A DNA stretch of 64,000 nt from Leeia speluncae (GTDB taxonomy: Bacteria; Pseudomonadota; Gammaproteobacteria; Burkholderiales; Leeiaceae). Numbering within the stretch: position 1 is the first letter of the stretch; the number at the start of each line of letters is the position of its first letter. The notes beneath the pieces were generated by a model. It was not told the DNA's origin. It did no database searches and saw nothing but the letters and a program-made list of their open reading frames with translations. The position numbers and the translations under genes are program-made. This document shows positions 1 through 64,000 of the stretch, one piece after another. Where the stretch lies: contig NZ_JAJBZT010000001.1 in the NCBI RefSeq assembly GCF_020564625.1, positions 496,001 through 560,000 of the forward strand. The letters run 5' to 3'.

Positions 1-180
1 TTCTTCATCAGAACTCGGGTTGGCAAATTGACTTTGCCAACGCTGGAAGACTTCTGTATCCAGTGGCTGATCAATTTGACTCAGTAACTCACTTGTCCAG
101 TCTGGATTGATGTTAGTCACTCTGGTGACGTAGTGGCTAACGGAGCAGGCTTTTTGCAGCAATTTTTGTGTCTCAGGCAT
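1..180 (-). CDS. glnE: Glutamine synthetase adenylyltransferase, N-terminal part (window edge)
   Basis: Only the first 60 codons are present; the gene runs off the left edge. The translation begins MPETQKLLQKACSVSHYV and contains a stretch (TRVTNINPDWTSELL) that resembles the N-terminal helical region of GlnE, where E. coli has a similar segment ending in HPEWLTEL. GlnE adenylylates and de-adenylylates glutamine synthetase to tune nitrogen assimilation. The gene diverges from yhdP, an arrangement I recall from other betaproteobacteria, which supports the call. The ATG at the 180 end is preceded on its strand only by a weak Shine-Dalgarno-like GGAAC. No catalytic motif is in view, so the call rests on the N-terminus and context. 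Confidence 0.7.
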   Translation of the reverse strand, partial: MPETQKLLQKACSVSHYVTRVTNINPDWTSELLSQIDQPLDTEVFQRWQSQFANPSSDEE

Positions 181-355
181 GATTTGTTCCGGGAATTGAT
201 CTATTAAGTGTCAATTTTCATTACTTTGCAGAAACTTAACGTCAAGTCACTGCGTCACACTGCTACAAGCATACATTTCACAGGTAGAATGCAAACAAGG
301 GAAATGTACGGCGAAGTACAAATTAAAACTAGCATAGCATTTGGTTGGACGCTAA

Positions 356-3300
356 TTGTTCGAAAATATCAAAAACTCTTTTCAACGATGGTATTCGGAA
401 AAAAAAGCGGCAGGCTTTTTTCTGAGACTGATCGGATTCATCTGGCGTTGGACCAGAAGAATTGTGCTGTCTGTCGTTATCCTCGTTTGTACAATCATGA
501 TTGTGCTTCGCTACTGGTTATTGCCGGATATTAATCGATATAAACCCAATGTAGAGCAACTGCTCAGTCAAGCGATGGGCGTGAATGTCACCATTGCTTT
601 GCTAGAGGCCGATTGGCAGGGACTAAATCCACATCTATCCACTTATGGCCTCACCATTTACGACCCGCAAAAAAGACCTGCGATTTACTTAGATAAAGTA
701 GAAGGGACGATCTCTTGGTGGACGCTGTCTACGCTTGATCTCCGTTTCCGCTCGTTAAATTTTGATGCGCCGGAACTGTATTTCAGAAAACATAAAGATG
801 GACTCATCGAATTAGCCGGAATTCCGTTAAATCAGGAAAAAAATCCTTCTGATAACTCATCCATGGGTAACTGGCTCCTACGCCAAGGAGAGATTAATAT
901 CCGCGGCGCGAGTTTATCTTGGGATGATGAGAGTAAACCAACCCCATTAGTGTTAAAACAAGTTAGTTTATCGCTGCAAAACGGCTTCTTTAGACATGAT
1001 TTCTTATTACTTGCAAAACCGCCTGCAGAACTTGCTACTACGCTAGATATTCGAGCCAATATGCGTGGCAGAGATATCAACCGTATTAATGAATGGAAAG
1101 GGAAAGTATTTGTCCGGCTTGATTCAACCGATCTTCCATTATGGAAAAATTGGTTGCCAGCATCCGTTGCCGCGCATCCGTCTTATCCAAGTAAGGGCAA
1201 AGGCGGGGTTCGCGCTTGGTTTAATGTGGCAGATGGTCGCGTAAGTAGTGCTACGCTGGATATGGCATTACGTAATGTAGAAGCGCAGTTATCAAAAAAT
1301 GCAAAAGTGATCCCGCTGAAATCATTAACCGGACGGTTGTCTTGGGAAATGGACACAGAGCAGGTAGATATTGCTACCAATAACTTAAAATTATCCCTCA
1401 CTAATGGTACAGCACTCCCCGCACTCACCATGAATGCGTCGCTACAACGTGGGAAGGGTTCTACAATCACTGGCGGCAGTGCAAGAGCAGAACATTTGCC
1501 TCTTGCCCCACTCGCCACGCTATCGCAATTTTTGCCGATTGCTGACCAAATCAAACAACCACTATTGACGATGTCACCTAGCGGCAGCATTGATGATATG
1601 AAGGTTGCTTGGAAAGGCGAGAAAAATCTATCGCAATTTACGCTTTCAGGTGAGTTTAACCAGTTAGTGACAAAACCTTGGCAGGATGTGCCAGGGTTAT
1701 CTGGCATTTCTGGTTCAGTAAACGTATCTGACAAAGATGGCGAACTCAATGTAAAAGGTAAACAAGTTCATTTGGATTGGCCATCTGTCTTTGCTGTTCC
1801 ATTAAATACCGATCAATTAGATGCGCGAGTGCGTTGGGAAAAGCAAAATGGGCAATGGGCGGTAACCTTAGATCGCATTGCATTAAAAGGCCCTGAAGCA
1901 GAAGGCACATTTGCAGGCCGTTACCAGACTGAGGCTAAAGGGGCTGGTTGGATTGATTTACGCGGGACATTAAAAAGAGGCTCTGCAAACGCGGTATGGA
2001 AGTATTTGCCTTTAGTTGTTGACCCTGCAGCTAGAGAGTGGTTGAAAACCGGATTGCTAGAAGGGGAAGGTGTTAATGCAAAACTGCAGTTAACAGGAAG
2101 ATTAGACGATTTCCCTTATGATAAAGCACCAGGTACGTTCTCCATTAGTCTAGATGCTCAAAATGTAAGAATGCCATACGCACCGGGTTGGCCAGAATTA
2201 AAAAATGTTCACGGTAAAGTGTTATTCAAAGGCGATAACATGGAAGTACAGGCCGACGGTGGCACCATTCTGGGCACAAAAGTTGGCAAGACAATCGTTA
2301 AAATTGCTTCACTTAGCCATGCCGACACGTTAACAGTGGAAGGAGTGGTAACTGGTACAACCAATGAGTTTATGGACTTTGTCCGCCAAAGCCCCGTGAA
2401 TAAGGTGGTGGATCAACTGTTAGATGGCGCTAATTTTGCTGGCAATGCAGACCTTCATCTAAAACTAGATATTCCACTGGCTGATGCTGAAAATACAAAA
2501 GTGGATGGCTTACTTAGCTTTAAAGATAACAAAATCATGTTGGCGGATATCCCGCCTATCGACAGAGCCACCGGACAACTTCACTTTACCGAAAGTAAAA
2601 TTGATATGCAGAAAGGCCAAGGGGCTATCCTTGGTAACTTAGCCAGTTTTACGGCGAATACCGATAAAGATGGGGTGGTAAGCGTGTTCGCGACAGGCAG
2701 AATGACAGCTGCAGCCTTAGTCAATCAATTTGGTGATAGCTTAAAAGGCCTGATGTCTGGCGATACAGATTGGCAGGCAAAAGTCGGCATCAACAAACAA
2801 AAAACCAATGTTACTTTAACAAGTACACTAAAAGGATTATCACTCGATCTTCCTTATCCATTAAGAAAACCTGCAGCAGATGCTTGGCCGCTTCGAATAG
2901 AGCGTCAACCGGCCCAAGATGGATATTCTCAATGGTCTGCCAAACTAGGCAATGTACTCTCTACTAATCTGCGCTTCCAGATGTCAAAGTCTAATTCCAG
3001 TGTGTTAGACAGAGGGACGGTATATCTCGGAAAACAATCGCAACTTTTACCAAACTTACCTTCTACCTCTGGAATTCAAGTGGCGGGTGATGTCAGTAAG
3101 CTAGATGTAGATGCCTGGTTAGATTGGATCAATGCAAGAACATCCGCAAGCGCAAATAGTGGTACTAGTGCTCAAGATATTCCGGTGAATAATATTCAAA
3201 TTAGTGTGCCAGAGCTCACTGTCTCTAACCGGGTGTGGCACGCGGTGAAAGTTGACGCTCAAAAATATCGCTACGGAAGTAAGAATGATCAAATTCGCTG

Positions 3301-4291
3301 GTCAGCCAAGGTTGCTGCCCAAGAGTTAGAAGGCAAGATCGATTGGTTAAGCGAAAAAAATGGTTTGTTATATGCCAAGCTTGATCGTGTGACGATTCCT
3401 AAGCAATTAGAAACCACAACCAAAGGGCTTTCAGATACTAAATACAACTCGCAGCCACCAGCGTTAGATATTGAGGTTGGTCAATTCCAATATGGGGATA
3501 AAAAACTAGGCGAACTCAAGATTCAGGCTAGGCCAGAAGGGCTAGATTGGCGATTGCAACAGGTTAAACTGACGACACCTGAAGGCGCCCTTACCATGGA
3601 TGGTTTATGGCAAGACAACGCACCAAATTCCGTTTTGAAAGTAAACATCCATTTGGATGCGCAAGATGCTGGGAAGTTACTGGATCGGCTTGGTTTTCAA
3701 AACGCAATGAAGCGAGGCAAAGCAACGTTGGATGGGCAGTTAGCTTGGGTAGGAAGCCCATTTGAACCAAACCTGCCAACCTTAGCTGGTAAGTTAACAT
3801 TAACTGCTAAATCGGGTCAGTTTGTCAAAGTAGATCCTGGCGTAGGTAAACTATTGGGTGTGATGAGTTTGCAATCGTTACCTAGACGAATTAGTCTCGA
3901 TTTCCGAGATGTTTTTTCAGATGGCTTAGCGTTTGATGACATTTCAGCTACCGCCAAAGTGCAGCAAGGCATTATGCATACGGATGACTTCAAACTGATT
4001 GGCCCAGCGGTAGGGGTCACCATGAAGGGCGATGTTGATTTAGTTAAAGAAAGCCAAGCGTTACATGTAAGGGTCGTACCTGTCATTGGCGATTCAGTAT
4101 CCGTTGCGGCTGGTTTAGCGTTAGCTAATCCTGCGGTTGGCTTGGGTACTTTCTTGATCCAGAAATTATTAAAAGACCCAATTGGACAGATGGTTGCATT
4201 TGAGTATGATGTTTCTGGGGATTGGGCGAATCCATCTGTGGTGAAAACGGCCGATGGAAATAAGTCAGATTCAAAGTCATCTTCTAAGTAA
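356..4291 (+). CDS. yhdP: YhdP/AsmA-like envelope protein (DUF3971 family, TIGR02099 type)
   Basis: A 1311-residue protein with one N-terminal membrane anchor (about residues 36-56, after a basic stretch) and a very long periplasmic region rich in beta-strand-like repeats. This is the AsmA-like architecture. Family members bridge the inner and outer membranes and are linked to phospholipid transport and outer-membrane integrity; that role is family knowledge, not visible here. The C-terminal part (about residues 1120-1300) has the AsmA-type segment ending in a basic, Ser-rich tail. The chosen start is a TTG with no strong ribosome binding site. The first in-frame ATG would cut into the anchor, so the TTG or something close to it is needed. 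It is followed 41 bases later by the hydrolase gene and probably shares its transcript. Confidence 0.88.
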   Translation: MFENIKNSFQRWYSEKKAAGFFLRLIGFIWRWTRRIVLSVVILVCTIMIVLRYWLLPDINRYKPNVEQLLSQAMGVNVTIALLEADWQGLNPHLSTYGLTIYDPQKRPAIYLDKVEGTISWWTLSTLDLRFRSLNFDAPELYFRKHKDGLIELAGIPLNQEKNPSDNSSMGNWLLRQGEINIRGASLSWDDESKPTPLVLKQVSLSLQNGFFRHDFLLLAKPPAELATTLDIRANMRGRDINRINEWKGKVFVRLDSTDLPLWKNWLPASVAAHPSYPSKGKGGVRAWFNVADGRVSSATLDMALRNVEAQLSKNAKVIPLKSLTGRLSWEMDTEQVDIATNNLKLSLTNGTALPALTMNASLQRGKGSTITGGSARAEHLPLAPLATLSQFLPIADQIKQPLLTMSPSGSIDDMKVAWKGEKNLSQFTLSGEFNQLVTKPWQDVPGLSGISGSVNVSDKDGELNVKGKQVHLDWPSVFAVPLNTDQLDARVRWEKQNGQWAVTLDRIALKGPEAEGTFAGRYQTEAKGAGWIDLRGTLKRGSANAVWKYLPLVVDPAAREWLKTGLLEGEGVNAKLQLTGRLDDFPYDKAPGTFSISLDAQNVRMPYAPGWPELKNVHGKVLFKGDNMEVQADGGTILGTKVGKTIVKIASLSHADTLTVEGVVTGTTNEFMDFVRQSPVNKVVDQLLDGANFAGNADLHLKLDIPLADAENTKVDGLLSFKDNKIMLADIPPIDRATGQLHFTESKIDMQKGQGAILGNLASFTANTDKDGVVSVFATGRMTAAALVNQFGDSLKGLMSGDTDWQAKVGINKQKTNVTLTSTLKGLSLDLPYPLRKPAADAWPLRIERQPAQDGYSQWSAKLGNVLSTNLRFQMSKSNSSVLDRGTVYLGKQSQLLPNLPSTSGIQVAGDVSKLDVDAWLDWINARTSASANSGTSAQDIPVNNIQISVPELTVSNRVWHAVKVDAQKYRYGSKNDQIRWSAKVAAQELEGKIDWLSEKNGLLYAKLDRVTIPKQLETTTKGLSDTKYNSQPPALDIEVGQFQYGDKKLGELKIQARPEGLDWRLQQVKLTTPEGALTMDGLWQDNAPNSVLKVNIHLDAQDAGKLLDRLGFQNAMKRGKATLDGQLAWVGSPFEPNLPTLAGKLTLTAKSGQFVKVDPGVGKLLGVMSLQSLPRRISLDFRDVFSDGLAFDDISATAKVQQGIMHTDDFKLIGPAVGVTMKGDVDLVKESQALHVRVVPVIGDSVSVAAGLALANPAVGLGTFLIQKLLKDPIGQMVAFEYDVSGDWANPSVVKTADGNKSDSKSSSK

Positions 4292-4332
4292 AGCCAATAT
4301 AACAACCTACATTGCTAGATAGGACACAATAA

Positions 4333-5148
4333 ATGGTCATGCAACAATCGGTCAAAGTCGCCACCATTCAGATGGTATCTGGTACAGAATTAATGGCCAA
4401 TTTAGCGACTGCTGAAAGACTCGTTTTGCAAGCGGCCAAAGATGGCGCTCAACTGGTCGTTTTGCCAGAGTATTTTGTTTTGATGGGGCAAGAAGATACA
4501 GATAAGGTAAAAATTGCCGAAACTTACGGCGCCGGTGTCATTCAGTCTTGTTTGGCCAATTTGGCAAAAGAAGCGAAGGTGTGGATTTTTGCCGGTACCA
4601 TTCCACTAAAAGGCGCGCATGCTGAGAAAATTAGAAATAGCTTTTTAGTGTTAAATCCTTCGGGTGAAGTGGTTACTCGTTACGATAAAATTCATTTGTT
4701 TGGATTTACCAAAGGTGAAGAGTCTTATGATGAATCTAGAACCATTGAACCGGGTGCAGATGTTGTTACCCTAGAAACCCCATTTGGTAAAATTGGACTA
4801 TCGATTTGTTATGATATCCGCTTCCCTGAACTTTTCCGTCAGATGGGCGAAGTTGATATCCTCATGGTAGTCGCCGCCTTTACCAAAACGACAGGCAAAG
4901 CCCATTGGGAAACAATTCTCAAAACGCGTGCTATTGAAAACCAGTGCTTTCTAATTGCCTCAGGGCAAGGTGGCAAGCATCAAAATGGACGAGAAACCTT
5001 TGGCCATAGTATGGTGATCGACCCTTGGGGGGATGTACTGAATATTCAAGCGGAGGGAGAGGGCGTGGTAATGGCAACCTTAGAGCCAGCAAGACTGCAA
5101 TCTGTCCGTGAAAATTTACCTGCACTAAAACATCAGGTCTTGAAATAA
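4333..5148 (+). CDS. Carbon-nitrogen hydrolase (Nit/omega-amidase-like)
   Basis: A 271-residue single-domain nitrilase-superfamily enzyme with the complete catalytic triad: Glu46 in LPEYF, Lys119 in YDKIHLF and Cys159 in SICYDIRFPELFR. The family hydrolyses amides or nitriles. Nit-type members deaminate aberrant glutathione or act as omega-amidases, but the substrate cannot be read from the sequence. An AGGA (4321-4324) lies 8 bases before the first ATG; a second ATG two codons later is an alternative start. It sits between yhdP and tldD, all on the same strand with short gaps, so it is probably co-transcribed with them. This trio is familiar from other betaproteobacteria. Confidence 0.9.
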   Translation: MVMQQSVKVATIQMVSGTELMANLATAERLVLQAAKDGAQLVVLPEYFVLMGQEDTDKVKIAETYGAGVIQSCLANLAKEAKVWIFAGTIPLKGAHAEKIRNSFLVLNPSGEVVTRYDKIHLFGFTKGEESYDESRTIEPGADVVTLETPFGKIGLSICYDIRFPELFRQMGEVDILMVVAAFTKTTGKAHWETILKTRAIENQCFLIASGQGGKHQNGRETFGHSMVIDPWGDVLNIQAEGEGVVMATLEPARLQSVRENLPALKHQVLK

Positions 5149-5193
5149 TCCATTTTGCGCTGGCTGTCAGCAGTTAATTATAAAGATACGAAT

Positions 5194-6633
5194 ATGACTC
5201 ATTCTTCATTATTTGCCCAAGCAGAAAAACATCTCTTGTTGGCTAATCAAATTGATGAAAAAGCGCTAAACCAGACTTTTTCGCGAATCATGCACCACCA
5301 AGCAGATTATGCGGATCTCTATTTTCAATACTGCCGTACTGAGGGCTGGTCATTAGACGAAGGCATCGTGAAAGGTGGTAGTTTTAATATTGATCAAGGC
5401 GTTGGTGTACGCGTTGTATCAGGGGAAAAAACCGCTTTTGCTTATTCTGATGAAATTAGTTTATCCGCGCTAACTCAAGCCGCTGATGCGACACGTGCTA
5501 TTGCGCCGGTTGGGCAAGGGATTGTTGGTGTGCCATCCACTGTAAATGGCCTTGGACTCTATTTGCCAGATGACCCGATCGCTAGTTTATCTGCTGCAGA
5601 AAAAGTAAAACTACTAGAGCGTCTAGAACAAATGGCTAGGCAGTTAGACCCACGCATTAAACAAGTGATGGCCAGTATGGCCGCTCAGTACGAAGTGGTG
5701 TTTGTAGCGAGGGCAGATGGTGTTCGTGCAGCAGATATTCGTCCACTCGTGAGAGTGAATATTCAAGTCATCGTCGAGCAAAATGGACGTCGTGAGCAAG
5801 GTGGGGCTGGCGGCGGCGGACGATTTGACTTTGCGTACTTTACAGATGATGTATTGCGTAGCTATGCAGAACGCGCAGTAAAAGAAGCACTGACCAACCT
5901 AGATGCACGTCCAGCCCCAGCAGGTCAAATGACCGTTGTACTTGGTCCTGGTTGGCCAGGCGTATTGTTGCATGAAGCAGTTGGACATGGTTTAGAAGGT
6001 GACTTTAATCGTAAAGGAAGCTCTGCATTCTCTGGCAAAATCGGCCAACAAGTTGCCGCAAAAGGGGTAACTGTTGTAGATGATGGCACGATTGCCAATC
6101 GTCGTGGCTCCTTGTCGGTGGATGACGAAGGTACGCCTACCAGCTGTACGACCCTAATTGAAGACGGTATTTTGACTGGCTATATGCAAGACACCATGAA
6201 TGCGCGTCTAATGGGTATGAAGCCGACTGGAAATGGTCGTCGTGAATCGTACGCGCATTTACCAATGCCTCGTATGACGAACACCTATATGTTAAGTGGC
6301 GAGCATCATCCAGAAGAAATTATCGCTTCAGTAAAAGATGGCTTGTATGCAGTTAACTTTGGCGGCGGCCAAGTAGATATTACCAGTGGTAAATTTGTTT
6401 TCTCTGCTTCTGAAGCATGGAAAATTGAGAATGGTAAATTGATGTATCCAGTGAAGGGCGCAACCCTAATCGGAAATGGTCCAGAGGCCATGAGCCAAAT
6501 CACGATGATCGGTAATGATATGCAACTAGATACCGGTGTCGGCGTCTGTGGCAAAGATGGTCAAAGTGTGCCGGTTGGCGTGGGGCAGCCAACTTTGAAG
6601 CTAGAAGGCTTGACCGTGGGTGGAACCGCTTAA
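5194..6633 (+). CDS. tldD: Metalloprotease TldD
   Basis: About 479 residues, close to the 481 of E. coli TldD, and alignable end to end by eye. The zinc-binding motif [11 protein letters not shown] is intact. TldD acts with TldE/PmbA as a heterodimeric protease that degrades unfolded peptides and processes peptide antibiotics such as microcins; pmbA is not in this window. The reading frame extends upstream to a TTG at 5155, but the ATG at 5194 ([11 protein letters not shown]) gives the usual family length, so I use it. The upstream sequence has only a weak AAAGA. A clear intrinsic terminator follows within 30 bases, marking the end of the yhdP-nitrilase-tldD unit. Confidence 0.95.
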
Positions 6634-6660
6634 CTATCTGATGATATATAAGCGCTAAGA

Positions 6661-6690
6661 AGCCCGAGTGATCGGGCTTTTTTATTTTTA
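6661..6690 (+). terminator. Intrinsic terminator after tldD
   Basis: Perfect 7-bp stem AGCCCGA / TCGGGCT with a 4-base loop, followed by a long T-rich run. Confidence 0.9.
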
Positions 6691-6784
6691 TAAAACGACA
6701 AACATCTAGTTTGGATTTCCATTTTCTCAATATGGGATCAGCGTATAATGAACATCGAATTTCTAAGTATTGATTGTATTCTCT

Positions 6785-8221
6785 ATGACTAACATGCAGC
6801 CTCCATTTGCTTCAACCCCAGATCCACAAATCGCCCAGTTAAAACTGCCTCCTCATTCTATTGAGGCTGAGCAGAGTGTGCTAGGTGGTTTAATGTTGGA
6901 TAACGAGGCATGGACTCGTATTTCTGATCTAGTCAATGATGCAGAGTTTTATCATAGTGGTCATAAATTAGTTTATTACTCGATTGGTCGATTAATTGAA
7001 CGAAACCAACCCGCCGACGTGATTACCGTTGCGGAAGAGTTAGATCGCCTTGGGAAGTTAGAAGATGCGGGTGGTCTCAACTATCTTGGACAATTAGTAG
7101 AAACTACGCCATCCGCAGCCAATATTCGTCGCTATGCAGAGATTGTTCATGAGCGCTATGTGCTACGTGAATTAGCGCGCGTTGGAAATGAAATTGCGGA
7201 TTCAGCTTATAACCCTGAAGGTCGCCAAGCAGATGAACTGTTAGATACTGCTGAAGCCGCAGTGTTCAAAATCGCAGAGTCCGGTAATAGCCAAAAACAA
7301 GGTTTCTTAGATACTCAGACACTATTAACCCAAGTGGTTGAGCGTATTGATGAGCTATATCACCGAGACACAGATAGTGATGTAACTGGCGTAGCGACAG
7401 GGTTTATTGATCTTGATAATAAAACTTCTGGCTTACAACCTGGCGATTTAATTATCGTGGCAGGTCGACCTTCCATGGGTAAAACTGCTTTTGCGGTAAA
7501 CGTGGGTGAAAACGTCGCGACGCAATCAGGCAAGCCTGTGGCAATCTTCTCGATGGAGATGGGCGGCGCACAGTTAGTGATGCGTATGATTGGTTCGGTT
7601 GGTCGTTTAGATCAACATAAACTTCGTACCGGTAAATTAGAAGATGATGATTGGCCAAAACTGACGCATGCGGTTGGTAAACTTCATGAAGCCCCAATTT
7701 TTATCGATGAAACCGGTGGTTTATCGGTGACGGAACTTCGTGCACGCTGTCGCCGATTAATGCGTGATCTAGCGATTAAAGGCATCAATGACGGTAAACT
7801 GGGTCTTATTGTGATCGATTACTTGCAGTTGATGAAAGGTTCAACCAAATCTGCCACTGAAAACCGTGCAACGGAAATTTCTGAAATTTCCCGATCTTTG
7901 AAAAGTTTGGCAAAAGAATTGGAAGTGCCTGTCGTTGCACTGTCTCAGCTATCTCGTGCGGTCGAGCAACGCCCAGATAAGCGCCCAATGATGTCAGATT
8001 TGCGGGAATCCGGCGCGATCGAACAGGATGCTGACGTGATTCTCTTTATGTATCGTGAAGAATATTATTTTCCCGATAAAGAAGAGATTAAAGGAACGGG
8101 TGAAGTAATTATTGGTAAGCAGCGTAACGGCCCTGTTGGACGTGTACGGCTTACTTGGCTTGGCAAATATACTCGATTTGAGAGTTTTGCTGGCGGTGGC
8201 TTTATCGAAGATGATAACTAA
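6785..8221 (+). CDS. dnaB: Replicative DNA helicase DnaB
   Basis: A 478-residue hexameric replicative helicase. The N-terminal domain (about residues 20-130) is the primase-interacting collar. The RecA-like motor has Walker A GRPSMGKTA at about residues 227-235, a DYLQLMKG Walker B and the conserved QLSRAVEQR and SGAIEQDAD motifs. No intein is present. The ATG at 6785 is chosen; an in-frame TTG at 6770 and an ATG at 6794 are alternatives, and none has a strong ribosome binding site. A TATAAT at 6744-6749 is a plausible -10 element, but its -35 region is poor. The gene starts a new unit after the tldD terminator and runs into the small acidic protein gene 14 bases downstream. Confidence 0.97.
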   Translation: MTNMQPPFASTPDPQIAQLKLPPHSIEAEQSVLGGLMLDNEAWTRISDLVNDAEFYHSGHKLVYYSIGRLIERNQPADVITVAEELDRLGKLEDAGGLNYLGQLVETTPSAANIRRYAEIVHERYVLRELARVGNEIADSAYNPEGRQADELLDTAEAAVFKIAESGNSQKQGFLDTQTLLTQVVERIDELYHRDTDSDVTGVATGFIDLDNKTSGLQPGDLIIVAGRPSMGKTAFAVNVGENVATQSGKPVAIFSMEMGGAQLVMRMIGSVGRLDQHKLRTGKLEDDDWPKLTHAVGKLHEAPIFIDETGGLSVTELRARCRRLMRDLAIKGINDGKLGLIVIDYLQLMKGSTKSATENRATEISEISRSLKSLAKELEVPVVALSQLSRAVEQRPDKRPMMSDLRESGAIEQDADVILFMYREEYYFPDKEEIKGTGEVIIGKQRNGPVGRVRLTWLGKYTRFESFAGGGFIEDDN

Positions 8222-8235
8222 GCGAGAGGTGACGC

Positions 8236-8589
8236 ATGACGATTTTTTGTATTCAAATTCAGCCAGATTTAGCGCCAACACTTGCGATAGATGCATTGAA
8301 AACCTATGTTGAGGATGCGGCAAAACAACTACCATTTGTTTCCCGTTCAGGCGCTATTGATGGAGATAAAACCGAAGATGGCCCTTATCTCAATCTCATG
8401 TTTGAAACCGATCAACCAAGCGAGCTGTGGGATTGGATCGTTGAGTCTGTGTTAGAAGACGAGACGTTTGGCGATTCAGTGTCTCAATGTGCAATGGTCA
8501 TTTGCACGGAAACAGAAGATTGGGATGAATATTTATTGCTTTATCACTTCGATGAAACCGTAGAGATCGATTCGTTGGAGGATGCATGA
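8236..8589 (+). CDS. Unrecognised acidic 117-residue protein
   Basis: I do not recognise this protein. It is a small soluble polypeptide, strongly acidic, with clusters such as DGDKTEDGP and ETEDWDEY. It has no signal peptide, membrane helix or cofactor motif. Its two cysteines (VSQCAMVICTE) lie close together in a hydrophobic stretch. A GAGAGGTG stretch lies just before the ATG, so it is likely translated. Its stop codon overlaps the start of the LOG-family gene (ATGA), which implies translational coupling. The function could be linked to nucleotide salvage or be accessory to dnaB; the sequence gives no basis to choose. The start is well supported by spacing and ribosome binding site. Confidence 0.8.
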   Translation: MTIFCIQIQPDLAPTLAIDALKTYVEDAAKQLPFVSRSGAIDGDKTEDGPYLNLMFETDQPSELWDWIVESVLEDETFGDSVSQCAMVICTETEDWDEYLLLYHFDETVEIDSLEDA

Positions 8590-9152
8590 GAATTGCCGTT
8601 TATTGTGGCTCTCATGGCGGTAACAATTCCATCTACCTAGAAGCAGCGAGAAAAGTGGGGCATTTTCTTGCTACATCTAGCATCGAGATCGTCTATGGTG
8701 GCGGTAAAGTGGGTATGATGGGGGCTGTGGCAGATGCTGCGCTTGCTGCCGGTGGTACAGTCTGTGGGATTATTCCGGTTGCGTTGCAGGAAAAAGAACT
8801 CGCGCATCAGGGTATTAGTCAGCTAGAAGTAGTAAAAGATATGCACGAGCGCAAAGCGAGAATGGCAGAGTTATCGGATGCATTTATTGCTTTACCCGGC
8901 GCAGCAGGTACTTTAGAAGAGTTTTTTGAAGCATGGACATGGGCACAATTGGGATATCATCAAAAGCCATGCGGACTACTCAATGTAGCTGGATTTTTTG
9001 ACCCACAACTATCGATGATTGACCGTATAGTTGAAGAGGGCTTTATGAAAGCCTCGCATCGAGACATGGTAATTGTGTCGGATGAGATTGAAGATATGGT
9101 TCGTAAAATAAAGGCTTATCAACCTCCTGCGCCCAAATGGGTAACAGGGTAG
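8586..9152 (+). CDS. LOG-family nucleotide phosphoribohydrolase (TIGR00730 type)
   Basis: A 188-residue Rossmann-fold protein of the LOG/YvdD family, which releases bases such as cytokinins or adenine from nucleoside 5'-monophosphates. Visible family features are the N-terminal VYCGSHGG, the YGGGKVGMMG nucleotide loop and the MHERKA segment. The usual PGGxGTxxE motif reads PGAAGTLEE at residues 104-112: the second glycine is alanine, while the catalytic-loop Thr and Glu are kept. The start overlaps the stop of the upstream acidic protein gene by four bases. A bidirectional terminator lies just downstream. The length is normal for the family. Older databases would label it a lysine decarboxylase-like protein, which is not correct for this family. 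Confidence 0.9.
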   Translation: MRIAVYCGSHGGNNSIYLEAARKVGHFLATSSIEIVYGGGKVGMMGAVADAALAAGGTVCGIIPVALQEKELAHQGISQLEVVKDMHERKARMAELSDAFIALPGAAGTLEEFFEAWTWAQLGYHQKPCGLLNVAGFFDPQLSMIDRIVEEGFMKASHRDMVIVSDEIEDMVRKIKAYQPPAPKWVTG

Positions 9153-9182
9153 CGTAACCAATTTATACTTCGATAAACATGC

Positions 9183-9213
9183 AAAAAGGGCTTTGAATTT
9201 CAAAGCCCTTTTT
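9183..9213. terminator. Bidirectional intrinsic terminator between the LOG gene and lpdA
   Basis: A perfect 14-bp stem (AAAAAGGGCTTTGA / TCAAAGCCCTTTTT) with a 3-base loop. A-tracts and T-tracts on both sides let it work for the two convergent genes. Confidence 0.9.
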
Positions 9214-9229
9214 GTTTACGCCACTATTT

Positions 9230-9262
9230 GGTTCAGAGAAAATGATCTTTTCTCTCTGAACC
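9230..9262 (-). other. Imperfect hairpin at the 3' end of the PDH operon
   Basis: GGTTCAGAGA..AAAA and TTTTCTCTCTGAACC form a long stem with a 2-base bulge and a short loop, starting 8 bases after the lpdA stop. On the minus strand no T-run follows it directly, so it is not a terminator by itself. It may protect the 3' end of the mRNA or back up the terminator at 9183-9213. Confidence 0.6.
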
Positions 9263-9270
9263 CATAGTAA

Positions 9271-11025
9271 TTACTTCTTACGAACAGGAGGAAGGTCTGT
9301 ACAACTACCTTCAAATGCTTCTGCCGCTAAACCAACCGACTCGCCCAAGGTTGGGTGTGGGTGGATAGTTTTGCCGATATCAACAGCATCTGCACCCATT
9401 TCAATCGCAAGACAAACCTCACCAATTAAATCACCTGCATGCGTACCAACAATACCGCCACCAATAATTTGGTGAGTATTCGCATCAAAAATTAACTTGG
9501 TAAAGCCTTCGTCACGACCGTTCGCAATCGCACGGCCACTCGCCGCCCATGGGAACACGCCTTTTTCGTACTTCACGCCCTGCGCTTTACACTGCTCTTC
9601 GGTCATGCCTACCCATGCTACTTCAGGGTCGGTATAAGCAACGCCAGGAATCACTTTTGCATCGAAGTACGCTTTTTCACCGTGTGCAACTTCTGCTGCA
9701 ACATGTGCTTCATGTACCGCTTTGTGTGCAAGCATTGGCTGACCTACCAAGTCACCAATTGCAAAGATGTGCGGCACATTGGTACGCATTTGCTTATCAA
9801 CAGGGATAAAGCCGCGATCAGTTACTACGACGCCCGCGTTTTCTGCTCCAATTTTCTTACCATTTGGTGCGCGGCCAGCTGCAACGAGAACCATGTCGTA
9901 TCGCTGAGGTTCTTTTGGTGCTTTATCGCCTTCAAACGTTACCCAAATACCATCTTCTTTTGCTTCAACGGCAACGGTCTTGGTTTTTAGCATGATGTTA
10001 TCGAAACGATGTTCGTTCATCTTTTGCCAAACTTTTACCAAGTCACGATCTGCACCTTGCATTAGGCCGTCCATCATCTCGACAACATCTAGACGAGCGC
10101 CTAGTGAAGAGTAAACGGAACCCATTTCCAGACCGATAATGCCGCCACCAATGATCAGCATTTTCTTCGGAATGAAACGAAGCTCTAGCGCACCAGTTGA
10201 GTCAACAATACGCGGATCTTGTGGGATGAATGGTAGATTTACCACTGAAGAACCCGCTGCGATAATTGCCTGCTTGAACTTCAATACGCGGGTGCCACCA
10301 TCAGCCAAGGCAACAGACAGGTGATGTGGATCAACAAAGGTACCAACCCCTTGAACCACTTCCACTTTACGCGCTTTGGCCATGCCAGCTAAGCCACCGG
10401 TCAGTTTGCCGATCACTTTTTCTTTGTAGCCGCGTAGCTTATCGATATCAATTTGCGGTTCTGCAAATGTGATGCCATGTTCAGCCATGTGGCGAGTCTC
10501 ATCTAGCACTGCAGTAGTGTGCAACAGTGCTTTAGATGGAATACAACCCACGTTTAAGCAGACACCACCTAGGGTAGAGAACCGTTCAACAATCACAGTT
10601 TTCATACCTAAGTCAGCTGCACGGAACGCACCAGAATACCCGCCAGGACCCGCACCAAGTACCAGCATGTCGTATTCACCATCTGCAGCACCCGCAAAAC
10701 TACCAGCTTGAGGAGCCGCAACAGGCGCAGCTGGTGCCGCGACAGGAGCCGGTGCTTCAGTTGGCGCTGCTGCTGCCGTTGTAGAAGCAGAGGCTTCAAC
10801 AACTAAAATAGCGCTACCTTGAGAGACTTTATCGCCAACCTTGATCTTTAGCTCTTTTACCACGCCAGCAGTTGTCGCTGGTACTTCCATGGTTGCTTTA
10901 TCGGTTTCTAGTGTGATGAGTGAGTCATCTACGGCAATCGTGTCACCCACTTTTACCAAAATTTCGATGATTTCTACATCTTTATAGTCGCCAATATCAG
11001 GGACTTGTAGTTCGACTTGACTCAT
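9271..11025 (-). CDS. lpdA: Dihydrolipoyl dehydrogenase (PDH E3) with N-terminal lipoyl domain
   Basis: A 584-residue E3 subunit that reoxidises dihydrolipoamide with NAD+. Residues 1-80 form a lipoyl domain with the attachment Lys43 in ETDKATMEV. A Pro/Ala-rich linker (about 80-110) joins it to the flavoprotein, which has the FAD motif GAGPGGY, the redox pair in GGVCLNVGCIP, the NAD motif GGGIIGLE and the C-terminal HPHPT active-site histidine. Plain E3 enzymes are about 475 residues; this extended form is known from Neisseria and other betaproteobacteria. It is the last gene of aceE-aceF-lpdA, 9 bases after the aceF stop, and surely co-transcribed. Confidence 0.97.
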   Translation of the reverse strand: MSQVELQVPDIGDYKDVEIIEILVKVGDTIAVDDSLITLETDKATMEVPATTAGVVKELKIKVGDKVSQGSAILVVEASASTTAAAAPTEAPAPVAAPAAPVAAPQAGSFAGAADGEYDMLVLGAGPGGYSGAFRAADLGMKTVIVERFSTLGGVCLNVGCIPSKALLHTTAVLDETRHMAEHGITFAEPQIDIDKLRGYKEKVIGKLTGGLAGMAKARKVEVVQGVGTFVDPHHLSVALADGGTRVLKFKQAIIAAGSSVVNLPFIPQDPRIVDSTGALELRFIPKKMLIIGGGIIGLEMGSVYSSLGARLDVVEMMDGLMQGADRDLVKVWQKMNEHRFDNIMLKTKTVAVEAKEDGIWVTFEGDKAPKEPQRYDMVLVAAGRAPNGKKIGAENAGVVVTDRGFIPVDKQMRTNVPHIFAIGDLVGQPMLAHKAVHEAHVAAEVAHGEKAYFDAKVIPGVAYTDPEVAWVGMTEEQCKAQGVKYEKGVFPWAASGRAIANGRDEGFTKLIFDANTHQIIGGGIVGTHAGDLIGEVCLAIEMGADAVDIGKTIHPHPTLGESVGLAAEAFEGSCTDLPPVRKK

Positions 11026-11034
11026 GCGGCCCCC

Positions 11035-12690
11035 TTATAGCATTACGCGACGGAAATCGGTCAAGATCTGGCCGAAATACGCATTAAAGCGAGCAGCTTC
11101 AGCACCGTCAATGACACGGTGATCCCAAGAAAGGCTCAGTGGTAGCATCAAACGTGGAACAAACTGTTTGCCATCCCAAACCGGCTTGGTCGAAGACTTA
11201 CATACGCCCATAATTGCTACTTCAGGAGCATTGATAATTGGTGTGAAGTAAGTGCCACCAATACCACCTAAGCTAGAGATGGAGAAACAACCACCTTGCA
11301 TTTGCTCAGGTTTTAGTTTGCCATCACGCGCTAGTTTCGCTAGGTCACCCATTTCTTTAGCGATTTCAAAGACACCTTTTTTATCTGCATCTTTAATCAC
11401 CGGCACTACTAAGCCATTTGGCGTATCCGCAGCAAAGCCAATGTTGTAGTAGCTCTTCATGACTAGGGTGTCACCATCTAGGCTTGAATTAAAGCTAGGG
11501 AATTTCTTCAGTGCAGCAACGGCAGCTTTAATCATGAAAGCAAGCATCGTAACTTTATTGCCGCTCTTTTCGTTTTCTTTGTTCAATTGAACGCGGAAAG
11601 CTTCAAGCTCAGTAATGTCGCACTCATCGTGGTTTGTCACGTGAGGGATCATTACCCAGTTACGATGTAGGTTGGCTCCAGAAATTTTCTTGATACGAGA
11701 CAATGGCTGTTTGTCGATCGTACCAAATTTGCTGAAGTCAACTTTTGGCCATGGCAATAAATCTAAGCCTACACCAGAGCCAGTTGCCGCAGGTGCTGAT
11801 GCATTGAATGCACCACTTACCACTTGCTGCATAACACCTTTAACGAAGGTTTGTACGTCTGTTGCAGTAATACGACCTTTAGGTCCAGAGCCTTTTACTT
11901 TTGATAAGTCAACCCCTAATTCACGCGCAAACTTACGTACAGAAGGGCTTGCATGCGCTTTTGCGAAACCAGCTTCATCAATTACTGTTGCTGCAGGAGC
12001 TACCTGAGCTGGTGCTTTCGGTGCCGGTGCGGCTTGTGCTGCAACCGGTGCTGGTGCAGCAGTCGGAGCTGGAGCAGGTGCAGCAACTGGGGTTGCGGCA
12101 GGCGCAGCGCCAGAGGCACGAACTGTCAGAATTAAGCTACCTTCAGATACTTTGTCGCCTACATTAACTGCAATCGCTTCTACCACGCCTGCAACGCTTG
12201 CAGGTACTTCCATGGTGGCTTTATCTGTTTCTAATGTAATCAACGAATCATCTAGTGCTACGGTGTCGCCCACTCTTACTAGAATTTCAATGACATCAAC
12301 CGCTTTGTAGTCACCAATATCTGGTACACGAATTTCTGCACTAGCAGCAACTGCTGGTGCTGGCGCTGCAGGAGCGGCAACAGGTGCTGATTCTGTTTTT
12401 GGCGCTTGTGCCGCAGCAACTGGTGCAGGAGCAGGGGCCGCAGCAGAAGATGCTGCGTCAACAGAAAGAATTAAGCTGCCTTCTGAAACTTTATCACCCA
12501 CTTTGACATGGATAGCTGTAATCACACCTGCAGTTGCTGCAGGTACTTCCATGGTGGCTTTATCTGTTTCTAGCGTAATTAGAGAATCATCTACGGCTAC
12601 GGTGTCACCCACTTTCACCAATACTTCAATGATCTCAACTTCTTTGTAATCCCCAATATCAGGGACTTTGAGTTCAATCACAGTACTCAT
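11035..12690 (-). CDS. aceF: Pyruvate dehydrogenase E2, dihydrolipoamide acetyltransferase
   Basis: A 551-residue E2 core enzyme that transfers the acetyl group to CoA. There are two lipoyl domains, with attachment lysines at 44 and 157 in identical ETDKATMEV contexts. Long Ala/Pro linkers follow, then a peripheral-subunit-binding domain (about residues 245-285, HASPSVRKFARELGVD) and the catalytic domain with the active-site DHRVIDGA near the C-terminus. E. coli AceF has three lipoyl domains; here the third is carried by lpdA. The ATG is preceded by a GGAT. The gene lies between aceE and lpdA with short gaps. Confidence 0.97.
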   Translation of the reverse strand: MSTVIELKVPDIGDYKEVEIIEVLVKVGDTVAVDDSLITLETDKATMEVPAATAGVITAIHVKVGDKVSEGSLILSVDAASSAAAPAPAPVAAAQAPKTESAPVAAPAAPAPAVAASAEIRVPDIGDYKAVDVIEILVRVGDTVALDDSLITLETDKATMEVPASVAGVVEAIAVNVGDKVSEGSLILTVRASGAAPAATPVAAPAPAPTAAPAPVAAQAAPAPKAPAQVAPAATVIDEAGFAKAHASPSVRKFARELGVDLSKVKGSGPKGRITATDVQTFVKGVMQQVVSGAFNASAPAATGSGVGLDLLPWPKVDFSKFGTIDKQPLSRIKKISGANLHRNWVMIPHVTNHDECDITELEAFRVQLNKENEKSGNKVTMLAFMIKAAVAALKKFPSFNSSLDGDTLVMKSYYNIGFAADTPNGLVVPVIKDADKKGVFEIAKEMGDLAKLARDGKLKPEQMQGGCFSISSLGGIGGTYFTPIINAPEVAIMGVCKSSTKPVWDGKQFVPRLMLPLSLSWDHRVIDGAEAARFNAYFGQILTDFRRVML

Positions 12691-12741
12691 CGCAAGTATC
12701 CTATACGGGCAGCTTTTTGCTGCCCCGTTGATGTCGTCGGG

Positions 12742-15411
12742 TTATACCAGAGCTGGGTTCAGCTTTTCTGGGTTGATACCGTATTTAGTAATTGCCTGAG
12801 CAACTACTTCACGGCTGATCTTGCCTTCTTTTGCCAATGCATTCAATGATGCAACGGTAATAAAGTGACGATCAACCTCGAAGAAGTGGCGCAATTTCTT
12901 ACGGGTATCAGAACGACCAAAACCATCGGTACCCAATACAACATACTGACCTGGCACATATGCACGGATCTGGTCGGCATAGTTGCGAATGTAATCAGTA
13001 GTTGCAATGAATGGGCCGCTACGAGTTGATAACTGCTCTTCCACGTAAGATTTACGTGGTTCTGCAGCTGGGTGTAATAGGTTCCAGCGTTCTGCATCTA
13101 CTGCATCACGTTTCAATTCGTTAAAGCTTGGCACGCTCCAGATGTCAGCATCTACGCCCCAGTCATCGCGCAACAAGTCAGCTGCAGCAATCGATTCGCG
13201 CAAGATAGTACCAGAGCCTAGTAACTGTACTTTCAGTTTGGCATCTTGTGCACCTTCTTTTAGCAAGTACATACCTTTCAGGATGCCTTCTTCTGCACCT
13301 TCTGGCATTTCTGGGTGGGTGTAGTTCTCGTTCATCAAGGTAATGTAGTAATAGATATTTTCATTATCTTGATACATACGGCGCATACCATCTTGCACAA
13401 TCACTGCCACTTCATATGAGAAGGTTGGGTCGTAAGAGACGCAGTTTGGAATGAAGCCAGCAAAAATATGGCTATGACCATCTTGGTGCTGCAAGCCTTC
13501 ACCGTTCAAGGTGGTACGACCAGCAGTACCGCCTAGCAAGAAGCCACGTGCACGTAAATCACCCGCTGCCCATGCCAAGTCACCAATACGTTGGAAACCG
13601 AACATAGAGTAGTAGATATAGAACGGAATCATTGGCACGCCATGGTTTGCATAAGCAGTTGCTGCAGCAATCCAATCAGACATACCACCGGCTTCGTTAA
13701 TACCTTCTTGCAGAATCTGGCCGCTCTTGTCTTCTTTGTAGAACATCAGTTGGTCAGAGTCTTGCGGGACATACATCTGTCCTTCAGTGCTCCAGATACC
13801 TAATTGACGGAACATACCTTCCATACCAAAGGTACGAGATTCGTCAGGTACGATCGGTACAATGTGCTTACCAATGGCTTTATCTTTAACCAATGAGCCA
13901 AGCATTTGAACAAATGCCATGGTGGTAGACAATTCACGCTCACCAGAAGACTTCAATAGTCGTTCGAAGTTAGATAGCGGTGGAATCTCTAGTTTGGTAT
14001 CAACTGGCTTGCGTGCAGGCAAATAACCACCTAAAGCAGCACGACGTTCGTGCATGTACTTCATCTCTGGGCTATCTTCAGCAGGCTTGAAGAATGGCAC
14101 TTCAGGCAATTGCTCGTCAGATACTGGAATATGGAAACGATCACGGAATTCACGTAGTGAATCGATGTCCATTTTCTTTTGTTGGTGAGAGATGTTTTGC
14201 GCTTCACCCGCACGGCCCATACCATAACCTTTAATGGTCTTGGCAAGAATGACTGTTGGGCGGCTACGTGGGTTGTTTACTGCCTCGTGGTAAGCTGCAT
14301 AGACTTTATGTGGGTCATGACCACCACGGTTCAGTTTCCAGATCTCTTCATCAGACATGGTTGCAACCATGTCTTCAAGTTCTTTGTACTTACCGAAGAA
14401 GTGGATGCGAACATAACGGCCATCTTTAGACTTCATTGTCTGATAGTCACCGTCAACGCACTCTTCCATGCGTTTTTTCAGTAGGCCTTTGCTGTCGCGA
14501 GCTAGTAGCGGATCCCAGTAAGAACCCCAAACTACTTTAATCACATTCCAGCCAGCGCCGCGGAAGTCACCTTCCAATTCTTGAATGATTTTACCGTTAC
14601 CACGAACAGGACCATCAAGACGCTGAAGGTTACAGTTCACTACGAAAATTAGGTTATCTAATTTTTCACGGCCAGCCATAGAGATGGCACCCAGTGATTC
14701 TGGCTCATCCATTTCACCATCACCGCAGAAGCACCATACTTTACGGTTGGTATGTTTAGATAGATTGCGGCTTTCCAAGTACTTCATGAAACGAGCTTGG
14801 TAAATCGCCATAATCGGGCCAAGGCCCATTGAAACCGTTGGGAACTGCCAGAAGTCTGGCATTAGCCAAGGGTGTGGGTAAGAAGAAAGTCCTTCACCAT
14901 CCACTTCCTGGCGGAAGTTGTTCATTTGGTCTTCAGTGATACGACCTTCTAGGAAGGCGCGAGCATAAGCACCTGGTGCTGAGTGACCCTGCATATATAC
15001 AAGATCGCCACCATGATTTTCGTTTGGAGCATGCCAGAAGTGATTAAAACCAACATCGTACAGTGTTGCTGCAGATGCAAAAGAGGAAATATGGCCACCT
15101 AACTCAGAAGAGTTTTTGTTGGCGCGAACCACCATTGCTAACGCATTCCAGCGAATGTAAGAGCGTAGGCGATCTTCTAGTTCATGATTACCAGGAGATC
15201 GTGCTTCTTTGTGAGTTGGAATTGTATTTAGGTAAGCCGTATTTGCTGAGAATGGCAGATAAGCGCCAGTGCGACGTGCTTTATCAGTTAATGTTTCTAG
15301 AATGTACTGTGCGCGTTCTGCACCTTCGTTTTCAAGAACGCTTTCCAGAGCCTCTAACCATTCACGTGTCTCTTGTGGATCTAGGTCTTCGGGCGTGTTT
15401 CCAATTGTCAT
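12742..15411 (-). CDS. aceE: Pyruvate dehydrogenase E1 (homodimeric type)
   Basis: An 889-residue thiamine-diphosphate enzyme that decarboxylates pyruvate and acetylates the E2 lipoyl group; E. coli AceE is 887. Conserved blocks include GDGEMDEPES (ThDP/Mg site), GRTTLNGEGLQHQDGHSH and GTDGFGRSD. An upstream in-frame ATG at 15423 exists, but a good GAGG lies 6 bases before the ATG at 15411 and the upstream ATG overlaps that site. I therefore start at 15411 (MTIGNTPEDLDPQE), which also matches the family N-terminus. It heads the aceE-aceF-lpdA operon behind a leader of roughly 210 bases. Confidence 0.97.
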   Translation of the reverse strand: MTIGNTPEDLDPQETREWLEALESVLENEGAERAQYILETLTDKARRTGAYLPFSANTAYLNTIPTHKEARSPGNHELEDRLRSYIRWNALAMVVRANKNSSELGGHISSFASAATLYDVGFNHFWHAPNENHGGDLVYMQGHSAPGAYARAFLEGRITEDQMNNFRQEVDGEGLSSYPHPWLMPDFWQFPTVSMGLGPIMAIYQARFMKYLESRNLSKHTNRKVWCFCGDGEMDEPESLGAISMAGREKLDNLIFVVNCNLQRLDGPVRGNGKIIQELEGDFRGAGWNVIKVVWGSYWDPLLARDSKGLLKKRMEECVDGDYQTMKSKDGRYVRIHFFGKYKELEDMVATMSDEEIWKLNRGGHDPHKVYAAYHEAVNNPRSRPTVILAKTIKGYGMGRAGEAQNISHQQKKMDIDSLREFRDRFHIPVSDEQLPEVPFFKPAEDSPEMKYMHERRAALGGYLPARKPVDTKLEIPPLSNFERLLKSSGERELSTTMAFVQMLGSLVKDKAIGKHIVPIVPDESRTFGMEGMFRQLGIWSTEGQMYVPQDSDQLMFYKEDKSGQILQEGINEAGGMSDWIAAATAYANHGVPMIPFYIYYSMFGFQRIGDLAWAAGDLRARGFLLGGTAGRTTLNGEGLQHQDGHSHIFAGFIPNCVSYDPTFSYEVAVIVQDGMRRMYQDNENIYYYITLMNENYTHPEMPEGAEEGILKGMYLLKEGAQDAKLKVQLLGSGTILRESIAAADLLRDDWGVDADIWSVPSFNELKRDAVDAERWNLLHPAAEPRKSYVEEQLSTRSGPFIATTDYIRNYADQIRAYVPGQYVVLGTDGFGRSDTRKKLRHFFEVDRHFITVASLNALAKEGKISREVVAQAITKYGINPEKLNPALV

Positions 15412-15860
15412 GGTCTGCCTCATTTATAAGAGTATTACATGCCAGGCACAAGGGTAATGTGCTGGCAGACTCTGCTCCCATCCATTCAACAAGGCAATAA
15501 ATCGCATGCTGGCAACCTTGCTGTCTCCATCCAACTTTTGTTAGTGAGGAATGTCAGGAACCAAGTCTGGTTGGTTACTGACCCATTTATGGAGGCTATC
15601 CACAAATAGGTCCCGCTTTTATAGTGGCTGTATTATCCACAGTCTTTTAGCATGCGTAAAGTGTAATGTTGCTACATAATTTGAAAACGAAACATCCATT
15701 CACTTTTGATAAAATGCGTATTATTGCAGTGCAAAATCGATTTGATCGCAGATATAGCCTAGATTTTATATTTTGTGTGCTAAATATGACTTGTAGTAAA
15801 GTTACATTAATATGACAAATAGGTTGTTTGATTTGTATCAATTTAATCAAATTTGCATGT
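15412..15860 (-). other. Intergenic region and probable leader upstream of aceE
   Basis: About 450 bases without a convincing gene. It contains one candidate promoter (15632-15660) for the PDH operon, which would give a leader of about 210 bases. A short inverted repeat AACCAA-N6-TTGGTT lies at 15559-15576. I see no riboswitch core that I recognise. Confidence 0.5.
15632..15660 (-). promoter_or_regulatory. Candidate sigma-70 promoter for aceE-aceF-lpdA
   Basis: On the minus strand: TTTACG, 17-base spacer, GATAAT (4/6 and 5/6 matches to consensus). Position and orientation suit the PDH operon. Confidence 0.5.
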
Positions 15861-15862
15861 AA

Positions 15863-15895
15863 AAAAAGGTCAGCACGATGAATGCTGACCTTTTT
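15863..15895. terminator. Intrinsic terminator after prfC
   Basis: Perfect 13-bp stem AAAAAGGTCAGCA / TGCTGACCTTTTT with a 7-base loop. On the minus strand it ends in a T-run 20 bases after the prfC stop. Confidence 0.9.
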
Positions 15896-15914
15896 AGATG
15901 GTGGTGGGGTTTAT

Positions 15915-17510
15915 TTAGAGTTGAGCGGCATGTTCGCGAGTGGCATGGAAGACAACATCAGGCCATCTTTCTTGAGTTAGTTGCAGATTAACTCGGCTAG
16001 TAGCTAAGAAGGCAAGGTTGCCGCCTGCATCAACAGATAGTTGGTGCTGTAAGGCCTTTTCGAATTCCGCTTTTTGCTTATTGTCTTTAAAACTAACCCA
16101 GCGAGCTGTCGCTGTGCTTGTGCTTTCAAAAACGGCTTCTACACCATATTCATTATTAAGGCGGCTTGCAACAACTTCAAACTGTAGTACCCCAACGGCG
16201 CCTAGCACCATATCAGAACCATTTAATGGCTTGAATACCTGAACCGCACCTTCTTCGCCTAATTGCTGTAAGCCTTTTTGCAACTGCTTAATTTTTAATG
16301 GGTTACGAATACGTGCTGTTTTAAATAATTCTGGGGCAAAGAAAGGGATGCCAGTAAAAGCCAAGGCTTCACCTTCACTAAAGGTATCGCCAATTTGCAT
16401 GTTTCCATGGTTTGGAATACCGATAATGTCACCCGCAAACGCTTCTTCAACCTGTTCGCGTTCGTGCGCCATAAACGTAACTACTGTATTGGCTGCAATG
16501 TCACGATTAAGGCGTAGATGTTTCATTTTCATGCCGCGTTCAAATTTACCAGAGCACACGCGTACAAATGCGATACGGTCGCGGTGTTTTGGGTCCATGT
16601 TGGCTTGAATTTTGAATACAAAACCAGAGAACTTGCCTTCGGTTGGTTCTACATCACGCTTAGTTGCGTGTCTTGCTGCAGGGGCCGGTGACCAATCTAC
16701 TAGTGCGTTTAGAATTTCTCGAACACCAAAGTTATTAATCGCAGAGCCAAAGAATACAGGCGTTTGTTTGCCAGACAGGAATGCTTCAAGATTAAATGGA
16801 TGAGATGCACCTTGCACTAATTCAATTTCATTACGCAATTGCTCGATTTCCAATGGAAATAGTTCATCTAGCCTCGGATTGTCAATGCCGGAAATTACCT
16901 CGTTTACCAATTGCTGGGCGCTGTCTTGGCCAGCGTCAAATAGTAAGATTTCATCTCTTAGAATGTGGTATACGCCTCGGAAGGTCTTTCCCATGCCAAT
17001 TGGCCAAGTAATTGGCGCACACTGAATTTTTAGAATGTTTTCTACTTCATCTAGTAATTCAAGTGAATCACGTACTTCACGGTCATACTTATTCATGAAA
17101 GTGACAATTGGCGTATCACGAAGTCTACAAACTTCAAGTAGCTTAATTGTTTGGTCTTCTACACCTTTTGCTGCATCGATCACCATTAGGGCGGAGTCAA
17201 CAGCAGTAAGAACGCGATATGTATCTTCAGAGAAGTCTTGGTGTCCAGGGGTGTCTAGCAGGTTAATGATGTGGTCGCGGTAATCAAACTGCATAACGGA
17301 AGACGCAACAGAAATACCACGTTGCTTTTCAATTTCCATCCAGTCACTGGTTGCATGACGTCCAGACTTTTTGCCTTTAACAGTACCTGCTAATTGAATA
17401 GCACCTGAAAATAGAAGTAATTTCTCCGTTAGGGTGGTTTTACCTGCATCCGGATGTGAAATAATCGCAAATGTTCGGCGTCTAGCAACTTCTTGTGCAA
17501 TGATACTCAT
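15915..17510 (-). CDS. prfC: Peptide chain release factor 3
   Basis: A 531-residue translational GTPase that recycles RF1 and RF2 from the ribosome after peptide release. The G-domain motifs are intact: P-loop [13 protein letters not shown] (G1), [14 protein letters not shown] (G3) and MNKYDRE (G4). The length agrees with E. coli RF3 (529). It is monocistronic by layout: the downstream terminator is strong and the upstream neighbour runs the other way. The ATG at 17510 matches the usual N-terminus ([18 protein letters not shown]) and has a weak AGG upstream. Its leader holds an 8-bp inverted repeat (17529-17558). Confidence 0.97.
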
Positions 17511-17528
17511 CGATCAAACCTGATAGGG

Positions 17529-17558
17529 TTCAGATGTCTTTTTCTAAGCCCATCTGAA
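17529..17558 (-). repeat. Inverted repeat in the prfC leader
   Basis: TTCAGATG / CATCTGAA, a perfect 8-bp inverted repeat around a 14-base loop, 19 bases upstream of the prfC start. It could be an RNA hairpin or a protein site. Confidence 0.5.
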
Positions 17559-17642
17559 TCATAAATAAAATAATCTAATATTGTACCTTTGTACCTTGGC
17601 TTCTGTCATGTGATGGATGACCTTTCTTTACCTTGGTGTGTT

Positions 17643-18203
17643 ATGCGAAAAAAAACAAACAACAGTCAGTTTAAATTTTATAAACAAATTGTCTTGTTGG
17701 TCCTTGCTGTTATCTCTGCCTTGTTTGGCTGGAATTATCAAAAAACGAGTGGTCAATCGGCGAATGAATTTGATGGCAAGGTGGTGGCGGTATCAGATGG
17801 CGATACAATCCGAGTGCTAACCAGTGCAAATCAAGAAATAAAAATTCGCTTTGCTTTTATTGATGCACCAGAAAAAAAACAAGCTTTTGGGATGAAATCT
17901 AAGCAATCACTATCCGATCTTATCTATGGGCGTATGGTGGATGTTCGTGTGACTGATACTGATCGGTATGGTCGTAAAGTAGCGGTGATTCGTTTACCAG
18001 AAAGTGCCGGTGGATTAGATATCAATCTGGAGCAGGTTAAGCGTGGCTTGGCTTGGCATTACACGCAATATGCAAAAAAATCGCAGTCAAAAGAAGATTT
18101 CGAACAATATGAAGTAGCACAGGAAAAGGCTCAAGCTGCTCGAACAGGATTGTGGTCTGATGTTGAACCCCAGGCACCTTGGGAGTTTCGGCGGCAAAAA
18201 TAA
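17643..18203 (+). CDS. Membrane-anchored thermonuclease-family nuclease (SNase fold)
   Basis: About 186 residues with an N-terminal basic segment and one hydrophobic helix (about residues 15-32), then a staphylococcal-nuclease-like domain. The residues matching the SNase active site are all present: Arg69 and Glu77 in IRFAFIDAPE, and Arg111 in DRYGR. Calcium-binding acids match too (SDGDT). The helix could be an uncleaved anchor or a signal peptide, so the enzyme should act outside the cytoplasm on DNA or RNA. Start choice is uncertain: the frame is open to 17589, and ATGs lie at 17613 and 17643. I take 17643 because it places the MRKK charge cluster right before the helix; no ribosome binding site decides it. 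Confidence 0.85.
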   Translation: MRKKTNNSQFKFYKQIVLLVLAVISALFGWNYQKTSGQSANEFDGKVVAVSDGDTIRVLTSANQEIKIRFAFIDAPEKKQAFGMKSKQSLSDLIYGRMVDVRVTDTDRYGRKVAVIRLPESAGGLDINLEQVKRGLAWHYTQYAKKSQSKEDFEQYEVAQEKAQAARTGLWSDVEPQAPWEFRRQK

Positions 18204-18296
18204 CTGAATTATTCGTTTTTATGTCATTTCCATTTGTTAGATTGGTGTTGATTGCTCTAAAAACCTAGGAAATTTGAGGTAAAGAGGCTATTACAA

Positions 18297-18326
18297 TTGA
18301 AAAGCTATGTCATAATATAGTATAAG
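18297..18326 (+). promoter_or_regulatory. Candidate promoter of the fliE operon
   Basis: TTGAAA, 18-base spacer, TATAAG, about 95 bases before fliE. It resembles a sigma-70 site; I found no convincing sigma-54 or sigma-28 pattern in this gap. Confidence 0.45.
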
Positions 18327-18421
18327 CCTGCAAAGGGTGCGTGGAGATCCGCTTTAAGGTTGCATGTTAATCTTGGTTGGATTGTGTCGATGGAATCTAG
18401 ATTAGAGGTCAAGGAGGAAGC

Positions 18422-18742
18422 ATGAGCGTCAATGGTGTGCAGTCGCTGCTGGCTGAGATGAAATCTATGTCGGATTCTGCTAAGTCGATTTCTCCTGTAG
18501 AAAGCGTCGGGCAAGATGGTCCTGGTTTTGGGAGTGTTTTGCAAAGTGCTTTGCAGCAAGTCAACTCTATGCAACAACAATCAAACAGTGCTCAAGAAGC
18601 ATTTGCTTCCGGTGAGTCTGGTGCGGACATCCAAGATGTAATGATGTCTATGCAAAAAGCGAGCCTCTCGTTTCAGTCTCTAGTGCAAGTTAGAAATAAA
18701 TTAGTTTCCGCGTATCAAGAAGTCATGAACATGCAGGTCTAA
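18422..18742 (+). CDS. fliE: Flagellar hook-basal body protein FliE
   Basis: A 106-residue protein that forms the junction between the MS ring and the rod. The C-terminal half (DVMMSMQKASLSFQSLVQVRNKLV) carries the typical FliE helical pattern with LVQVRNKLVSAYQEVM at the end. A very strong ribosome binding site (AAGGAGG, 18411-18417) precedes the ATG at 18422. It heads a run of five co-directional flagellar genes, fliE-F-G-H-I, with gaps of 51, -4, -11 and 6 bases. Confidence 0.95.
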   Translation: MSVNGVQSLLAEMKSMSDSAKSISPVESVGQDGPGFGSVLQSALQQVNSMQQQSNSAQEAFASGESGADIQDVMMSMQKASLSFQSLVQVRNKLVSAYQEVMNMQV

Positions 18743-18793
18743 CCTGAATTATCTTAACGATTTTGGCAGGATAACCCGACTTTCACTTAATTC

Positions 18794-20539
18794 ATGGCTC
18801 AAGCATTCCCTCAATCACTTTCCTCTATTTCTACTCGCTTTGGACAATTATCCAATCAGCGAAAAATAGGTATTATGGTAGCAATTGCTGCCGTATTTGC
18901 GTTGGTTATTGGTGTGTTGATGTGGAGTCAAACACCTTCTCAAAAAGTCCTTTTCAGTAATCTGTCTGACAAAGATAGCGGTGCGGTAATTGCTTCGCTA
19001 GAGCAGATGAATATCCCTTATACAATTGACTCTGGTAATGTCATCAAGGTACCGGAGGATCAGGTCTATAACGTTCGATTAAGATTAGCGACACAAGGGT
19101 TGCCTAAGAGTGGGCCGGCAGGCTTTGAGCTGTTAGATAATCAACGCCTAGGGGTGAGCCAGTTTGCTGAGCAGGTATCTTACCAGCGAGCTATTGAAGG
19201 TGAGTTAGCGAGGTCGATCGAGTCAATCGATGCGGTGGAAAGTGCAAGGGTACATTTAGCATTCCCGAAAAGCACCGTATTTGTACGTGAGCAGCAGAAA
19301 CCTTCTGCTTCTGTTTTGCTGAATGTGCGTGGCGGACGCATCTTGGACGATGCGCAAATTGCCGGTGTAATGCATTTGGTGGCTAGCAGTGTTCCAGACT
19401 TGCCTGTTCAAAATGTGACAATTGTCGACCAAAAAGGTAATTTACTTTCTAATGATGCAAACAGCACCGGTAGAAACCCGGGGTTAGATGCAAAGCAGTT
19501 AGAGTATGTACATCAGGTTGAATTAAGTTATACCAAGCGAATTGAAGATATTCTCGCCGCAGTATGGGGTAAGGATAATGTTAAGGCACAAGTTACCGCT
19601 CAGTTAGATTTTGCGCAAACTGAACAAACATCAGAAACCTACAAGCCAAACCCAACGCCTGCAGATGCCACTGTTCGTAGTCAGCAAACCGTAGAGACGC
19701 AAGGGGATAACGCAAATGGTGCATCAGGTGTGCCTGGTGCGCTGTCTAATCAACCACCAGGAGCAGCAACTGCGCCATTGGTTGCTCAAAATCAGCCAGG
19801 GACTACAACTGCTAGCACTGCTGCAACCAACCCAAATCTGAAGCACAGAGAAACAACCGTTAATTATGAGGTGGATAAGACCATTAGTCATACACTCTTG
19901 CCAACAGGTGTAGTGCGTAGGCTGTCGGTGGCAGTGGTGCTTAATTACAAACCGAAAGTTACAAACGGTCAGTCGACTTATGTGCCATTGACGAGTGCAG
20001 AAGTGGGGCAGGCGGAAAACCTTGTGCGCGAGGCAATGGGTTTTAATACACAACGTGGTGATACGCTGAATCTTGTAAACGCACAGTTTGCCGATTCTAT
20101 GCCGTTAGTAACGCCATCAATGATGGAAAAAATTACCACGGTGGCTAGCACCAACTGGTTGGATATTGCTAGGTACACAGTGGTTGGCTTGATTGTATTC
20201 TACTTGTTCTTTGGCGTACTTCGCCCAATTATGCGAGACCTTACTGGTGCAAGTAAGCGTTTCGAGCCGCAATTGGCGGGTGCAGGTGGGGCGGCAGCTG
20301 GTGCGGCTACTGGTGAGCCTGGTGCAGCCGGTGAAATGGTTGTCGGGGACGATGGTGTATTGGTTTCGGTCAGTGAGCATCAGCAATCCGCTGACGAGTT
20401 GAGGCAAAAAGCAGAAAACGAAGCAAGACTCGCGACCTACACGGAAAACTTGGCTACTATTAAACAAATGGCTAAAGAAGATCCTAGAGTGGTGGCTACC
20501 ATTATCCGTGAATGGATGTTGAAGGAGGAGTCGGCATGA
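18794..20539 (+). CDS. fliF: Flagellar MS-ring protein FliF
   Basis: A 581-residue inner-membrane protein that forms the MS ring of the flagellar basal body. There is an N-terminal membrane helix (about residues 26-45), two ring-building domains with the conserved PFDxGxxAxL-like periplasmic segments, and a second helix near residues 455-475. The cytoplasmic C-terminal tail ends with ATIIREWMLKEE, the FliG-binding region. A low-complexity Gly/Ala/Pro/Gln segment lies around residues 310-350. No good ribosome binding site sits directly before the ATG; an AGGA lies about 20 bases upstream. The last codons overlap the fliG start. Confidence 0.95.
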   Translation: MAQAFPQSLSSISTRFGQLSNQRKIGIMVAIAAVFALVIGVLMWSQTPSQKVLFSNLSDKDSGAVIASLEQMNIPYTIDSGNVIKVPEDQVYNVRLRLATQGLPKSGPAGFELLDNQRLGVSQFAEQVSYQRAIEGELARSIESIDAVESARVHLAFPKSTVFVREQQKPSASVLLNVRGGRILDDAQIAGVMHLVASSVPDLPVQNVTIVDQKGNLLSNDANSTGRNPGLDAKQLEYVHQVELSYTKRIEDILAAVWGKDNVKAQVTAQLDFAQTEQTSETYKPNPTPADATVRSQQTVETQGDNANGASGVPGALSNQPPGAATAPLVAQNQPGTTTASTAATNPNLKHRETTVNYEVDKTISHTLLPTGVVRRLSVAVVLNYKPKVTNGQSTYVPLTSAEVGQAENLVREAMGFNTQRGDTLNLVNAQFADSMPLVTPSMMEKITTVASTNWLDIARYTVVGLIVFYLFFGVLRPIMRDLTGASKRFEPQLAGAGGAAAGAATGEPGAAGEMVVGDDGVLVSVSEHQQSADELRQKAENEARLATYTENLATIKQMAKEDPRVVATIIREWMLKEESA

Positions 20540-21534
20540 GTGAAGAAGGTGTTCGACGTAGTGCCATTCTTTTAATGAGTCTTGGTGAAGAAGAGGCTGC
20601 TGAAGTTTTTAAGTATTTGGGCCCAAAAGAGGTTCAGAAGCTTGGTTTTGCGATGGCGGAAATGGATGGTGTCACGCAAGAAGAAGTAGAAGGTATTTTA
20701 AAAGAATTTAGAGCGTCGACATTAAACCGTGCAAATCTGGGGGCGGCAGACGAATATATTCGTTCTGTGCTGACTCGTGCACTAGGCACCGACAAAGCAG
20801 CAAACTTGCTCGATCGTATCTTGCAAGGTGGCGATAATAACGGGATTGAGAGTCTTAAGTGGATGGACTCCTCTTCCGTTGCTGAGTTGATTAAAAATGA
20901 GCACCCCCAGATTATTGCAACGATTCTAGTTCACTTAGAGCAAGATCAGGCAGCCGAAATTTTATCTTGTTTTACTGAGCGTTTAAGAAATGATGTCTTG
21001 CTACGGGTGGCGACTCTGGAGGGTGTTCAGCCTTCTGCATTGCGAGACCTGAATGAAGTATTGACTCAGTTACTTTCAGGTTCTGACAAGATTAAGAAGA
21101 GTGCACTGGGTGGTGTTAAGACCGCGGCAGAAATCCTTAACTTTATGGGGGCGGTGGTTGAAACTTCGGCTATTCAGGCTATTCGTGAGTACGACCCTGA
21201 GCTAGCTCAGAAAATTCAAGACAAAATGTTTGTCTTTGAGAATGTTATTGATATTGATGATCGCGGAATTCAATTGTTGCTTCGTGAAGTGCAGTCCGAC
21301 TCGCTCGTCTTGGCGCTAAAAGGTACAAGCCAAGCGTTGCGCGATAAAATTTTCAAAAACATGTCGCAACGTGCCGCTGAAATGTTGAGAGATGATTTTG
21401 AGGCAAAAGGGCCTGTACGGTTGTCTGAAGTTGAGGCTGAACAAAAAGAAATTCTTAAAGTGGTTCGCCGTTTAGCTGATGAAGGTCAAATTGTGCTAGG
21501 TGGTAAGGGCGGAGACGAAGGTCTTGTCGAATAG
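20536..21534 (+). CDS. fliG: Flagellar motor switch protein FliG
   Basis: A 332-residue rotor protein of the C-ring that couples MotA/B stator force to rotation and switching. The middle-domain EHPQ motif is present (NEHPQIIATILVHLE), and the C-terminal torque helix has the charged pattern expected (DDRGIQLLLREVQSDSL). The ATG at 20536 overlaps the fliF stop (ATGA) and has a strong GGAGG in front of it, so this is the start rather than the open frame further upstream. The 3' end overlaps fliH by 11 bases. Confidence 0.96.
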   Translation: MSEEGVRRSAILLMSLGEEEAAEVFKYLGPKEVQKLGFAMAEMDGVTQEEVEGILKEFRASTLNRANLGAADEYIRSVLTRALGTDKAANLLDRILQGGDNNGIESLKWMDSSSVAELIKNEHPQIIATILVHLEQDQAAEILSCFTERLRNDVLLRVATLEGVQPSALRDLNEVLTQLLSGSDKIKKSALGGVKTAAEILNFMGAVVETSAIQAIREYDPELAQKIQDKMFVFENVIDIDDRGIQLLLREVQSDSLVLALKGTSQALRDKIFKNMSQRAAEMLRDDFEAKGPVRLSEVEAEQKEILKVVRRLADEGQIVLGGKGGDEGLVE

Positions 21535-22219
21535 AGTCATTCCAGCTGAAATGCTGACTCAGTATCAAAGATGGGAAATGTCGCCTATTTTTGAGGGGGT
21601 GGCACCAGCCTCTCCACAACCGGTTGTGGAAGTGGAGGAGCTTGTTGCGGAGTCTATTGCGCCTGAATTGGTGGAGGATTCCTCAGTAGATCTTTCTGAG
21701 GAGTTAATCGAAGCGCAGAATTACCCCACGCCAGAAGAATTGGAGTCGATTCATCAAGCTGCATTTGAAGATGGCTACCAAGCGGGTCTCTCTCAAGCGC
21801 AAGATGAAATTACTGTGCTCAAATCTCAGCTCGAGTCTCTCATCGGACAGCTCGATTTTCAATTTAGCACGATGCAAATTCAATTGGCAGATGATTTGGT
21901 CGAGTTGTCGGTTCGGTTGGCAGAGCAAGTGCTAAGACAAACCTTAGTCGATGAGCCAGCTCGCTTAGGGCCGATTGTTCAAGAAGCGATCAGTGCATCT
22001 CCATTTCTGGGTACTAACCCACGTATTTTAATGCACCCTGATGATGTGCTGCTGCTACAAGACCGCTTAAATCTCACGTTGCCAGATGGCAGTAAATGGC
22101 AATTAATTCCTGATGGTCAAATTAATCGTGGAGATTGCCGATTATTGGCGGCCGAAGGTGAGGTTGATTTGTCCCTTGAGATTCGATGGAAGCGCGTTCT
22201 CGCTGCGCTTGGTCGATAA
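21524..22219 (+). CDS. fliH: Flagellar export regulator FliH
   Basis: About 231 residues. FliH binds and holds back the export ATPase FliI. The TTG at 21524 gives the typical FliH start MSNRVIPAEMLTQYQRWEM, so I prefer it over the open GTG at 21500. The middle (about residues 70-120) is a predicted coiled coil with Gln-rich heptads, followed by the V-ATPase E-subunit-like C-terminal domain. The N-terminal third is acidic and Pro-rich. The gene overlaps fliG by 11 bases and ends 6 bases before fliI. Confidence 0.9.
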   Translation: MSNRVIPAEMLTQYQRWEMSPIFEGVAPASPQPVVEVEELVAESIAPELVEDSSVDLSEELIEAQNYPTPEELESIHQAAFEDGYQAGLSQAQDEITVLKSQLESLIGQLDFQFSTMQIQLADDLVELSVRLAEQVLRQTLVDEPARLGPIVQEAISASPFLGTNPRILMHPDDVLLLQDRLNLTLPDGSKWQLIPDGQINRGDCRLLAAEGEVDLSLEIRWKRVLAALGR

Positions 22220-22225
22220 TCCCCA

Positions 22226-23629
22226 ATGCCTTACGAATTCTCTGATTTTAAATCTTACCTATCCCATTCAATGACGGCGCTGCAGGATGTTTCTCCGTGG
22301 CAGTCTTATGGTCGCCTAGTCAAAGCCTCTGGTTTGGTCTTGGAAGCCTCTGGTCTTCGCTTGCCTGTGGGGGCGAGTTGTATCGTAGAGGCGGGCGATC
22401 TTCGCATTGAAGCAGAGGTTGTGGGATTTTCGGGTGATCGCCTATTCTTGATGCCATTATCGGATGCCTACGGTTTGGAGGCCGGGGCCCGTGTCGTACC
22501 TGTAGAGGCATTAGGGCAGCATACTCCCACTTTTGGTAAGGCTTATCTTCGTGCCGCTTCCGCTGAAGATAAAGGGCGCCAGGTGCCAGTGGGTGAAGGG
22601 TTGCTTGGTCGGGTGTTGGATGGTGTTGGTCAGCCATTAGATGGTAAGGGTAAGCTAGATATTGAGCGAATGGTGTCATTAACCACGAAGCCATTTAACC
22701 CAATGGAACGAGCGCCTGTTCGGCAGGTGCTGGATGTTGGTGTGCGGGCAATTAACGCAATGCTGACTGTTGGGCAAGGGCAGCGATTGGGCTTGTTTGC
22801 GGGCTCTGGTGTCGGTAAGAGTGTCCTTTTGGGGATGATGGCTCGCTACACTGCAGCTGATCGAGTAGTGGTTGGTTTGATTGGTGAGCGCGGTCGTGAG
22901 GTAAAGGACTTTATTGAAAACATTCTCGGTGAAGTGGGGCTGCGACGATCTGTGGTGGTGGCCGCACCTGCGGATGCTCCGCCTTTAATGCGTCTGCATG
23001 GGGCGAGTTACGCAACGAGATTAGCCGAGTATTTTCGTGATCAAGGTCATAATGTACTTTTGATTATGGATTCCTTAACTCGTTATGCCATGGCGCAGCG
23101 TGAGATTGCACTAGCAATTGGCGAACCCCCGGCCACAAAGGGGTATCCTCCATCTGTATTTGCAAAATTGCCCCGCTTGGTTGAGCGTGCAGGGAATGGC
23201 TCTCCTGATTCTGGTTCGATTACCGCCTTTTACACTGTGCTATCTGAAGGGGATGATCAGCAAGATCCTATTGCCGATAGTGCTAGGGCGATTCTTGATG
23301 GTCACTTTGTCTTAACGCGGCAATTGGCTGATCAAGGGCATTATCCTGCAATTGATATTGAGCAGTCTATTAGTCGTGTGATGACTGATATTATCCAACC
23401 AGAAGAGTTGCAGCAGGTGCGACAATTTAAATATCTGTATTCGCGATATCAGCGAAATAGAGATTTAATTAATGTCGGCGCCTACGTACGTGGTTCAGAT
23501 CCTATTCTCGATCGTGCAATGGCACTCATTCCTTCAATGGATGCATTTTTGCGCCAAGATATTCATCAGCAAGAGAATTACTTGTCTGCTAGAGCGCATC
23601 TTGCTGCGTTATATAAGCAAATGGTGTAA
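22226..23629 (+). CDS. fliI: Flagellum-specific export ATPase FliI
   Basis: A 467-residue F1-beta-like ATPase that powers export of rod, hook and filament proteins. Walker [14 protein letters not shown] and the following [13 protein letters not shown] block are intact, as are the Walker B segment ([16 protein letters not shown]) and the [13 protein letters not shown] loop. The length is normal. The ATG at 22226 has no visible ribosome binding site and probably relies on coupling to fliH. It is the last recognisable flagellar gene here: no fliJ or fliK follows. Confidence 0.96.
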
Positions 23630-23690
23630 CGCAACAAGTGTTGAGTCTCCATTTCTGTCTATCGATCATTTACGACTTGGAAAGCAATTG

Positions 23691-24149
23691 ATGAAAAAGA
23701 TTTTCATATCACTTGGCGTGATATTGAGTACGGCTTTGCTGTTGTCTGCTTGTCATTCTGAAGACCCGAATTCTCCTGTTTCAATGCGTAAGCACGTATT
23801 TAAACAAATGCTTTCCTCAAAGGAAGTGTTGTTTAAAATAGCGAGTGGTCAAAAGGGTTTTGATGCAAAGTTGGCGTTGACTGAGGTGAATGCGCTAAAC
23901 GCACTTTCCGATCAGCCTTGGAAATACTTTAGTGAAGAGTTTAAATCTGCAGGAAATGGTGCAGCTAAAGATAATGTTTGGACGAACAAGGCATTGTTTC
24001 AGCAAAAAGTAACTGCATTTAAAGGGGCTGTTTCAAATATGAAGCAAGTGATGGCGGCAGATCGTGTGGATTTTGTTACCTTTAAAAAGGCATATCACGA
24101 CCTAGAAAATACCTGTGCCCAGTGCCATCAGCAATTTAGAGATTTTTGA
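23691..24149 (+). CDS. Lipoprotein class II cytochrome c (c'/c556-like)
   Basis: A 152-residue protein with a lipoprotein signal peptide (MKKIFIS...LLLSAC, lipid-modified Cys21) and a single C-terminal haem-binding motif CAQCH at residues 142-146. This placement, with a helical body before it, is the class II cytochrome c layout. A Met in the first helix (PVSMRKHVF) could be the sixth ligand, as in c556-type members. The mature protein should be a membrane-tethered periplasmic electron carrier or gas sensor. The frame is open further upstream into fliI, but the signal peptide fixes the start. It lies 61 bases after fliI, where fliJ is often found, and ends at its own terminator. Confidence 0.87.
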   Translation: MKKIFISLGVILSTALLLSACHSEDPNSPVSMRKHVFKQMLSSKEVLFKIASGQKGFDAKLALTEVNALNALSDQPWKYFSEEFKSAGNGAAKDNVWTNKALFQQKVTAFKGAVSNMKQVMAADRVDFVTFKKAYHDLENTCAQCHQQFRDF

Positions 24150-24165
24150 TAAAAAATATGCTATA

Positions 24166-24205
24166 AAAATAACCGTTTTTACTAGCTGGAAACGGTTATT
24201 TTTTT
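24166..24205 (+). terminator. Intrinsic terminator after the cytochrome gene
   Basis: Stem AAAAATAACCGTTT / AAACGGTTATTTTT with a T-run, 17 bases after the stop codon. Confidence 0.85.
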
Positions 24206-24220
24206 GGAGACTGTAAAAGA

Positions 24221-24248
24221 AAAAAGCCAGCTTTTCAGCTGGCTTTTT
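24221..24248 (-). terminator. Terminator of the tRNA-Ala/tRNA-Glu unit
   Basis: Perfect 12-bp stem AAAAAGCCAGCT / AGCTGGCTTTTT with a 4-base loop, just downstream of tRNA-Glu on its strand. Confidence 0.9.
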
Positions 24249-24251
24249 AAT

Positions 24252-24327
24252 TGGCGTCCCCACGGGGATTCGAACCCCGGTTACCGCCGTGAAAGGGCGA
24301 TGTCCTAGGCCTCTAGACGATGGGGAC
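24252..24327 (-). tRNA. tRNA-Glu (anticodon TTC)
   Basis: A full cloverleaf reads on the minus strand, beginning GTCCCCATCGTCTAGAGG, with anticodon loop CTTTCAC. The acceptor stem GTCCCCA pairs with TGGGGAC, and the encoded end is GCCA. It is nearly identical to E. coli tRNA-Glu. CCA is included in the coordinates. Confidence 0.97.
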
Positions 24328-24383
24328 AGTAACCTGTCTTCGTTAAAAAAAACTGATTTGAGGCATTCAGTTTTTTCCTCTTG

Positions 24384-24456
<73 letters not shown>

Positions 24457-24471
24457 TTGCGAAGAAACGAG

Positions 24472-24500
24472 ATTATGCATTAGCTAAAAGTTTTTGTAAA
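24472..24500 (-). promoter_or_regulatory. Promoter of the tRNA-Ala/tRNA-Glu unit
   Basis: Minus strand: TTTACA, 17-base spacer, CATAAT (each 5/6 to consensus), ending 15 bases before tRNA-Ala. It lies just after the hpt stop. Confidence 0.75.
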
Positions 24501-24515
24501 GAGGTATTTGAAAAA

Positions 24516-25070
24516 TTATAGACCTTTTACAGCGTAAATTCCTGGGGCGTTGCGCCAATACCCTTTGTAGTCCATGCCATATCCAAATAAGAAGCGATCT
24601 TGTACAGAAAGCCCAACAAAGTCAGCGTGTGCACCATCGGCTTTTCGATTGTGTTGTTTATCAATCAGCACCGCTACTTTTACGCTAGCAGCCCCTGCTG
24701 CTTGGCAGGATTTTACAATTTCAACTAGCGTGTTGCCTTCATCTAAAATATCGTCAATGACCAGAATGTTTCGACCGCTTAGGTCCGCTTTAGGAGGTAC
24801 TTTCCATAATAGTTTTCCACCACTTGTCTCATCTCCATAGCGTGTAGCATGGATATATTCATACTGTAGTGGAAAATTTAAATGGGTAAGTAACTGACCC
24901 GCGATGATCAGTCCACCGTTCATGACACAGAACACTATTGGGTTACTGTCTGCCATGTCTTCGGTAATTTTCTCCCCCATCTTTGCTATGGCTGCGTTGA
25001 TCTCCGCTTGTCCATGCAACAGGTCTGCTTCCGCCATTACTTGGCGTGCTTCATCGATTGAAAATGTCAT
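24516..25070 (-). CDS. hpt: Hypoxanthine-guanine phosphoribosyltransferase
   Basis: A 184-residue type I phosphoribosyltransferase for purine salvage that makes IMP or GMP from base and PRPP. The PRPP-binding motif is clear (ILVIDDILDEGNTL), and FLFGYGMDYKGYWRNAPGIY at the C-terminus is typical of the betaproteobacterial Hpt group rather than the E. coli form. The ribosome binding site before the ATG is weak. It stands alone, 72 bases from the DUF2325 gene on the same strand and followed by the tRNA pair with its own promoter. Confidence 0.93.
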   Translation of the reverse strand: MTFSIDEARQVMAEADLLHGQAEINAAIAKMGEKITEDMADSNPIVFCVMNGGLIIAGQLLTHLNFPLQYEYIHATRYGDETSGGKLLWKVPPKADLSGRNILVIDDILDEGNTLVEIVKSCQAAGAASVKVAVLIDKQHNRKADGAHADFVGLSVQDRFLFGYGMDYKGYWRNAPGIYAVKGL

Positions 25071-25142
25071 GATGGAAATTTCACAGAAAACTTCAATATC
25101 GTATTTTACTGGAAACTCCTACCCCTAATGCAAGGTTGTTTA

Positions 25143-25481
25143 TTAATTTTTCTTACGTGTTTGATTTGGGCACGTATCACATTGATTTTCTTTACACAGT
25201 CCTGCTTGTTGTAAACCTTCAAGGAGTGCACAAGTAGAGCGGCGGCAAGCGAGAATAGGGATCGACTTTTCTTGTGCAAGCATGCGGAAATGTCTCATCA
25301 CATTGTGGCCAACAAAGTCGGTAAATAGAATCAAAATGTCAGTATCTTTTGGTAAGCCTGGTAGCTTGCGCTGGTGAGAAGCGTTTCTCCCTGAAATATG
25401 TTTCAAAATACCTATTCCTTGATTGGCTAGTAAGCCTGGAATGTTTCCTAGTGTATCGGCACCAACTAATATTGCATTCAT
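25143..25481 (-). CDS. DUF2325 protein, probably iron-regulated
   Basis: A 112-residue protein matching the DUF2325 family: N-terminal ILVGADTLGNIPG, then ISGRNASHQRKLPGLP, then LILFTDFVGHNVM and CRRSTCALLEGLQQAG. The fold looks like a small Rossmann-type domain. The C-terminal tail carries a cysteine cluster, CKENQCDTCP, which together with the upstream cysteines could bind metal. No function is established that I know of. Translation signals are strong: AAGGAGG 8 bases before the ATG. The promoter is near consensus and carries a Fur box in its spacer, so expression should rise when iron is scarce. It is divergent from bcp. Confidence 0.88.
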   Translation of the reverse strand: MNAILVGADTLGNIPGLLANQGIGILKHISGRNASHQRKLPGLPKDTDILILFTDFVGHNVMRHFRMLAQEKSIPILACRRSTCALLEGLQQAGLCKENQCDTCPNQTRKKN

Positions 25482-25502
25482 TGAAAATCCTCCTTTTTAT
25501 TT

Positions 25503-25531
25503 ATTAAACGATAATCATTATCATTTGTCAA
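25503..25531 (-). promoter_or_regulatory. Near-consensus sigma-70 promoter of the DUF2325 gene
   Basis: Minus strand: TTGACA (25526-25531), 17-base spacer, TTTAAT (25503-25508). The -35 is perfect and the -10 is 5/6. The start of the gene is 22 bases further on, with a strong ribosome binding site between. Confidence 0.8.
25509..25523. promoter_or_regulatory. Fur box
   Basis: CGATAATCATTATCA matches the 7-1-7 Fur palindrome TGATAATnATTATCA at 13 of the 14 defined positions. It fills the spacer between the -35 and -10 elements of the DUF2325 promoter, so bound Fe-Fur would block RNA polymerase. Confidence 0.8.
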
Positions 25532-25627
25532 TTGATTATCACCAACTTTTCATGCGTTTGTACTTGCGGCTAGATTCAGAATGTACGATGCTTAAGGCAT
25601 GGGAACTGCTTTAAATAAGGTGCAAAA

Positions 25628-26092
25628 ATGATTGATGCAAATTTTGGTGAAATTAAATTGGCTGCGACTGGTGAAAAGTCGATTTCTCTCAATGATTTAA
25701 CAGGCCAATGGATCGTTCTTTATTTTTATCCAAAAGACAATACGCCGGGATGTTCAACAGAAGGAGAGAATTTTCGCGATTTACATCATGAGTTTGAATC
25801 GTTAGGTGCGGTTGTTTTGGGCGTGTCGAGAGATAGCATCAAGTCTCATGAAAACTTCAAGTCAAAAATGACTTTTCCTTTTGATTTATTGTCAGATTCT
25901 GAAGAATTGTTATGTAATGCTTTTACTGTCATCAAAATGAAAAACATGTATGGCAAACAGGTAAGAGGTATTGAGCGTAGTACTTTTATCATTTCTCCAT
26001 CTGGAGAAGTAGAAAAGGAGTGGCGAGGCGTCAAAGTTCCTGGGCATGTAAATGAGGTATTGGAGTTACTAAAAAATCTATCAGTTTCGTGA
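25628..26092 (+). CDS. bcp: Peroxiredoxin of the Bcp/PrxQ type
   Basis: A 154-residue thiol peroxidase that reduces hydrogen peroxide and organic peroxides. The peroxidatic Cys42 sits in the usual setting (YPKDNTPGCSTEG), and the Arg of the active site follows in GIERSTFII. The resolving cysteine that E. coli Bcp has five residues later is absent; Cys96 (ELLCNAF) is the only other one. An AAGG precedes the ATG. The gene is divergent from the Fur-controlled DUF2325 gene and is followed by the PhoH gene 35 bases later, probably in one transcript. Confidence 0.93.
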   Translation: MIDANFGEIKLAATGEKSISLNDLTGQWIVLYFYPKDNTPGCSTEGENFRDLHHEFESLGAVVLGVSRDSIKSHENFKSKMTFPFDLLSDSEELLCNAFTVIKMKNMYGKQVRGIERSTFIISPSGEVEKEWRGVKVPGHVNEVLELLKNLSVS

Positions 26093-26127
26093 CTGGTATT
26101 CAAAATCTCCTCTTGAAAGGTAAGAAT

Positions 26128-27549
26128 ATGGCTACCACAAGGAAGTCCAGCAAGAAAAAAAATGTAGATATTAAGCTGTTCGTTCTTGATACCAATGTCT
26201 TAATGCACGATCCAACCAGTCTTTATCGGTTCGATGAGCATGATATCTTTGTGCCAATGATGACGTTAGAGGAGTTGGATAACAACAAGAAAGGGATGTC
26301 TGAAGTTGCGAGAAATGCACGTCAGGCTAGTCGATTTCTTGATCAGATGGTTGGAAATGTAGAGCACATTCTCACTGAAGGTATTGCACTTTCAGAGCAT
26401 TCTCAAGGCGCGGCTTCAGGTAGGCTCTTTTTGCAAACAGAACCACTGGTTCCTGTTCAATCCATGACGATGTCGATTGGCAAGGCAGATAATTTAATTC
26501 TATCTGTTGTGCTGGCACTCAAGGAAAAGCATCCGACTAGACAAGTGATCCTTGTCTCGAAAGATATCAACATGCGGATTAAGGCTCGTGCAATGGGCCT
26601 TTCTGCTGAAGATTATTTCAATGATAAGGTACTTGAAGATACTGATCTGCTGTACACCGGCATGCGTGAACTCCCTGCTAACTTTTGGGAGACGCATGGT
26701 AAAGATATGTCTAGTTGGAAAGAGGGTAATCGTAGCTTTTATAAACTTAAAGGCCCAATTTGCAAAACATTGGTGGTCAATGAGTTTGTGTACCATCCAA
26801 ATGACGGGGGTGAGTTTGCAGCCATTGTGCGCGAGCAAAGTGGCTCTACTGCTGTCCTAGAAACGCTGACAGATTATTCTCATCAAAAGAATAATATCTG
26901 GGGGATTACAGCGCGAAATCGTGAGCAGAATTTTGCTTTGAATTTGCTCATGGATCCTGAGATTGATTTCATCACTTTACTGGGTCAAGCGGGAACAGGG
27001 AAAACCTTACTCACATTAGCGGCTGGTTTAGCGATGACATTAGAGAAGAAAATTTTCTCTGAAATTATCATGACCCGGGTGACGGTGCCAGTTGGTGAGG
27101 ATATTGGTTTCTTACCAGGTACTGAAGAAGAGAAAATGACCCCTTGGATGGGCGCGTTAGAAGATAACCTCGATGTGCTTAATAAGTCCGATCAAGATGC
27201 GGGTGAGTGGGGGCGTGCAGCTACTAGGGATTTAATTCGTGCAAGGATTAAAGTGAAATCTTTAAACTTTATGCGTGGACGAACATTTCTAAATAAGTTG
27301 GTCATTATCGATGAGGCGCAAAACTTAACTTCAAAACAAATGAAGACACTGATCACCCGTGCTGGTCCTGGCACTAAAGTGGTATGTCTTGGTAATATTG
27401 CTCAGATTGATACCCCGTACTTAACCGAGGGTAGTTCTGGCCTTACCTTTGTGGTGGATCGCTTTAAAGGATGGGCCCATTCTGGTCATATAACCTTGCA
27501 AAGAGGTGAAAGATCTCGTCTTGCGGATTACGCTGCTGAAGCACTGTGA
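26128..27549 (+). CDS. PhoH-family ATPase with N-terminal PIN domain
   Basis: About 473 residues. The N-terminal half has a PIN ribonuclease domain beginning KLFVLDTNVLMHDP (about residues 15-28), with further acids at LEELD and KADN and the late KDINMRIKA block. The C-terminal half is a PhoH-type ATPase with Walker A GQAGTGKT at about residues 285-293 and a VIIDEAQN Walker B. This is the PhoH2-like PIN-PhoH architecture, linked to RNA unwinding and cleavage. The frame is open from a GTG at 26089, but the ATG at 26128 has a good AAAGG and a typical lysine-rich start. A GC-rich hairpin follows the stop. Confidence 0.92.
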   Translation: MATTRKSSKKKNVDIKLFVLDTNVLMHDPTSLYRFDEHDIFVPMMTLEELDNNKKGMSEVARNARQASRFLDQMVGNVEHILTEGIALSEHSQGAASGRLFLQTEPLVPVQSMTMSIGKADNLILSVVLALKEKHPTRQVILVSKDINMRIKARAMGLSAEDYFNDKVLEDTDLLYTGMRELPANFWETHGKDMSSWKEGNRSFYKLKGPICKTLVVNEFVYHPNDGGEFAAIVREQSGSTAVLETLTDYSHQKNNIWGITARNREQNFALNLLMDPEIDFITLLGQAGTGKTLLTLAAGLAMTLEKKIFSEIIMTRVTVPVGEDIGFLPGTEEEKMTPWMGALEDNLDVLNKSDQDAGEWGRAATRDLIRARIKVKSLNFMRGRTFLNKLVIIDEAQNLTSKQMKTLITRAGPGTKVVCLGNIAQIDTPYLTEGSSGLTFVVDRFKGWAHSGHITLQRGERSRLADYAAEAL

Positions 27550-27576
27550 TTTTTTTCTTGTATAATGTGTAATTGT

Positions 27577-27604
27577 TTGGCCGGCCTTCGCCGGCCAATT
27601 CTTT
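27577..27604 (+). terminator. Probable terminator after the PhoH gene
   Basis: A perfect 9-bp GC-rich stem TTGGCCGGC / GCCGGCCAA with a 4-base loop, followed by TTCTTT. It lies 27 bases after the stop and before the ParA-like gene. A TATAAT at 27561-27566 just upstream has no clear -35. Confidence 0.7.
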
Positions 27605-27637
27605 GGATGAACAGACACTTCTGAACAGGTTGACGAG

Positions 27638-28411
27638 ATGAGTATTCTGGCAGTCTTTAATCAAAAGGGTGGCGTAGGTAAAACAACCACTTCATTTAAT
27701 CTTTCTGCCGCGATGCGTCGGGATAATGTTCATCCGTTGTTGCTAGATTTAGATCCGCAGTGCCATTTGACTATGTTGGCAGGGGTGCAAACCCAATTAG
27801 GTACTTCTTTGTATGGATTTTATAAGGAAGGTAGACAGCTAACCGATTTAATTCGACAGTTGCCAAATGGCTTTAATCTCATTCCATCACATATTGAATT
27901 ATGTAAGATGGACATGTTGCTTGGTCGTGAGCCAAGAATTGCAACGAAATTAAGAAATGCCATTCGTTCTGAAATGTTAGAAACACCTGACATGCCAATT
28001 GTTTTTGACTGTTGTCCGATGCTTGGCGTGCTTTCTATAAATGCCCTTGTTGCTGCAGAACGTGTGTTAGTCCCAGTTGCTGCTGACTACCTCTCTTATC
28101 AAGGTGCAGTTCAACTTTCTCATACTTTGACGGGGTTGGAGCATGCGCTGAAACGCAAGTTTAAACGCCGTTATCTAATCACGAGATTTGATAAAGATCG
28201 TAAAACCTCACAGGAAATTGTAGATAAGCTTCGTGATACGTTTGGGGATGATGTATGTGATACGGTCATTAGTGAGAGTGCTCCACTGGCCGAAGCATTA
28301 CTGCTTGGTAAAGACGTTTTTCAATACGATGCAGCAAAAGCGGCCGCGGATGAGTATACTAAATTATTCGAAGAGTTAGTCGGATGTGGCTTTTTGCCAA
28401 TTGGTGACTAA
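27638..28411 (+). CDS. ParA-family ATPase (first of a convergent pair)
   Basis: A 257-residue P-loop ATPase of the ParA/MinD/Soj superfamily. The deviant Walker A is at residues 8-17 (NQKGGVGKTT) with the signature lysine, Walker A' is DLDPQCH and Walker B is IVFDCCPMLG. Such proteins position chromosomes, plasmids or large protein assemblies. There is no N-terminal DNA-binding extension and no ParB-like gene next to it, so an orphan positioning role (chemoreceptors, flagella, pili or cellulose machinery) is as likely as DNA partition. It converges with a second ParA-like gene 12 bases downstream, with no terminator between. Confidence 0.88.
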   Translation: MSILAVFNQKGGVGKTTTSFNLSAAMRRDNVHPLLLDLDPQCHLTMLAGVQTQLGTSLYGFYKEGRQLTDLIRQLPNGFNLIPSHIELCKMDMLLGREPRIATKLRNAIRSEMLETPDMPIVFDCCPMLGVLSINALVAAERVLVPVAADYLSYQGAVQLSHTLTGLEHALKRKFKRRYLITRFDKDRKTSQEIVDKLRDTFGDDVCDTVISESAPLAEALLLGKDVFQYDAAKAAADEYTKLFEELVGCGFLPIGD

Positions 28412-28423
28412 TGCTTACTTCAA

Positions 28424-29068
28424 TTAGGCATGGCGATCAGTTTGTTTTAACCAGTTTTCAATTCCTCGCCATGCCTCTCTATCTCTTGTGAATCGCTGCG
28501 CGGGTAAGTCGAATAAGGTTAACCCTCTTGGCAGGGTTTGAAGATAGAGTTGTGTGTCTCGAATAGTAGCGAGTAATGGTAGTTCTTTATCTCGAATAAA
28601 CTCGGTCAGCTTTTGATGGCTCTGAGTTCTGACATTTTGTCTCATTGCCACAACGCCAATCTGCAGCTTCCCTTTGCGGATTGTCTTATGATCTAGCACT
28701 TTTTCCAAGAATTCTTCTACCGCCCACATATCAAACTGTGATGATTGAATGGGAATAATCATCTGGTCGACGGTTTGAATAAGTTGATCTAGTTTCTTTC
28801 CATGTAATCCAGCAGGACTATCTAGTACAGCTATCTCTGTTTCTTTTGGTAGCTTAGCCGGACCGTTTTCTTGAATTTCCCAGCTATGAATTTCTGGCAG
28901 ATTATCGGGTCGGTGCGATAGCCATCTGAGGCTGGACTGTTGACGATCTACATCTCCCAACATGGTTTTTTTGCCTTGCCATGCATACATGGCAGCAAGA
29001 TTGGTTGCGAGCGTTGATTTGCCACTACCACCTTTAGGGTTTGCGATGAGAATTTTACGAGTGCTCAT
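28424..29068 (-). CDS. ParA-family ATPase (second of the pair), coupled to recR
   Basis: A 214-residue small ParA-like ATPase. The Walker A is NPKGGSGKST at residues 10-19 with the signature Lys12; Walker A' is DVDRQQSS and Walker B is IAVLDSPAG. The short length and Gln-rich switch resemble the plasmid-type or ParC/McdA-like small ParAs. The start overlaps the recR stop (ATGA), so it is the last gene of the dnaX-ybaB-recR operon. That linkage to a DNA repair gene is unusual, and no ParB partner is adjacent. Its function is unknown. Confidence 0.88.
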   Translation of the reverse strand: MSTRKILIANPKGGSGKSTLATNLAAMYAWQGKKTMLGDVDRQQSSLRWLSHRPDNLPEIHSWEIQENGPAKLPKETEIAVLDSPAGLHGKKLDQLIQTVDQMIIPIQSSQFDMWAVEEFLEKVLDHKTIRKGKLQIGVVAMRQNVRTQSHQKLTEFIRDKELPLLATIRDTQLYLQTLPRGLTLFDLPAQRFTRDREAWRGIENWLKQTDRHA

Positions 29069-29667
29069 AATGTTTTTCGCTCGTAAACTGATTGCGCGAG
29101 TGTGCCGGTATCGACGTATTCTAACTCGCCGCCTACGGGCATGCCTCTCGAAATTCTCGTCACAAGAATGGAAGATCGTTTTAGCATCTCGGAGATGTAG
29201 TAGGCCGTTGCTTCACCTTCTGCAGTGTAATTGGTTGCCAAGATTACCTCTTCAACAATTCCATCTTTCGCACGGGTGAGAAGGCGATCAATTTGTATAT
29301 CATCTGGTCCAATGCCATCTAACGGGGAGATTTTCCCTTGTAGCACGTAATAAAGACCAGAATGGCATTTTGCCTGTTCCATTCGATTTAGGTCTGCAGG
29401 CATTTCAACAACACAAAGCTTTGTTGCATCACGATCTGCATCGAGACAAAGTTCACAAACCTCAGTGTCGCTATAGTTATTACACCGCTTGCACTGCTTT
29501 AGTCCATCTAATGCCATGTTCAAGGAAAAGGCTAGACGCCGAGCCCCTTTTTGGTCTCGCTGAAGTAAGTGGTAAGCCATTCTCTGTGCAGATTTTGGAC
29601 CAACCCCAGGAAGGCACTTTAACGAATCAATTAGTTCGTTCAGTATACTCGGCGTGCTATCTTTCAT
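29065..29667 (-). CDS. recR: Recombination mediator RecR
   Basis: A 200-residue protein of the RecFOR pathway that helps load RecA at gaps. A helix-hairpin-helix segment lies at the N-terminus (LKCLPGVGPKSAQRMAYHLL). A zinc finger CKRCNNYSDTEVCELC and a Toprim domain starting at LCVVEMPADLN follow. The length matches E. coli RecR (201). The gene lies 8 bases after ybaB and overlaps the following ParA-like gene. Confidence 0.97.
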   Translation of the reverse strand: MKDSTPSILNELIDSLKCLPGVGPKSAQRMAYHLLQRDQKGARRLAFSLNMALDGLKQCKRCNNYSDTEVCELCLDADRDATKLCVVEMPADLNRMEQAKCHSGLYYVLQGKISPLDGIGPDDIQIDRLLTRAKDGIVEEVILATNYTAEGEATAYYISEMLKRSSILVTRISRGMPVGGELEYVDTGTLAQSVYERKTL

Positions 29668-29674
29668 TGTGGTC

Positions 29675-30010
29675 TTAGAATGGGAATTTCATGCCTGGTG
29701 GTAGGTTTAAACCTGCACCAAATGAAGCCATTTTTTCGTCTGATGTGGTTTTTACTTTGTTCAGGGCATCATTTAACGCGGCTGTGATTAGATCTTCCAG
29801 CATTTCTTTATCATCTTCGTCGCCAGACATAAGGCTAGGATCAATATTGACACGTTTGACTGCGTGATGACATGTCATTGTTATTTTTACCATACCAGCA
29901 CCGGCTTGACCTTCTACTTCGATCTGGCCTAGAGATTCTTGCACTTTACGCATGTTCTCTTGCATCTGCTGGGCCTGTTTCATGATATTGCCTAGGCCAC
30001 CTTTAAACAT
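29675..30010 (-). CDS. ybaB: Nucleoid-associated protein YbaB/EbfC
   Basis: A 111-residue DNA-binding protein of the YbaB/EbfC family, which forms a tweezer-like dimer. The N-terminal Gln/Met-rich helix ([18 protein letters not shown]) and the C-terminal LPPGMKFPF ending are typical. It lies between dnaX and recR, the standard order, 99 bases after dnaX. Confidence 0.96.
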
Positions 30011-30109
30011 TTCTAAATCTCCTAACCGAATAGATAATTACAACTGCAAACTTTATTTCTTCATTTCAATGCTCAGCATATAAGTCCAAATCATTGAAAT
30101 TCAATCTTG

Positions 30110-31945
30110 TTAGCCAATTGGCGTGACGCTATCATCAATTAGCCTTGCCCCTGCATGTTCTGCTAAAAAACTAACCACCGGGTCTGTCAGTATTGCTTGC
30201 GTGGCAGCTTCTAGGCGTTCTGCTTTTGCTTTGGCCTCTAAATGAATGGGAGCAGGGCCTTCGGACTCACCTAACTCAATCCGGATGATCACTTTTTTAC
30301 CTAGCCACGCCCAAAGACTTTCCTTAACTTTTTCTTCTTGAAGTCTTAAAGGTTGTTGATTAGCAGGTAACTTGAATGTCCACTCTTCGTCATTTCTGCT
30401 GATTAAGGACATGTGTTTTGCGAGCATACTCGCCATGCCAGATAAGTTCAGTTCATTGACTATTTGTTGCCAATCTTCCGCGTTTTCCAATGCTAGTTCT
30501 GGGATTTGCACTGGCGCTTCTGGTTGTGGTGCTTGCCCGGATTCAGGATTTGTAACTTCTTGGATATCTTCAGCAGAAATGCTGACGGCCTCTAGTACTT
30601 CCGAAGATGAATTAACTTCTGCCATTTGATCAATGGTTATTGTTTCATTCGGCACGCTGTTTGATGAGTCGACTACAGGTACATTTTCTGTAGTTGGAGC
30701 GTTATCTTCCCAAGGGGCAGCTGGCGGTGAAGATATATCTGAGGGCTCTTCGCTGCTTGTGATGACGGCACTATGTGTAGGCGTAACGGTGACTTCTGAT
30801 TTTGACGTCACGTCAGAACTTACTGCTTGAGCTGTGGGTAAGATTGTCTCTGGCAAGTAATTTGCAGGTTTAAACGCAAGCATTCTCATGATTGCCATCG
30901 TAAACCCTGCATATTCATCAGGTGCTAGCTCGAGCTCTTTTCGCCCATGAATTGCAATTTGATAATAAAGCTGTACATGTGCAGGTGGAATCCGCTTCGC
31001 CAATTTGATTAAGTGATCATAATCGGGCGACGTGTTATCAATCGCTGCAGGTACGGTTTGAGCAAGGGCCGTTTGATGAAGAATCAGCGCCAAGGATTGA
31101 AGTGCTTGATCAAAATTAATTGATCTAGCCTGCATTTCTTGAGCTTCACGAATCGCTGCTGAGCCAGCCCCTTCGCAAACAGCATTTAAGACGTTAAAGA
31201 GATGCGTATTTTCAACGGTACCTAGCATGCCCTGAACTGCATCAACGGTGACGTTTCCTAAACCGTAGGCAATCGCTTGATCTAGTAAAGACAGCGCATC
31301 GCGCATACTACCTTGTGCGGCTTGCCCAATTTGTATTAATGCACTGTTTTGGAACGTGATGTTTTCAGCGGTCAACACATGCGCTAAGTGCTCAGAAACC
31401 ACTGAAGGAGGAATTTGCTTTAAATTAAATTGAAGGCAACGACTCAAAACCGTTACTGGCACTTTTTGTGGGTCGGTCGTTGCAAGAATAAATTTTACAT
31501 GTGCAGGCGGCTCTTCTAGTGTTTTTAGCATCGCATTAAATGCACTTTTAGAAAGCATGTGCACTTCATCGATGATATAAACTTTAAAGCGGCCTGCAGT
31601 TGGCGCATATTGAGCGTTTTCAAGTACTTCTCTGATATTATCAATACCAGTGTTACTTGCCGCATCGATCTCTAACAGGTCAACAAATCTGCCTGTATCA
31701 ATTTGCTGGCAGGCGTTGCAGGTACCACATGGGGTATCTGTCATACCGACTTCACAGTTTAGAGATTTCGCTAAAATACGAGCAAGCGATGTTTTGCCAA
31801 CACCGCGAGTGCCGGTAAATAAATAAGCGTGATGCAACCTACCTGTTTGTAGGGCATTGGTGAGCGCGCGAACCACGTGGTCTTGCCCAACTACTTGAGC
31901 AAAGTTCTTGGAGCGCCATTTTCTAGCAAGTACTTGATAAGTCAT
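30110..31945 (-). CDS. dnaX: DNA polymerase III subunit tau (DnaX)
   Basis: A 611-residue clamp-loader ATPase. The start MTYQVLARKWRS at 31945 is the family N-terminus and has an AGG in front; the frame is open 15 codons further, which I discard. Walker A is GTRGVGKTSL, the zinc module is CGTCNAC with the earlier Cys, and the sensor blocks are the usual ones. The middle is a Ser/Thr/Pro-rich acidic linker (about residues 390-500). The C-terminal tau part binds the polymerase. No E. coli-type frameshift site lies at the expected place, so a gamma form is not predicted. Confidence 0.95.
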   Translation of the reverse strand: MTYQVLARKWRSKNFAQVVGQDHVVRALTNALQTGRLHHAYLFTGTRGVGKTSLARILAKSLNCEVGMTDTPCGTCNACQQIDTGRFVDLLEIDAASNTGIDNIREVLENAQYAPTAGRFKVYIIDEVHMLSKSAFNAMLKTLEEPPAHVKFILATTDPQKVPVTVLSRCLQFNLKQIPPSVVSEHLAHVLTAENITFQNSALIQIGQAAQGSMRDALSLLDQAIAYGLGNVTVDAVQGMLGTVENTHLFNVLNAVCEGAGSAAIREAQEMQARSINFDQALQSLALILHQTALAQTVPAAIDNTSPDYDHLIKLAKRIPPAHVQLYYQIAIHGRKELELAPDEYAGFTMAIMRMLAFKPANYLPETILPTAQAVSSDVTSKSEVTVTPTHSAVITSSEEPSDISSPPAAPWEDNAPTTENVPVVDSSNSVPNETITIDQMAEVNSSSEVLEAVSISAEDIQEVTNPESGQAPQPEAPVQIPELALENAEDWQQIVNELNLSGMASMLAKHMSLISRNDEEWTFKLPANQQPLRLQEEKVKESLWAWLGKKVIIRIELGESEGPAPIHLEAKAKAERLEAATQAILTDPVVSFLAEHAGARLIDDSVTPIG

Positions 31946-32070
31946 AGACCTGAATTCTACCAGAATCACACACGAAGCGAAGACGCTCACGCACGTTGTT
32001 ATTTAAAGTCGTAGATTAAATTTCAGAAATCATCGAGTTTTTAGCTATTTTGGCAGTTTTTCGACTATAG

Positions 32071-32099
32071 TTGAAATAACTATCCAAAATAAATATTAA
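32071..32099 (+). promoter_or_regulatory. Candidate promoter of the sensor kinase gene
   Basis: TTGAAA, 17-base spacer, TATTAA, about 75 bases before the start codon. The -10 is 4/6 only. Confidence 0.45.
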
Positions 32100-32172
32100 A
32101 TGAATCACGTGATACTTCTATTGCGGCAGTAATGGAAACTGATTTTTTCTCAAGCAAAGGCTAACAGGGTAA

Positions 32173-34041
32173 GTGATTACTAAGCGTACTCTTTCCATCC
32201 GCCAAGCAATCTTTTTTGTGATTGCCATGGGGTTGCTGATTCCAGCACTGGTCAGCAGCGTTATTTCTTTGCGTTATTCCCAAATAGCTCTCCGTAAAAA
32301 CCTTGAGTCTCAAGGGCAAATCATGCTCGATAATTTGGTTGTTTCTTTAGAGCAACCTTTATGGGATATGAGCTTTGCAACGGCTGAGCGTCTGGTTGAT
32401 TCATTGATGCGGGATACGCGTATTGTTCGTGTGACGGTGACAGATGCAAATTTTGGGAAGTTTGTCGATCGTTTTAAACCCGAGAGAAAGCGGGCGACAC
32501 AGTGGCAAGAGCAAAAGACGATTGTGCATGAAGGTCAGTCGATTGGACGCGTTTTATTGGTCTTGGATGATGAGCAACTACATAAAGATTTGAATGCTCA
32601 AATTACCGGGATTTGGGTGCTGATTATTGGCCAATTGTTCATATCATTGGCCTTAATTAGTTGGTTACTACAAATACGTTTGGTTAAACCACTTGTTCAG
32701 TTGATTAATGACTCGAAGCGCCTTGCTTCTGGCGCTTTAGATTTGTCGTTCAATTGGACCCGAAGCGATGAATTAGGCATGTTAGGTAATAGTCTTGAGT
32801 TTACCCGCCAATCAATTGAAAAGATGGTGGGAGAACTCGAGGAAAAGAATAAGCAACTTAACTCGGATATTCAGGCTAGAAAGCAAGTGGAAGAAGCATT
32901 GAGGGCTTCTGAACATCGCTTCCGGACGCTAGCTAGTAATGCCCCCGTAGGTATTTTCCGTGTCACTGCTACTGGGCGTTGCTTGTTCATTAATAATTAC
33001 TGGACAGGCCGTACCGGCATTTCTGTTGAAAGTGTGATTGGTTCTGACTGGACAGAGTTGGTTGTAGAGACTGAGCGAAGCCGAATATTTGATCTTTGGC
33101 ATCTGCATTCGCGTGATAAGTCTGCCTTTATGACTGAGTTTTTAGCGGCGACAGTTTTGGAAACCCCATTTTGGGTGGATTGTAAATTACTCCCCCTTCT
33201 GGATGATCAAGGAAATTTGACTGGCTATATTGGCACATTGACGGATATTTCTGAGCAAAAGGAAGTAGAGACAATTCTTTTAAAAGCGAAAGAAAGTGCA
33301 GAAGCGGCAAACGCTGCAAAAAGCGAGTTCCTGTCTAATATGTCTCATGAATTACGCACGCCAATGCATGCGATTTTGTCCTTTTCTGATATTGGCGAAC
33401 GTCGAGTGGAAGAGGTTGGGGCGGATAAAGTTCGTCAGTACTTTTCAAAAATCAGAATTAGCGCCCACCGCTTACTCAGCTTGCTAAACGATTTGCTAGA
33501 TTTGTCTAAACTAGAGGCAGGCCGAATGACATACCTTCGCAGACCTTCTAGCTTAGCAAAGGCAACGCATGAGATTCTTGATGAGTTCCAATCGTTAGCG
33601 TTATCAAAGAAAGTACCGCTTAAACTTTTACCTATAGATGATGAACCGGTTGTGTTAATCGATCAGCAGCGTATGAAACAGGTGATAGCGAATATCGTTT
33701 CTAATGCGTTGAAATTTGCCCCGGAAGAGTCGACGATCGAATGTGTGCTAACGAAGAATTACAAGATTGACGGGAAAAAAGGTTTGCTGCTTTCTATTTC
33801 TGACCAAGGTCCAGGTATTCCGTTGGAGGAGTTGGAGCTAATCTTTGATAAGTTTATCCAAAGTAGTCAAACAAAAACAGGCGCAGGAGGTACTGGCTTG
33901 GGTTTATCAATCTCTCGGAAGATTGTTGAAGACCATGGTGGAAAAATTTGGGCAAGTAATCAGACTGAACCTGCAAATGGGGCTATATTCTATGTATGGT
34001 TACCAGTAACGGAAAGTAAGGACGAAGTGATCGAGATCTGA
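32173..34041 (+). CDS. Membrane sensor histidine kinase (orphan)
   Basis: A 622-residue kinase. Domain order: first membrane helix (about 12-32), a periplasmic sensor of about 110 residues, second helix (about 145-165), HAMP, a short coiled coil, PAS (about 245-355), HisKA with the phospho-acceptor His392 in SHELRTPMHAIL, and HATPase_c with GTGLGLSIS. There is no receiver domain and no response regulator gene nearby, so the partner must be elsewhere. The GTG at 32173 follows an AGGG at good spacing. The N-terminal sensor and the DELGMLG motif of HAMP strongly resemble those of the GGDEF-EAL protein at 57654-60458. It is followed by a degenerate EAL gene. Confidence 0.92.
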   Translation: MITKRTLSIRQAIFFVIAMGLLIPALVSSVISLRYSQIALRKNLESQGQIMLDNLVVSLEQPLWDMSFATAERLVDSLMRDTRIVRVTVTDANFGKFVDRFKPERKRATQWQEQKTIVHEGQSIGRVLLVLDDEQLHKDLNAQITGIWVLIIGQLFISLALISWLLQIRLVKPLVQLINDSKRLASGALDLSFNWTRSDELGMLGNSLEFTRQSIEKMVGELEEKNKQLNSDIQARKQVEEALRASEHRFRTLASNAPVGIFRVTATGRCLFINNYWTGRTGISVESVIGSDWTELVVETERSRIFDLWHLHSRDKSAFMTEFLAATVLETPFWVDCKLLPLLDDQGNLTGYIGTLTDISEQKEVETILLKAKESAEAANAAKSEFLSNMSHELRTPMHAILSFSDIGERRVEEVGADKVRQYFSKIRISAHRLLSLLNDLLDLSKLEAGRMTYLRRPSSLAKATHEILDEFQSLALSKKVPLKLLPIDDEPVVLIDQQRMKQVIANIVSNALKFAPEESTIECVLTKNYKIDGKKGLLLSISDQGPGIPLEELELIFDKFIQSSQTKTGAGGTGLGLSISRKIVEDHGGKIWASNQTEPANGAIFYVWLPVTESKDEVIEI

Positions 34042-34202
34042 TCATTTTTGATGACCTTGGCTATTTTTGTGCACTACAATGGTGCGTGAAAATAAGTAAT
34101 GGTGCTAGCAAAACACGATTTTGTGTTCGCTTGATGGATGGCATGTTTATTGCATAGTGTTTATGTATAAAATTGCCAATAGACCGATGTCTCGTCATTC
34201 AA

Positions 34203-35459
34203 ATGAATTTAAACGATATGCCAAATATTTTGTCCGCTGAGCTAGCCTCGCGATTTTCATCTCTGATTGCACCCAAACATATCACGAGGGTAGAGAGCTT
34301 TTTTCAACCAGTTTTTGGGTTGGCACACAAGCATATCATCGGGTTTGAGGCTTTGCTGCGAGCAGGTAATGATGCTGGTGAATGGGAGGAAACGGCATCG
34401 TTAATTGCTGATGCAGAAAAACTTGGTTTGGCTGATGCCTTAGATGAAGTTGGGTTAGACGCACATATTGCAGCTTTCAAAGCAACTAATTATGCATCCA
34501 CTTGGTTGTATCTAAACATTACAACGCAAGTGTTTTTGTCCGATGATTTTGCCAATCGTATTTTACCGAATGCACTAAAGAAGCATCAGTTCCCGGCAGG
34601 TAGCTTGGTGCTGGAAATTACGATTGATACCGATATTGATACAGATCATTTTCTAAATGTGTTCAAAAAGTACCGTGCATTAGGTTGTATGGTCGCAATT
34701 GATCAGTTTGGAACGGGTCGTGGTTCTGTTGATTTGGTTTGGCAAATTCAGCCTGATATTGTAAAGATCGATAAAAACCTCTTGGCGAGAGCGGCGACAG
34801 ATCAAAGAACACATAGTTTGTTAAAAGGTTTGGTGGCGTTACTGCATGAGTCCGGTTCTTTGATCGGTATTGTTGGCGTAGAAACTGAACGACAAGCGAT
34901 GGTTGCTATGCAAACGGATTGTGACTTTGTGCAAGGATTTTACTTTGGTAAACCACAGGCACAGATTGATATGATCCATGAGCAAGCCGAAGTGTTCGAT
35001 CAACTTTGGCAAAATTATCAGCGCATCGATATCGAAACTAGTACTGAGCATCGTGAGCGTTTAAGCCCATATGTCGATGCCTTTAGATTAATTCCTACTC
35101 ACATGATGATGAATGGTGTGCCTTGGGAATCTGCTGCGAAAGATTTTCTAAAGCTTGCAGCGTCTGAACTTTGTTTTGTGTTAGATGCAGATGGTAAGCA
35201 AATTGGTGAGTCACTTCGGAGTGATAGTCGTCAGACTGCTAGCCCAAAGATCAATAGGCTACAAGAAACTGCTGGTGCTAGTTGGTTACGTCGTTCGTAC
35301 TTTAGAGATGCAATGCACGCGGTGGGTGAGTTACAAATTTCTCGTCCTTATTTATCGTCAAGCACGGGGCGGTTCTGTGTCACCTTGTCGATTGCATTTG
35401 AGTCTGGTGGCCAGACGATTGTGCTTTGTGGTGATATCGACTGGGATCAAACGAGATAA
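34203..35459 (+). CDS. EAL-domain protein with degenerate active site and C-terminal sensory-like domain
   Basis: About 418 residues: EAL domain at about residues 25-245, then a C-terminal domain resembling the Cache-like YkuI_C type (about 290-415, with CFVLDADGKQIG and SWLRRSYFRDAM). EAL domains hydrolyse c-di-GMP. Retained residues are Glu49 (EAL), Asn105, Glu138, Asp167, Lys188, Asp190 and Glu227. Two positions of the usual set are changed: the second Asp of DDFGTG is Gln168, and the first Glu of EGVE is Val224. The enzyme is therefore probably inactive and may only bind c-di-GMP. The frame is open to a TTG at 34173; the ATG at 34203 is chosen, with 34218 as alternative, and no ribosome binding site is decisive. 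Confidence 0.85.
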   Translation: MNLNDMPNILSAELASRFSSLIAPKHITRVESFFQPVFGLAHKHIIGFEALLRAGNDAGEWEETASLIADAEKLGLADALDEVGLDAHIAAFKATNYASTWLYLNITTQVFLSDDFANRILPNALKKHQFPAGSLVLEITIDTDIDTDHFLNVFKKYRALGCMVAIDQFGTGRGSVDLVWQIQPDIVKIDKNLLARAATDQRTHSLLKGLVALLHESGSLIGIVGVETERQAMVAMQTDCDFVQGFYFGKPQAQIDMIHEQAEVFDQLWQNYQRIDIETSTEHRERLSPYVDAFRLIPTHMMMNGVPWESAAKDFLKLAASELCFVLDADGKQIGESLRSDSRQTASPKINRLQETAGASWLRRSYFRDAMHAVGELQISRPYLSSSTGRFCVTLSIAFESGGQTIVLCGDIDWDQTR

Positions 35460-35505
35460 AATACGATTGTTCTAAGATAAAGATCACTAAAACAAAGTGA
35501 AGCTT

Positions 35506-35535
35506 TTGATTTGATCGAGATTAAAAGGGTACAAT
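35506..35535 (+). promoter_or_regulatory. Candidate promoter upstream of tyrA-aroA
   Basis: TTGATT, 18-base spacer, TACAAT. It would start transcription around 35542, just before the hairpin at 35554-35587. Confidence 0.45.
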
Positions 35536-35553
35536 CTTATCTCTGTACGGGTA

Positions 35554-35587
35554 AAACACCTGTTATGAAAGTAACAGGTGTTTTTTT
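35554..35587 (+). terminator. Terminator-like hairpin between the EAL gene and tyrA
   Basis: Perfect 12-bp stem AAACACCTGTTA / TAACAGGTGTTT with a 6-base loop and a T-run. It is either the terminator of the EAL gene or an attenuator in the tyrA leader. Confidence 0.85.
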
Positions 35588-35631
35588 ATGCCAAATTCGA
35601 ATGAAAATATTGGCTTAACAGCATTAAAAGT

Positions 35632-36537
35632 TTGATTGTGGAAAACAACATTCAGCGAATTCCTGTGTTGGCCGTTGTTGGCGTAGGGCTAATTGGCGGT
35701 TCATTTGCTTTAGCAATGAAAAAGGCTGGTCTGGTCGATAAAGTGATCGGCGTTGGACGTGGCTTGGCCAATTTAGAAGATGCGCTTCATCATGGTGTAG
35801 TGGATGAAATAACGACCGACCCTGCTTCGGCTATTGCTACTTGCGATTGCTTAATGCTGGCGACCCCTGTGGGGCAGTTAAGCCATCTTTTCCCTTTGGT
35901 TGAAAAGCATTTAAAGCCAACAGCAATTGTTACAGACGCGGGTAGTACAAAAGGCAATGTTGTTGGGTTCGCTCGCGAGCATTTAAAGGATCGATTGCCT
36001 AATTTTGTGCCTGGACATCCAATTGCAGGTGCCGAATTTAGTGGTGCGAAAGCGGCTAAAGAAGATTTGTATCACCGCAAACATGTGGTTATTACGCCTT
36101 TAGCTGAATCATCTATTTCCGCAGTAGCGGCAGTGTCTGCTTGGTGGGCGGCGACAGGTGCTGATGTCAGATCGATGACGCCTGAGTTGCACGACCAAAT
36201 ATTTGCAGCAGTAAGTCACTTACCCCATGTATTGTCATTTGCCTTGGTGGATATGTTGGCGAATAGAACAAATGGCAGTCTCTTTTTTGACTTTGCAGCA
36301 AGCGGATTCAGAGACTTTACACGTATCGCAAGTAGCCACCCTGAAATGTGGAGAGATATATGTCTCGCAAACAAATCAGCCTTGCTACAAGAAATGTATG
36401 ATTACCAAGCGCAGTTGAGTAAGATCACTGCTTTATTAGAAGCCGCAAATGGCGCTGAAATCGAATCCATTTTCGCGACAGCTAGAGAAGCAAGAAATGC
36501 CTGGCTTCATCAAAAGCAACAATCATTATTGAAATAA
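35632..36537 (+). CDS. tyrA: Prephenate (or arogenate) dehydrogenase
   Basis: A 301-residue TyrA-type enzyme for tyrosine synthesis. The N-terminal NAD(P)-binding loop is [14 protein letters not shown]. The C-terminal helical domain holds the [10 protein letters not shown] block and [11 protein letters not shown], with the catalytic histidine region. There is no chorismate mutase or ACT domain. The start is TTG at 35632 or GTG at 35638, both without a good ribosome binding site. The next gene, aroA, is 19 bases downstream, so the two aromatic-pathway genes form an operon, a common betaproteobacterial pairing. Confidence 0.92.
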
Positions 36538-36556
36538 TTACAACGGGTTTAAAAAA

Positions 36557-37858
36557 ATGAGTGATTTGGAATTTTTGGATCTTGCGCCTATTCAATCGGT
36601 GAAAGGTACCGTTGTATTACCTGGGTCAAAAAGTATTTCTAACCGCACACTGTTGTTGGCAGCATTGGCTGAAGGAAAGACCGAAGTAAAGGGCTTACTC
36701 GCTTCTGATGATGTGCACTACATGCTGGAAGCACTGAAAACGTTAGGTGTGAACTGGACTCAACAGGGCGAATCACGAGATTTTATTGTTGAAGGTGTTG
36801 CTGGAGCGTTACCTGTTAAATCGGCCGACTTGTTTTTGGGTAATGCAGGAACCGCTTTTCGTCCGCTAACGGCGGCATTGGCTTTGGGTGCGGGAACCTA
36901 TCGTTTATCAGGTGTGCCGCGGATGCATGAGCGCCCAATTGGTGATTTGGTCGATGCGCTTCGACAATTAGGTGCGGATATCGCCTATGAGCAAAATGAA
37001 GGTTATCCACCTTTGGCAATCAAACCTGCCAATATCGCAGCGAATGGTTCTGTCAAAGTAAAAGGCAATGTGTCTAGTCAGTTTTTAACAGCGTTATTGA
37101 TGGCCTTACCTTTAACTGGTGAAGCCGCGACTGTCGAAGTGGTTGGCGAGTTGATTTCTAAGCCATACATTGAAATTACATTGAATCTAATGAATAAATT
37201 TGGTGTAACGGTGACAAGAGATGGGTGGGAGAAATTCCATATTGCTGCTGGCCAACGTTACGTGAGTCCAGGACTAGTGCATGTAGAGGGGGATGCTTCT
37301 AGTGCGTCTTATTTTCTAGCGGCTGGCGCAATGGGATTGGGGCCTGTTCGTGTGGAAGGCGTTGGAAAAGAGAGTATTCAGGGGGATAAGCGTTTCGCTG
37401 AAACGTTAGAACAAATGGGTGCTCAAATCATCTGGGGTGATAACTGGATTGAAGCAAGTGCGCCCCTAAATGGGCAATTAAACGCAATTGACGTGGATTT
37501 AAACCATATTCCAGACGCAGCAATGACAATTGCTGTTGCCGCGTTAAAAGCAAATGGAACCACCACCATTCGCAATATTGCTAGCTGGCGAGTCAAGGAA
37601 ACCGATCGCTTGTCTGCGATGGCGACAGAGTTGCGAAAAGTTGGTGCATTGGTTGAAGAAGGGGAGGACTATATTTCTGTTACCCCTCCAGAAGCATTTA
37701 TTCCTAATGCAGCAATTGATACTTATGATGATCATCGAATGGCAATGTGCTTCTCACTAGTGGCGCTTGCAGGGGTACCTGTTCGTATAAACGATCCAAA
37801 ATGTACCGCAAAAACCTTCCCAACCTACTTTGATGTGTTGGCAGGAATCTGCAATTAA
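36557..37858 (+). CDS. aroA: 3-phosphoshikimate 1-carboxyvinyltransferase (EPSP synthase)
   Basis: A 433-residue shikimate-pathway enzyme joining shikimate-3-phosphate and PEP. The motifs [31 protein letters not shown] and [16 protein letters not shown] are intact, and the late [15 protein letters not shown] block is present. A long A-run precedes the ATG, with only a weak GGG. Its stop is followed by a hairpin terminator. It is translated directly after tyrA. Confidence 0.97.
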
Positions 37859-37884
37859 TTTGTGCGACTGCGCAACTGAAATAA

Positions 37885-37926
37885 AAAGGGCTGTGCTCAA
37901 AAAGCTGGGCAAGCCCTTTGTTTTTT
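37885..37926 (+). terminator. Intrinsic terminator after aroA
   Basis: Outer stem AAAGGGCT / AGCCCTTT around a 19-base loop, then a T-run. The loop could form a short inner stem. Confidence 0.7.
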
Positions 37927-37928
37927 AA

Positions 37929-39704
<1,776 letters not shown>

Positions 39705-39725
39705 GTTAACGATTTATTTTCTAAG

Positions 39726-39749
39726 ACGGGGTGCAAAGCGCCCCGTTTG
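39726..39749 (+). terminator. Probable terminator after argS
   Basis: A 9-bp stem ACGGGGTGC / GCGCCCCGT (one G-T pair) with a 3-base loop and a weak TTTGT tail. Confidence 0.65.
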
Positions 39750-39788
39750 TACTTCTTGCTTAATATGACCTGTTAAAGGGTGAGTATT

Positions 39789-39826
39789 GGAATCCTGCCT
39801 AGGATTCCTTATGTTAGGAACATAAG
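39789..39826 (+). promoter_or_regulatory. Two tandem hairpins in the cmk leader
   Basis: First hairpin: GGAATCCT (39789-39796) pairs with AGGATTCC (39801-39808) over a 4-base loop. Second hairpin: CTTATGTT (39808-39815) pairs with AACATAAG (39819-39826), leaving AGG of the ribosome binding site in a 3-base loop. The two could stack. Confidence 0.6.
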
Positions 39827-39829
39827 CTG

Positions 39830-40489
39830 ATGAATGAACCAGTTCCCATTATTGCAATTGACGGACCATCCGCTTCAGGTAAAGGTACCGTGGCTCAAAT
39901 CGTCGCCCAAAAGTTAGGGTTTCATTTTTTAGATTCAGGCTCTCTATATCGTCTTGTTGCGCTAACGGCCATTAATGCTGGGTGTGCTTTAGATGATGAA
40001 ATTACGATTGCAGAAAAAGCCAAATCTTTGGATGTAAAGTTTGAGCAAGGAAAAATCTTGCTTACAGGAGAGGATGTCACTGAAACCATTCGGCAAGAGC
40101 GTATTGGAACTTCCGCGAGTAAAATCTCGGCGTTGCCTAAGGTGCGTGATGCATTAACGCAACGTCAACGCGATTTTGCCAAAGCGCCAGGATTGGTTGC
40201 AGATGGACGAGATATGGGCTCTGTGATTTTCCCAACTGCGCAAACAAAGATTTTTCTGACCGCATCTGCAGAAGTGCGCGCGGAAAGAAGATATAAGCAG
40301 TTGATCACAAAGGGAAATAGTGCTAACCTAGACGACATTCTTAAAGATATCCGGGATAGAGATGTCCGGGATAGCTCAAGAGCCGTTGCTCCATTAAAGC
40401 AACAAGCTGACGCCTTACTACTAGACACATCAGACATGACCATTGAGACCGCTGTCCAATTTGTGCTTGATGCCTATTTAGGTAAATAG
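39830..40489 (+). CDS. cmk: Cytidylate kinase
   Basis: A 219-residue P-loop kinase that phosphorylates CMP and dCMP. The N-terminal motif [13 protein letters not shown] is intact, as are [16 protein letters not shown] and the late RDxxDSSR-type lid ([16 protein letters not shown]). It is the first gene of cmk-rpsA-ihfB, the standard order in many proteobacteria. The ribosome binding site AGGAA lies inside a hairpin, 9 bases before the ATG. Confidence 0.97.
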
Positions 40490-40581
40490 GTTTCTTACTG
40501 CTCCCGAGCCAAGAAAAAAACTTTGCCCAATTGTGGGTATTGGTTCTGTTTTTCTCAAAAAACAGACGTTATTAACTAACA

Positions 40582-40597
40582 GTTGTCGCAAGACAAC
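40582..40597 (+). promoter_or_regulatory. GNRA-type hairpin in the rpsA leader
   Basis: GTTGTC and GACAAC form a perfect 6-bp stem closed by GCAA, a GNRA tetraloop, ending 19 bases before the rpsA ATG. rpsA leaders are known to be structured and autoregulated in E. coli. Confidence 0.55.
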
Positions 40598-40616
40598 ACT
40601 CCTAGGTAATTATCTC

Positions 40617-42323
40617 ATGTCAAATGTAACCTCTGCTGCCGTGGATTCTATGGAAAGCTTCGCCGCCCTGTTCGAAGAAAGCCTTCAACGTCAGGAAATG
40701 CGTGCTGGTGAAGTGATCACTGCTGAAGTGGTAAGCGTTGACCACAACTTCGTGGTTGTTAACGCAGGCCTTAAGTCTGAGTCTTTGATTCCAGTTGAAG
40801 AATTCAAGAACGACAAAGGTGAAATCACTGTTAACGTTGGTGACTTCGTTCAAGTAGCGATCGATTCTCTAGAAAACGGCTTCGGTGAGACCAAACTGTC
40901 TCGCGATAAGGCTAAACGCCTAGCAGCATGGCTGGATCTAGAAGTTGCTCTAGCTGAAAACAAACTGATGTCTGGTATGATCAGCGGCAAAGTCAAGGGT
41001 GGCTTGACTGTTATGATCAACGGCATCCGTGCTTTCTTGCCAGGTTCATTGGTAGATATCCGCCCAATCAAGGATACCTCTCCATTTGAAGGCAAGCAGA
41101 TCGAATTCAAAGTGATCAAACTTGATCGCAAACGTAACAACGTAGTTGTATCACGTCGTGCAGTGTTGGAAGAAAGCCAAGGCGCAGAGCGTCAGGCATT
41201 GTTGTCTAACCTGAAAGAAGGCGCGATCGTTAAAGGTATCGTTAAGAACATCACTGATTACGGTGCGTTCGTTGATCTTGGCGGTATCGATGGCTTGCTA
41301 CACATCACTGACTTGGCATGGCGCCGTGTTAAACACCCATCTGAAGTGTTGGCTGTGGGTGATGAAGTTGAAGCTAAAGTATTGAAGTTCGATCAAGAGA
41401 AGAACCGTGTTTCTCTAGGTCTGAAACAACTAGGTGACGATCCTTGGATCGGTCTATCTCGTCGTTACCCACAAAGCACTCGCTTGTTCGGTAAAGTAAC
41501 TAACTTGACTGACTACGGTGCGTTCGTTGAAATCGAACAAGGTATCGAAGGTCTAGTTCACGTTTCTGAAATGGATTGGACTAATAAGAACGTTCATCCA
41601 TCTAAAGTGGTTGCTTTGGGTGATGAAGTTGAAGTCATGATCTTGGAAATCGACGAAGAACGTCGTCGTATCAGCCTAGGTATGAAACAGTGTATGTCTA
41701 ATCCATGGGATGACTTCGCTGCTAACTACAAAAAAGGCGACAAGATGAAAGGTACTATCAAGTCAATTACTGACTTCGGTATCTTCATTGGCTTGCCTGG
41801 TGGCATCGATGGCTTGGTACACCTATCTGACTTATCTTGGACATTGGCTGGTGAAGAAGCCGTTCGTTCATTCAAGAAAGGTGACGAAGTTGAAGCCGTT
41901 GTTCTGTCTATCGACGTAGAGCGCGAGCGCATTTCTATGGGTATCAAACAGTTGGATGGAGATCCATTCAACAACTACATCGCTATCAACGATAAAGGCG
42001 CTGTAGTTAAAGGTACCGTTAAGTCTCTAGATGCTAAAGGCGCGGTTGTTACACTTGATGGCGATGTAGAAGGTTACCTACGTTCTACTGAAGTTTCACG
42101 TGAGCGCGTTGAAGACATCCGTACCGTGTTGAAAGAAGGCGACGAAGTTGAAGCGTTGATCATCAACGTTGACCGCAAAAACCGCACTATCAACCTGTCA
42201 GTAAAAGCTAAAGATATGGCTGAAGAGTCTGATGCAATGAAGTCTCTGGAAACTGCAGGCAATGCCGGTACTACCAGCTTGGGCGCTCTGCTGAAGGCTA
42301 AACTAGATGGTCGTTCTGAGTAA
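40617..42323 (+). CDS. rpsA: Ribosomal protein S1
   Basis: A 568-residue protein with six S1 repeats, marked by recurring blocks such as [21 protein letters not shown] and [23 protein letters not shown]1 binds mRNA on the 30S subunit to help initiation. The ATG at 40617 ([21 protein letters not shown]) is the family start; the frame opens earlier, but no ribosome binding site supports it. Only a weak AGG lies 11 bases upstream, as is usual for rpsA. Codon use is visibly more selective than in neighbouring genes (many AAC, TTC, GTT), consistent with high expression. Confidence 0.97.
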
Positions 42324-42425
42324 TCAGTTTAACGATTAGCGATTAGCTAGTGTGTTAGTTTGGGCTCTGTGCGAAATGTTCAGAGCCCAAATCTTGAGTC
42401 TTATGTTTTATTGAGCAGGGGTCAC

Positions 42426-42725
42426 ATGACAAAGTCCGAGTTGATTGCGAAGCTCGCGATGCGTTATCCGCAACTTGTGGCCAAAGATGCCGAACTTGCG
42501 GTAAAGGCAATTCTGGATACCATGGCACAAGGCCTGGCTGAAGGACAGCGAATTGAAATACGTGGCTTTGGTAGTTTTGACCTTAACTATCGTCCTCCGC
42601 GTTTAGGTCGCAACCCTAAATCGGGGTCAAAGGTAGAGGTTCCGCCGAAGTACGTGCCACACTTTAAAGCTGGCAAAGAGTTGCGAGAACGAGTTGATGC
42701 CGCTATTTTGCCGGATGATTTTTAA
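42426..42725 (+). CDS. ihfB: Integration host factor subunit beta
   Basis: A 99-residue DNA-bending protein of the HU/IHF family. The signature [20 protein letters not shown] contains the conserved proline of the intercalating arm. The ATG at 42426 ([11 protein letters not shown]) is the family start with an AGGGG 6 bases away; the frame opens 22 codons earlier but is not used. It closes the cmk-rpsA-ihfB operon. Confidence 0.96.
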
Positions 42726-42815
42726 TTTAGCGTCATTGACAAAAAATGCTCATAGACAGTGAATTGATTTGATTGATTTACGCTGTAACTGAATCAAGTT
42801 GATCAGTTGTATTCG

Positions 42816-42849
42816 ATACCAGACACACAGTGTCTGGTATTTTGTTTTC
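42816..42849 (+). terminator. Intrinsic terminator after ihfB
   Basis: Perfect 10-bp stem ATACCAGACA / TGTCTGGTAT with a 5-base loop and a T-rich tail. Confidence 0.88.
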
Positions 42850-42973
42850 TAAAGTAGGGTAGGTATCTTGCCTACATCACGTAGATTATTTGAAATGGGT
42901 GCTATTTCGGATTCATTCAACTAGTTATCCTGAATTATAATCTGACACCTTTCTATATCGGAAAATCGATCTC

Positions 42974-44878
42974 ATGCCATTACTTACGCTAGATAACGCG
43001 CAATTAGCTTTCGGACATTGGCCACTTTTAGATGGCGCAGAACTTGTCCTAGATAAAGGTCAGCGTATCGGTTTAATTGGCCGTAATGGTGCGGGTAAAT
43101 CGTCGATGATGAAGGTGCTCTCAGGAAAACAGGCATTAGATGATGGCAAACTGTGGGTTTCTCCAGACGCAGTGATCTCCTTTGTGCCGCAAGAGCCAGT
43201 CTTCCAAGATGGCCATACTGTGTTTGAGGCGGTGTCAGAAGGTTTGGGTGACTTACAAAAAGTATTAGTAGACTATCATCACATTACCCAACTAATTGCG
43301 ACAGATTCATCCGAAGTGAATTTAGAAGAAATGCAACGGTTGCAGCATTTGCTGGAGTCGCAAGATGGATGGCGCTTTAATTCGCTCGTTGATACAACCA
43401 TCTCTCAGTTGGGTTTAAGTGCAGACACCTTGATTTCTTCCTTATCTGGTGGCTGGAAGAAGAGGGTCGCGTTGGCTAGAGCCCTAGTTGCTGAGCCAGA
43501 GGTGCTATTGCTCGATGAGCCAACCAACCATTTGGATCTATCTGCTATTCAATGGTTAGAATCGCTTTTATTGACTTTTTCTGGTGCGATTCTGTTTATT
43601 ACGCATGATCGTCAGTTTCTGGACAATGTCTCTACCCACATTGTTGAATTGGATCGCGGCCGTTTGGCGAGCTTTATAGGTAATTTTTCTGCTTATCAAA
43701 TTAAAAAAGCAGAAATGTTAGAGGTTGAAGCGATTCATAATGCGAAATTCGACAAGTTCTGGAAAGAGGAAGAGGTCTGGATTCGTAAAGGAATTGAGGC
43801 ACGCCGTACGCGTAATGAAGGCCGTGTTCGCCGTTTGGAAGAGTTACGCCGTGTGCGCGCGCAAAGAAGAACGCAGCAAGGACAAGTCAATCTGCAGTTA
43901 GACGCTGGTGAGAAATCCGGAAAACTAGTGGCAGAACTAGAGAATGTGAAATTCTCTTATGGTGATAAGCCGGTCGTTAAAGATTTTTCAACTCGCATTC
44001 AGCGTGGAGATCGTATTGGTCTGATAGGGCCAAACGGGATTGGTAAAACAACCTTACTTAAGCTGATTTTAGGAGAGATTACGCCTGAAGCGGGTAAGGT
44101 GAAGCAAGGTACAAACCTAAATATTGCCTATTTTGACCAATTTAGAACGCAGTTAGATGAAAATGCGACGTTGACCGATACCATCAGTCCCGGTAGCGAG
44201 TTTATCGAGATTGGCGGCAGTAAAAAGCATGTCATTAGTTATTTAGAAGAATTTTTATTTCCACCAGCACGCAGCCGTTCGCCAGTCAGTTCACTATCTG
44301 GTGGAGAGCGAAATCGCCTGCTGTTAGCTCGTTTATTTGCTCGCCCTGCGAATGTGCTAGTCCTCGATGAGCCAACTAACGACTTAGATATTGATACCCT
44401 AGAGTTGCTAGAAGCGCTTTTATTAGATTATCCGGGTACCGTTTTCTTAGTTAGCCATGATCGTATATTCCTTGATAACGTTGTGACGAGTGTGATTGCA
44501 TTTGAAGGGAATGGCATCTTAGAAGAGTACGTTGGCGGCTATTCTGATTGGCTAAAATTTAAAGCTGACCAAGCGCTGAATGCTCAAGTGATTAAGAAGT
44601 CGAGCGTTGAGCAGAAAACCATGCAAGAAGGGCGTCAAAGAACACGTGCCACCAAGCTTTCTTTCAATGAAAAGCGCGAACTTGAACAATTACCGGTCGA
44701 GATTGAATATCTTGAACAAGAGCAGCAGGGCTTACAATCCATGCTGATGGATCCAGAGATTTATCGGACTGATCCAAAGGGGGCAGCGAAGGCGCAAGCC
44801 CGTATTGAAGAGATTGAATTGTCGTTATTAGAAAAACTCACGCGTTGGGAGTCGCTAGAAGCAAAGTCAAACGCTTGA
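42974..44878 (+). CDS. ABC-F ATPase, Uup-like
   Basis: A 634-residue soluble protein with two ABC ATPase domains and no membrane part. The first Walker A is GRNGAGKSS (Lys42), the signature is SLSGGWKKRVALARAL and the Walker B is LLLDEPTNHLDL. The second set is GPNGIGKTT, SLSGGERNRLLLARL and LVLDEPTNDLDI. A charged linker (about 240-310) joins them. The C-terminus (about 555-634) is a coiled coil rich in Glu and Gln, as in Uup. ABC-F proteins act on ribosomes; Uup is also linked to transposon excision. A TATAAT at 42936-42941 is a possible -10. The gene ends 76 bases before glyA. Confidence 0.93.
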   Translation: MPLLTLDNAQLAFGHWPLLDGAELVLDKGQRIGLIGRNGAGKSSMMKVLSGKQALDDGKLWVSPDAVISFVPQEPVFQDGHTVFEAVSEGLGDLQKVLVDYHHITQLIATDSSEVNLEEMQRLQHLLESQDGWRFNSLVDTTISQLGLSADTLISSLSGGWKKRVALARALVAEPEVLLLDEPTNHLDLSAIQWLESLLLTFSGAILFITHDRQFLDNVSTHIVELDRGRLASFIGNFSAYQIKKAEMLEVEAIHNAKFDKFWKEEEVWIRKGIEARRTRNEGRVRRLEELRRVRAQRRTQQGQVNLQLDAGEKSGKLVAELENVKFSYGDKPVVKDFSTRIQRGDRIGLIGPNGIGKTTLLKLILGEITPEAGKVKQGTNLNIAYFDQFRTQLDENATLTDTISPGSEFIEIGGSKKHVISYLEEFLFPPARSRSPVSSLSGGERNRLLLARLFARPANVLVLDEPTNDLDIDTLELLEALLLDYPGTVFLVSHDRIFLDNVVTSVIAFEGNGILEEYVGGYSDWLKFKADQALNAQVIKKSSVEQKTMQEGRQRTRATKLSFNEKRELEQLPVEIEYLEQEQQGLQSMLMDPEIYRTDPKGAAKAQARIEEIELSLLEKLTRWESLEAKSNA

Positions 44879-44954
44879 TCATCATGTTAATATGTGAGTC
44901 ACGTTTACGCCAACGCTTCCATTTTTGCCAATTTTTGTTCAGGAGTTTTGCAAT

Positions 44955-46202
44955 ATGTACAGCAAATCCGTTTCTCTTGCAGAGCAAGATCCTTCACTTT
45001 GGGGTTTTATTCAGCAAGAAGTACAACGTCAGGAAGATCACATTGAGTTGATCGCATCTGAAAACTTTACTAGCCCTGCAGTGATGGAAGCGCAAGGTTC
45101 TCAGCTAACTAACAAGTATGCTGAAGGTTACCCAGGCAAGCGTTTCTACGGTGGTTGCGAGTATGTTGACCAAGTAGAACAACTAGCGATTGACCGTTTG
45201 AAGCAGTTGTTCGGCGCTGAATACGCTAACGTACAGCCACACTCTGGTTCTCAAGCTAACCAAGCCGTGTATTTCTCTATCTTGAAACCAGGTGATACCG
45301 TAATGGGTATGAACTTGGCTCATGGTGGTCACTTAACACACGGTTCTCCAGCAAACTTGTCTGGCAAACTGTTCAATATCGTTGCTTACGGTCTTAACGA
45401 CAAAGAAGAGATCGACTACGACGAAATGGAACGTGTAGCGACTGAAACTAAACCAAAATTGATCATTGGTGGTGCTTCAGCATTTGCATTGCGTTTCGAC
45501 TTTGCTCGTATGGCTGAAATCGCTAAAAAAGTTGGCGCTTACTTCATGGTTGACATGGCTCACTATGCAGGTTTGATCGCTGCTGGCGTTTATCCAAACC
45601 CAGTTCCACACGCTGACTTTGTAACCTCAACTACTCACAAAACATTGCGTGGCCCACGTGGTGGTTTGATTCTTGCTAAAGCTGAACACGAAAAAATCTT
45701 GAATTCAAACGTGTTCCCAAGCTTGCAAGGTGGTCCTTTAATGCACGTGATCGCCGCTAAAGCAGTTGCTTTCGGTGAAGCATTGAAACCAGAGTTTAAA
45801 TCTTACCAAGAGCAAGTGTTGAAAAATGCTGCAGCAATGGCTGAAGCATTGGCTGCTCGCGGTGTTCGTATCGTTTCTGGTCGCACAGAGTCTCATGTTT
45901 TCCTAGTTGACCTACGTGCTAAGGGTCTAACTGGTAAAGCTGCTGATGCTGCCTTGGGTAAAGCGCACATCACTGTGAACAAAAATGCGATCCCTAACGA
46001 TCCAGAAAGCCCATTTGTTACTTCTGGTATTCGTATTGGTTCTCCGGCGATTACTACACGTGGTTTCAAAGAAGAAGAAGCTCGTATTGTTGCTAACCTA
46101 GTTGCAGACGTACTGGATAATCCAGAAGACGAAGCAAACTTGGCAACTGTACGTGAAAAAGTAAAAGCACTAACTGCTCGTTTCCCTGTATACGGCGCAT
46201 AA
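44955..46202 (+). CDS. glyA: Serine hydroxymethyltransferase
   Basis: A 415-residue PLP enzyme that interconverts serine and glycine with tetrahydrofolate. The PLP-lysine motif is [15 protein letters not shown], and the N-terminal block [21 protein letters not shown] is exact for the family. The ATG at 44955 ([13 protein letters not shown]) has a clean AGGAG 9 bases upstream; the longer open frame is not used. Codon choice suggests high expression. A strong terminator follows. In many betaproteobacteria glyA sits directly before nrdR; here a BenE-type transporter gene lies between them. Confidence 0.97.
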
Positions 46203-46221
46203 GCTTTCTTGCTTTTTCCAA

Positions 46222-46249
46222 AAAAACCCCGCTTCGGCGGGGTTTTTTA
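46222..46249 (+). terminator. Intrinsic terminator after glyA
   Basis: AAAAAACCCCGC / GCGGGGTTTTTT with a TTCG tetraloop; 12-bp perfect stem and T-run. Confidence 0.95.
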
Positions 46250-46364
46250 TTTTGTGTTTACTTGTAGAGTTGAACTGTCATGGATGAATCTAAGCAACTG
46301 TCTATGTTTGTCAGCTAAGAATATTTCTAAAGTCGCGACTTACAAAATCAATTTTGGATACAAA

Positions 46365-47519
46365 ATGAATTTTAAAATGCCCGTTTCTACAGTCATCGCT
46401 GGGTTGATTACCGTGCTAGTTGGCTATACGAGTTCGGCAGCTATTGTGTTTGATGCCGCCAGAACAGCGGGCGCAACACCTGCCCAGTTAGCTTCTTGGC
46501 TGTGGGCATTGGGGCTAGCAATGGGGCTTACCTGTATTGGGCTGTCCTTCAAGTACAAGGCTCCTGTTGTCACTGCTTGGTCTACACCAGGTGCTGCATT
46601 GTTGGCCACTAGCTTAGCGGGCTACTCAATGAATCAAGCGGTTGGTATTTTCCTGTTTTCTGCCCTGCTAATTATGGTGGCTGGATTTAGTGGCATTTTT
46701 GAAAAAATGGCTGACCGTATTCCCGTGAATATTGCTTCCGCTATGTTGGCTGGCGTGCTGTTACATTATGGTATAGATGTGTTTGGTGGCATTTCTCAAG
46801 CACCGGTATTAATTGTTGCCATGCTTGCAACGTATTTGATCATGAAACGACTCGCACCACGCTATGCAATTTTGCTTGTGTTGTTGGTTGGCATTGGCTT
46901 AGCCATCGGGCAAGGGCAGATGAGTTTATCGTCTGTTGGCTTTCAAATGACCCGACCAGAGTGGATTACTCCTTCGTTTAGCGTGAAAGGGATGATTGGC
47001 GTTGGTATTCCTTTATTCCTGGTCACCATGGCATCTCAAAACCTCCCTGGTGTAGCTGTCTTACGAGCAAACGGTTATGAGGCACCCATTTCGAAACTGA
47101 TTGGATGGACTGGCGTAACTAACTTTGTTTTAGCGCCGATTGGTTGTTTTGCGGTTAACCTTGCCGCGATTACCGCGGCAATTTGTGCAGGCCCAGAATC
47201 TCATGAAGATGTAAAAGAGCGATATAAAGCGAGTATGGCTGCTGGTTTCTTTTATTTAATTCTTGGTTTACTTGGCGCGACAGTTGGTGCGCTGTTTAAT
47301 GCATTTCCTCATCAGCTGGTATTAGGCTTGGCGGGTATCGCGTTATTTGGAACGATCGGCCAATCTCTATCTGTCGCTATGCGAGATGAACTAGAAAGAG
47401 AAGCTGCATTAATTACGTTATTAGTGACCGCATCAGGGGTGAAGATATTTGATATTGGTGCGGCCTTCTGGGGCTTAATTGCTGGGCTTATTGTCAGACA
47501 GGTGATGATTAAGCGTTAA
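46365..47519 (+). CDS. BenE-family transporter (benzoate/proton symporter-like)
   Basis: A 384-residue membrane protein with about 11-12 hydrophobic helices. It matches the BenE family: the YTSSAAIVFDAARTAGAT start, a WSTPGAAL block and MASQNLPGVAVLRANGYEAP in the middle. The family contains benzoate:H+ symporters, but members often have unknown substrates and no aromatic catabolic gene is nearby, so the substrate is open. The ATG at 46365 has a GGAT nearby; the frame opens as far as 46209, within the glyA terminator, and that extension is not credible. Confidence 0.88.
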   Translation: MNFKMPVSTVIAGLITVLVGYTSSAAIVFDAARTAGATPAQLASWLWALGLAMGLTCIGLSFKYKAPVVTAWSTPGAALLATSLAGYSMNQAVGIFLFSALLIMVAGFSGIFEKMADRIPVNIASAMLAGVLLHYGIDVFGGISQAPVLIVAMLATYLIMKRLAPRYAILLVLLVGIGLAIGQGQMSLSSVGFQMTRPEWITPSFSVKGMIGVGIPLFLVTMASQNLPGVAVLRANGYEAPISKLIGWTGVTNFVLAPIGCFAVNLAAITAAICAGPESHEDVKERYKASMAAGFFYLILGLLGATVGALFNAFPHQLVLGLAGIALFGTIGQSLSVAMRDELEREAALITLLVTASGVKIFDIGAAFWGLIAGLIVRQVMIKR

Positions 47520-47534
47520 TGCAATTGTTTTATT

Positions 47535-47636
47535 CTCCACTCATTGTAGCTTGGCATGTATCATATGTTTTTTGATTTTGTCGGTCATACCAAGAATAAC
47601 TAGTCACAATTGATGTACTAGAAATAGTGAGTGGAG
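47535..47636 (+). repeat. Long-range inverted repeat in the nrdR leader
   Basis: CTCCACTCA (47535-47543) is the exact complement of TGAGTGGAG (47628-47636). The second arm contains the GGAG ribosome binding site of nrdR. An inner CTAGT / ACTAG pair lies between them. Confidence 0.4.
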
Positions 47637-47642
47637 TAGTTG

Positions 47643-48098
47643 ATGAAATGCCCTTTTTGCGGTTCTCCAGACACACAAGTAATTGATACTCGCATGACCG
47701 AGGAGGGCGATACGATTCGCCGTCGTCGCCGTTGTGTGTCATGTGAAAAGCGCTTCAATACATTTGAGACTGCCGAGGTTCGGCTCCCTCAAGTCGTTAA
47801 ACAAAATGGTAATCGCTCAGAGTTTGATCGTGAGCGTTTACGTATGTCTTTTATGCGTCCTTTGCATAAGCGCCCTGTTCCAACTGCTCTGGTTGATGAA
47901 GCAATTGGAAAAATAACGCAACGCATTCTGAGTCTTGGTCTTAGAGAGATTCCATCTCGCCAAATTGGTGAAATGGTCATGACTGAACTGAAAAAATTAG
48001 ATCAGGTTGCCTACATTCGTTTTGCTTCGGTATACCGTAGCTTTGAAGATGTAGACGATTTCCGTGATGTGATTAAAGAAGTCCAAAAAGATGCCTGA
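47643..48098 (+). CDS. nrdR: Transcriptional repressor NrdR
   Basis: A 151-residue regulator of ribonucleotide reductase genes. The N-terminal zinc ribbon is complete ([16 protein letters not shown] ... [12 protein letters not shown]), followed by the ATP-cone that senses ATP/dATP ([16 protein letters not shown]). The ATG at 47643 is preferred over the TTG one codon earlier, with a GGAG upstream. It overlaps ribD by 8 bases, as in many proteobacteria. Confidence 0.97.
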
Positions 48099-49224
48099 AG
48101 TAACTGCGGCAGATATTGCTTGGATGCAAGAAGCGCTTGCTGAAGCAGATAAAGGTATTTACATCACCACACCTAACCCTTCGGTTGGTTGTGTGTTGGT
48201 AAAAGAAGGTGAAGTTGTTGGACGTGGACATACGCAACCAGCAGGTCAAGCGCATGCTGAAGTAATGGCATTGCGATCTGCAGGAGCGCTTTCTGTTGGC
48301 GCGACTGCTTATGTGACACTCGAACCATGTAGCCATTTTGGAAGAACTCCTCCGTGTGCCGATGCTTTGATTCGAGCAGGAATTTCCCGTCTTGTGGTGG
48401 CTGCGTTAGATCCTAACCCGCTTGTGTCAGGGCAAGGGCTAGATAGAATAAAAGCCGCTGGGATTGAAGTCGTGACCGGCGTGTTGGCCGATGCTGCAAC
48501 TTATCAACTGCGTGGCTTCCTTAGTCGAATGACAAGGCACCGCCCTTGGTTGCGATTAAAAATAGCAGCGAGCTTAGATGGTAAAACTGCATTAGCCAAT
48601 GGTGATAGTAAATGGATAACCGGTAACGCCTCGCGTTCGGATGTACAGCATTGGCGAGCCAGAAGTTGCGCAATGGTCACAGGTATCGGCACCGTTATAG
48701 CGGATGATCCTCAGCTAAATGTGCGGATATTAAACGGTGAGGATTGGCATGGACGTCAGCCCGTTACGGTTATTTTAGATACAGATCTGAAAATATCACC
48801 CAATGCCAAAATTCTGAAAAACCCGCAGGTGGTGGTTTTAACGGCAAATACAGCACAACTTCAAACCATTGCTTCAGACCATATACAAGTAGTGGTTCTG
48901 CCAAGAGAAGGTCATCACCTTTCTATGAGAGCCGTCCTGGATTTCTTGTCGTCGCAATCTTGGAATGAAGTAACAGTGGAAGCTGGTGCAATACTGAATG
49001 CGGCATTTCTAGATAGTGGAATGGTTGATGAAATTATTCTGTACCAAGCGCCGAAGCTTTTAGGCACGGGTGGCCGAGAAATGATTGCATCTAAACCATT
49101 GCAAAACTTAGCATCCGCCACCACCTTTGTAGTGAAAGATTGCCAGCCTGTTGGTGAAGACATGCGCTGGATATTACATACCCAACCTAAACCATCTGCG
49201 TTAGTGCAGACAGAAGTGGAGTGA
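48091..49224 (+). CDS. ribD: Bifunctional riboflavin deaminase/reductase RibD
   Basis: A 377-residue two-domain enzyme for the second and third steps of riboflavin synthesis. The N-terminal deaminase has zinc-binding HAEVMAL and [12 protein letters not shown]. The C-terminal reductase begins at about residue 145 with [16 protein letters not shown] and contains [13 protein letters not shown] in place of the commoner GGxxL-type block. The start overlaps nrdR; the stop overlaps an open GTG codon before ribE. It is one operon with nrdR and ribE. Confidence 0.96.
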
Positions 49225-49226
49225 TC

Positions 49227-49838
49227 GTGTTTACAGGTATTATTCAGGCGGTTGGTACGATTACCGCAATAGAAGAAAAAGGCCAAGATGTTCGTCTGAC
49301 AGTCGATAGCAGTAAGCTAGATCTAGGTGATGTTGGTCTCGGTGATAGTATTGCCCACAACGGTGTGTGCTTAACGGTGATTGAAAAATTACCGAATGGC
49401 TACTTATTAGATGTATCTGCAGAGACGTTAAATGTCACTGTGGGTCTAGACAAGGTGGGTAACCTAGTCAATTTAGAAAAGGCTATGCGCTTATCTGATC
49501 GTTTAGGTGGTCATTTGGTATCTGGTCACGTGGATGGTGTTGGTATTGTAAAAAGTTTTGCGACGCCAGAAGGTGAAGCTGATAGTGATTGTATGGAGTT
49601 GGTGATTGATGCACCAACGAATATTGCTCGTTATATTGCCAAAAAAGGATCAATCACCGTCAATGGTGTTAGCTTAACCGTGAATAAGGTTGATCACACG
49701 GCCTTCTCAATCAATTTGATTCCACATACGTTACAAGAAACGAATCTGCATCAATTGGCACCAGGTAGTAAAGTGAACTTAGAAATTGATTTGATTGCAC
49801 GTTATGTAGAGCGAATGAATCAGTTTGATCGCGCCTAA
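49227..49838 (+). CDS. ribE: Riboflavin synthase alpha chain
   Basis: A 203-residue enzyme made of two homologous barrels that dismutates lumazine to riboflavin. The start MFTGIIQAVG is the hallmark N-terminus, so I use the GTG at 49227 rather than the GTG at 49221, which overlaps the ribD stop. A GGAG precedes it. The internal repeat is visible: NGVCLTV in the first half and NGVSLTV in the second. A strong terminator shared with rnr follows. Confidence 0.96.
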   Translation: MFTGIIQAVGTITAIEEKGQDVRLTVDSSKLDLGDVGLGDSIAHNGVCLTVIEKLPNGYLLDVSAETLNVTVGLDKVGNLVNLEKAMRLSDRLGGHLVSGHVDGVGIVKSFATPEGEADSDCMELVIDAPTNIARYIAKKGSITVNGVSLTVNKVDHTAFSINLIPHTLQETNLHQLAPGSKVNLEIDLIARYVERMNQFDRA

Positions 49839-49870
49839 TTTGTGCGATTAACTGATTTTGTCTCAAAATA

Positions 49871-49899
49871 AAAAAGCCCCGAGTTAATCGGGGCTTTTT
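49871..49899. terminator. Bidirectional terminator between ribE and rnr
   Basis: Perfect 12-bp stem AAAAAGCCCCGA / TCGGGGCTTTTT with a 5-base loop between convergent genes. Confidence 0.93.
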
Positions 49900-49919
49900 A
49901 CTGGTGGGAAGACTTATTG

Positions 49920-52478
49920 CTAAGTTGTTTTTTTCCGTCGTCTAGTTCCCGTCGGCTTAGCAGCAGGTTTTCCACTTGGAGTCGTTGATGCTGTTCGCGG
50001 TTTGGCAGTTGATTTTGCACGACGACGTGGGGGTCGAGGGTTCGGTTCAGTTGGAGCTGCCGATTTTTGTTCAGACTTTCCAGTTGCAGCAGAACGACTC
50101 CGCTGACTTGTGCTGTTCTTACGTCTAGGTTTTTTCTGAGGAGTTAGATCCGTTTCTTCGTTCTCAGATTTTTCGTCAACTAGTACAAAATCTATCTTGT
50201 TGGTTTCCATGTCTACACGAACAACTTTAATGGTGACACGAGAACCTAACTGATAGACAACGCCTGTTTTTTCACCTAGTAGTTGATGTCTGATTGGATC
50301 AAAATGGAAGTAATCACGACCTAACTCAGAGATATGTACCAGACCTTCAATATAGATATCATCTAATAGTACGAAAATACCAAAGGCAGTCGCTGCTGAA
50401 ATGGTACCAGCATACACTTCACCCACCTTGTCTTGCATGAAATAGCATTTCAGCCAATTTTCGACGTCGCGAGAGGCTTCATCTGCACGACGTTCTGTCA
50501 TCGAGCAATGTTCACCTAATTGCGTCCAATTACCGGCTTTATATTTTTTTCCAGCAAGGATTGCCTTGATCGTCCGATGTACCAGTAAATCTGGGTAACG
50601 GCGGATAGGGGAGGTAAAATGCGTATACGCTTCGTAACCTAAACCAAAGTGGCCAATATTGTCAGGTTCATACTGTGCTTGCATTAGCGAACGCAGTAAG
50701 ACGGTTTGCATCAGCCCCGCATCAGGACGTTCACGGATTTTTTCCATCAACTGCGCATAGTCTTTGGCCGTTGGTTTTTCTCCACCACCTAGACCTAATC
50801 CGGTTTCTCTTAAAAAAGTACGAAGCTTTTCCTGTTTATCAGGAGATGGTACATCGTGATTACGGAATAAACATGGATGCTTATGCTTTAGAATAATATC
50901 TGCTGCGCACACGTTGGCCGCTAGCATACACTCCTCAATTAATCGGTGCGCATCATTGCGGACAACCGGAACGATTGTTTCAATTTTACCTTGATCATTA
51001 AAGATCATTTGTGTTTCGGTTGTGTCAAAATCAATCGCGCCACGTACATCGCGCGCTGCTTTTAATGCGTCGAATACTTGATTGAGATGTTGCAAGTGCG
51101 GTAATAAGGCTTTTGCTTCCGGGTCTACGATTTCCTCTGGTTTTGCTAACCAGTTTGCCACCTTTGTATAAGTTAAACGTGCTTGAGAGAACATCACCGC
51201 TTCGTAGAACTCATACTTCTTAATTTCACCCTTCTTATTGATTTGCATATCACAAACCATACAGAGGCGTTCAACCGCAGGGTTTAGTGAGCAAATCCCA
51301 TTTGAAAGGGCTTCTGGCAACATTGGGATCACACGCCTAGGGAAATAGACCGAGTTACCGCGTGCTTTCGCTTCTTCGTCTAAAGCTGTACCCGGTGTGA
51401 CATAAAAGCTAACGTCAGCAATGGCAACAACCAATCGCCAACCTTTGCCTTGCGGCTCACAAAATACCGCGTCATCAAAGTCTTTTGCCGTTTCACCGTC
51501 AATCGTTACTAACGGCAGGCTAGTTAGATCGACACGGCCTTCCTTATCTTTCTTACGTACTTTTTTCGGGATCTTTGTTGCTTCTACTTCATCAGAAAAA
51601 ATGTGCGGCAAATTATGTTTGCGTAACGCAATTTCAATTTCCATGCCTGGATCAGCATAGTTGCCTAATACTTCTGTCACTTTCCCAATGGGTTTTGCGT
51701 ACTTACTCGGCTGTTGAATCAGTGAAACCATCACAATCTGACCAGTTTGTAATGGTTGTTCTAAATGAGAATTTTCTGATTTAGGAAGCAGAATTTCATG
51801 AGAGATGCGTTTATCTTCTGCTAATACAAAAGGGATACCGCGCTCGACAATAATTCGACCAACTAGATGTTGTTGGGCGCGTTCTAATACTTCAATGATG
51901 ATGCCTTCACGCTTGCCGGTTCGATTTCCGCCGCGTTTTTCACCGGGTACTTCACGCACTAAGACCTTATCGCCATGCATGACTTTCTGCATTTCTCTTG
52001 CAGATAAGAATAGATCTGATGATCCATCTTCAGGTAAGCAAAATCCAAAACCATCTGCATGGCCTTGAACTTTACCCACGATTAAGTCGATTTTCTCCGC
52101 AATGCAAATCGCACCTTTTCGGTTAAAGATGATCTGGCCATCTCGCTCCATCGCGGCTAGTCGTTTAATGAAAAGTGTTTCTTCATCATTTCGGATTTCT
52201 AACAGATTCATCAGTTCAATCGGAAGAACTGGTACACCCTGGTCGGTTAAGATTTGGAGAATATATTCACGGCTTGGAAGAGGAAATTGATAGTTTTGCT
52301 TTTCTCTATCTAGCCATGGATCTTGCATTCGTAAACCACTTGAACGCGCATTTTGTGGCGCTGTTTGTCTCGCTGGTTTTGTTGCGGTTTTTTGTGGGGG
52401 ATTTGCCTGTCTTCTAGGACTGGCGCGTTTTACTGAAGAGGTGTTTGCTGTACTTTTGCTTCTTGGTTTTTTTTGCAT
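49920..52478 (-). CDS. rnr: Ribonuclease R
   Basis: An 852-residue processive 3'-5' exoribonuclease. Order: a basic N-terminal tail (about 1-50, Lys/Arg/Gln/Pro-rich), a winged-helix region, cold-shock domains, the RNB catalytic domain (DGETAKDFDDAVFCEP has the metal-binding aspartates), an S1 domain (GTISAATAFGIFVLL ... GLVHISELG), and a long basic tail of about 100 residues ending RRRKKTT. The ATG at 52478 (MQKKPRSK) is preferred; the frame opens 28 codons earlier, but that stretch overlaps the promoter of the tRNA-Leu genes. It is divergent from those tRNA genes. Confidence 0.95.
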   Translation of the reverse strand: MQKKPRSKSTANTSSVKRASPRRQANPPQKTATKPARQTAPQNARSSGLRMQDPWLDREKQNYQFPLPSREYILQILTDQGVPVLPIELMNLLEIRNDEETLFIKRLAAMERDGQIIFNRKGAICIAEKIDLIVGKVQGHADGFGFCLPEDGSSDLFLSAREMQKVMHGDKVLVREVPGEKRGGNRTGKREGIIIEVLERAQQHLVGRIIVERGIPFVLAEDKRISHEILLPKSENSHLEQPLQTGQIVMVSLIQQPSKYAKPIGKVTEVLGNYADPGMEIEIALRKHNLPHIFSDEVEATKIPKKVRKKDKEGRVDLTSLPLVTIDGETAKDFDDAVFCEPQGKGWRLVVAIADVSFYVTPGTALDEEAKARGNSVYFPRRVIPMLPEALSNGICSLNPAVERLCMVCDMQINKKGEIKKYEFYEAVMFSQARLTYTKVANWLAKPEEIVDPEAKALLPHLQHLNQVFDALKAARDVRGAIDFDTTETQMIFNDQGKIETIVPVVRNDAHRLIEECMLAANVCAADIILKHKHPCLFRNHDVPSPDKQEKLRTFLRETGLGLGGGEKPTAKDYAQLMEKIRERPDAGLMQTVLLRSLMQAQYEPDNIGHFGLGYEAYTHFTSPIRRYPDLLVHRTIKAILAGKKYKAGNWTQLGEHCSMTERRADEASRDVENWLKCYFMQDKVGEVYAGTISAATAFGIFVLLDDIYIEGLVHISELGRDYFHFDPIRHQLLGEKTGVVYQLGSRVTIKVVRVDMETNKIDFVLVDEKSENEETDLTPQKKPRRKNSTSQRSRSAATGKSEQKSAAPTEPNPRPPRRRAKSTAKPRTASTTPSGKPAAKPTGTRRRKKTT

Positions 52479-52486
52479 CGTGATAG

Positions 52487-52514
52487 TTGACACGGTTTTG
52501 TAAAGTCTTATAAT
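52487..52514 (+). promoter_or_regulatory. Consensus sigma-70 promoter (P1) for the tRNA-Leu pair
   Basis: TTGACA, 16-base spacer, TATAAT: both hexamers are perfect. It lies about 70 bases before the first tRNA-Leu and divergent to rnr. Confidence 0.88.
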
Positions 52515-52523
52515 GCGTGCTTC

Positions 52524-52552
52524 TTGACAGGCATGCAATAGATTTATATGGT
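52524..52552 (+). promoter_or_regulatory. Possible second promoter (P2) for the tRNA-Leu pair
   Basis: A second perfect TTGACA, then a 17-base spacer and TATGGT, or 15 bases and TATATG. It is weaker than P1 in the -10. Confidence 0.4.
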
Positions 52553-52583
52553 CTATTTGCAAAATAGTTTGTAAAGCTGGTGA

Positions 52584-52670
52584 GCCCAGGTGGCGGAATT
52601 GGTAGACGCACTAGGTTCAGGTCCTAGCGGTGGCAACACTGTGGAAGTTCGAGTCTTCTCCTGGGCACCA
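52584..52670 (+). tRNA. tRNA-Leu (anticodon CAG), copy 1
   Basis: An 87-base class II tRNA with a long variable arm. It begins GCCCAGGTGGCGGAATTGG, has TTCAGGT in the anticodon loop and ends in encoded CCA. The acceptor GCCCAGG pairs with CCTGGGC. Confidence 0.97.
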
Positions 52671-52699
52671 CGCAAATTATTGAAAACTCTGCTCATCAT

Positions 52700-52786
52700 G
52701 CCCAGGTGGCGGAATTGGTAGACGCACTAGGTTCAGGTCCTAGCGGTGGCAACACTGTGGAAGTTCGAGTCTTCTCCTGGGCACCA
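52700..52786 (+). tRNA. tRNA-Leu (anticodon CAG), copy 2
   Basis: Identical in all 87 bases to copy 1 and separated from it by 29 bases of unrelated sequence. Probably one transcript from the upstream promoter. A tandem duplication. Confidence 0.97.
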
Positions 52787-52934
52787 GTTGTCCTTCTGTA
52801 GTATTTCTCCTTTAAAATTATCCAAATCATTGTTTTAGATGCAATTTATCGTTGGCTTCTAACATACATTTGTGCCAATTTGTCGATTTCCACTTGTCTA
52901 CACCCAAGGTTCTGTGAAATAGTTAATGTTTTTT

Positions 52935-52953
52935 CAAATCGTTTGCAGATTTG
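52935..52953. repeat. Short inverted repeat upstream of argF
   Basis: CAAATC / GATTTG around a 7-base centre, about 50 bases before the argF start. It does not match an ArgR box well; it may be a hairpin or an operator. Nothing else is evident in the 218-base gap after the tRNA genes. Confidence 0.3.
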
Positions 52954-53004
52954 GCAAAATTTAGAATTTAGATGTACCCGTATAACTCAAGAAACGAGGA
53001 AAAC

Positions 53005-53922
53005 ATGGCAGTAAAGCATTTCTTGCAATTCAGTGACTTCACTTTGGCCGAGCATGAATACTTGCTACGACGAACAGCCGAATTGAAACGACGCTGGAAA
53101 GCAGGCGAAATTTACCAGCCACTTGCAGGTAAAGTGTTGACCATGATTTTTGAGAAGAACTCGACACGTACGCGTGTTGCGTTTGAAGCTGGTATGGCGC
53201 AATTAGGCGGTCATGCAGTTTTTCTATCTAATAATGACTCTCAACTTGGTCGTGGTGAGCCAATTGAAGATGTATCTCGTGTTGTTTCACGCATGACAGA
53301 CATTGTCATGGTGCGTACTTTTGAACATCGCATTGTTGAACGTTTCGCATCGGTTTCAAAAGCACCAGTGATTAACGCACTGACGAATGAATTTCATCCA
53401 TGCCAAATCATGGCAGATATCTTTACCTTTATTGAGCACCGAGGTGATATCAAAGGTAAAACTGTTGCTTGGATTGGTGACGCGAATAATATTTCTTATA
53501 CATGGAGACAAGCAGCGAAACTGTTTGATTTCCAATTACGTGCAGCGACACCAAAAGGGTATGAGTTCAAAGATGTCGATGGCGTGAAGTATGATGAACG
53601 CCATTTTGTACAATTACATGATCCAATTGCGGCAGTAAAAGATGCTGACATTGTCACTACTGATGTTTGTGTCTCAATGGGCTTTGAGCGTGAATCATTG
53701 CAGCGTAAGATGGATTTTGAACCATACGAAGTAACAACAGATCTAATGTCTCATGCAAAGCCAGATGCGTTATTTATGCATTGCCTACCTGCTCACCGTG
53801 GTGAAGAAGTGGCCGCAGAGGTGATTGATGGGCCGCAAAGCGTGGTATGGGATGAAGCAGAAAACCGTATGCACACCCAGAAGGCGCTTTTAGAATACCT
53901 ATTGTTAGGTCAAGTTGACTAA
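53005..53922 (+). CDS. argF: Ornithine carbamoyltransferase
   Basis: A 305-residue enzyme that makes citrulline from ornithine and carbamoyl phosphate. The carbamoyl-phosphate motif is NSTRTRVAFE, the second substrate block is FHPCQ and the catalytic HCLPAHRG is near residue 260. The ATG at 53005 (MAVKHFLQFSDFTLAE) has a GAGG upstream; the longer open frame from 52972 is not used. The gene is followed 55 bases later by a small membrane protein gene. Confidence 0.96.
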   Translation: MAVKHFLQFSDFTLAEHEYLLRRTAELKRRWKAGEIYQPLAGKVLTMIFEKNSTRTRVAFEAGMAQLGGHAVFLSNNDSQLGRGEPIEDVSRVVSRMTDIVMVRTFEHRIVERFASVSKAPVINALTNEFHPCQIMADIFTFIEHRGDIKGKTVAWIGDANNISYTWRQAAKLFDFQLRAATPKGYEFKDVDGVKYDERHFVQLHDPIAAVKDADIVTTDVCVSMGFERESLQRKMDFEPYEVTTDLMSHAKPDALFMHCLPAHRGEEVAAEVIDGPQSVVWDEAENRMHTQKALLEYLLLGQVD

Positions 53923-53977
53923 AATGAGTGGCTTCTTGATGAAGTCACTCTAAATCCCAAGTGAAGGAATATAGATC

Positions 53978-54181
53978 ATGCAAATTAGTGAAGAAGTTGT
54001 TGCTACGCTAGGTATGCAAATCGGTCTAACGGGATTGATCCTTTACATGTCATTTATTGTTTATGACTTAGCTAAAGAATCAAAAGCGGGAAAGTACGGC
54101 ACCATCGTCTTGTTTGGTACATTAGGTTTAGGTGTATTTGGGTTTGTTTTGAAAACTATTTTGACCGAAATTTTGGTCTGA
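53978..54181 (+). CDS. DUF2788 small membrane protein
   Basis: A 67-residue protein with two hydrophobic helices (about residues 13-32 and 43-60) around a short charged loop DLAKESKAGKYG, which is the family signature. The function is not known. An AAGGA lies 11 bases before the ATG. It is followed 14 bases later by ppnP, so the pair may be co-transcribed after argF. Confidence 0.85.
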   Translation: MQISEEVVATLGMQIGLTGLILYMSFIVYDLAKESKAGKYGTIVLFGTLGLGVFGFVLKTILTEILV

Positions 54182-54195
54182 GTTGAGAGAGAAAA

Positions 54196-54513
54196 ATGGC
54201 TGATTTAGTAATTGCAGATGTAACCGTAAATAAAAAAGCTAGCGTTTATTTTGATGGTAAATGTATTAGCCATGGTGTTACTTTTCCTGATGGTACTAAA
54301 AAATCAGTTGGTGTGATTTTGCCAGCATCTTTGACTTTCAATACCGGCGCACCAGAAATCATGGAAATTGTTGACGGTGCATGCAAGGTACGCTTGAAAG
54401 GTACTGAAGAATGGGTAGCTTATGCTGCTGGTTCAGAATTCAAAGTACCAGGTGATTCTAGCTTTGATATTGAAGTATCAGAAACAGTGCATTACGTCTG
54501 CCATTTTGGTTGA
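54196..54513 (+). CDS. ppnP: Pyrimidine/purine nucleoside phosphorylase PpnP
   Basis: A 105-residue cupin-fold protein (former DUF1255, YaiE) that splits nucleosides with phosphate. Family marks include FDGKCISHGVTFPDGTKKSVGV and the late FKVPGDSSFDIEV. It is slightly longer than E. coli PpnP (94). An AGAGAG precedes the ATG. A weak hairpin (54518-54540) and a strong terminator follow. Confidence 0.93.
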   Translation: MADLVIADVTVNKKASVYFDGKCISHGVTFPDGTKKSVGVILPASLTFNTGAPEIMEIVDGACKVRLKGTEEWVAYAAGSEFKVPGDSSFDIEVSETVHYVCHFG

Positions 54514-54550
54514 TTTAAACTCGCCAGCGGTTAGCGAGTTTATGCATCGC

Positions 54551-54584
54551 AAAAAAGCCAGCAACTGTTGATGCTGGCTTTTTT
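54551..54584. terminator. Bidirectional terminator between ppnP and ung
   Basis: Stem AAAAAAGCCAGC / GCTGGCTTTTTT (12 bp, perfect) with a 10-base loop between convergent genes. Confidence 0.92.
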
Positions 54585-54588
54585 ATTG

Positions 54589-55317
54589 CTAAGTGTTTGG
54601 CAATTGCCAATTAATCGGTTTCACGCCTCTCTCTTGTAACCATTCATTCGCTTTATTAAAGTGGTTACAACCAAAAAATCCTCGGTAGGAAGATAGTGGG
54701 GAGGGGTGAGGTGCTTCTAGCACCAACTGATGAGAAGGAATGAGTGATTTCTTCTTTTGTGCATCACTTCCCCAAAGTAAAAATACAATCGGTTGAGATT
54801 GGTTGGCGATAACACTTATCAGATGATTGGTAATGGTTTCCCAGCCGTGCCCTCGATGACTCCCTGCTTTGTCTTTTCTTACACTAAGAACCGTATTTAG
54901 TAACAAAACCCCTTGCTTTGCCCATTCTGAAAGCTCTCCGCTAACTGGTGCAGATGTAATCGCGTTTGATTCTAGCTGTTCTTTAAACATGTTTCGTAAG
55001 GATGGCGGGATCTTCACACCTTTTTGTACACTAAATGCCAGCCCGTGCGCTTCACCTTCCCCGTGATAAGGGTCTTGCCCTAGGATCACAATTTTTATTT
55101 GATCAAGCTTGGTCAAATGAAATGCAGTAAATAAGCTAGTAGGGTAAACCGTTTGTCCAGCTTCCTTTTCCTTTGCTAGTAAGGCATTGACTTGTTCCCA
55201 TGCACTATCAAGTAAGGAGTTACTTAAAATTTGTTTCCAAGCATCAGGCAATGCAGCTACTTGATGGGTGATTGACTCGAATTCAGTTTCATTTTGAAAC
55301 ATAAAATTTTGCTGCAT
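54589..55317 (-). CDS. ung: Uracil-DNA glycosylase
   Basis: A 242-residue family 1 enzyme that removes uracil from DNA. Motif A GQDPYHGEGEAHGLAFSV and motif B HPSPLSSYRGFFGCNHF are exact. The ATG at 55317 lies 2 bases after the tex stop on the same strand, with only a weak AGAG, so it is likely coupled to tex. An in-frame Met at residue 6 is an alternative start. Confidence 0.96.
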   Translation of the reverse strand: MQQNFMFQNETEFESITHQVAALPDAWKQILSNSLLDSAWEQVNALLAKEKEAGQTVYPTSLFTAFHLTKLDQIKIVILGQDPYHGEGEAHGLAFSVQKGVKIPPSLRNMFKEQLESNAITSAPVSGELSEWAKQGVLLLNTVLSVRKDKAGSHRGHGWETITNHLISVIANQSQPIVFLLWGSDAQKKKSLIPSHQLVLEAPHPSPLSSYRGFFGCNHFNKANEWLQERGVKPINWQLPNT

Positions 55318-55319
55318 GA

Positions 55320-57596
55320 TTATCTCTTTAGCTTGGCAAATGCCTCTGAAAAGGCGGTTGCCTTTGGCTGGTTTACATTGGCCTTAGGTGATGCGGTTGG
55401 TTTGTTAGTCGTTTGCTTATTCGCTTGTTTAACCGGCTCTGCGTTTAACTTCATACTTAATGCGATTCGTTTTCTTGCGACATCAATTTCAGTCACTTTT
55501 ACTTTGACAATATCGCCAGCTTTGACTACTTGGTGTGGGTCTTTCACAAACTGATCGGATAATGCAGAAATATGAACTAAACCATCTTGATGAACGCCAA
55601 TATCAACAAATGCACCAAAATTAGTAACGTTAGTGACAACGCCATTTAATAACATACCAATTGCTAGGTCTTTTATTTCATTGACTCCATCGTCAAAGGT
55701 AACCGCTTTAAATTCTGGCCTTGGGTCACGACCGGGCTTCTCTAGTTCTTTCAGAATATCCATGATGGTAGGAAGACCTGTTTCACCATCAACAAACTCA
55801 GTTGCGGGAATTTGCTTAAGAAGGCTGCTATTTCCAATTACTTCTAAAACCGGTTTGTTTAGTTTTGCTAACATTTTTGCGACAACAGGATAAGACTCTG
55901 GATGAACAGAAGAGTTATCTAGCGGATTATTGCTATTGCGAATGCGTAAGAATCCCGCTGCTTGCTCAAACGTTTTTTCTCCGAGGCGAGGTACTCTCTT
56001 CAATTGTTCTCTGTTTAAAAACTCGCCGTTCTGATCGCGAAACTCAACAATGTTTTTCGCAATCGTTGCAGATAACCCAGATATTCTTGTTAGCAGTGAA
56101 ATAGACGCTGTATTTAAATCTACACCGACCGCATTGACACAATCTTCGACTACCGCATCAAGTGACTTTGCTAATTGGACCTGATTCACATCGTGTTGAT
56201 ACTGGCCAACACCAATGGATTTTGGTGTGATTTTGACGAGTTCCGCGAGCGGATCTTGTAATCTTCTAGCGATAGAAACGGCACCTCGTAAACTCACGTC
56301 TAGCGTAGGAAACTCTTTCGCCGCTAGTTCTGAAGCAGAATAAACTGAGGCCCCTGCTTCAGATACAACAATTTTTTGCAGCTTGACTTGGCTATCGAAA
56401 GACTTGATTAATTCTTGTGCTAACTTATCTGTTTCTCTACTTGCAGTACCATTTCCAATCGCAATTAATTCTACTTGATGGGTGTTCACTAATTGGGTCA
56501 AGGTTTTAAGGCTACCAGACCAATCGTTGCGAGGGACATGAGGATAGATAGTATCTGTTGCGAGTAATTTTCCCGTTCCGTCTACTACTGCAACTTTGAC
56601 GCCGGTACGAAGTCCTGGGTCTAACCCAATCGTTACGCGTTGACCTGCAGGTGCGGCCAGTAACAAATCTTTTAAATTCTTGGCAAAAACGCGAATGGCT
56701 TCTGTTTCACTGCTTTCTTTTAGGGTTGCCAGCAATTCATTTTCTAGACTTGGTCCAATTTTACCTTTCCAAGCTAATTTTGCAGTTTCTACACGCCATT
56801 TTTGCGTGGCATGAGCATCAATTCGGGCATGCTGCAAGATCATGACTTCGGCTGCATTATTTACTTCTGAGGACTCTGGTAAATCTAGTTTAATACTCAG
56901 TGCATTTTCGGCAACTCCACGCAATATCGCTAATGCTCGGTGAGAGGGAATGGAGCGGATGTCTTCAGTAGCAGCAAAATAGTCTTTAAATTTCTCAGCA
57001 CTTTCGCTTTGGTCAATTCGCTTGGTGGTGATTTGTCCTTTTTGCCAAAGTAAATTTCGAAGCTTCCCAATTAAAGAGGCGTCTTCTGACCAGGTTTCAA
57101 TCACAATGTGTCTAGCGCCATCTAGCACGCTTTTAAGGTCAGCTAAATCTGGGTGTGAGCCGACAAACGTTGCCGCTAATTCTGCTGGCTCCAAATGTAA
57201 TTGGCTGAGAATTTTATCTGCTAGCGGAGCAAGTCCTTGCTCCCGCGCAATTTGTGCTTTGGTTCTTCTTTTGGGTTTAAAAGGGAGATAGAGGTCTTCT
57301 AAGGATTGCTTTGTATCTGCTTGTTGTAATTGTGTGAGTAACGATGGCGTCAGTTTTTCTTGCTCTGTGATGCTTTTAATAATCGCAGCACGTCGGTCTT
57401 CTAGTTCGGTTAGATAAGCTAGCCGTTCTTCTAAGGCGCGTAATTGGGTGTCGTCTAAGCCGTTGGTGACTTCTTTACGATATCGTGCAATAAATGGAAC
57501 CGTTGCACCTTCATTAAGTAAGGTAATTGCAGCATTAACCTGCTGCTCACGAACGTTTAGTTCAACCGCAATTCGTTTGGCAATCGAAGAAGACAT
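55320..57596 (-). CDS. tex: Tex-like RNA-binding protein
   Basis: A 758-residue transcription accessory protein (E. coli YhgF/Tex about 773). In order: N-terminal helical region with NEGATVPFIARYRKEVTNGLD, YqgF-like domain with TIGLDPGLRTGVKVAVVD, helix-hairpin-helix domain, and a C-terminal S1 domain (LNGVVTNVTNFGAFVDIGVHQDGLVHIS). The last 40 residues are Lys/Gln/Pro-rich. It acts in RNA binding and transcription. It is upstream of ung on the same transcript. Confidence 0.95.
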   Translation of the reverse strand: MSSSIAKRIAVELNVREQQVNAAITLLNEGATVPFIARYRKEVTNGLDDTQLRALEERLAYLTELEDRRAAIIKSITEQEKLTPSLLTQLQQADTKQSLEDLYLPFKPKRRTKAQIAREQGLAPLADKILSQLHLEPAELAATFVGSHPDLADLKSVLDGARHIVIETWSEDASLIGKLRNLLWQKGQITTKRIDQSESAEKFKDYFAATEDIRSIPSHRALAILRGVAENALSIKLDLPESSEVNNAAEVMILQHARIDAHATQKWRVETAKLAWKGKIGPSLENELLATLKESSETEAIRVFAKNLKDLLLAAPAGQRVTIGLDPGLRTGVKVAVVDGTGKLLATDTIYPHVPRNDWSGSLKTLTQLVNTHQVELIAIGNGTASRETDKLAQELIKSFDSQVKLQKIVVSEAGASVYSASELAAKEFPTLDVSLRGAVSIARRLQDPLAELVKITPKSIGVGQYQHDVNQVQLAKSLDAVVEDCVNAVGVDLNTASISLLTRISGLSATIAKNIVEFRDQNGEFLNREQLKRVPRLGEKTFEQAAGFLRIRNSNNPLDNSSVHPESYPVVAKMLAKLNKPVLEVIGNSSLLKQIPATEFVDGETGLPTIMDILKELEKPGRDPRPEFKAVTFDDGVNEIKDLAIGMLLNGVVTNVTNFGAFVDIGVHQDGLVHISALSDQFVKDPHQVVKAGDIVKVKVTEIDVARKRIALSMKLNAEPVKQANKQTTNKPTASPKANVNQPKATAFSEAFAKLKR

Positions 57597-57653
57597 ATAG
57601 TGGCAATCTAGCTATTAACAAGACCGCCACTTTGAAGAGGTTTCTATTGAAAA

Positions 57654-60458
57654 TCAAGCAGGAATTTCATTTTGCATGAATAAGGCCATCTCAGCAGATG
57701 GCAGTGGCTTACTGTATAAGAAGCCTTGTGCAAACTCACATCCTAATTCTTTCAGGAAACTAGCTTGCTGCTCCGTTTCTACGCCCTCGGCCACTACTTT
57801 TAACTTTAGGTTGTGCGCCATCGCGATAATCGCAGAAGTAATCGATGCATCATCTGGGTCATTAATTACATCGCGAACAAATGAGCGGTCAATTTTTAGG
57901 TGGTCAATTGGGAAGCGTTTTAAGTAGGACAAGCTAGAGTAACCAGTACCAAAATCATCAATCGCAAGTGAAACACCTAGTTCATTCAATCGAGAAAGCA
58001 GCTGGATAGTATCTTCTACCTCATACATCAGTAGAGACTCAGTAATCTCCAATTGTAGTAATTCGGGGTCTAATCTACTTTCGGCAAGCGCGGAGGCAAC
58101 CGTTTCTACAAGCGATCCTTTTAAGAACTGACGTGCAGATAAGTTAACCGCAACTGGAACAACTTTTAAGCCTGCATCTTCCCACACTTTTGTTTGTCGA
58201 CAAGCTTCACGCAGAACCCATTCACCAATTGGCACAATTAGGCCAGTCTCTTCTGCAATTGGAATAAAGCGTAGTGGCGATACTAAACCTAGTTCTGGGT
58301 GTCTCCAGCGAATCAACGCCTCCATGCCGACTAGTTCTTTGGTAATCAAATCAATTTGAGGTTGGTAATGTAATTCAAATTGATCATTACGTATGGCAAT
58401 ACGTAACTGACGCTCCATATCAAGGCGTTCAGTTGCGGCAGTGTTCATGCTTTGTTTGAAGAACTGATAGTTATTGCGACCACTATCTTTCGCAAAATAC
58501 ATGGCAGTATCAGCGTTACGCATTAAGCCATCAACAGTTGATCCATCGTCAGGGCATAAGGCAATACCTATAGATGGTGTGATGTGTAAGTCCATGTTAT
58601 CAATAACGAAGGTGCTGGTTAGCGCCTCCATGATTTTTAATGCGGTATTTTCTGCCTCTTTCGCATCATCTAAGCCAGACAACACAATCACAAACTCATC
58701 ACCACCAATTCTAGCTACCGTATCCGCATGACCAACACAACCGATTAGGCGGTCTGCAACGTGTTTCAGCAAGCGGTCACCAAAACTATGGCCTAAGGTG
58801 TCGTTAATGTTTTTAAAGCGATCTAGGTCAATAAAGAGAAGTGCGCTTTTCTTATGATTGCGCTCAGCTTGTAAGATAGATTGCATCAATCTATCGTGCA
58901 GTAAGTTTCTGTTAGGTAGTCCAGTGACGGTATCGTGGTGTGCCAAGTGCCAAATGTGGTCGGCGTGCTGTTTTTGTTCTGTAATGTCAGAAGTGATACA
59001 AACAAAGTTCCGAATTGCACCATCATCGCCTCTAATTGGCGATAACGTCACTAGCTCTAAGAACATTTCGCCATTTTCTTTTCTGGTCCAAATTTCACCT
59101 TCCCAGAAAGTGTGGCTATTCAAATGATGCTGAATCGTATCGATTAATGTGTGGTAATGATCTCTGCCTTTAAGCATTGGTGCTACCACACCAATTAAAT
59201 GATCTTCTGTTGTGGCCAGCATTTGGCAAAATGCCGGGTTCGCAGAAATAATGCGAAACTCATTATCTAGAATCAGAATACCGTCTCGGCTTTGCTGAAT
59301 TGCTTTAGATGCAAGTTGTAGGCCTTCTTCAATTAGTTTTCGCTGTGTCACATCTACAATGGTTGCGCGGACAAAGTTACCATTCATCGAAGGCATTCTA
59401 GATAAACGGATTTCAACAAATAAATTCGGGTTTCTAGCTGTAGTGTGCTGCCATTCAAGTACTTGTGGTTTTCCGGCAAAGGCCGCATCGAGAATTTTGT
59501 GGCCAAGGTCAGATGAAGATTTTCCATCCGGCTGAAAAGCTGGTGTAATGAGTCCATCCCAAAGCGTTAAAGACAGTAGCTTCTCGCGCGTTAAGTTATA
59601 TAGGCTACATGCAAATGGGTTTGCGTCTGTGAACGTACCGGTGTTTACATCGATCACGACAATGGCTTCCGGCGCATTTTCGATCAGTGAACGATACCGG
59701 TCTTCACTTAAGGCCAATGCTTGGGCTGACTTTTTGCGTTCTTCTAGTTCTTCTTCAAGTCGGATATTGGTTTCTTCTTGTGCAACAAATAGGTTATTCA
59801 AAGCCATCCGCGTGGTTTCGAGCGATTGACCTAGCATGCCTAATTCATCCGTTCTTTCCCAAACAAAGGGTTCGTCTAATTCACGACGCGCCAAGCTAGT
59901 CGATTCTGAGATTAGTTTTCTGAGCGGATCTAACAGACGACGTTGAAGAAGTACCAAAATCATGATCATACTGAGCAGAATCTGCCCAAGTAGAATGTTC
60001 AAGAAGGTTTTTTCGTAAATCGTTAGCTGTTCTTGTAATTGCCCATCGTGCATGACAATCTGAACTTCACCAATTTGAGCCCCTTTTCTTACGATAGGGC
60101 GTTTGACCACATAAGGTTTACCGGTCGCAAATTCTGAATGTGTCAGGGACAAAAAAGTACCGACGTTTTCGGCATGAACTTCTATGCTCGAAATTCGACG
60201 GTCACTAGATAAAGCTTCTAAGATAGGCTTGGCAGACTCTGGGCTTAAGTTCCAAACAGGTTCTTGCATACCTAATGAAAGGATCTCCGCCAAACGAGTT
60301 TGGTCGGTCATAAATGCATCATACAGATCAGCACGGCGTTTTTTGATCGCATAAAGGCCTGTACCAACTGCTGGTATCAGCAAGGCAAGAACGACCGTAA
60401 TGATGAGTGCGCTACGTAATGTTAGTCTTGGCTTCAGTTTCATCAATTGCTTATTCAT
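57654..60458 (-). CDS. Membrane sensor with PAS, GGDEF and EAL domains
   Basis: A 934-residue bifunctional c-di-GMP protein. Order: first membrane helix (about 17-37), periplasmic sensor of about 115 residues, second helix (about 150-170), HAMP with TDELGMLGQSLE, two PAS domains (about 250-375 and 385-500), GGDEF (ARIGGDEFVIVL) and EAL (MEALIRW, IDDFGTGYSS, LKIDRSFV, VAEGVETEQ). Both active sites look intact. The inhibitory I-site RxxD before GGDEF is not kept: the Arg position is Gly (GHAD). The sensor half resembles that of the kinase at 32173-34041. It is divergent from the MFS gene. Confidence 0.94.
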   Translation of the reverse strand: MNKQLMKLKPRLTLRSALIITVVLALLIPAVGTGLYAIKKRRADLYDAFMTDQTRLAEILSLGMQEPVWNLSPESAKPILEALSSDRRISSIEVHAENVGTFLSLTHSEFATGKPYVVKRPIVRKGAQIGEVQIVMHDGQLQEQLTIYEKTFLNILLGQILLSMIMILVLLQRRLLDPLRKLISESTSLARRELDEPFVWERTDELGMLGQSLETTRMALNNLFVAQEETNIRLEEELEERKKSAQALALSEDRYRSLIENAPEAIVVIDVNTGTFTDANPFACSLYNLTREKLLSLTLWDGLITPAFQPDGKSSSDLGHKILDAAFAGKPQVLEWQHTTARNPNLFVEIRLSRMPSMNGNFVRATIVDVTQRKLIEEGLQLASKAIQQSRDGILILDNEFRIISANPAFCQMLATTEDHLIGVVAPMLKGRDHYHTLIDTIQHHLNSHTFWEGEIWTRKENGEMFLELVTLSPIRGDDGAIRNFVCITSDITEQKQHADHIWHLAHHDTVTGLPNRNLLHDRLMQSILQAERNHKKSALLFIDLDRFKNINDTLGHSFGDRLLKHVADRLIGCVGHADTVARIGGDEFVIVLSGLDDAKEAENTALKIMEALTSTFVIDNMDLHITPSIGIALCPDDGSTVDGLMRNADTAMYFAKDSGRNNYQFFKQSMNTAATERLDMERQLRIAIRNDQFELHYQPQIDLITKELVGMEALIRWRHPELGLVSPLRFIPIAEETGLIVPIGEWVLREACRQTKVWEDAGLKVVPVAVNLSARQFLKGSLVETVASALAESRLDPELLQLEITESLLMYEVEDTIQLLSRLNELGVSLAIDDFGTGYSSLSYLKRFPIDHLKIDRSFVRDVINDPDDASITSAIIAMAHNLKLKVVAEGVETEQQASFLKELGCEFAQGFLYSKPLPSAEMALFMQNEIPA

Positions 60459-60897
60459 CCATGCAATAGGCAGATGTCACAAAAAGGGGATATTTGCTTA
60501 TCATCGAATTAGCATAACAGATGTGCTCGGTACTGTCTTATTTAACCTGTAGTCTTCTGACAGTTTCAGTTAAAATTGTCCCTTTGCATCTCTTTTAATG
60601 CAGTTTTCATACATATGCAACCATACCCAATAGGGTAATCCGTGTGTATGGTTATTTTATAGCTGTTCTGATAATCTTCCGGGCCGATTTCTATAGGTTT
60701 TTTGGGTTTAATGCAATAAAAATTTTGCAAGCAGTCGATTCAAATTACACATTCGAGTTCAAGCAGGTATTCGGATGGTGTGTTGAGTTGAAGGCTCCAA
60801 AGCGCTGTAGAGATGTTTCAAAATAAATGACTTGTCAACCAACTGTTTCGACAGCTCGTTGTTAGTAAATGACTTTAATTCGCATAGTGAACAATGA
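60459..60897. other. Intergenic region between the GGDEF-EAL and MFS genes
   Basis: About 440 bases between divergent genes. An 8-bp inverted repeat AACCATAC / GTATGGTT (60619-60653, 19-base loop) is the only structured element I see, followed by an A/T-rich stretch. A 60-residue open frame at 60644-60826 has no ribosome binding site and no recognisable content. No clear promoter was found for either gene. Confidence 0.4.
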
Positions 60898-62274
60898 ATG
60901 AAGCAAGCTGAATCTCGAATGTCACCCATCGAAATGAGAGCAAGCCTAGGGCTGGCAGGCGTTTATGCCCTTCGTATGTTGGGGATTTTTCTCTTTTTAC
61001 CTGTGTTCATGCCCTATGCATCACACTTGCCAGGTAGTGATCCCGCTTTAGGTGGTTTTGCGTTTGGTATTTTTGCCTTAGTACAAGCCTGCCTATTGAT
61101 TCCGTTTGGCATGTTGTCTGATCGTATTGGCCGCAAAAAAGTAATTTATATTGGCTTAACGCTGTTAGCAATCGGTAGTTTTATTGCGGCTTATGCCAGT
61201 AATATTTACTGGCTAATTGCAGCTAGGGGTTTGCAAGGAACAGGGGCGATATCTGCTGCTCTAACCGCATTACTCGCGGACTTAACGCGTGAAGAACATC
61301 GTACCAAAGCGATGGCGATGATTGGTGGCAGTATTGGTGTCACATTTGCAGTATCACTAGTGCTTGCAGCAAGGATTGAGCATTGGATTGGTGTGCCTGG
61401 CATGTTTAAGCTGATAGGATGCTTGGCGATTGCCGCAGCAATTGGTGTTAAATTTATTGTTCCAGACCCTGTTATTTCTCGTTTTCACTCAGATACAGAA
61501 ACGAATGCAAGTAGATTACCTTCTGTATTGAGAAATACCGAATTACTGCGTTTAAATTTTGGTGTATTTGCATTGCATGCTGCACAGGCTGCGATGTTTG
61601 CCGTCATTCCGTTTGTATTAAGTAAAGAACTAAAGCTAGATCAATCAATTCAATGGCACGTGTACTTACCCGTTGCAATTTTAGGATTTGTACTTATGGT
61701 GCCCGCCATTATTTATGGTGAGAAAAAAGGAAAGCTAAAACCTGTATTCTTGGCGGCAATTGCACTGATGCTGGTTGCCCAAGCGGGCATGTCTTTCGGC
61801 CTAGTTTCCTATGCGGGTATTTTTGGATTGCTAGGTATTTACTTTATTGCCTTTAATATTTTAGAGGCTACTTTGCCATCAATGATTTCCAAAATGGCGC
61901 CAGCAGATGCAAAGGGTACGGCAATGGGGGTACAGAATACCGCCCAGTCGATTGGTTTTGCCGTTGGTGGTGGTTTAGGTGGTGTGGTTTATAAGCATGC
62001 AGGTATTGCGCCTACCTTTTTGTTTTGTGCATTTCTAATGTTCTTGTGGCTGATTGTTGCCGCAGCAATGAAGCCACCGCTAAAAGCATCTAGCAAGATG
62101 TTCCATCTCGCTGATGATTGGAATGGTGATGCTAATTTACTAAAACAAAGTTTAGCGGCATGCCATGGTGTGTTGGAAGCGGCGGTAATCACTGAAGAGC
62201 GGGCGATTTATCTGAAGGTTTCACAGGCTGGGTGGGATGAGGCAGGTGTAAAGCAATTGCTGGAAGCTGCCTAA
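60898..62274 (+). CDS. MFS transporter with C-terminal soluble domain (YajR-like)
   Basis: A 458-residue major facilitator protein. There are about 12 membrane helices, with motif A in the 2-3 loop (GMLSDRIGRKKVIY). After the last helix a soluble domain of about 55 residues follows (LADDWNGDANLL ... AIYLKVSQAGWDE), like the ferredoxin-fold YAM domain of E. coli YajR. The substrate is unknown. The ATG at 60898 has no ribosome binding site; an internal Met at residue 8 is an alternative start. Its position before ssb is common in betaproteobacteria, where uvrA usually sits on the other side; here a GGDEF-EAL gene does. Confidence 0.9.
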   Translation: MKQAESRMSPIEMRASLGLAGVYALRMLGIFLFLPVFMPYASHLPGSDPALGGFAFGIFALVQACLLIPFGMLSDRIGRKKVIYIGLTLLAIGSFIAAYASNIYWLIAARGLQGTGAISAALTALLADLTREEHRTKAMAMIGGSIGVTFAVSLVLAARIEHWIGVPGMFKLIGCLAIAAAIGVKFIVPDPVISRFHSDTETNASRLPSVLRNTELLRLNFGVFALHAAQAAMFAVIPFVLSKELKLDQSIQWHVYLPVAILGFVLMVPAIIYGEKKGKLKPVFLAAIALMLVAQAGMSFGLVSYAGIFGLLGIYFIAFNILEATLPSMISKMAPADAKGTAMGVQNTAQSIGFAVGGGLGGVVYKHAGIAPTFLFCAFLMFLWLIVAAAMKPPLKASSKMFHLADDWNGDANLLKQSLAACHGVLEAAVITEERAIYLKVSQAGWDEAGVKQLLEAA

Positions 62275-62430
62275 TCTGATGTTTTGTTTAGATGGTAATT
62301 GAAAATTTTGCGCTTTTATTTTCTTCAGCTCAGCTTATCCGGTAGAATTTACAGAGAACTATTGGGTTGTCTACTGTCATGTAGGGCAATCTGTAAGATT
62401 AATGATGTTGAAAATGGATGATTCTAAAAG

Positions 62431-62958
62431 ATGGCATCTCTGAATAAAGTGTTGTTGATTGGTAATTTGGGTCGTGACCCAGAAGTGCGTTACATGCCAA
62501 ACGGAGAGGCAGTTGCCAACTTTAGTATTGCAACGACAGATTCTTGGAAAGACAAGAATGGTCAAAAGCAAGAGCGTACCGAATGGCATAACATTGTTAT
62601 GTATCGTCGCTTGGCTGAGATCGCAGGCCAATACCTGAAAAAAGGAAGTTCAGTGTATTTGGAAGGTCGTTTACAAACCCGTAAATGGCAAGACAAACAA
62701 ACAGGTGCAGATCGCTATACGACAGAAGTGGTTGCTGATCAGATGCAAATGTTAGGTGGACGTGGCATGGGCGGCGGTGCTGCCGACTTTGGTGGTAATG
62801 ATGACGGCGGCTTCCAAAGTGCGCCACCTGCGCCAGCTTATGGTGGTGGTAATCAAGGTCAGGGTGGTCAGGGTGGCGGCTTTAGTCAGCCAGCCCCAAG
62901 ACCAGCTCAACAACGTCCTCAGATGGATGACTTTGCCGATGACGATATCCCTTTCTAA
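62431..62958 (+). CDS. ssb: Single-stranded DNA-binding protein
   Basis: A 175-residue SSB. The OB-fold is at residues 1-110 ([21 protein letters not shown] ... [18 protein letters not shown]). A Gly/Pro/Gln-rich linker follows, and the acidic tip is DFADDDIPF, which binds partner proteins. The length fits E. coli SSB (178). It is preceded by a 156-base gap with no obvious strong promoter; a TAGAAT at 62343-62348 is possible. A terminator shared with the convergent gene follows. Confidence 0.97.
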
Positions 62959-62988
62959 GCCGAGAATGGGGTAGGTGTGTTGCAGAAA

Positions 62989-63022
62989 AATTAAAAGCCA
63001 CTAGTGATAGTGGCTTTTAATT
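62989..63022. terminator. Bidirectional terminator between ssb and the YaiI gene
   Basis: A long stem AATTAAAAGCCACTA / TAGTGGCTTTTAATT with a 4-base loop between convergent genes. Confidence 0.85.
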
Positions 63023-63042
63023 TAGAAATTTTAGATATTCTT

Positions 63043-63495
63043 TTAAGACTTGATAAATTTGGTCAGAAGTCTATCTAACTGATTGGAAAACTGTTGTTTG
63101 TCAGCAGCGCTAAATGCACTAGGGCCACCAGTTTCTACCCCACTATTTCGTAATGACTCCATAAAGTCGCGAATCGATAAGCGTTCACTGATATTGAATT
63201 TGTCGATTAACTCCCCCTTAAAGTCTATTACGGTTGCCCCTTTGGCAATGACCAAACTCGCTAGCGGGATATCAGAAGTAATCACTAAGTCATTTGCTTC
63301 GACAATCTCATGAATATATTTATCCGCCTCATCAAATCCCGATGGAACTTGATATGCTTTGATCCAGTCTGAAGGCGGAGTGTTCAGTAATCGGTTGGCA
63401 ACAAATAAGGTGGATAGTTGACAGCGATTGGCTGCACGATAAATCACCTCTTTAATGGCAACAGGGCAAGCATCAGCATCTACATAAATGCGCAT
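63043..63495 (-). CDS. YaiI/YqxD family protein (UPF0178, DUF188)
   Basis: A 150-residue protein of the UPF0178 family, which has a PIN-like nuclease fold. The start MRIYVDADACPVAIKEVIYRAA is the family hallmark, and the pair of Asp motifs is visible (DADACP and NDLVITSDIPLASL). The C-terminal SGVETGGPSAFSAADKQQF is also typical. The biological role is not known to me. The ATG at 63495 follows a weak GAAA. Confidence 0.93.
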   Translation of the reverse strand: MRIYVDADACPVAIKEVIYRAANRCQLSTLFVANRLLNTPPSDWIKAYQVPSGFDEADKYIHEIVEANDLVITSDIPLASLVIAKGATVIDFKGELIDKFNISERLSIRDFMESLRNSGVETGGPSAFSAADKQQFSNQLDRLLTKFIKS

Positions 63496-63728
63496 AACAT
63501 TTCTTTTCGGTAATTTGGAGGTGATTTACTCGTCTGAGTAGGTCAGTATTATGCCATCCAATTCGCTGTCCAGTTAAAATTGCCATTAAAAAGGATAGCT
63601 CGTCGTATTAGGACAAGTAATTTAGAATTATTTCTGTATGCTTGATACATTTTTTTCAAAACCTCTGGCAAGGAGATTCTGTTAAGTAAAGCGATAGGGC
63701 TACTTAATATGAATGCCAGATAATTTAG

Positions 63729-64000
<272 letters not shown>

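Follow-up and report, generated by a model that had tools for sequence, protein, structure and literature searches.

A probable Fur operator at the promoter of a DUF2325 gene in Leeia speluncae and its relatives, and boxless sister copies often found among sulfur-uptake genes

Iron starvation very probably induces the gene for a small DUF2325 protein in Leeia speluncae and its relatives, judging from a Fur box that lies at the promoter of the gene and recurs in front of its counterparts. The box was found in a stretch of 64,000 nucleotides of the Leeia genome, called the window here; its conservation and, in part of the relatives, a neighbourhood of iron genes are direct observations. Repression of the gene by Fur, with de-repression in iron starvation, is predicted with high confidence. 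It is also very likely that the site works as a true Fur operator and that the gene is transcribed when iron is short; the metal or sulfur role proposed for the product is much less certain. Boxless copies of the family often lie among sulfur-uptake genes, and this division between apparently iron-switched copies and sister copies at sulfur loci points to a role where the supplies of iron and sulfur meet.

Promoter, probable operator and regulator

The elements of the locus are collected in Table 1. The earlier note had read a TTGACA-17-TTTAAT promoter on the minus strand with a Fur palindrome in its spacer and a strong ribosome binding site downstream, and all of these are present in the sequence. 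The box overlaps the core promoter, which was read by eye. The description of this promoter as near-consensus is right by count, with 11 of 12 bases matching, but the count masks a weak -10 element: its one mismatch is at position 2, where an A is usually better conserved than any other base of a -10 element. Because a promoter scan required that A, TTGACA-17-TTTAAT is absent from the list of the scan.

Table 1. Features of the DUF2325 locus, with positions in the window
Feature	Position	Strand	Basis
-35 hexamer TTGACA	25531-25526	minus	direct reading, 6/6 consensus bases
-10 hexamer TTTAAT	25508-25503	minus	direct reading, 5/6, without A at position 2
Fur box TGATAATGATTATCG	25523-25509	minus	13/14 against the 7-1-7 consensus, within the 17-base spacer
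Ribosome binding site AGGAGG	25494-25489	minus	direct reading, 7 nt 5' of the ATG at 25481
DUF2325 protein, 112 aa	25481-25143	minus	PF10087, 50.8 bits against a cut-off of 33.6, residues 4-92
Hypoxanthine-guanine phosphoribosyltransferase (hpt)	25070-24516	minus	NF006605, 268.9 bits; 72 nt downstream of the DUF2325 gene
Bcp/PrxQ-type peroxiredoxin (bcp), divergent	25628-26092	plus	PF00578; NF053650, 140.3 bits, under the cut-off of 260

How unusual is such a site? Boxes were scored against TGATAATNATTATCA, which we take to be the Fur 7-1-7 consensus and which has 14 defined positions. The window holds a single site with at most one mismatch, the one before the DUF2325 gene, compared with a mean of 0.01 such sites per window in 100 shuffles; when the 200-nt upstream region was simulated, a score of 13 was attained in 2 of 5,000 cases. 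At up to three mismatches the window has 6 sites against 4.38 expected, a chance-like number. Across the whole genome (3.78 Mb) five sites have at most one mismatch. Apart from the DUF2325 site, one precedes a gene pair for a cupredoxin and an FTR1 iron permease by 30 nt, another precedes a TonB receptor gene by about 280 nt, a third precedes a FimV-like gene by about 79 nt, and the fourth falls within a glycosyltransferase gene; the sites before the permease pair and the TonB receptor gene fit a working Fur regulon. At up to two mismatches there are 32 sites in the genome against 14 for a reversed control pattern.

Which protein reads the operator? A PF01475 profile search found two FUR-family genes in the genome. 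One encodes a strong Fur (E = 2e-45, 155.2 bits) in the gene order dapB-bamE-fur (by eye). The other adjoins znu-type genes for an ABC metal transporter (also by eye), and its product looks like Zur; a third, PerR-like gene was not found by the FUR-family search. FUR-family boxes resemble one another, and with two such proteins in the genome the site might be read by Zur or by a PerR- or Mur-like regulator, the more so as the C. jejuni gene described below is tied to PerR too. Against this stand the Zur-like appearance of the second protein, the fact that the consensus matched is that of Fur, the placement of two of the four other best genome sites before iron-uptake genes, and the recurrence of iron-uptake neighbours in relatives. 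A reader other than Fur is thus very unlikely.

With Fur itself as the preferred regulator, we infer binding to the site and an iron response in Leeia. When iron is plentiful, Fe(II)-Fur would lie across the core promoter and block RNA polymerase; when iron is short, Fur would leave and the DUF2325 gene would be transcribed from TTGACA-17-TTTAAT. The scan listed no terminator-like site on the minus strand between the DUF2325 gene and hpt. Transcription may read through, and hpt may be co-transcribed with the presumed iron-regulated gene. All three Leeia-type genomes compared share the order phoH - bcp / DUF2325 - hpt (window 24516-27549).

C. jejuni already provides a known example of a DUF2325 gene under Fur control, and the Leeia gene would be another. 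The gene cj1384c encodes a DUF2325 protein of 104 aa with seven cysteines and adjoins katA (PMC9426514). It has a Fur motif, its expression goes up when iron is limiting or fur is mutated (PMC4491227, PMC3815106), and it has been linked to PerR and RacRS as well as to Fur (PMC9426514, PMC4491227, PMC3815106). The window gene shares with it the DUF2325 domain, a similar size, richness in cysteine and a Fur motif, a likeness drawn from the published descriptions of Cj1384. The two differ in the PerR and RacRS ties and the katA neighbour of cj1384c, compared with a genome in which no third PerR-like gene was found. In the available passages of PMC9426514, Cj1384 has no assigned function, attempts to purify it failed, and its cysteines are considered possibly suited to redox or metal binding; cj1384c is also among the genes reported as lower in biofilms (PMC12056249). 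The Fur passages on Chromobacterium in PMC9131926 do not mention a gene of the window type. Leeia-type loci provide a non-pathogen setting for the gene class of cj1384c.

Conservation of the box upstream of related genes

The earlier note had proposed a search for Fur sites upstream of DUF2325 genes in relatives. Such sites proved to be conserved, which supports its view of the gene as a candidate for direct induction by iron starvation. In a first set of 60 genomes, including that of Leeia, 16 have a homolog, and 11 of the 15 other homolog genomes have a box of at least 12/14 within 160 nt of the start. For a larger set drawn from named records, the best 80 of 241 candidates were kept; at least 100 nt of upstream sequence was required, and one locus with 43 nt (L044) was dropped. 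Among the remaining 79 of these best 80 of 241, a box of at least 11/14 is found within 120 nt in 66 and within 200 nt in 73, and a box of at least 12/14 within 120 nt in 55. On the same basis of the best 80 of 241, at least one boxed locus occurs under 32 of 34 genus-level labels, which we assigned ourselves from the record titles, several metagenome records counting as one label each. A widespread uncharacterised family is in this way tied to iron limitation through its operator.

The seven loci gained between 120 and 200 nt all belong to Candidatus Nitrotoga and have boxes of 12-14/14 at 123-195 nt. Each of the Nitrotoga loci L093, L100-L103, L108 and L111 also has another box of at least 11, 34 nt apart from the first, and these double boxes suggest that the leader is long or that Fur binds cooperatively. 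Six of the 79 relatives (L074, L094, L096, L113, L118, L120) have no box of at least 11 within 800 nt. The best score at L094 and L096 is 10, and L096, L118 and L120 are second copies without a CxxC tail.

Could such boxes be chance matches in AT-rich intergenic DNA? Windows from the same loci attain 11 in 21 of 5,788 cases, five of which attain 12, and regions upstream of neighbouring ORFs do so in 2 of 472. Because the sequence upstream of the gene is lower in GC (mean 0.42) than the remainder, a GC-matched control was added; with 12 of 492 windows attaining 11/14 it is less empty than the plain control, and together with the chance-like count of sites at three mismatches it is what speaks for chance. 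The simulation and shuffles of the window site speak against it, as do the 32 boxed labels and three boxed relatives from other phyla, and the conservation of the box refutes it; as an explanation, chance is next to impossible.

The relatives from other phyla come from a plasmid collection in which four records hold a DUF2325 relative; three were read, the fourth being a second Arcobacter strain. The box scores 13/14 at 15 nt before the start in Arcobacter, 14/14 at 25 nt in Acetoanaerobium and 12/14 at 42 nt in Anoxybacillus. In Markov simulations of their own upstream regions, these scores were attained in 2, 0 and 11 of 2,000 cases, respectively. On the Arcobacter plasmid (L247, CP134847.1) the boxed gene lies near a heavy-metal P-type ATPase gene and near a gene annotated DUF2202, which has no Pfam match at 1e-5. 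A class search gave a match in 5 of 369 genomes, Leeia included; two copies there from other families have boxes of 13/14, and two others score 9 and 12. Among 31 other loci, five (L127, L128, L141, L147, L148) encode longer DUF2325-domain proteins (about 250-450 aa) and have Fur-like boxes of 11-14/14 near the predicted start, the start codons being uncertain.

What exactly is conserved? The earlier note had placed the box exactly in the promoter spacer, and this is true of the window and of Leeia oryzae (L042), but not of most relatives: a crude best-hexamer scan puts the box (at least 12 of its 15 bases) in the spacer in 4 of 67. In many relatives a TATCAT-like -10 is formed by the box at its 3' end. 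The recurring feature is a box that overlaps the core-promoter region.

The box might also serve the divergent bcp or another neighbour, with the DUF2325 gene as a bystander. The intergenic region is common to both genes, the start of bcp is 104 nt from the box, and in several relatives the gene across the box encodes a ferric-type transporter and would be expected to be under Fur control in its own right. However, in many relatives, in Chromobacteriaceae, Chitinibacteraceae and Leeia, the nearest genes differ and look like housekeeping genes, and 55 of the 66 boxed loci (from the best 80 of 241 candidates) have their box 16-53 nt away from the start of the DUF2325 gene. Among the genes seen, only DUF2325 is common to the box-bearing loci, and bcp is therefore judged unlikely to own the box; the bystander explanation as a whole has very little chance of being right.

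The DUF2325 protein

Up to E = 1, the window protein has no sequence match among solved structures, and no family was found for it in NCBIfam (E 0.01) or PHROGs (E 0.1). A structure model (pLDDT 79, pTM 0.70) has a four-strand Rossmann-like sheet; the tail is modelled poorly (pLDDT about 42-50), and the four cysteines are not resolved. The best VIA-align Z scores are 8.9 and 8.4, with many Rossmann- or receiver-like rows at 7-8, and the best Foldseek E is 7.3e-3. Neither search gave a specific fold match pointing to a chemistry, the matches being Rossmann- or receiver-like and otherwise unspecific. A match to 2-hydroxyisocaproyl-CoA dehydratase (3o3n, Z 7.3) falls within this background and nothing was drawn from it.

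Among 38 diverse members of the family, G7, D9, L18, H28, R32, H59 and A69 are invariant, and G31, D55, R81 and S82 nearly so. In the model, D9, H28, D55, H59 and C79 are placed at the ends of strands or immediately beyond them. This placement suggests one shared pocket, with G7, D9, H28, R32 and H59, and D55 as a nearly invariant member, as its conserved residues. Cysteine conservation was counted in 78 close relatives: position 79 is a cysteine in all 78, position 84 in 62 or position 85 in 14, and C101 and C104 are present in 71 and 72. The last two form a CxxC that is usually CxxCP (65 of 78). The earlier note had quoted the tail CKENQCDTCP as suited to metal or haem handling; of the cysteines quoted, C96 is not conserved (15 of 78). 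Since Cys79 and the tail are absent from other DUF2325 branches, the cysteines cannot be the universal function of the family. For the window type, a chemistry of metals or thiols is suggested by the predicted pocket together with the four cysteines, which are mostly conserved.

Does the protein bind or traffic haem? Its C-terminal CxxCP recalls the CP of haem-regulatory motifs, and a role as a haem-binding or haem-trafficking factor has a parallel in Cj1384, which adjoins katA and a gene for a haem-trafficking protein (PMC9426514). By contrast, the neighbouring TonB receptors in relatives fit siderophore models (best 1e-59) better than haem models (best 3e-41), and many sister copies lie in sulfur, not haem, loci; a haem factor is quite improbable. 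For the preferred iron-starvation reading, we infer each step of protein function from the conserved residues and the model. The product would be small, Rossmann-like and probably cytosolic, with a pocket and cysteines 79, 84/85, 101 and 104. It would bind a metal, an Fe-S cluster or persulfide, and might in this way help to reallocate iron or sulfur under starvation; such handling of metal, Fe-S or persulfide at the iron-sulfur interface is possible, if on the doubtful side.

Iron neighbourhoods and sulfur neighbourhoods

Neighbourhoods of two genes to each side were compared for 32 box-positive and 32 box-negative loci, all hand-picked and not blind: the box-positive picks were made partly after iron genes had been seen at L069, L090 and L098, and 19 of the 32 box-negative loci are of the GGD type described below, some being close relatives of each other. 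The 123 proteins beside the box-positive copies include eight TonB receptors at seven loci, seven SBP_bac_6 solute-binding proteins, taken as the ferric type, four FTR1/EfeU and two ferritin-like proteins, five CysB-type regulators and five NlpC/P60 proteins; iron genes are a minority among the neighbours. Fur-repressed iron-uptake genes (FTR1, TonB receptors, the fbpABC type), which are physical neighbours of DUF2325 in part of the relatives, share with the window gene the type of operator and its place near the promoter. Their products are transport proteins, whereas the window product would be a small Rossmann-like protein.

The 128 proteins beside the box-negative copies include 12 sulfate-binding proteins, nine EAL proteins, seven alginate-export-type porins, five family 2A encapsulin shell proteins and four cysteine desulfurase cargo proteins. 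A sulfate-binding protein gene adjoins the copy in 12 of the 32 box-negative loci, and in nine of the 12 it is on the strand of the copy, 40-78 nt upstream of it; the other 20 have none within two genes. No sulfate-binding protein, family 2A encapsulin or cysteine desulfurase gene was found within two genes of the 32 boxed copies. When the neighbours were clustered, the seven ferric-type binding proteins and eight TonB receptors occurred only beside box-positive copies, and one transporter-permease cluster was mixed (two box-negative, three box-positive). At the box-negative loci L158 and L245 a Cys/Met PLP enzyme is a neighbour; at L156 and L199, among others, no sulfur gene was seen within the neighbourhood.

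A CysB-type LysR gene lies directly upstream of the boxed copy, on the same strand and at 83-257 nt, at L212, L216, L218 and L226. A fifth (L222) is downstream of the boxed DUF2325 gene on the other strand. These five CysB-type genes next to boxed copies bring sulfur close to iron.

How does the box relate to protein type? An order-wide survey of 399 genomes, Leeia included, found a homolog in 80, with 104 matches, of which 101 were scored after two pieces of a broken G027 gene and a G881 fragment had been dropped. A box of at least 11 precedes 51 of 64 GAD-motif copies with a CxxC tail, 6 of 16 GAD-motif copies without C..C in the C-terminal part, and none of 21 GGD-motif copies, none of which has a CxxC tail; the tail test was a loose C..C pattern after residue 86, which short forms such as CGLC pass. 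A strict rule that a Fur box occurs if and only if there is a CxxC tail fails, with exceptions both ways. Six GAD copies without C..C are boxed (L196, L213, L214, L224, L225 and L033, with other cysteines in the tail position in L213 and L214), and 13 of the 64 tailed GAD copies fall below the box threshold, including the second copies L194, L198, L199 and L200. Among the plasmid copies, that of Arcobacter combines a GGD motif with a CxxC tail and a box, and that of Anoxybacillus has a box without a tail.

In a tree of 99 of the 101 rows (one protein being present three times), 80 rows lie on one starred branch, 55 of them boxed, and 19 lie outside it, none boxed. The tree groups match the GAD and GGD motifs except for six rows: the GGD copies L227-L230 are nested in the GAD group, and L236 and L242 lie outside it. 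The box label changes 11 times on the tree compared with 32.7 times for shuffled labels. In this tree, which has few columns, long branches that meet and many unresolved forks, the box label is clustered and does not form one clean clade.

The Leeia genome itself holds one boxed DUF2325 copy and one boxless copy in a sulfur neighbourhood. The second copy (L155, G000:C11:80000-95000, 6191-6481, minus strand) has no tail. Its neighbours are an NlpA-type lipoprotein, a Cys/Met PLP enzyme, the FMN reductase SsuE and a sigma-54 activator, together with an SfnB-like protein that scores under its cut-off. More generally, the copies at sulfate-binding or family 2A encapsulin loci resemble the window protein in belonging to the same Pfam family and in having, in the aligned members, H28, R32, H59, G7 and D9. 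They differ in having no Fur box and, at part of the loci, sulfur-assimilation neighbours.

Tentatively, and with somewhat less than an even chance, DUF2325 can be read as a class of small, widespread starvation proteins with an iron branch and a sulfur branch that share one chemistry at the iron-sulfur interface. The iron branch would have a Fur box at the promoter and usually an added CxxC tail. The sulfur branch would have no Fur box, and some of its loci would be operon-like, with genes for a sulfate-binding protein, an EAL protein and a family 2A encapsulin with its cysteine desulfurase. In both, the D/H/R pocket would handle, for example, persulfide sulfur or the parts of Fe-S clusters under scarcity. 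This raises the question of what a small protein with a pocket does that cells short of iron and cells short of sulfur might both need.

In the passages available from the open literature, neither the conservation of the box across phyla nor the split between iron and sulfur is described. The passages of PMC6637203 and PMC10534721 that name DUF2325 draw no link to iron. DUF2325 has been named as a possible secondary cargo near anammox encapsulins (PMC6934571), a different encapsulin system, and the passage concerned makes no claim about iron boxes. Synechococcus responds to sulfate starvation with more family 2A encapsulin and more of its cysteine desulfurase (PMC8049743).

The window DUF2325 gene has hpt, bcp and phoH as neighbours and no family 2A encapsulin gene beside it. 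At five other loci (L239, L240, L232, L160 and L233), genes for a sulfate-binding protein, DUF2325 and a family 2A encapsulin are clustered, with an extra EAL gene at L239 and L240 or a cysteine desulfurase gene at L160, L232 and L233. At such clusters DUF2325 may be part of the encapsulin sulfur system.
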